Assembly: GCA_021808195.1 (NCBI GenBank)
Contig: JAKBCE010000072.1
Coordinates: forward strand, 1 to 12,023
DNA length: 12,023 bases
Source of the DNA: Pseudomonadota bacterium
Lineage (GTDB): Bacteria > Pseudomonadota > Gammaproteobacteria > Steroidobacterales > Steroidobacteraceae
Direction: 5' to 3'
Shown: piece after piece, positions 1-12,023 of the stretch
Layout: each line of letters begins with the position of its first letter
Position numbering within the stretch: position 1 is the stretch's first letter
Translations under genes and position numbers: made by a program
Notes under the pieces: model-generated
The model's database searches: none
Told to the model about the DNA's origin: nothing
The model's input: only the letters and a program-made list of their open reading frames with translations

Positions 1-1303
1 CTACCGGCGCCTGCGCCTGGGATTCGAGCCATCGGACCTCGCCGACGATGCACTCGAGCAATTCTTCGTAGCTCGAACAGGCGGTATCCACCCGGCGCCG
101 CTGCAGAGGCCGGAACTGTTCATCGAACAGGCAGGTTTCAATCTTGCTGCCGCCGACATCCATGCCGCCGAACAGCCGCACTTTCGGGGCAGGAGGCGGA
201 TACAGCCGCACGCCCTGCACGACCCGCGACAGATTTCCGTCTGGAAACGGATTATCGACATTTAATCCCAGCTTCTGCGACCAGGCCACCGCCAGCAACT
301 GCGCGGGCAGCACGTACAGCGGAATGTTCCAACCGCGAGGCACTTCATTGAAGGCAAGATCGGCGTCAGCCCGCACCGTGCCGACCGTCAGCACCTGCTC
401 TGGGGCGTACTGGCTGCGCAACTCATCGACCACGTCGGCATCGTACCGGCGCGCATCCTCGTCCGAGGACAGCAGCGCGATGACCTGCGTGCCGTCGTTC
501 ACGAGAGACTTCGGACCGTGCCGAAAGCCCAGCGGAGACTCCCAGAACGAGGCGACCTGACCCGCCGTCAATTCCAGCACCTTCAGCGCACACTCATGCG
601 CCGCTCCACGCAGCTCTCCTCCGCCGAGGAACGCCACTCGCTGGGGCGGCGCCAGATCGGCCGCCAAGGGCGCAACCGCCGCAATCAGACCGCTGGCAGC
701 ATCTGCAAGCGCATTCAATCGTCCCTCGAGCGCATCGATTGGCACATCATCAAAGACGGCGAGCGCGTACAGCAGCATCGTGCTGTAGCTCGACGTCATT
801 GCAAAACCGGCATCGTGGGTCTCATCCGGCAGCACGATCGCGCGTTGCCGGGACCCCTCAGAGCGCGCCAGTGCGCCGTGAGCATTGCATGTGATGTGCA
901 AGCCCGCGGCGTCGGCTCGCTCGAGCAGCGCCAAGGTCGCCACGCTCTCAGGGCTGTCCCCACTGCGTCCAAAGGAAACCACCAATCGACGTGTACCGCG
1001 CCGCAGCAGACGCTGCGGATATGCCACGAGTTCCGTGGTCGGCACCGGGATGTATCGCACCGCGGATTGGCGCTCGTTGAGGTAGACGCTAAGCGACTCG
1101 CCGATGAACGCAGAGGTACCGGCGCCGCAAAACCACACCTCCTCGAAACGACCGGCGCGGACCCAGTGACGCGCATCCGCGGCCATCGCCGCGATCTCGC
1201 GACTCACGGCTCGCCAGACGGCCGGCTGATGCAGGATCTCCTTGCGCGTCTGGGAATCATCCGGCGGAACCGTAGACGGACCGCCCTGCCTGCCTTGGAA
1301 CAT
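1..1303 (-). CDS. AgaS-type SIS isomerase/deaminase fused to ROK sugar kinase (3' part beyond left edge)
   Basis: Reading from ATG at 1303 the frame stays open for 434 residues to the window edge. Residues about 20-371 are an AgaS-type double-SIS protein: GAGTSAFIGE (60-69), FGRSGDSPESVA (111-122), FAMTSSYSTM (167-176), FRHGPKSLVND (260-270) and RVVQGV (360-365), where AgaS proteins normally end. After a short Pro-rich linker (PPPAPK), FGGMDVGGSKIET (378-390) is the N-terminal phosphate-binding loop of a ROK kinase. AgaS converts galactosamine-6-P to tagatose-6-P with loss of ammonia; ROK kinases phosphorylate (N-acetyl)hexosamines or hexoses at O6. The start is supported by AGGAGAGG 9 nt upstream, 20 nt after the regulator stop, so it is co-transcribed. 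The internal ATG at 163 has no good ribosome site, favouring a true fusion over two genes. The kinase substrate motifs lie outside the window; GalNAc is inferred from context, GlcNAc is possible. Cytoplasmic. Confidence 0.88.
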   Translation of the reverse strand, partial: MFQGRQGGPSTVPPDDSQTRKEILHQPAVWRAVSREIAAMAADARHWVRAGRFEEVWFCGAGTSAFIGESLSVYLNERQSAVRYIPVPTTELVAYPQRLLRRGTRRLVVSFGRSGDSPESVATLALLERADAAGLHITCNAHGALARSEGSRQRAIVLPDETHDAGFAMTSSYSTMLLYALAVFDDVPIDALEGRLNALADAASGLIAAVAPLAADLAPPQRVAFLGGGELRGAAHECALKVLELTAGQVASFWESPLGFRHGPKSLVNDGTQVIALLSSDEDARRYDADVVDELRSQYAPEQVLTVGTVRADADLAFNEVPRGWNIPLYVLPAQLLAVAWSQKLGLNVDNPFPDGNLSRVVQGVRLYPPPAPKVRLFGGMDVGGSKIETCLFDEQFRPLQRRRVDTACSSYEELLECIVGEVRWLESQAQAPV

Positions 1304-1323
1304 GCTTTGAATCCTCTCCTGTC

Positions 1324-2274
1324 CTATCTACGCGCCTTGCGCCGCCCCGTGGCTCGAACTCCGGTCCGGGGATCGACGCAATGCACCGCGACCCCGAGTT
1401 CCTCAATCTGTTCCACCGCCACAGGATCTGCGTCAGTGTCCGTCACGATCATGTGGACTTTGCGGATGTCGCAGATTCGATGCAGACTCGGCGTGCCGAA
1501 TTTCGAAGAATCCGCGAGCACCACGACACGGTCGCTCGCGCGGATCATGGCCGCGTTCTTCTGCGCCTCCTCCTCGTTGAAAGTACTCAAGCCGAGACGC
1601 AAATCGATGGCGTCGGCGCCGAGGAAGAAGGTATCGAAATGCAACTCCGTGAGGAACCGCTCGAGAAACCGTCCGCCGATCACCATCGTGTCGTAACGAA
1701 CCGTGCCGGCAGGGACGATCACTTCATGCTGCTTGTAATGGCGCAGCAGATTCACCACCTCGAGATCGGCGGTGAGAATCGAGAGCCCGCGAGCCTCCCC
1801 CAGCTGCGTCGCGAACATGCGCAGCGTCGATCCCGAATCGATGATGATCGAGCGCTCCCGCTCAATCAGCCCGGCCGCGTAGCGCACGATAGAGCGCTTT
1901 TTGTTGACGTTGACCTGCTCGCGATCCGAGACGCTGGGTGCAATAAGATTGAGCCTGAAATCCGGCAGCTCACGCGCCAAGGCTTTCGCCAGCTCGATAC
2001 GAAACTCCGGAACGCCCTTGCAACCATAGTGCTTGCAGTAGCGCACGATGCTCGGCTCGCTGACGCCAGCCCCGGCCGCAATGGTTCGCAGCGGTGCGTG
2101 CATGAATGAATCCGGATCAGCCACCAGGTAACTGCCGATCCGGCCGAACGCCTTGGAAAGATGACCGATATCGGCGCGAATCCGCTCGAGCAGATCGCCC
2201 GGCGCATCGCGTTCGCCCGAATCTGCCCTGGCTGCGGCGGCCGGTCCATTGGAATTTCTTGTTTGGGGACTCAT
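1324..2274 (-). CDS. Chimeric transcriptional regulator: RpiR-type HTH plus DeoR-type sensor domain
   Basis: This 316-aa protein regulates transcription, very probably of its own sugar operon. Residues about 27-100 match the RpiR N-terminal HTH (LRTIAAGAGVSEPSIVRYC, 62-80, then GCKGVPEFRIELA). Residues about 127-300 are not the SIS sensor expected in an RpiR protein but a DeoR C-terminal sensor: IDSGSTL (145-151), LTADLEVVNLL (167-177), IVPAGTVR (186-193), FFLGADAIDLRLGLS (216-230), a conserved Glu in EEEAQKN, VVLADSSKFG (251-260) and IVTDTD (276-281). DeoR-type sensors bind phosphorylated sugars and usually relieve repression. The ATG at 2274 overlaps the TGA of the permease gene (ATGA), implying translational coupling; upstream in-frame codons lie inside the permease gene. 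AgaR of known GalNAc operons is a normal DeoR protein, so the sensor class fits while the DNA-binding domain has been exchanged. Effector and operator are inferred. Confidence 0.9.
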   Translation of the reverse strand: MSPQTRNSNGPAAAARADSGERDAPGDLLERIRADIGHLSKAFGRIGSYLVADPDSFMHAPLRTIAAGAGVSEPSIVRYCKHYGCKGVPEFRIELAKALARELPDFRLNLIAPSVSDREQVNVNKKRSIVRYAAGLIERERSIIIDSGSTLRMFATQLGEARGLSILTADLEVVNLLRHYKQHEVIVPAGTVRYDTMVIGGRFLERFLTELHFDTFFLGADAIDLRLGLSTFNEEEAQKNAAMIRASDRVVVLADSSKFGTPSLHRICDIRKVHMIVTDTDADPVAVEQIEELGVAVHCVDPRTGVRATGRRKARR

Positions 2275-3545
2275 GAAAGCGCTCCAATCCGTGCGCGGCT
2301 CGTTCTGATGCGCTTCTGCGCAAACAGCGCGTAGCTGAGGATGACTGCATACATGGGCACGAGCGAAATATACGCCAGTTGGTTGCCGATGACGCGCGCA
2401 AGCAGACCGTACGCTGGCGGAACTACTGCGCCGCCGATGATGGCCATGATCATGATCGCCGCACCGGTCTTGGTGTGCTCGCTGAGCCCGGTGAGTGCCA
2501 GGGGAAAAATAGCCGGCCACAGGACCGCATTGGCAAAGCCGAGCGATGCCACGAAAAGGATGCTGGGCATGCCATGCGTCACGGTGATTCCGATCGTCAG
2601 TACGATCCCGAGTGCAGCGGACCAGGCGAGCGCTCGCTCCTGGCTCATGCGCTTAGGCACGAGCACAATGCCGAGCAGGTAACCGAGAACCATCGCTCCG
2701 AGGGTGAGACTGGCGAAGAAGCGTGCCGTCTCGATCGGAAAGTGCAGCGCTTGACCGTAAAGAACGATGGTGTCGCCGGCAATCACCTCGACGGCCATCT
2801 CAAAGAACAACGCCCAGAAGCCGAACAGCAACAACGGGTGATGCGACCAGCGAAAGCCCTGCCGACGCTCACTCTGGTCGAGCTCCGCCGGCGGCTCCTT
2901 CGGCTCAGGAAGGCCGGAACGCCCGATTGCAAAAGCCAGGATCAGCAGCCCGACGGCCAGTGCCAAGTAGGGCGGAATGAGCCGGTGCGCCAGCTGGTTG
3001 AGCTCCGCGGCTCCCAACGTGCCGCGCGCCGCATGCTGCAGATGCCCGAATCCGACGAACACCACCGCGCCGAGCAGCATCGGGCTGATCACGCCGGCGA
3101 GTTTGTTGCACACGCCCATGATCGACACGCGCCGCGCTGCACTTTCGTGCGGCCCGAGAATGATCACATATGGATTCGCAGCCGTCTGCAGCAGACACAG
3201 CCCGGTACCCTGCACGAACAATCCGCTCAGGAATATACCGTACGAGCGCAGCAGCGCCGCTGGCACGAAGACTGCTGTGCCCACTGCCATCACGGCCAGT
3301 CCGAGTGCCATGCCTCTTTTGTAACCGGTGATCGCCAGAACACGGGCCGAGGGAATCGCCATGACGAAGTAGGCGATGTAGAAGGCGAAGGCAACCAGCA
3401 GCGCCTCGAAGGTGTCAAGCTCGCACACCAGCTTCAAGAACGGGATCAGCACGCCGTTCAGCCAGGTCACACAGCCGAACAGCGCGAACAGTCCCGCCAT
3501 GAGCGCGAGCGCGCGCCGGTCGGTGCCTTTGGGGGTTGATTTCAT
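2271..3545 (-). CDS. FucP/GluP/NagP-type MFS sugar permease
   Basis: This 424-aa inner-membrane protein has about 12 hydrophobic segments and a hydrophilic central loop (about 209-233), as in MFS sugar:H+ symporters. Family marks are ALFGCVTWLNGVLIPFLK (21-38), matching the first helix of the FucP/GluP group, and GLCLLQTAANPYV (115-127), the QTAANPY motif of that group. FEMAVEVIAGDTI (247-260) corresponds to the conserved C-half helix with an acidic residue. The family imports L-fucose, glucose/galactose or N-acetylhexosamines. Next to AgaS-like and ROK enzymes and a GH27 glycosidase, GalNAc (or galactose/GlcNAc) is the likely cargo, by context only. The start at 3545 follows GGGAGAGGAAG on the minus strand; an upstream in-frame extension is Arg/Gly-rich and unlike the family. 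The stop overlaps the regulator start by 4 nt. A 142-nt gap separates it from the upstream GH27 gene. Confidence 0.9.
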   Translation of the reverse strand: MKSTPKGTDRRALALMAGLFALFGCVTWLNGVLIPFLKLVCELDTFEALLVAFAFYIAYFVMAIPSARVLAITGYKRGMALGLAVMAVGTAVFVPAALLRSYGIFLSGLFVQGTGLCLLQTAANPYVIILGPHESAARRVSIMGVCNKLAGVISPMLLGAVVFVGFGHLQHAARGTLGAAELNQLAHRLIPPYLALAVGLLILAFAIGRSGLPEPKEPPAELDQSERRQGFRWSHHPLLLFGFWALFFEMAVEVIAGDTIVLYGQALHFPIETARFFASLTLGAMVLGYLLGIVLVPKRMSQERALAWSAALGIVLTIGITVTHGMPSILFVASLGFANAVLWPAIFPLALTGLSEHTKTGAAIMIMAIIGGAVVPPAYGLLARVIGNQLAYISLVPMYAVILSYALFAQKRIRTSRARIGALS

Positions 3546-3565
3546 CTTCCTCTCCCGACCGCTCA

Positions 3566-3599
3566 CCCGGAGTGCCCGCACGCAGTGCGTGCCCCGGAG
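3566..3599. repeat. 15-bp palindrome flanked by 7-bp direct repeats, upstream of the permease
   Basis: Between the GH27 and permease genes, GCACGCA and TGCGTGC (3578-3584, 3586-3592) form a perfect inverted repeat around one base. CCCGGAG occurs on both sides (3566-3572 and 3593-3599). It lies about 33-47 nt before the permease start. It could be an operator half-site pair or a small mRNA hairpin; no T-run follows, so a terminator is unlikely. Confidence 0.35.
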
Positions 3600-3687
3600 G
3601 CGGCCGACCCGCCCTGTGCGCACGAGGCCCGGGCCGGGCAGCATCCGACGGCCACCCCAACCCGGACTTCAATTGAACGCATCGCCG

Positions 3688-5448
3688 TCACCGCAAAGCC
3701 CGACGCGCATCCATGGCAGCCGGCACGCTCCAGATCTGCGATGCCAGGTTGTGTCCGCAGGCCTGCACGGTCAGAGCACCGCTCGCACCCCCGGTCAGGC
3801 ACTGATGCGTGCTCTGGTTGATGAGGTTGCCCAGGAGTGTGTAGCGCCACCGCTGCAGTGCACTCGTGACGCACGCGCTGAGGCGGGCACTGTGGCCGAC
3901 CTGGGCAAGGCATCGTCCGCCAGAGCGCAGTGCGCCGTTCGGCAGGACTTGCCAGCTCTGCGCGCCTGACCCTGTGCACTCACCGACTGAGCCGGGCGCT
4001 GAAAGGCAGCGGGTATATGCCATTGCCGTGCGATCGTGGGGTGCAACGTTCGGGCGGATGCGGGTAATGACACCCATGCGCTGCGGAACACCGCAAGCGG
4101 CAGTCGGCCGGATGGTCCAGATCTGCGTGTCATGCGTCCCGATGTGTGCCTCGAGTTCCTGCGCGCCCGCCCGGCGCGAGCCGGTCCAGAGCGCAACGCT
4201 TTCGAATCGGCAGGCGCCACCGGAGAGGCCGAGCGCACGCGGGTACAGCACCACATGCAGGGGGTGCTCGCTGCGGTTGAGGACCGCAACAGCGTACCGG
4301 CCATCACTCAGCGGCTTCATCAGCACATCCTCGGCCGGGGTGCGTCGCAGCAGCGTCGCCATCTGACCCAGCGGATCCTGATCGACGGCGAGAACCGCTC
4401 TGTTGCCGAGGATACGGATGCTGGCCGCGGAAAGCTTATTCAGGTTCGAGCTGAGAATCAGCGGCGCGGACATCATCGACCAGAGCGCCAGCTGGCTGCG
4501 CGATTCGGCGAGCGTCATACCCCGATCACCGCCGATAATGAAGTCCGAATCGTTCCAGTTGCCGGGCTTCTGGAACCGGCCGAGCTGCAGGTTGTACTCG
4601 TAATTCCACATGACGCTGGCCCAGCGCGAACGATTCGGACGATGGGGGTCGAAAATCTCGATGTCCGAGCCCTCGCGCCAGAGCTGCCCATAGCCACGCA
4701 CCCAGCTGAGCACGTCATACCACTGCGGCGTTCCCTGAAAATAGGCCGGCGCGGATTCGGAGAAGACGATCGGCCGACCCACCTGCTTCAGCGCCTCGCT
4801 TTCGGCCTTATAGGCCGCCCGATACGCCGCAATGGCTGACTCGCCCTTGGCGGTATATACGTTGCAGCCATCCAGTTTCAGGTAATCGACGCCCCAGGAC
4901 GCGAATAGACGCGCATCCGCCAGGAAATGCGCTGCGCCACCACCGTTCGGGACGCCGCTGCCAGCGAAACCACCGCAGGTCGCATAGCCGGCATCCTCGT
5001 AAATACCGAACTTCAACCCGAGCGCGTGGATGCTAGTGGCGACGGCATGCATGCCCTGCGGAAACTTGTGCAGATTGGCCTGCAGGTTCCCGTTGCTGTC
5101 GCGCTGCTTGCGCATCCAGCAATCGTCGATGGTGACCGTGTCGTAGCCGCGAGCTGCAAGACCGGTTTTTACGAGCGCACGGGCATTACCCAGAATCACG
5201 TTGGAATCGATGCGGCACTGATAGTGGGCCCAGTCGTTCCATCCCATCGGTGGGGTCGGCGCAAGGACCCCAGCGGCGCTGGCCGCCGGAGCAAAGACAA
5301 TTCCAAGCCAAAGCAGTGCCTGCAGCAGCATGAAGGCGGCGGCGCTGCGAGCACCGGATCCCGCCAGTTTGCGAAGCCGCCCGGCCGGCGAGGGGGGCCT
5401 ACGACCTACCTGAGCCGAAACCGCAGGGAAAGATGTCATGTAAGCCAT
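3688..5448 (-). CDS. Secreted GH27 glycosidase (alpha-galactosidase / alpha-N-acetylgalactosaminidase) with C-terminal ricin-type domain
   Basis: This 586-aa exported enzyme hydrolyses terminal alpha-linked galactose-type sugars. A basic N-terminus and hydrophobic stretch (about 36-55) end in APAASA/AG near residue 58, a signal peptidase I-like site; the 35-residue n-region is long, so a start at Met4 (5439) is also possible. The GH27 barrel begins LAPTPPMGWNDW (62-73), with TIDDCW (106-111, paired Asp binding sugar hydroxyls), GIYEDAG (148-154), the nucleophile Asp193 in YLKLDGC and the acid/base Asp262 in LWREGSDI. FSESAPAY (229-236) puts Ser232 and Ala235 where human NAGA has Ser188/Ala191 and alpha-galactosidase A has Glu203/Leu206, favouring N-acetylgalactosamine. 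A beta-sandwich (about 350-445) follows, then a ricin-type beta-trefoil with three QxW repeats (QSW 497, QRW 532, QIW 571). GH27 also contains beta-L-arabinopyranosidases, so specificity is inferred. It is first in the minus-strand sugar locus. Confidence 0.92.
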   Translation of the reverse strand: MAYMTSFPAVSAQVGRRPPSPAGRLRKLAGSGARSAAAFMLLQALLWLGIVFAPAASAAGVLAPTPPMGWNDWAHYQCRIDSNVILGNARALVKTGLAARGYDTVTIDDCWMRKQRDSNGNLQANLHKFPQGMHAVATSIHALGLKFGIYEDAGYATCGGFAGSGVPNGGGAAHFLADARLFASWGVDYLKLDGCNVYTAKGESAIAAYRAAYKAESEALKQVGRPIVFSESAPAYFQGTPQWYDVLSWVRGYGQLWREGSDIEIFDPHRPNRSRWASVMWNYEYNLQLGRFQKPGNWNDSDFIIGGDRGMTLAESRSQLALWSMMSAPLILSSNLNKLSAASIRILGNRAVLAVDQDPLGQMATLLRRTPAEDVLMKPLSDGRYAVAVLNRSEHPLHVVLYPRALGLSGGACRFESVALWTGSRRAGAQELEAHIGTHDTQIWTIRPTAACGVPQRMGVITRIRPNVAPHDRTAMAYTRCLSAPGSVGECTGSGAQSWQVLPNGALRSGGRCLAQVGHSARLSACVTSALQRWRYTLLGNLINQSTHQCLTGGASGALTVQACGHNLASQIWSVPAAMDARRALR

Positions 5449-5694
5449 ATGCGTTCTCTGAATGTATTACCAAGCCAATTGATTCAGCGCGCCTTCGATC
5501 GCCATGCCCCGGTCGGCCTGCGGTGCGGCATTCCCACCCTAATCCGCCGTGCCGTCCCAGATCGGCCGCTTGCGTTCAAGGCCCGGCACTCGTCGCCACG
5601 GACTCCGCGTGATGCCTCGCACGTCGACATGCCCCCGGCCCCGGACTGGCTATTCGCGCTACCCCACCCAATTGCGGCGGTGACGCCGGCAATT

Positions 5695-5729
5695 TGGAAC
5701 TATTTTTCACGTCGTGGAATATTTTTCCA
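5695..5729. promoter_or_regulatory. Candidate tandem operator: two 15-bp palindromic boxes
   Basis: Box 1, TGGAACTATTTTTCA (5695-5709), and box 2, TGGAATATTTTTCCA (5715-5729), are centred 20 bp apart, two helical turns. Box 2 has perfect TGGAA/TTCCA arms around a 5-nt spacer; box 1 has one arm mismatch. They form an AT-rich island in GC-rich DNA, 247-281 bp upstream of the GH27 start with no other gene between. Symmetric 15-bp sites of this type are typical of dimeric HTH regulators. The RpiR/DeoR chimera encoded in the operon is the natural candidate, but this is inference and the distance to the coding start is large. Confidence 0.45.
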
Positions 5730-6080
5730 GATTAACCGCTGCGACGTCAAGCCCGGCACCTTGCGCCACCACCGCAGCGTACGGAACCGTGGAGCCAATC
5801 TCTCCCGGTGCGAGATCGGCGCCTGAAGTCTGTGCCGGTCTGCCCGTTGACCTCTGAGTGTCGATCCGAGTCCCGAAAGGCGGGCTCACGCTCCGCCACA
5901 CGCGCTTCGGACTCAGCTCACCCTCAACGGACCTCAGTGATGTCGATAACCGGGGAATGAGGCCACACCCTTGACCTTCTGATGATCGAGTTCGCGGCTG
6001 CGCGCAGAGCGATCAGGCGCACCGCACCGATGACCTTGGCCCATCGACATCCCTCCGCGTGCCGACCACGCACCGCTCCC

Positions 6081-6109
6081 GCGGATTCCACAGACACCGC
6101 GGAATCCGC
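6081..6109. repeat. 9-bp perfect inverted repeat
   Basis: GCGGATTCC (6081-6089) and GGAATCCGC (6101-6109) are perfect complements separated by 11 nt in otherwise gene-free DNA. It can form a hairpin in RNA from either strand or be a protein-binding site. No U-tract follows on either side, so it is not a classical terminator. Confidence 0.4.
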
Positions 6110-6315
6110 ACCACAGACATCCCCGCATCAATCCGCCACAGTGGATCCGACGACGCAGATTGATCGAACACCGGGCGCCCACCCTCGCGACACGAAGATA
6201 TGCACCAGCAGTCAATGCCACATGCACCCTTGATCATAGCCGGCGCCTGGTGTTGGAGATTGATTGCTGCAGCGGCGTTTTTCCCGGACATTTCCACGCA
6301 TCGCCCTACCGCATG

Positions 6316-6334
6316 TTGTGCATACAATGTACAA
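6316..6334 (+). promoter_or_regulatory. 19-bp palindrome around a -10-like box, upstream of the efflux gene
   Basis: TTGTGCATACAATGTACAA has arms TTGTGCAT and ATGTACAA matching at 7 of 8 positions around ACA. It contains TACAAT (6323-6328), one base from the sigma70 -10 consensus, so a bound dimer could block a promoter. No good -35 hexamer sits 16-18 bp upstream. Sites of this shape are common for MarR- and GntR-type regulators of efflux pumps, but no such regulator gene is in the window. It precedes the possible leader ORF by 34 nt. Confidence 0.4.
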
Positions 6335-6367
6335 TTTCAGCGCTCGATGCATTCTCGAGGAAGGTTC

Positions 6368-6490
6368 ATGAGTGGAAATGCAAGCGTCAGCCGTATCAGA
6401 CTACGCACCCTCGCGCAGGCGTCGCAACCTGTTCGCACTTACGACTGTGCGCACCATCGGCCTGCAGCTCGTGCCGGTGTGACTCGATGA
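6368..6490 (+). CDS. Possible 40-aa leader peptide upstream of the efflux gene
   Basis: An ATG at 6368 has a strong ribosome site (GAGGAAGG, 3 nt before the start) and opens a 40-codon frame ending VTR-stop. Its TGA (6488-6490) overlaps ATG 6487, which is in frame with the downstream efflux protein, in the ATGA arrangement of coupled genes. The peptide is Arg/Ala-rich and resembles no family I know. A competing 34-codon frame from ATG 6378 (stop 6480-6482) overlaps it, so which one is translated, if either, is unclear. Confidence 0.25.
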   Translation: MSGNASVSRIRLRTLAQASQPVRTYDCAHHRPAARAGVTR

Positions 6491-6651
6491 ACCGCCGCAT
6501 TGCGGCCAAATCCGACAGCCCCCTCGACGCCTCGTCTGATACGCACCGACCCGGCACTGAAGCGAATTTCACGCACGAAGTGCCGCCGCCACCGCGAGAC
6601 AGCCACGATTCCGCTCGCGCTAGCGACTCCGCTAAGAACTCAAAGAGCCAG

Positions 6652-8193
6652 ATGACCCGCAGGTCACGCCCGGCGCACGCGCGAATCGCGTCCCGTTTTT
6701 TCCACAAATACTCCGACAGACGTGGGCTCATTGCGCGCGACAAGTGGCAATGGGCAGTGCTCACGGTCGTGTTGCTCGGCGCGACGATGTCTGCGCTCGA
6801 CGTAACCATCGTCAATATCGCCCTGCCGACGATCAAGCATGAGTTCGGCTCGACGCTCGCCGCCGTCGAGTGGGTCGCCATGGCGTACATGATCGTGCTG
6901 GCCCTGGCGCTACCGATCGTGGGTCGGCTCGCCGACATCTTTGGCCGAAGCCTCCTGTACAACATAGGCTTCGGCGTATTCATCGTGGGATCCGCGCTAT
7001 GCGGCTTCGCTCCGGGCATCTTTACTCTGGTCGTTGCACGCGCGCTGCAGGCAATCGGGGCTGCGTTATTGCAGGCCAACTCAGTTGCGCTCATCACGCA
7101 GGTATTCCGCAGCCGGGAACTCGGCCGTGCCCTGGGCGCCCAAGCCGCGGTTCAAGGGACGGCGATGGCACTCGGACCGTTCGTCGGCGCAATGCTCATC
7201 ACGTTCGCGGGTTGGCGCTTCATTTTCTTCGTCAACGTCCCGATCGGAATCGCCGGCGCCGTTGCGGCGCATTACATCCTACCCCGGCATCATCGGCGCC
7301 GCCGGGACGTCAAACTCGACTATCTGGGCAGCGTCCTGCTCACCGTCGGATTGATGGCGCTCGTGCTGGCCGTCAATAAGGCGGGTTCGGCCGGCTGGGC
7401 CTCACCGCTGATCCTCTCCCACCTGCTGCTCGGCGTCGTGTGCATCGCGGCATTCGTGATTACCGAACGTCTCGTGAAGCACCCGACCATCGATCCCTCG
7501 CTGTTTCGCAGATACACGATTGCGGCGGGGAATATCACGGCGTTCCTGGCGTACTATGTATTGTTTGCCGTTCTGTTCCTGCTGCCATTCTATTTCGAGG
7601 AGGTCCTCGATTACAGCGCTGCGCGTACGGGCATCATGCTGACGGCAGTGCCGTTATCCATGGCGCTGCTCGCGCCGTTCGCGGGCCGCACCTCCGATCG
7701 GCTGGGTTCGCGCAAGTTTCTGGTCGGCGGCTCTCTGTTGCTGGCCTTGGGGTCACTGTCCCTCGTCTTCGCCAAGAACACCACGGGACCCGTGCCACTC
7801 GTGATCGAGATGCTGGTTCTCGGCGCGGGTCTGGGCATGTTCACACCGGCGAACAATCGCGCCACGATGGCGGCGACTCCACGCGACAAGCTCGGCATGA
7901 CTGGTGGATTTCTCAACATGATGCGCTCCTTGGGCGTCATCCTCGGAATCGACATCTCCGGCATGTTGTTTCTGGCCGTCAGCGGCGCTCATTCCGCCGC
8001 ACACAGAGGCGGAGTCGGCGAGGATCGGGAGGCACTGGCGCTGTCCAGCAAGCCCGCGTTCATGGACGGGCTGCACGTGGTGATGATGACGCTCGTGGGT
8101 GTCGCGCTGCTCTGCGCGGTGTTTTCGTATTTCCGCAAGAACGACTCGGAGAAGGAGTCACCCACGGTGCATATTGAACCGATGGGTGCTTGA
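6652..8193 (+). CDS. DHA2-family (EmrB/QacA-type) 14-TM drug efflux MFS transporter
   Basis: From ATG 6652 the protein is 513 aa, normal for 14-helix DHA2 pumps that export drugs or metabolites by H+ antiport. Seen in order: LDVTIVNIALPTI (49-61), the helix-1 motif of DHA2; GRLADIFGRS (91-100), motif A; ARALQAIGAALLQANS (129-144), motif B; and TAMALGPFVGAML (170-182), motif C with the GP pair. A charged C-terminal tail follows the last helix. The frame is open upstream; an alternative start at ATG 6487 would add 55 hydrophilic residues and would be coupled by ATGA to a 40-codon leader ORF. 6652 is chosen because family members begin shortly before the first helix; its ribosome site (AAAGAG) is weak, so the start is uncertain. 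No emrA-like adaptor gene or regulator is adjacent. Confidence 0.88.
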   Translation: MTRRSRPAHARIASRFFHKYSDRRGLIARDKWQWAVLTVVLLGATMSALDVTIVNIALPTIKHEFGSTLAAVEWVAMAYMIVLALALPIVGRLADIFGRSLLYNIGFGVFIVGSALCGFAPGIFTLVVARALQAIGAALLQANSVALITQVFRSRELGRALGAQAAVQGTAMALGPFVGAMLITFAGWRFIFFVNVPIGIAGAVAAHYILPRHHRRRRDVKLDYLGSVLLTVGLMALVLAVNKAGSAGWASPLILSHLLLGVVCIAAFVITERLVKHPTIDPSLFRRYTIAAGNITAFLAYYVLFAVLFLLPFYFEEVLDYSAARTGIMLTAVPLSMALLAPFAGRTSDRLGSRKFLVGGSLLLALGSLSLVFAKNTTGPVPLVIEMLVLGAGLGMFTPANNRATMAATPRDKLGMTGGFLNMMRSLGVILGIDISGMLFLAVSGAHSAAHRGGVGEDREALALSSKPAFMDGLHVVMMTLVGVALLCAVFSYFRKNDSEKESPTVHIEPMGA

Positions 8194-8913
8194 GGCAGTT
8201 CGGCACCTGAAGCGTGGGGACCGTCCGTTCGCCCGCCACAACGACCGACCCCGGACACACAGTGATTGGGATCAAGTCGTAGGACAGGCAGTGGCGGCCG
8301 GCAAACCACCATCTGCAGTTGTGTGGAGACGGTCACGCCCGCTGCACCCGCGACATGTCCGGGATTCCCATTGGCACCCAGACTTGACCCTGCGCTCCGC
8401 TGTTCCTGACAGAACGCGCATGGCCTCGGTCCCGAGAGACCTTCCATCCCGTTCGCGCTTCTCAGCGGTCGGACTTGCCTGGCTCGGTCGAACCGAACCG
8501 CGTCTCCGATCCGCTCCACGCGCGTCACGTCCCGCCTGCCCGGCGGTAGAAGCTTCTAACCTGACTGAGATTTGATACAGCCGCGCGAACTGATGCAAGT
8601 ACTGGGTCTGATCGTCTTTGGCCGGCAGGTATCCGGCGGCGCGGTGATTTAAGCCGCCGGGGTCGCTCACCCTCCCAGTTCGCTTCAAGGCGCCCCCTCG
8701 GAAATCGTGCCCCGTGCCGTGGTGTATGAGGAATGAGCGGACCACGGTGATCCCCGTAGTCCCCGGTCCGGAGCCGGCCGCCGCCGCGGCTCAGCACGGC
8801 GGCGTGAGCGGCGATTCCGCATCGCCGGCACCCACGACCACGCATGACTACCGCTTTCGGCAGCGTGCCATGCCGTACCTTTTAGGACGCGACGCGCTAA
8901 GTACTTGATTTTA
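8194..8913. other. Region of about 720 bp without a recognisable gene
   Basis: Between the efflux gene stop and the tRNA 3' end no open frame on either strand has a convincing start, ribosome site or family-like sequence; overlapping frames of 60-180 codons are typical noise at this GC content. A hairpin-forming repeat lies at 8739-8762. The stretch lies downstream of the tRNA 3' end, a common integration target, but I see no second copy of the tRNA end, integrase or transposase motif. Decayed mobile DNA or an unannotated RNA are possible, neither shown. Confidence 0.5.
8739..8762. repeat. 9-bp inverted repeat (one mismatch), potential hairpin
   Basis: GGACCACGG (8739-8747) and CCGTAGTCC (8754-8762) pair at 8 of 9 positions around a 6-nt loop. 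It lies in gene-free DNA 150 bp beyond the tRNA 3' end. No T-run follows on either strand. Confidence 0.35.
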
Positions 8914-8988
8914 TGGTGGGCGGTACTGGGATCGAACCAGTGGCCCCTGCCGTGTGAAAGCAGTGCTCTACCGCTGAGCTAACCGCCC
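8914..8988 (-). tRNA. tRNA-Val (anticodon CAC), CCA encoded
   Basis: The minus strand folds into a complete cloverleaf: acceptor GGGCGGT (8982-8988) pairs with ACCGCCC (8918-8924), followed by discriminator A and an encoded CCA (8914-8916). The D-stem is GCTC/GAGC. The anticodon stem CTGCT/GGCAG encloses the loop TTCACAC, so positions 34-36 read CAC, decoding GUG valine. The T-arm carries GGTTCGATCC. The run TTTCAC could be misread as a tRNA-Glu loop, but only the CAC register leaves a full 5-bp stem and 7-nt loop. The body (TTAGCTCAG, GGGGCC variable region) resembles bacterial tRNA-Val. It stands alone, divergent from the REC-EAL gene. Confidence 0.95.
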
Positions 8989-9006
8989 ATCCCTCGAGGG
9001 ACGGCA

Positions 9007-9035
9007 AGTCTATCCACGAAGGCTTCCGGACGCAA
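9007..9035 (-). promoter_or_regulatory. Sigma70-type promoter of tRNA-Val
   Basis: On the minus strand TTGCGT (-35, 9030-9035) and TAGACT (-10, 9007-9012) are separated by exactly 17 bp. Eighteen nt lie between the -10 and the mature tRNA 5' end, giving a leader of about 11 nt. The DNA just after the -10 is GC-rich (GCCGTCCC), the usual discriminator of stringently controlled stable-RNA promoters. Confidence 0.6.
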
Positions 9036-9204
9036 CGACCGGCGCGGCCCCGTCCGGTCTTGGTGGATTCCACCACCGCACTGAGACGGACGTCACACTC
9101 ACACGGCCCGATGCGACTCAAGTCTCGGACCAGACCCGTCGATACAGGGGAAGAGACGAATGTCGCCCCCAGCCGGATGGGCGGCTTAGGGGTTCATCGC
9201 GACT

Positions 9205-10428
9205 ATGTCTGCAACCGCTGCGCTGCACGCCATCGATTCAGTGCTGATTGTCGACGACAGCGGCGTCCAACGGAGCATTGGCGCGGCGCTGTGCCGGGGG
9301 ATGCGCATCAGCCAGATCCACCAGGCCGAGGACGGGGTGGCTGCGCTCGCGTTGCTCGATGCGCTGCCGGCGCCGCCCGATCTGGTGATCGTCGATCTGG
9401 AGATGCCGAACATGGACGGGCCGGAGCTGCTGGCGGAGCTTTCGGCACGGCGGCTGCGCTCCCCGGTGATCGTCGCCTCTTCGCGCGAGAGCTCGCTGCG
9501 TCATTCCGTCGAAGACATGGGGACGGCACTCGGGCTGCGCATCCTCGGCAGCCTGCCGAAACCGCTGACGCAGGAGGGGCTCGGCACGCTCCTGCAGCGC
9601 CAACCGGGCAATACGCCGGCGCGCGATCCGCGCAACACCACGCCGGTCGATCCCCAGGAGCTGAGCGGCGCACTCGAGCGCGGCGAAATCACGGCCTTCT
9701 ATCATCCGCAGGTGGAAATCGGCACGTGCAGTGTGCGGGGCCTGGAGGCACTCGCCCGCTGGCACCATCCGACCCGCGGCTGGATCGCCCCGGACGCCTT
9801 CATCCCAGTGGCCGAACAGCATGGCCTGATTCACGCCCTGACGCTGCGCGTGATGGACCTCGCCATGGCGCAGACCGCGCAGTGGGCGCATCAGGGACTG
9901 GACCTGTCAATCGCGGTGAACATCTCCCCGCTGCTGCTCGATCGGGGCGAGCTCGTGCAGGAGATCTCCGACCTGCAGCGCAAGCACGGACTGCGTGCCG
10001 AACAGGTGGTGCTCGAGGTGACCGAGAGCACTCTGCTGCGCGAACTGGCCGTCGCGCTCGGCGTGCTGACGCGGCTGCGGCTGCGCGGCTTCCGGCTGTC
10101 GCTGGATGACTACGGCCACGGCTTCTCCTCCATGCAGCAGCTGGCCCGCATCCCGTTCACCGAACTGAAGATCGACCGCAGCTTCGTGCACGGCGCCGCT
10201 GACCGCGAGAGTCTTCAGGTCATCCTGCGCTCGGCTCTCGACATGGCGAGCGAGCTCGGGCTGGAGACCGTCGCCGAAGGCGTCGAGTCCCTGCAGGACT
10301 GGCAACTCGTGCGCCAGTACGGCTGCACGCTGGCGCAGGGCTGGCTGCTCGCCAAGGCGATGTCGCCGACGGACTTCGAGCCCTGGCTGCAACGCCTGCG
10401 CCAGCATCGCGCCGAACTGCTCGCCTGA
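9205..10428 (+). CDS. REC-EAL response regulator, cyclic-di-GMP phosphodiesterase (RocR-like)
   Basis: This 407-aa cytoplasmic protein hydrolyses c-di-GMP to pGpG under control of a receiver domain. REC (about 10-125) has the acidic pair Asp17/Asp18, phosphoacceptor Asp64 in VIVDLEMP, Ser92/Ser93 at the switch position and Lys119 in LPKP, so it should be phosphorylatable. EAL (about 150-400) has E181-A-L, Asn239, Glu271 and Glu274 (EVTES), Asp301-Asp302, Lys322 (LKIDRSF), Glu358 (VAEGVE) and Gln378. These match the catalytic residues of Pseudomonas RocR with a constant offset of six, predicting an active enzyme. Loop 6 reads DDYGHGFSS, His replacing the usual Thr of DFGTGYSS. No histidine kinase gene is adjacent. 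The start at 9205 places the first REC strand normally; the ribosome site is weak. It diverges from tRNA-Val. Confidence 0.93.
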   Translation: MSATAALHAIDSVLIVDDSGVQRSIGAALCRGMRISQIHQAEDGVAALALLDALPAPPDLVIVDLEMPNMDGPELLAELSARRLRSPVIVASSRESSLRHSVEDMGTALGLRILGSLPKPLTQEGLGTLLQRQPGNTPARDPRNTTPVDPQELSGALERGEITAFYHPQVEIGTCSVRGLEALARWHHPTRGWIAPDAFIPVAEQHGLIHALTLRVMDLAMAQTAQWAHQGLDLSIAVNISPLLLDRGELVQEISDLQRKHGLRAEQVVLEVTESTLLRELAVALGVLTRLRLRGFRLSLDDYGHGFSSMQQLARIPFTELKIDRSFVHGAADRESLQVILRSALDMASELGLETVAEGVESLQDWQLVRQYGCTLAQGWLLAKAMSPTDFEPWLQRLRQHRAELLA

Positions 10429-10444
10429 CCCGCCCGGCGGCGGG
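10429..10444 (+). terminator. GC hairpin directly after the REC-EAL stop (weak terminator candidate)
   Basis: CCCGCC and GGCGGG (10429-10434, 10439-10444) form a 6-bp stem with a CGGC loop immediately after the TGA. No T-run follows, so it may attenuate or do nothing; read-through into the MFS gene 82 nt on is possible. Confidence 0.3.
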
Positions 10445-10510
10445 GCGCGAGGGTTGCACCGGCGCGCGTGCTGACCCGATACTGGCCGGCCCCGGCTTGG
10501 ATGCGACCCG

Positions 10511-11755
10511 GTGCCCCAGCGCCTTCCCCACAACGTTCGCTGCCTGCTCTCGGCCCGCGCGGTCCGCAGCATCGGCCAGGGTGCGACTGTGGCGAGCTTC
10601 AGTCTGTATCTGCATGCGCTGGGTTTCAGCGGCGCGGCAATCGGCCTGGTGCTCATGGCGGGCCTCGCGTTCGGGGCGCTGCTGACGCTGTTCATCGGCC
10701 CGTTGAGCGACCGGGTGAGCCGGCGCCGACTGCTCATCATTTATGAGTTCGCGGCGGCCGCCGCGGCGCTGGCTGCGATTGTCTCACCCAACGAAGCGGT
10801 GTTGATCGCTGCGGCCACCCTCGCCGGCTTCGGACGCGGCGCCAACGGCGCGGCCGGCCCCTTCTCACCCGTCGAGCAAGCCTGGCTCGCCCGCGAAGTC
10901 GACGGCGAGGCGCGCCGACGCGCCCTGTCCTTCAACGCGACGCTGGGGTTCGTGGGCATGGGCGCGGGCGCGCTGCTCGTCGGCGTGCCCCCGCTGCTCG
11001 GCTTCGGCTACCACGACCTGACCAGCTTTCGCATCCTCTTCACCCTGCCGCTGCTCGGCTCACTCGCCTCGCTGGCGCTGATCGGCTGGACGCGCGAGGC
11101 GCCGCCCGCCGCACCGGTCGCAGCCCCGCAGGAGCACCTCGAGGCGCAGATCAAGCGCGATGAGAACCGCCGCATCCGCAAGCTGGCGCTCACCAACGCC
11201 GTCAACGGACTGGCGATCGGCATCATCGCGCCGCTGATCGCCTACTGGTTCCTGCGCCGCTTCGGGGAGGGGCCGGCGGTCATCGGACCGGCGCTGGCCG
11301 CGAGCTTCGCACTGGCGACGCTGGGGGCGGTACTGGCGCACTGGCTGAGCCGGCGCATCGGCACCGTGCGCGCCGTGACGGCGATGCGCCTGGTCGGACT
11401 CGCCCTGATGCTCTGCATCCCGTTCTCGCCGGACTTCGGTCTCGCTGCGGCACTGTATGCAGCACGCGGCCTGTTCAACCGCGGCACGGCCGGCGTACGC
11501 CAGGCGGTGGCGGCCGGACTGACCCGCGCCGAGCGGCGCGGTACGGCCGCAAGCGTCCAAAACCTCTCGATGCAGATTCCGCGCGCGATCGGTCCGGTGC
11601 TCGGCGGCTGGCTCATCCATCGCGGCGAGTTCACTGCACCCTTCATGATCGCCGCGGCGCTGCAGGCGCTGTACATCGTGCTCTACCAGCGCTTCTTCGG
11701 CGGCGTGGAGGAGACCGCCCGGAACGCTGCAGCTGCCGGCGGCGAGCCGCCCTAG
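10511..11755 (+). CDS. MFS transporter, 12-TM, substrate unknown
   Basis: This 414-aa inner-membrane protein starts at GTG 10511 (ATG 10501 is out of frame) and shows about 12 hydrophobic segments in two halves split by a charged loop near residues 195-220 (EHLEAQIKRDENRRIRK). The helix 2-3 loop reads GPLSDRVSRRRLL (63-75), a clear MFS motif A; a related SRRIGTVRA lies in the second half. Helix 4 begins GFGRGANGAAGPFSPVEQAWLA (107-128 region). The fold places it among DHA1-like exporters or general MFS permeases; no substrate motif is recognisable. It follows the REC-EAL gene by 82 nt on the same strand and might share its transcript, though nothing links the functions. The ribosome site is weak, as for other starts here. 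Confidence 0.85.
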   Translation: MPQRLPHNVRCLLSARAVRSIGQGATVASFSLYLHALGFSGAAIGLVLMAGLAFGALLTLFIGPLSDRVSRRRLLIIYEFAAAAAALAAIVSPNEAVLIAAATLAGFGRGANGAAGPFSPVEQAWLAREVDGEARRRALSFNATLGFVGMGAGALLVGVPPLLGFGYHDLTSFRILFTLPLLGSLASLALIGWTREAPPAAPVAAPQEHLEAQIKRDENRRIRKLALTNAVNGLAIGIIAPLIAYWFLRRFGEGPAVIGPALAASFALATLGAVLAHWLSRRIGTVRAVTAMRLVGLALMLCIPFSPDFGLAAALYAARGLFNRGTAGVRQAVAAGLTRAERRGTAASVQNLSMQIPRAIGPVLGGWLIHRGEFTAPFMIAAALQALYIVLYQRFFGGVEETARNAAAAGGEPP

Positions 11756-11797
11756 CGCACGCTCGCCGAAGCGCTGGGCCGCGCGAGCCGACCGTTG

Positions 11798-11814
11798 CGC
11801 CGCCAGGAGCGGCG
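11798..11814. terminator. Hairpin between convergent genes (bidirectional terminator candidate)
   Basis: CGCCGC and GCGGCG (11798-11803, 11809-11814) pair perfectly around CAGGA, in the 70-bp gap between two converging genes. No T-run follows on either side; the call rests on position and stem only. Confidence 0.3.
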
Positions 11815-11825
11815 TCGACTGCGCA

Positions 11826-12023
11826 TCAGACCGTCAGCCCGAGGAGCGGCCCCATGGCGGCGGCACCGAGGAGCACTCCGAGGGCGAGCATGACGGTGAG
11901 CAGCGGCAGCCAGAGCGCCGCTCGCCCCGGAATCCCGAGCATCCGGCGCACCACCGCCCGTCCGCCGCGGGGCAGGGGCGCGAGCAGCCGCTCGACGCGC
12001 CGCTGCAGACTCTCCCCATCGCC
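11826..12023 (-). CDS. Unidentified membrane protein, C-terminal 65 residues (5' part beyond right edge)
   Basis: The minus frame is open from the right edge to a TGA at 11826-11828. Visible are an amphipathic, Arg-rich stretch (SLQRRVERLLAPLPRGGRA, then VVRRMLGIPGR) followed by one hydrophobic segment of about 28 residues (ALWLPLLTVMLALGVLLG and on) ending LLGLTV at the C-terminus, which looks like a membrane helix. Codon use is strongly GC3 and matches the neighbouring MFS gene, supporting real coding. I do not recognise the family; the N-terminal part is needed. It converges with the MFS gene. Confidence 0.6.
   Translation of the reverse strand, partial: GDGESLQRRVERLLAPLPRGGRAVVRRMLGIPGRAALWLPLLTVMLALGVLLGAAAMGPLLGLTV

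What the first reader, a model, noticed from the sequence alone, without database searches (positions are those of the whole stretch)
1..1303. AgaS-type SIS enzyme fused in frame to a ROK sugar kinase
Seen: one uninterrupted frame carries all AgaS signatures to the normal AgaS C-terminus and then, after a six-residue Pro-rich linker, the start of a ROK kinase (MDVGGSKIET). Known: in GalNAc pathways the kinase (AgaK) and deaminase/isomerase (AgaS) are separate proteins acting at steps 1 and 3, with a deacetylase between. Inference: a bifunctional enzyme joining two non-consecutive steps, perhaps scaffolding an AgaA/NagA-type deacetylase.
Basis: partly seen in the sequence, partly recalled or inferred. 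Interest (0 to 1): 0.7.

Follow-up and report, generated by a model that had tools for sequence, protein, structure and literature searches.

The report
Fused two-step enzyme for N-acetylgalactosamine breakdown
One bacterial protein joins a sugar kinase to a sugar-phosphate deaminase, likely enzymes for the first and third steps of breaking down N-acetylgalactosamine that well-studied bacteria keep separate; the fusion is real and recurs in other bacteria, but each half resembles a known enzyme.

Summary
Window 2-1303 (-) is the first 434 codons of one frame: an AgaS-type double-SIS domain, a short Pro-rich linker and the start of a ROK kinase. A 99%-identical relative (P0001, 675 aa) has the whole ROK domain with intact catalytic and zinc residues. 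79 of the 120 best-listed homologues carry both parts. The ATG at 163 is not a conserved start (Met in 14 of 42 fusions). The operon points to N-acetylgalactosamine (GalNAc): GH27 glycosidase with alpha-NAGAL-type residues, NagP-like transporter, regulator, fusion, then in relatives AgaZ, NagA/AgaA-type deacetylase and TonB receptor. Most likely function: GalNAc kinase plus galactosamine-6-phosphate deaminase (steps 1 and 3). In five Rhodobacterales loci the two genes are separate, overlapping by ATGA. Three genomes of the family lost the SIS half; all three have a stand-alone AgaS. The fusion is uncommon (4 of 296 sampled genomes of the order; 0 of 385 sampled Alphaproteobacteria). Five literature searches found no description. 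Scaffolding of the deacetylase is untested. Verdict: real, coherent, a new variant of a known kind; moderate interest.

The parts
2..1303 (-). Fused gene agaS-ROK kinase, first 434 codons; runs off the window's left end (P0001 is 675 aa)
   Evidence: open frame; full-length relatives
200..1252 (-). AgaS-type domain (double SIS), residues 18-368; putative catalytic K241, E244, H262, R360 (roles by analogy with GlmS, recalled)
   Evidence: (PDB 3c3j, 3odp, 3i0z)
170..199 (-). Linker, residues 369-378 (PPPAPKVRLF)
   Evidence: lower model confidence at residues 351-380 (blocks 70, 65, 79)
2..169 (-). Start of ROK sugar-kinase domain (GGMDVGGSKIET...), residues 379-434; the rest lies left of the window, seen in P0001 and L001
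161..163 (-).
1313..1320 (-). Likely ribosome-binding site AGGAGAGG of the fused gene
   Evidence: by eye
1324..2274 (-). Regulator with RpiR-type HTH and DeoR C-terminal sensor domain (AgaR-like); start overlaps the transporter stop (ATGA)
2271..3644 (-). NagP/GluP/FucP-type MFS sugar transporter (start uncertain)
3688..5448 (-). GH27 glycosidase with ricin-B lectin domain; SESAPAY carries the Ser and Ala of alpha-N-acetylgalactosaminidase (start uncertain; secretion not tested)

Best explanation
The gene encodes one bifunctional cytoplasmic enzyme of GalNAc catabolism. Its C-terminal ROK domain phosphorylates GalNAc at C6 with ATP (inferred from family and residues). A separate NagA/AgaA-type deacetylase, encoded downstream in relatives, removes the acetyl group (inferred). 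The N-terminal AgaS domain then deaminates and isomerises galactosamine-6-phosphate to tagatose-6-phosphate (inferred from E. coli AgaS genetics), which enters the AgaZ/KbaZ branch. GalNAc would be released by the GH27 enzyme and taken up through the TonB receptor and the NagP-like permease (inferred). The simplest reason for the fusion is that two adjacent, overlapping genes lost the stop codon between them, giving fixed 1:1 stoichiometry; a channelling role is not needed to explain it.
For: Complete domains in P0001 and invariant active sites in 42 of 42 fusions. Of six side chains that bind GlcNAc in P. shigelloides NagK (S78, N104, D105, E154, H157, D187; passages of PMC10031466), five are identical in the fusion and the sixth is Asp to Glu, by counting along the alignment. 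AlphaFold2 model: mean pLDDT 88.9; Foldseek matches E. coli and pneumococcal AgaS-type structures and NagK structures. Context: in 8 of 8 fused genome loci L001-L008 GH27, transporter, regulator and deacetylase are alongside; AgaZ in 7 of 8; TonB receptor in 7 of 8, the eighth contig ending first. Same core regulator-fusion-AgaZ-deacetylase in Sinorhizobium L058. GH27 residues Ser and Ala in the window and 10 relatives. E. coli agaS mutants are blocked on GalNAc and galactosamine (PMC3668189, abstract). Separate overlapping agaS-ROK pairs in L009-L013. Three ROK-only loci nested in the fused clade, all in genomes with a stand-alone AgaS.
Against: No biochemistry. The SIS part scores 294 bits against the curated AgaS-family cut-off of 529, and the ROK part 224 against 380 for the NagK equivalog, so neither is an orthodox member. 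No feature tested separates GalNAc from GlcNAc kinase activity. Transporter and deacetylase are closest to GlcNAc-named families (NagP, NagA). The deacetylase has Lys at the R227 position in the window's lineage. G003 has a fusion and a stand-alone AgaS together.
Confidence: 0.78

Rival explanations
1. Deacetylation comes first: the deacetylase acts on free GalNAc, and the fused enzyme then phosphorylates galactosamine and deaminates galactosamine-6-phosphate, so the two fused steps are consecutive.
For: It would give the fusion a simple channelling logic. The 11 deacetylases of the window's lineage have Lys where the other 8 compared have Arg.
Against: The deacetylase belongs to the NagA/AgaA family; two mycobacterial NagA enzymes showed no activity on unphosphorylated GlcNAc (PMC6016474 passages). 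Lys keeps the charge, and the fused Sinorhizobium locus L058 keeps Arg. The kinase matches N-acetyl-sugar kinases best.
Confidence: 0.1
2. The operon and the fused enzyme serve GlcNAc (chitin or peptidoglycan sugar), with glucosamine-6-phosphate as the deaminase substrate.
For: Transporter and deacetylase match GlcNAc-named profiles (NagP_SO3503, NagA); the kinase matches NagK structures.
Against: AgaS rather than NagB or GlmD is the best profile; AgaZ/KbaZ, a tagatose-branch protein, follows in 7 of 8 fused loci; GH27 with alpha-NAGAL-type residues is in the operon.
Confidence: 0.1
3. The fusion brings kinase and deaminase together to capture the deacetylase and channel intermediates, or builds a larger assembly because both halves belong to dimer-forming families. 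It is an addition to the best explanation, not an alternative to it.
For: Deacetylase gene close to the fusion in 8 of 8 loci; linker length conserved (34 of 42 have 10 residues between fixed points); the architecture is kept between lineages only 47-54% identical. NagK is a dimer (PMC10031466 passages); dimerisation of AgaS is recalled.
Against: No interaction, complex model or kinetics available; the SIS half was lost without loss of the locus in three genomes, and other relatives keep the genes separate.
Confidence: 0.12
4. Assembly or sequencing error joined two overlapping genes.
For: In five Rhodobacterales loci the two genes overlap by ATGA, so one small indel would merge them.
Against: Both parts are in one protein in 79 of 120 listed homologues from several sources, in eight genome loci with no stop inside and on a Sinorhizobium plasmid record (L058).
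Confidence: 0.01

Closest known systems
AgaS, galactosamine-6-phosphate deaminase/isomerase (E. coli; PDB 3c3j)
   Same: Residues 17-369 align (E 1.4e-60), same fold, K, E, H, R positions kept
   Different: E. coli AgaS is a separate 384-residue protein; here it is the N-terminal half of a larger one, about 38% identical
ROK-family N-acetylglucosamine kinase NagK (P. shigelloides 7p7i series, V. vulnificus 4db3)
   Same: Whole ROK domain aligned (E 1.3e-48 and 9.1e-54), zinc motif and sugar-binding residues kept
   Different: Separate enzymes for GlcNAc; here fused and predicted to act on GalNAc
Shewanella GalNAc pathway (AgaP, AgaK, AgaA, AgaS, AgaZ, outer-membrane receptor)
   Same: Same set of roles without a PTS (PMC2996990 and PMC12118421, passages)
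   Different: There AgaK and AgaS are listed as separate genes; the Shewanella AgaK sequence was not compared here
Other sugar-kinase fusions: human GNE (epimerase plus ManNAc kinase), bifunctional regulator/glucokinase PRK14101
   Same: A sugar kinase joined in one chain to a pathway or regulatory partner (names appear; details recalled)
   Different: GNE joins consecutive steps and PRK14101 a kinase to a regulator (recalled); AgaS domains are not part of either (recalled)

Membership tests
AgaS family (TIGR02815) | Profile score at or above the curated cut-off (529.2 bits) | tested here: not met
   294 bits, E 1.4e-87, over profile positions 4-371 of 372
AgaS family (TIGR02815) | Complete double-SIS fold and putative catalytic K, E, H, R | tested here: met
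   catalytic roles by analogy with GlmS, recalled
AgaS family (TIGR02815) | Galactosamine-6-phosphate deaminase/isomerase activity | not testable with these tools
   needs an assay
ROK family (PF00480) | Profile above gathering score, with catalytic Asp and CxCGxxGC zinc motif | tested here: met
   P0001: 196.6 bits against 22.9; D480, H532, C550, C552, C557 in 42 of 42
N-acetylglucosamine kinase equivalog (NF009835) | Profile score at or above 380 bits | tested here: not met
   223.9 bits
GalNAc catabolic operon | Deacetylase of NagA/AgaA type and AgaZ/KbaZ alongside agaS and a kinase | tested here: met
   in relatives L001-L008: deacetylase 8 of 8, AgaZ 7 of 8; these genes lie outside the window itself
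GalNAc catabolic operon | Induction by GalNAc and growth on it | not testable with these tools
   no organism in hand
GH27 alpha-N-acetylgalactosaminidase | Ser and Ala in place of Glu and Leu of alpha-galactosidase A | tested here: met
   alignments to 1ktb, 1r46 and 3lx9; window plus 10 relatives; meaning of the two positions recalled

The most novel reading that the evidence does not exclude
The fused protein is an organising subunit: two dimer-forming families are tied head to tail, giving an assembly that holds the deacetylase between kinase and deaminase, so GalNAc passes through three steps on one particle. This would be a natural metabolon linking non-consecutive steps around a free middle enzyme.
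Probability: 0.1. Interest if true: 0.65.

Novelty: new variant of a known kind. Interest (0 to 1): 0.4.

Why it matters
If the assignment is right, this is a ready-made case of a bifunctional enzyme joining steps 1 and 3 of a short pathway. Nature also supplies the controls: overlapping separate genes in Rhodobacterales, the fusion in Steroidobacteraceae-type genomes and Rhizobiaceae, and kinase-only derivatives in genomes with a stand-alone AgaS. That makes the question of why non-consecutive enzymes fuse directly testable. It also helps annotation: the automatic names seen for these proteins (ROK family protein; FrlB-like deglycase/sugar kinase) miss the likely GalNAc role.

Tried and rejected
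Whole-genome check of the window's own genome: none held. One origin of the fusion versus several: the joint SIS+ROK tree of 43 rows (thinned at 80% identity from 87 fused rows and 10 pairs) needs two changes, but a single fused clade is not rejected (AU p 0.188). A quick SIS-only tree of 59 rows (thinned from 153) needs six changes, at least two forced by starred branches; two rows there (P0062, P0075) look like truncated or frame-shifted fusions but were counted as separate. The ROK tree needs three changes for the fused label. So I draw no conclusion on the number of fusion events. Alphaproteobacterial fusions in sampled genomes: none of 385 (E limit 1e-50, at most three candidates scored per genome), although Rhizobiaceae fusions exist (L058), so the sample only shows rarity. 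Literature: five searches gave no title or abstract describing an AgaS-ROK fusion; listed were 9 of 9, 4 of 4, 20 of 60, 40 of 1,196 and 2 of 2 papers, and of the 40 only four concern the aga genes. Passages on AgaS, AgaK, fusion or ROK were read in three of these papers and do not mention one. The key Shewanella paper (Leyn 2012) is not held and was not read. The scaffold idea could not be tested.

Full report
What was checked. The frame at window 2-1303 on the minus strand is open from an ATG with a good ribosome-binding site (AGGAGAGG, 1313-1320, by eye) to the left edge. Profile searches place the AgaS family over residues 18-369 and the beginning of an N-acetylglucosamine-kinase-type ROK domain from residue 378. 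The window's own contig cannot be followed further left, but a relative with 99% identity over all 434 residues shows the whole protein: P0001, 675 aa, with ROK at 379-674. One search lists the best 120 of 7,860 matches; 79 of the 120 carry both halves (count by script; the extraction agrees: 87 rows with both domains, eight of them loci).

Integrity of both active sites. In an alignment of 42 fusions (42 of the 79) the SIS residues K241, E244, H262 and R360, which by recalled analogy with GlmS are the catalytic set, and the ROK residues N479, D480, E529, H532, C550, C552 and C557 are identical in all 42. PsNagK binds GlcNAc through S78, N104, D105, E154, H157 and D187 (PMC10031466, passages); counting along the printed alignment, five are identical in the fusion and D187 is Glu. 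AlphaFold2 on P0001 with this alignment gives mean pLDDT 88.9 and pTM 0.75, with lower confidence around the linker. Foldseek returns AgaS-type structures (3i0z, 3c3j, 3odp), NagK structures (7p7w, 4db3) and 2ap1 (deposited as a putative regulatory protein), each over one half; among the 50 rows shown no solved chain covers both.

Not two proteins from one frame. The ATG at window 163 is M381. That column is Ile in 24, Met in 14, Leu in 3 and Val in 1 of 42 fusions, so a separate kinase start there is not conserved.

Surroundings. Reading in the direction of transcription the window holds a GH27 glycosidase with a ricin-B lectin domain (3688-5448), an MFS transporter of the NagP/GluP/FucP group (2271-3644), a regulator (1324-2274) whose start overlaps the transporter stop, and the fusion. 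In L001, beyond the position of the window's left edge, follow AgaZ/KbaZ (PF08013, E 2.6e-147), a NagA/AgaA-type deacetylase and a TonB receptor. In the eight fused genome loci L001-L008, GH27, transporter, regulator and deacetylase are present in 8 of 8, AgaZ in 7 (absent in L007) and the TonB receptor in 7 (L008 ends first); L003 and L007 come from one genome. The GH27 motif SESAPAY has the Ser and Ala of alpha-N-acetylgalactosaminidase where alpha-galactosidase A has Glu and Leu. Of 11 relatives looked at, 8 agree by the motif search and 2 more by eye (L004, L005); L062 gave no match. That the two positions set the specificity is recalled.

Order of the steps. The known route is kinase or PTS, deacetylase, AgaS (PMC12118421, passages; E. 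coli genetics in PMC3668189, abstract). Two mycobacterial NagA enzymes needed an anionic group at C6, and changing a conserved Arg abolished activity (PMC6016474, passages); that this Arg corresponds to E. coli NagA R227 is my inference. In 19 deacetylases compared, six metal or catalytic positions are identical in all 19, but the R227 position is Arg in 8 (E. coli AgaA, L058, L059, L009-L013) and Lys in the 11 of the window's lineage. Non-consecutive steps are therefore likely, not proven.

Distribution and history. Of the 15 loci, eight are fused, six have separate adjacent genes (L009-L014) and one is kinase-only (L015). In L009-L013 the two genes overlap by the four bases ATGA; in L014 a short gap separates them. 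Paracoccus seriniphilus is annotated the same way, with a four-base overlap, and AgaZ-type and amidohydrolase genes next. In Rhizobiaceae the fusion occurs on a Sinorhizobium plasmid with regulator, AgaZ and deacetylase alongside. Sampling: fusion in 4 of 296 genomes of the order, 4 of 200 of the family (the same genomes), 0 of 385 of the class of L009 (E limit 1e-50, at most three candidates scored per genome). The tree of 33 fused and 10 separate pairs does not decide between one and more fusion events (AU p 0.188).

Loss of the SIS half. Three family genomes (G009, G787, G794) have only the kinase half, 75-77% identical to that of P0001, directly behind the regulator. Their kinases fall inside the fused clade (99/98 support for 34 fused plus 3 kinase-only), so the SIS half was most likely lost, once. 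G009 and G787 encode a stand-alone AgaS about 10 kb away on the same contig; G794 has one on another contig, where the split of a TonB receptor gene over two contig ends suggests the same cluster. Of seven other genomes with a fusion reached through loci, six (G001, G002, G004-G007) showed no stand-alone AgaS at E 1e-15; G003, with two fusions, did. The genomes are mostly metagenome assemblies and the loss is one event, so this is consistent with the SIS half being an AgaS, not a statistical test.

Verdict. The most economical account is a bifunctional GalNAc kinase / galactosamine-6-phosphate deaminase formed from an overlapping gene pair. Both halves fall below NCBI's cut-offs for the named AgaS and NagK families, so they are AgaS-type and NagK-type, not certified members. 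Five searches of the held library (partial listings in 21 and 59) showed no paper on the fusion, but databases already carry the architecture under automatic names. It is a new variant of a known kind, of moderate interest; channelling or scaffolding is open.

Noticed in passing
window 1324-2274 (-): Chimeric regulator: RpiR-type HTH (PF01418) joined to a DeoR C-terminal sensor (PF00455). 75 of the 120 listed homologues have both domains; ten contig lengths of fused proteins recur in that list, suggesting linkage. The same chimera stands before the fusion in Sinorhizobium L058 and before the separate pair in Paracoccus L059.
   Followed up: partly
L016 581-2922 and L017 3016-5354: Second GalNAc-like cluster with stand-alone AgaS next to a BcrAD_BadFG-type kinase gene instead of a ROK kinase.
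   Followed up: partly
L015/L016, L061, L062: Kinase-only derivatives of the fusion: SIS half missing between regulator and kinase, AgaZ also missing next to the kinase, deacetylase kept.
   Followed up: yes
G003 (L003 and L007/L017): One metagenome-assembled genome carries two different fused genes (92% and 75% identical to P0001) plus a stand-alone AgaS; could be a mixed bin.
   Followed up: no
window 9205-10428 (+): Response regulator receiver plus EAL domain protein (c-di-GMP phosphodiesterase type), outside the operon.
   Followed up: no
window 6160-8193 (+) and 10511-11755 (+): Two further MFS transporters on the other strand.
   Followed up: no
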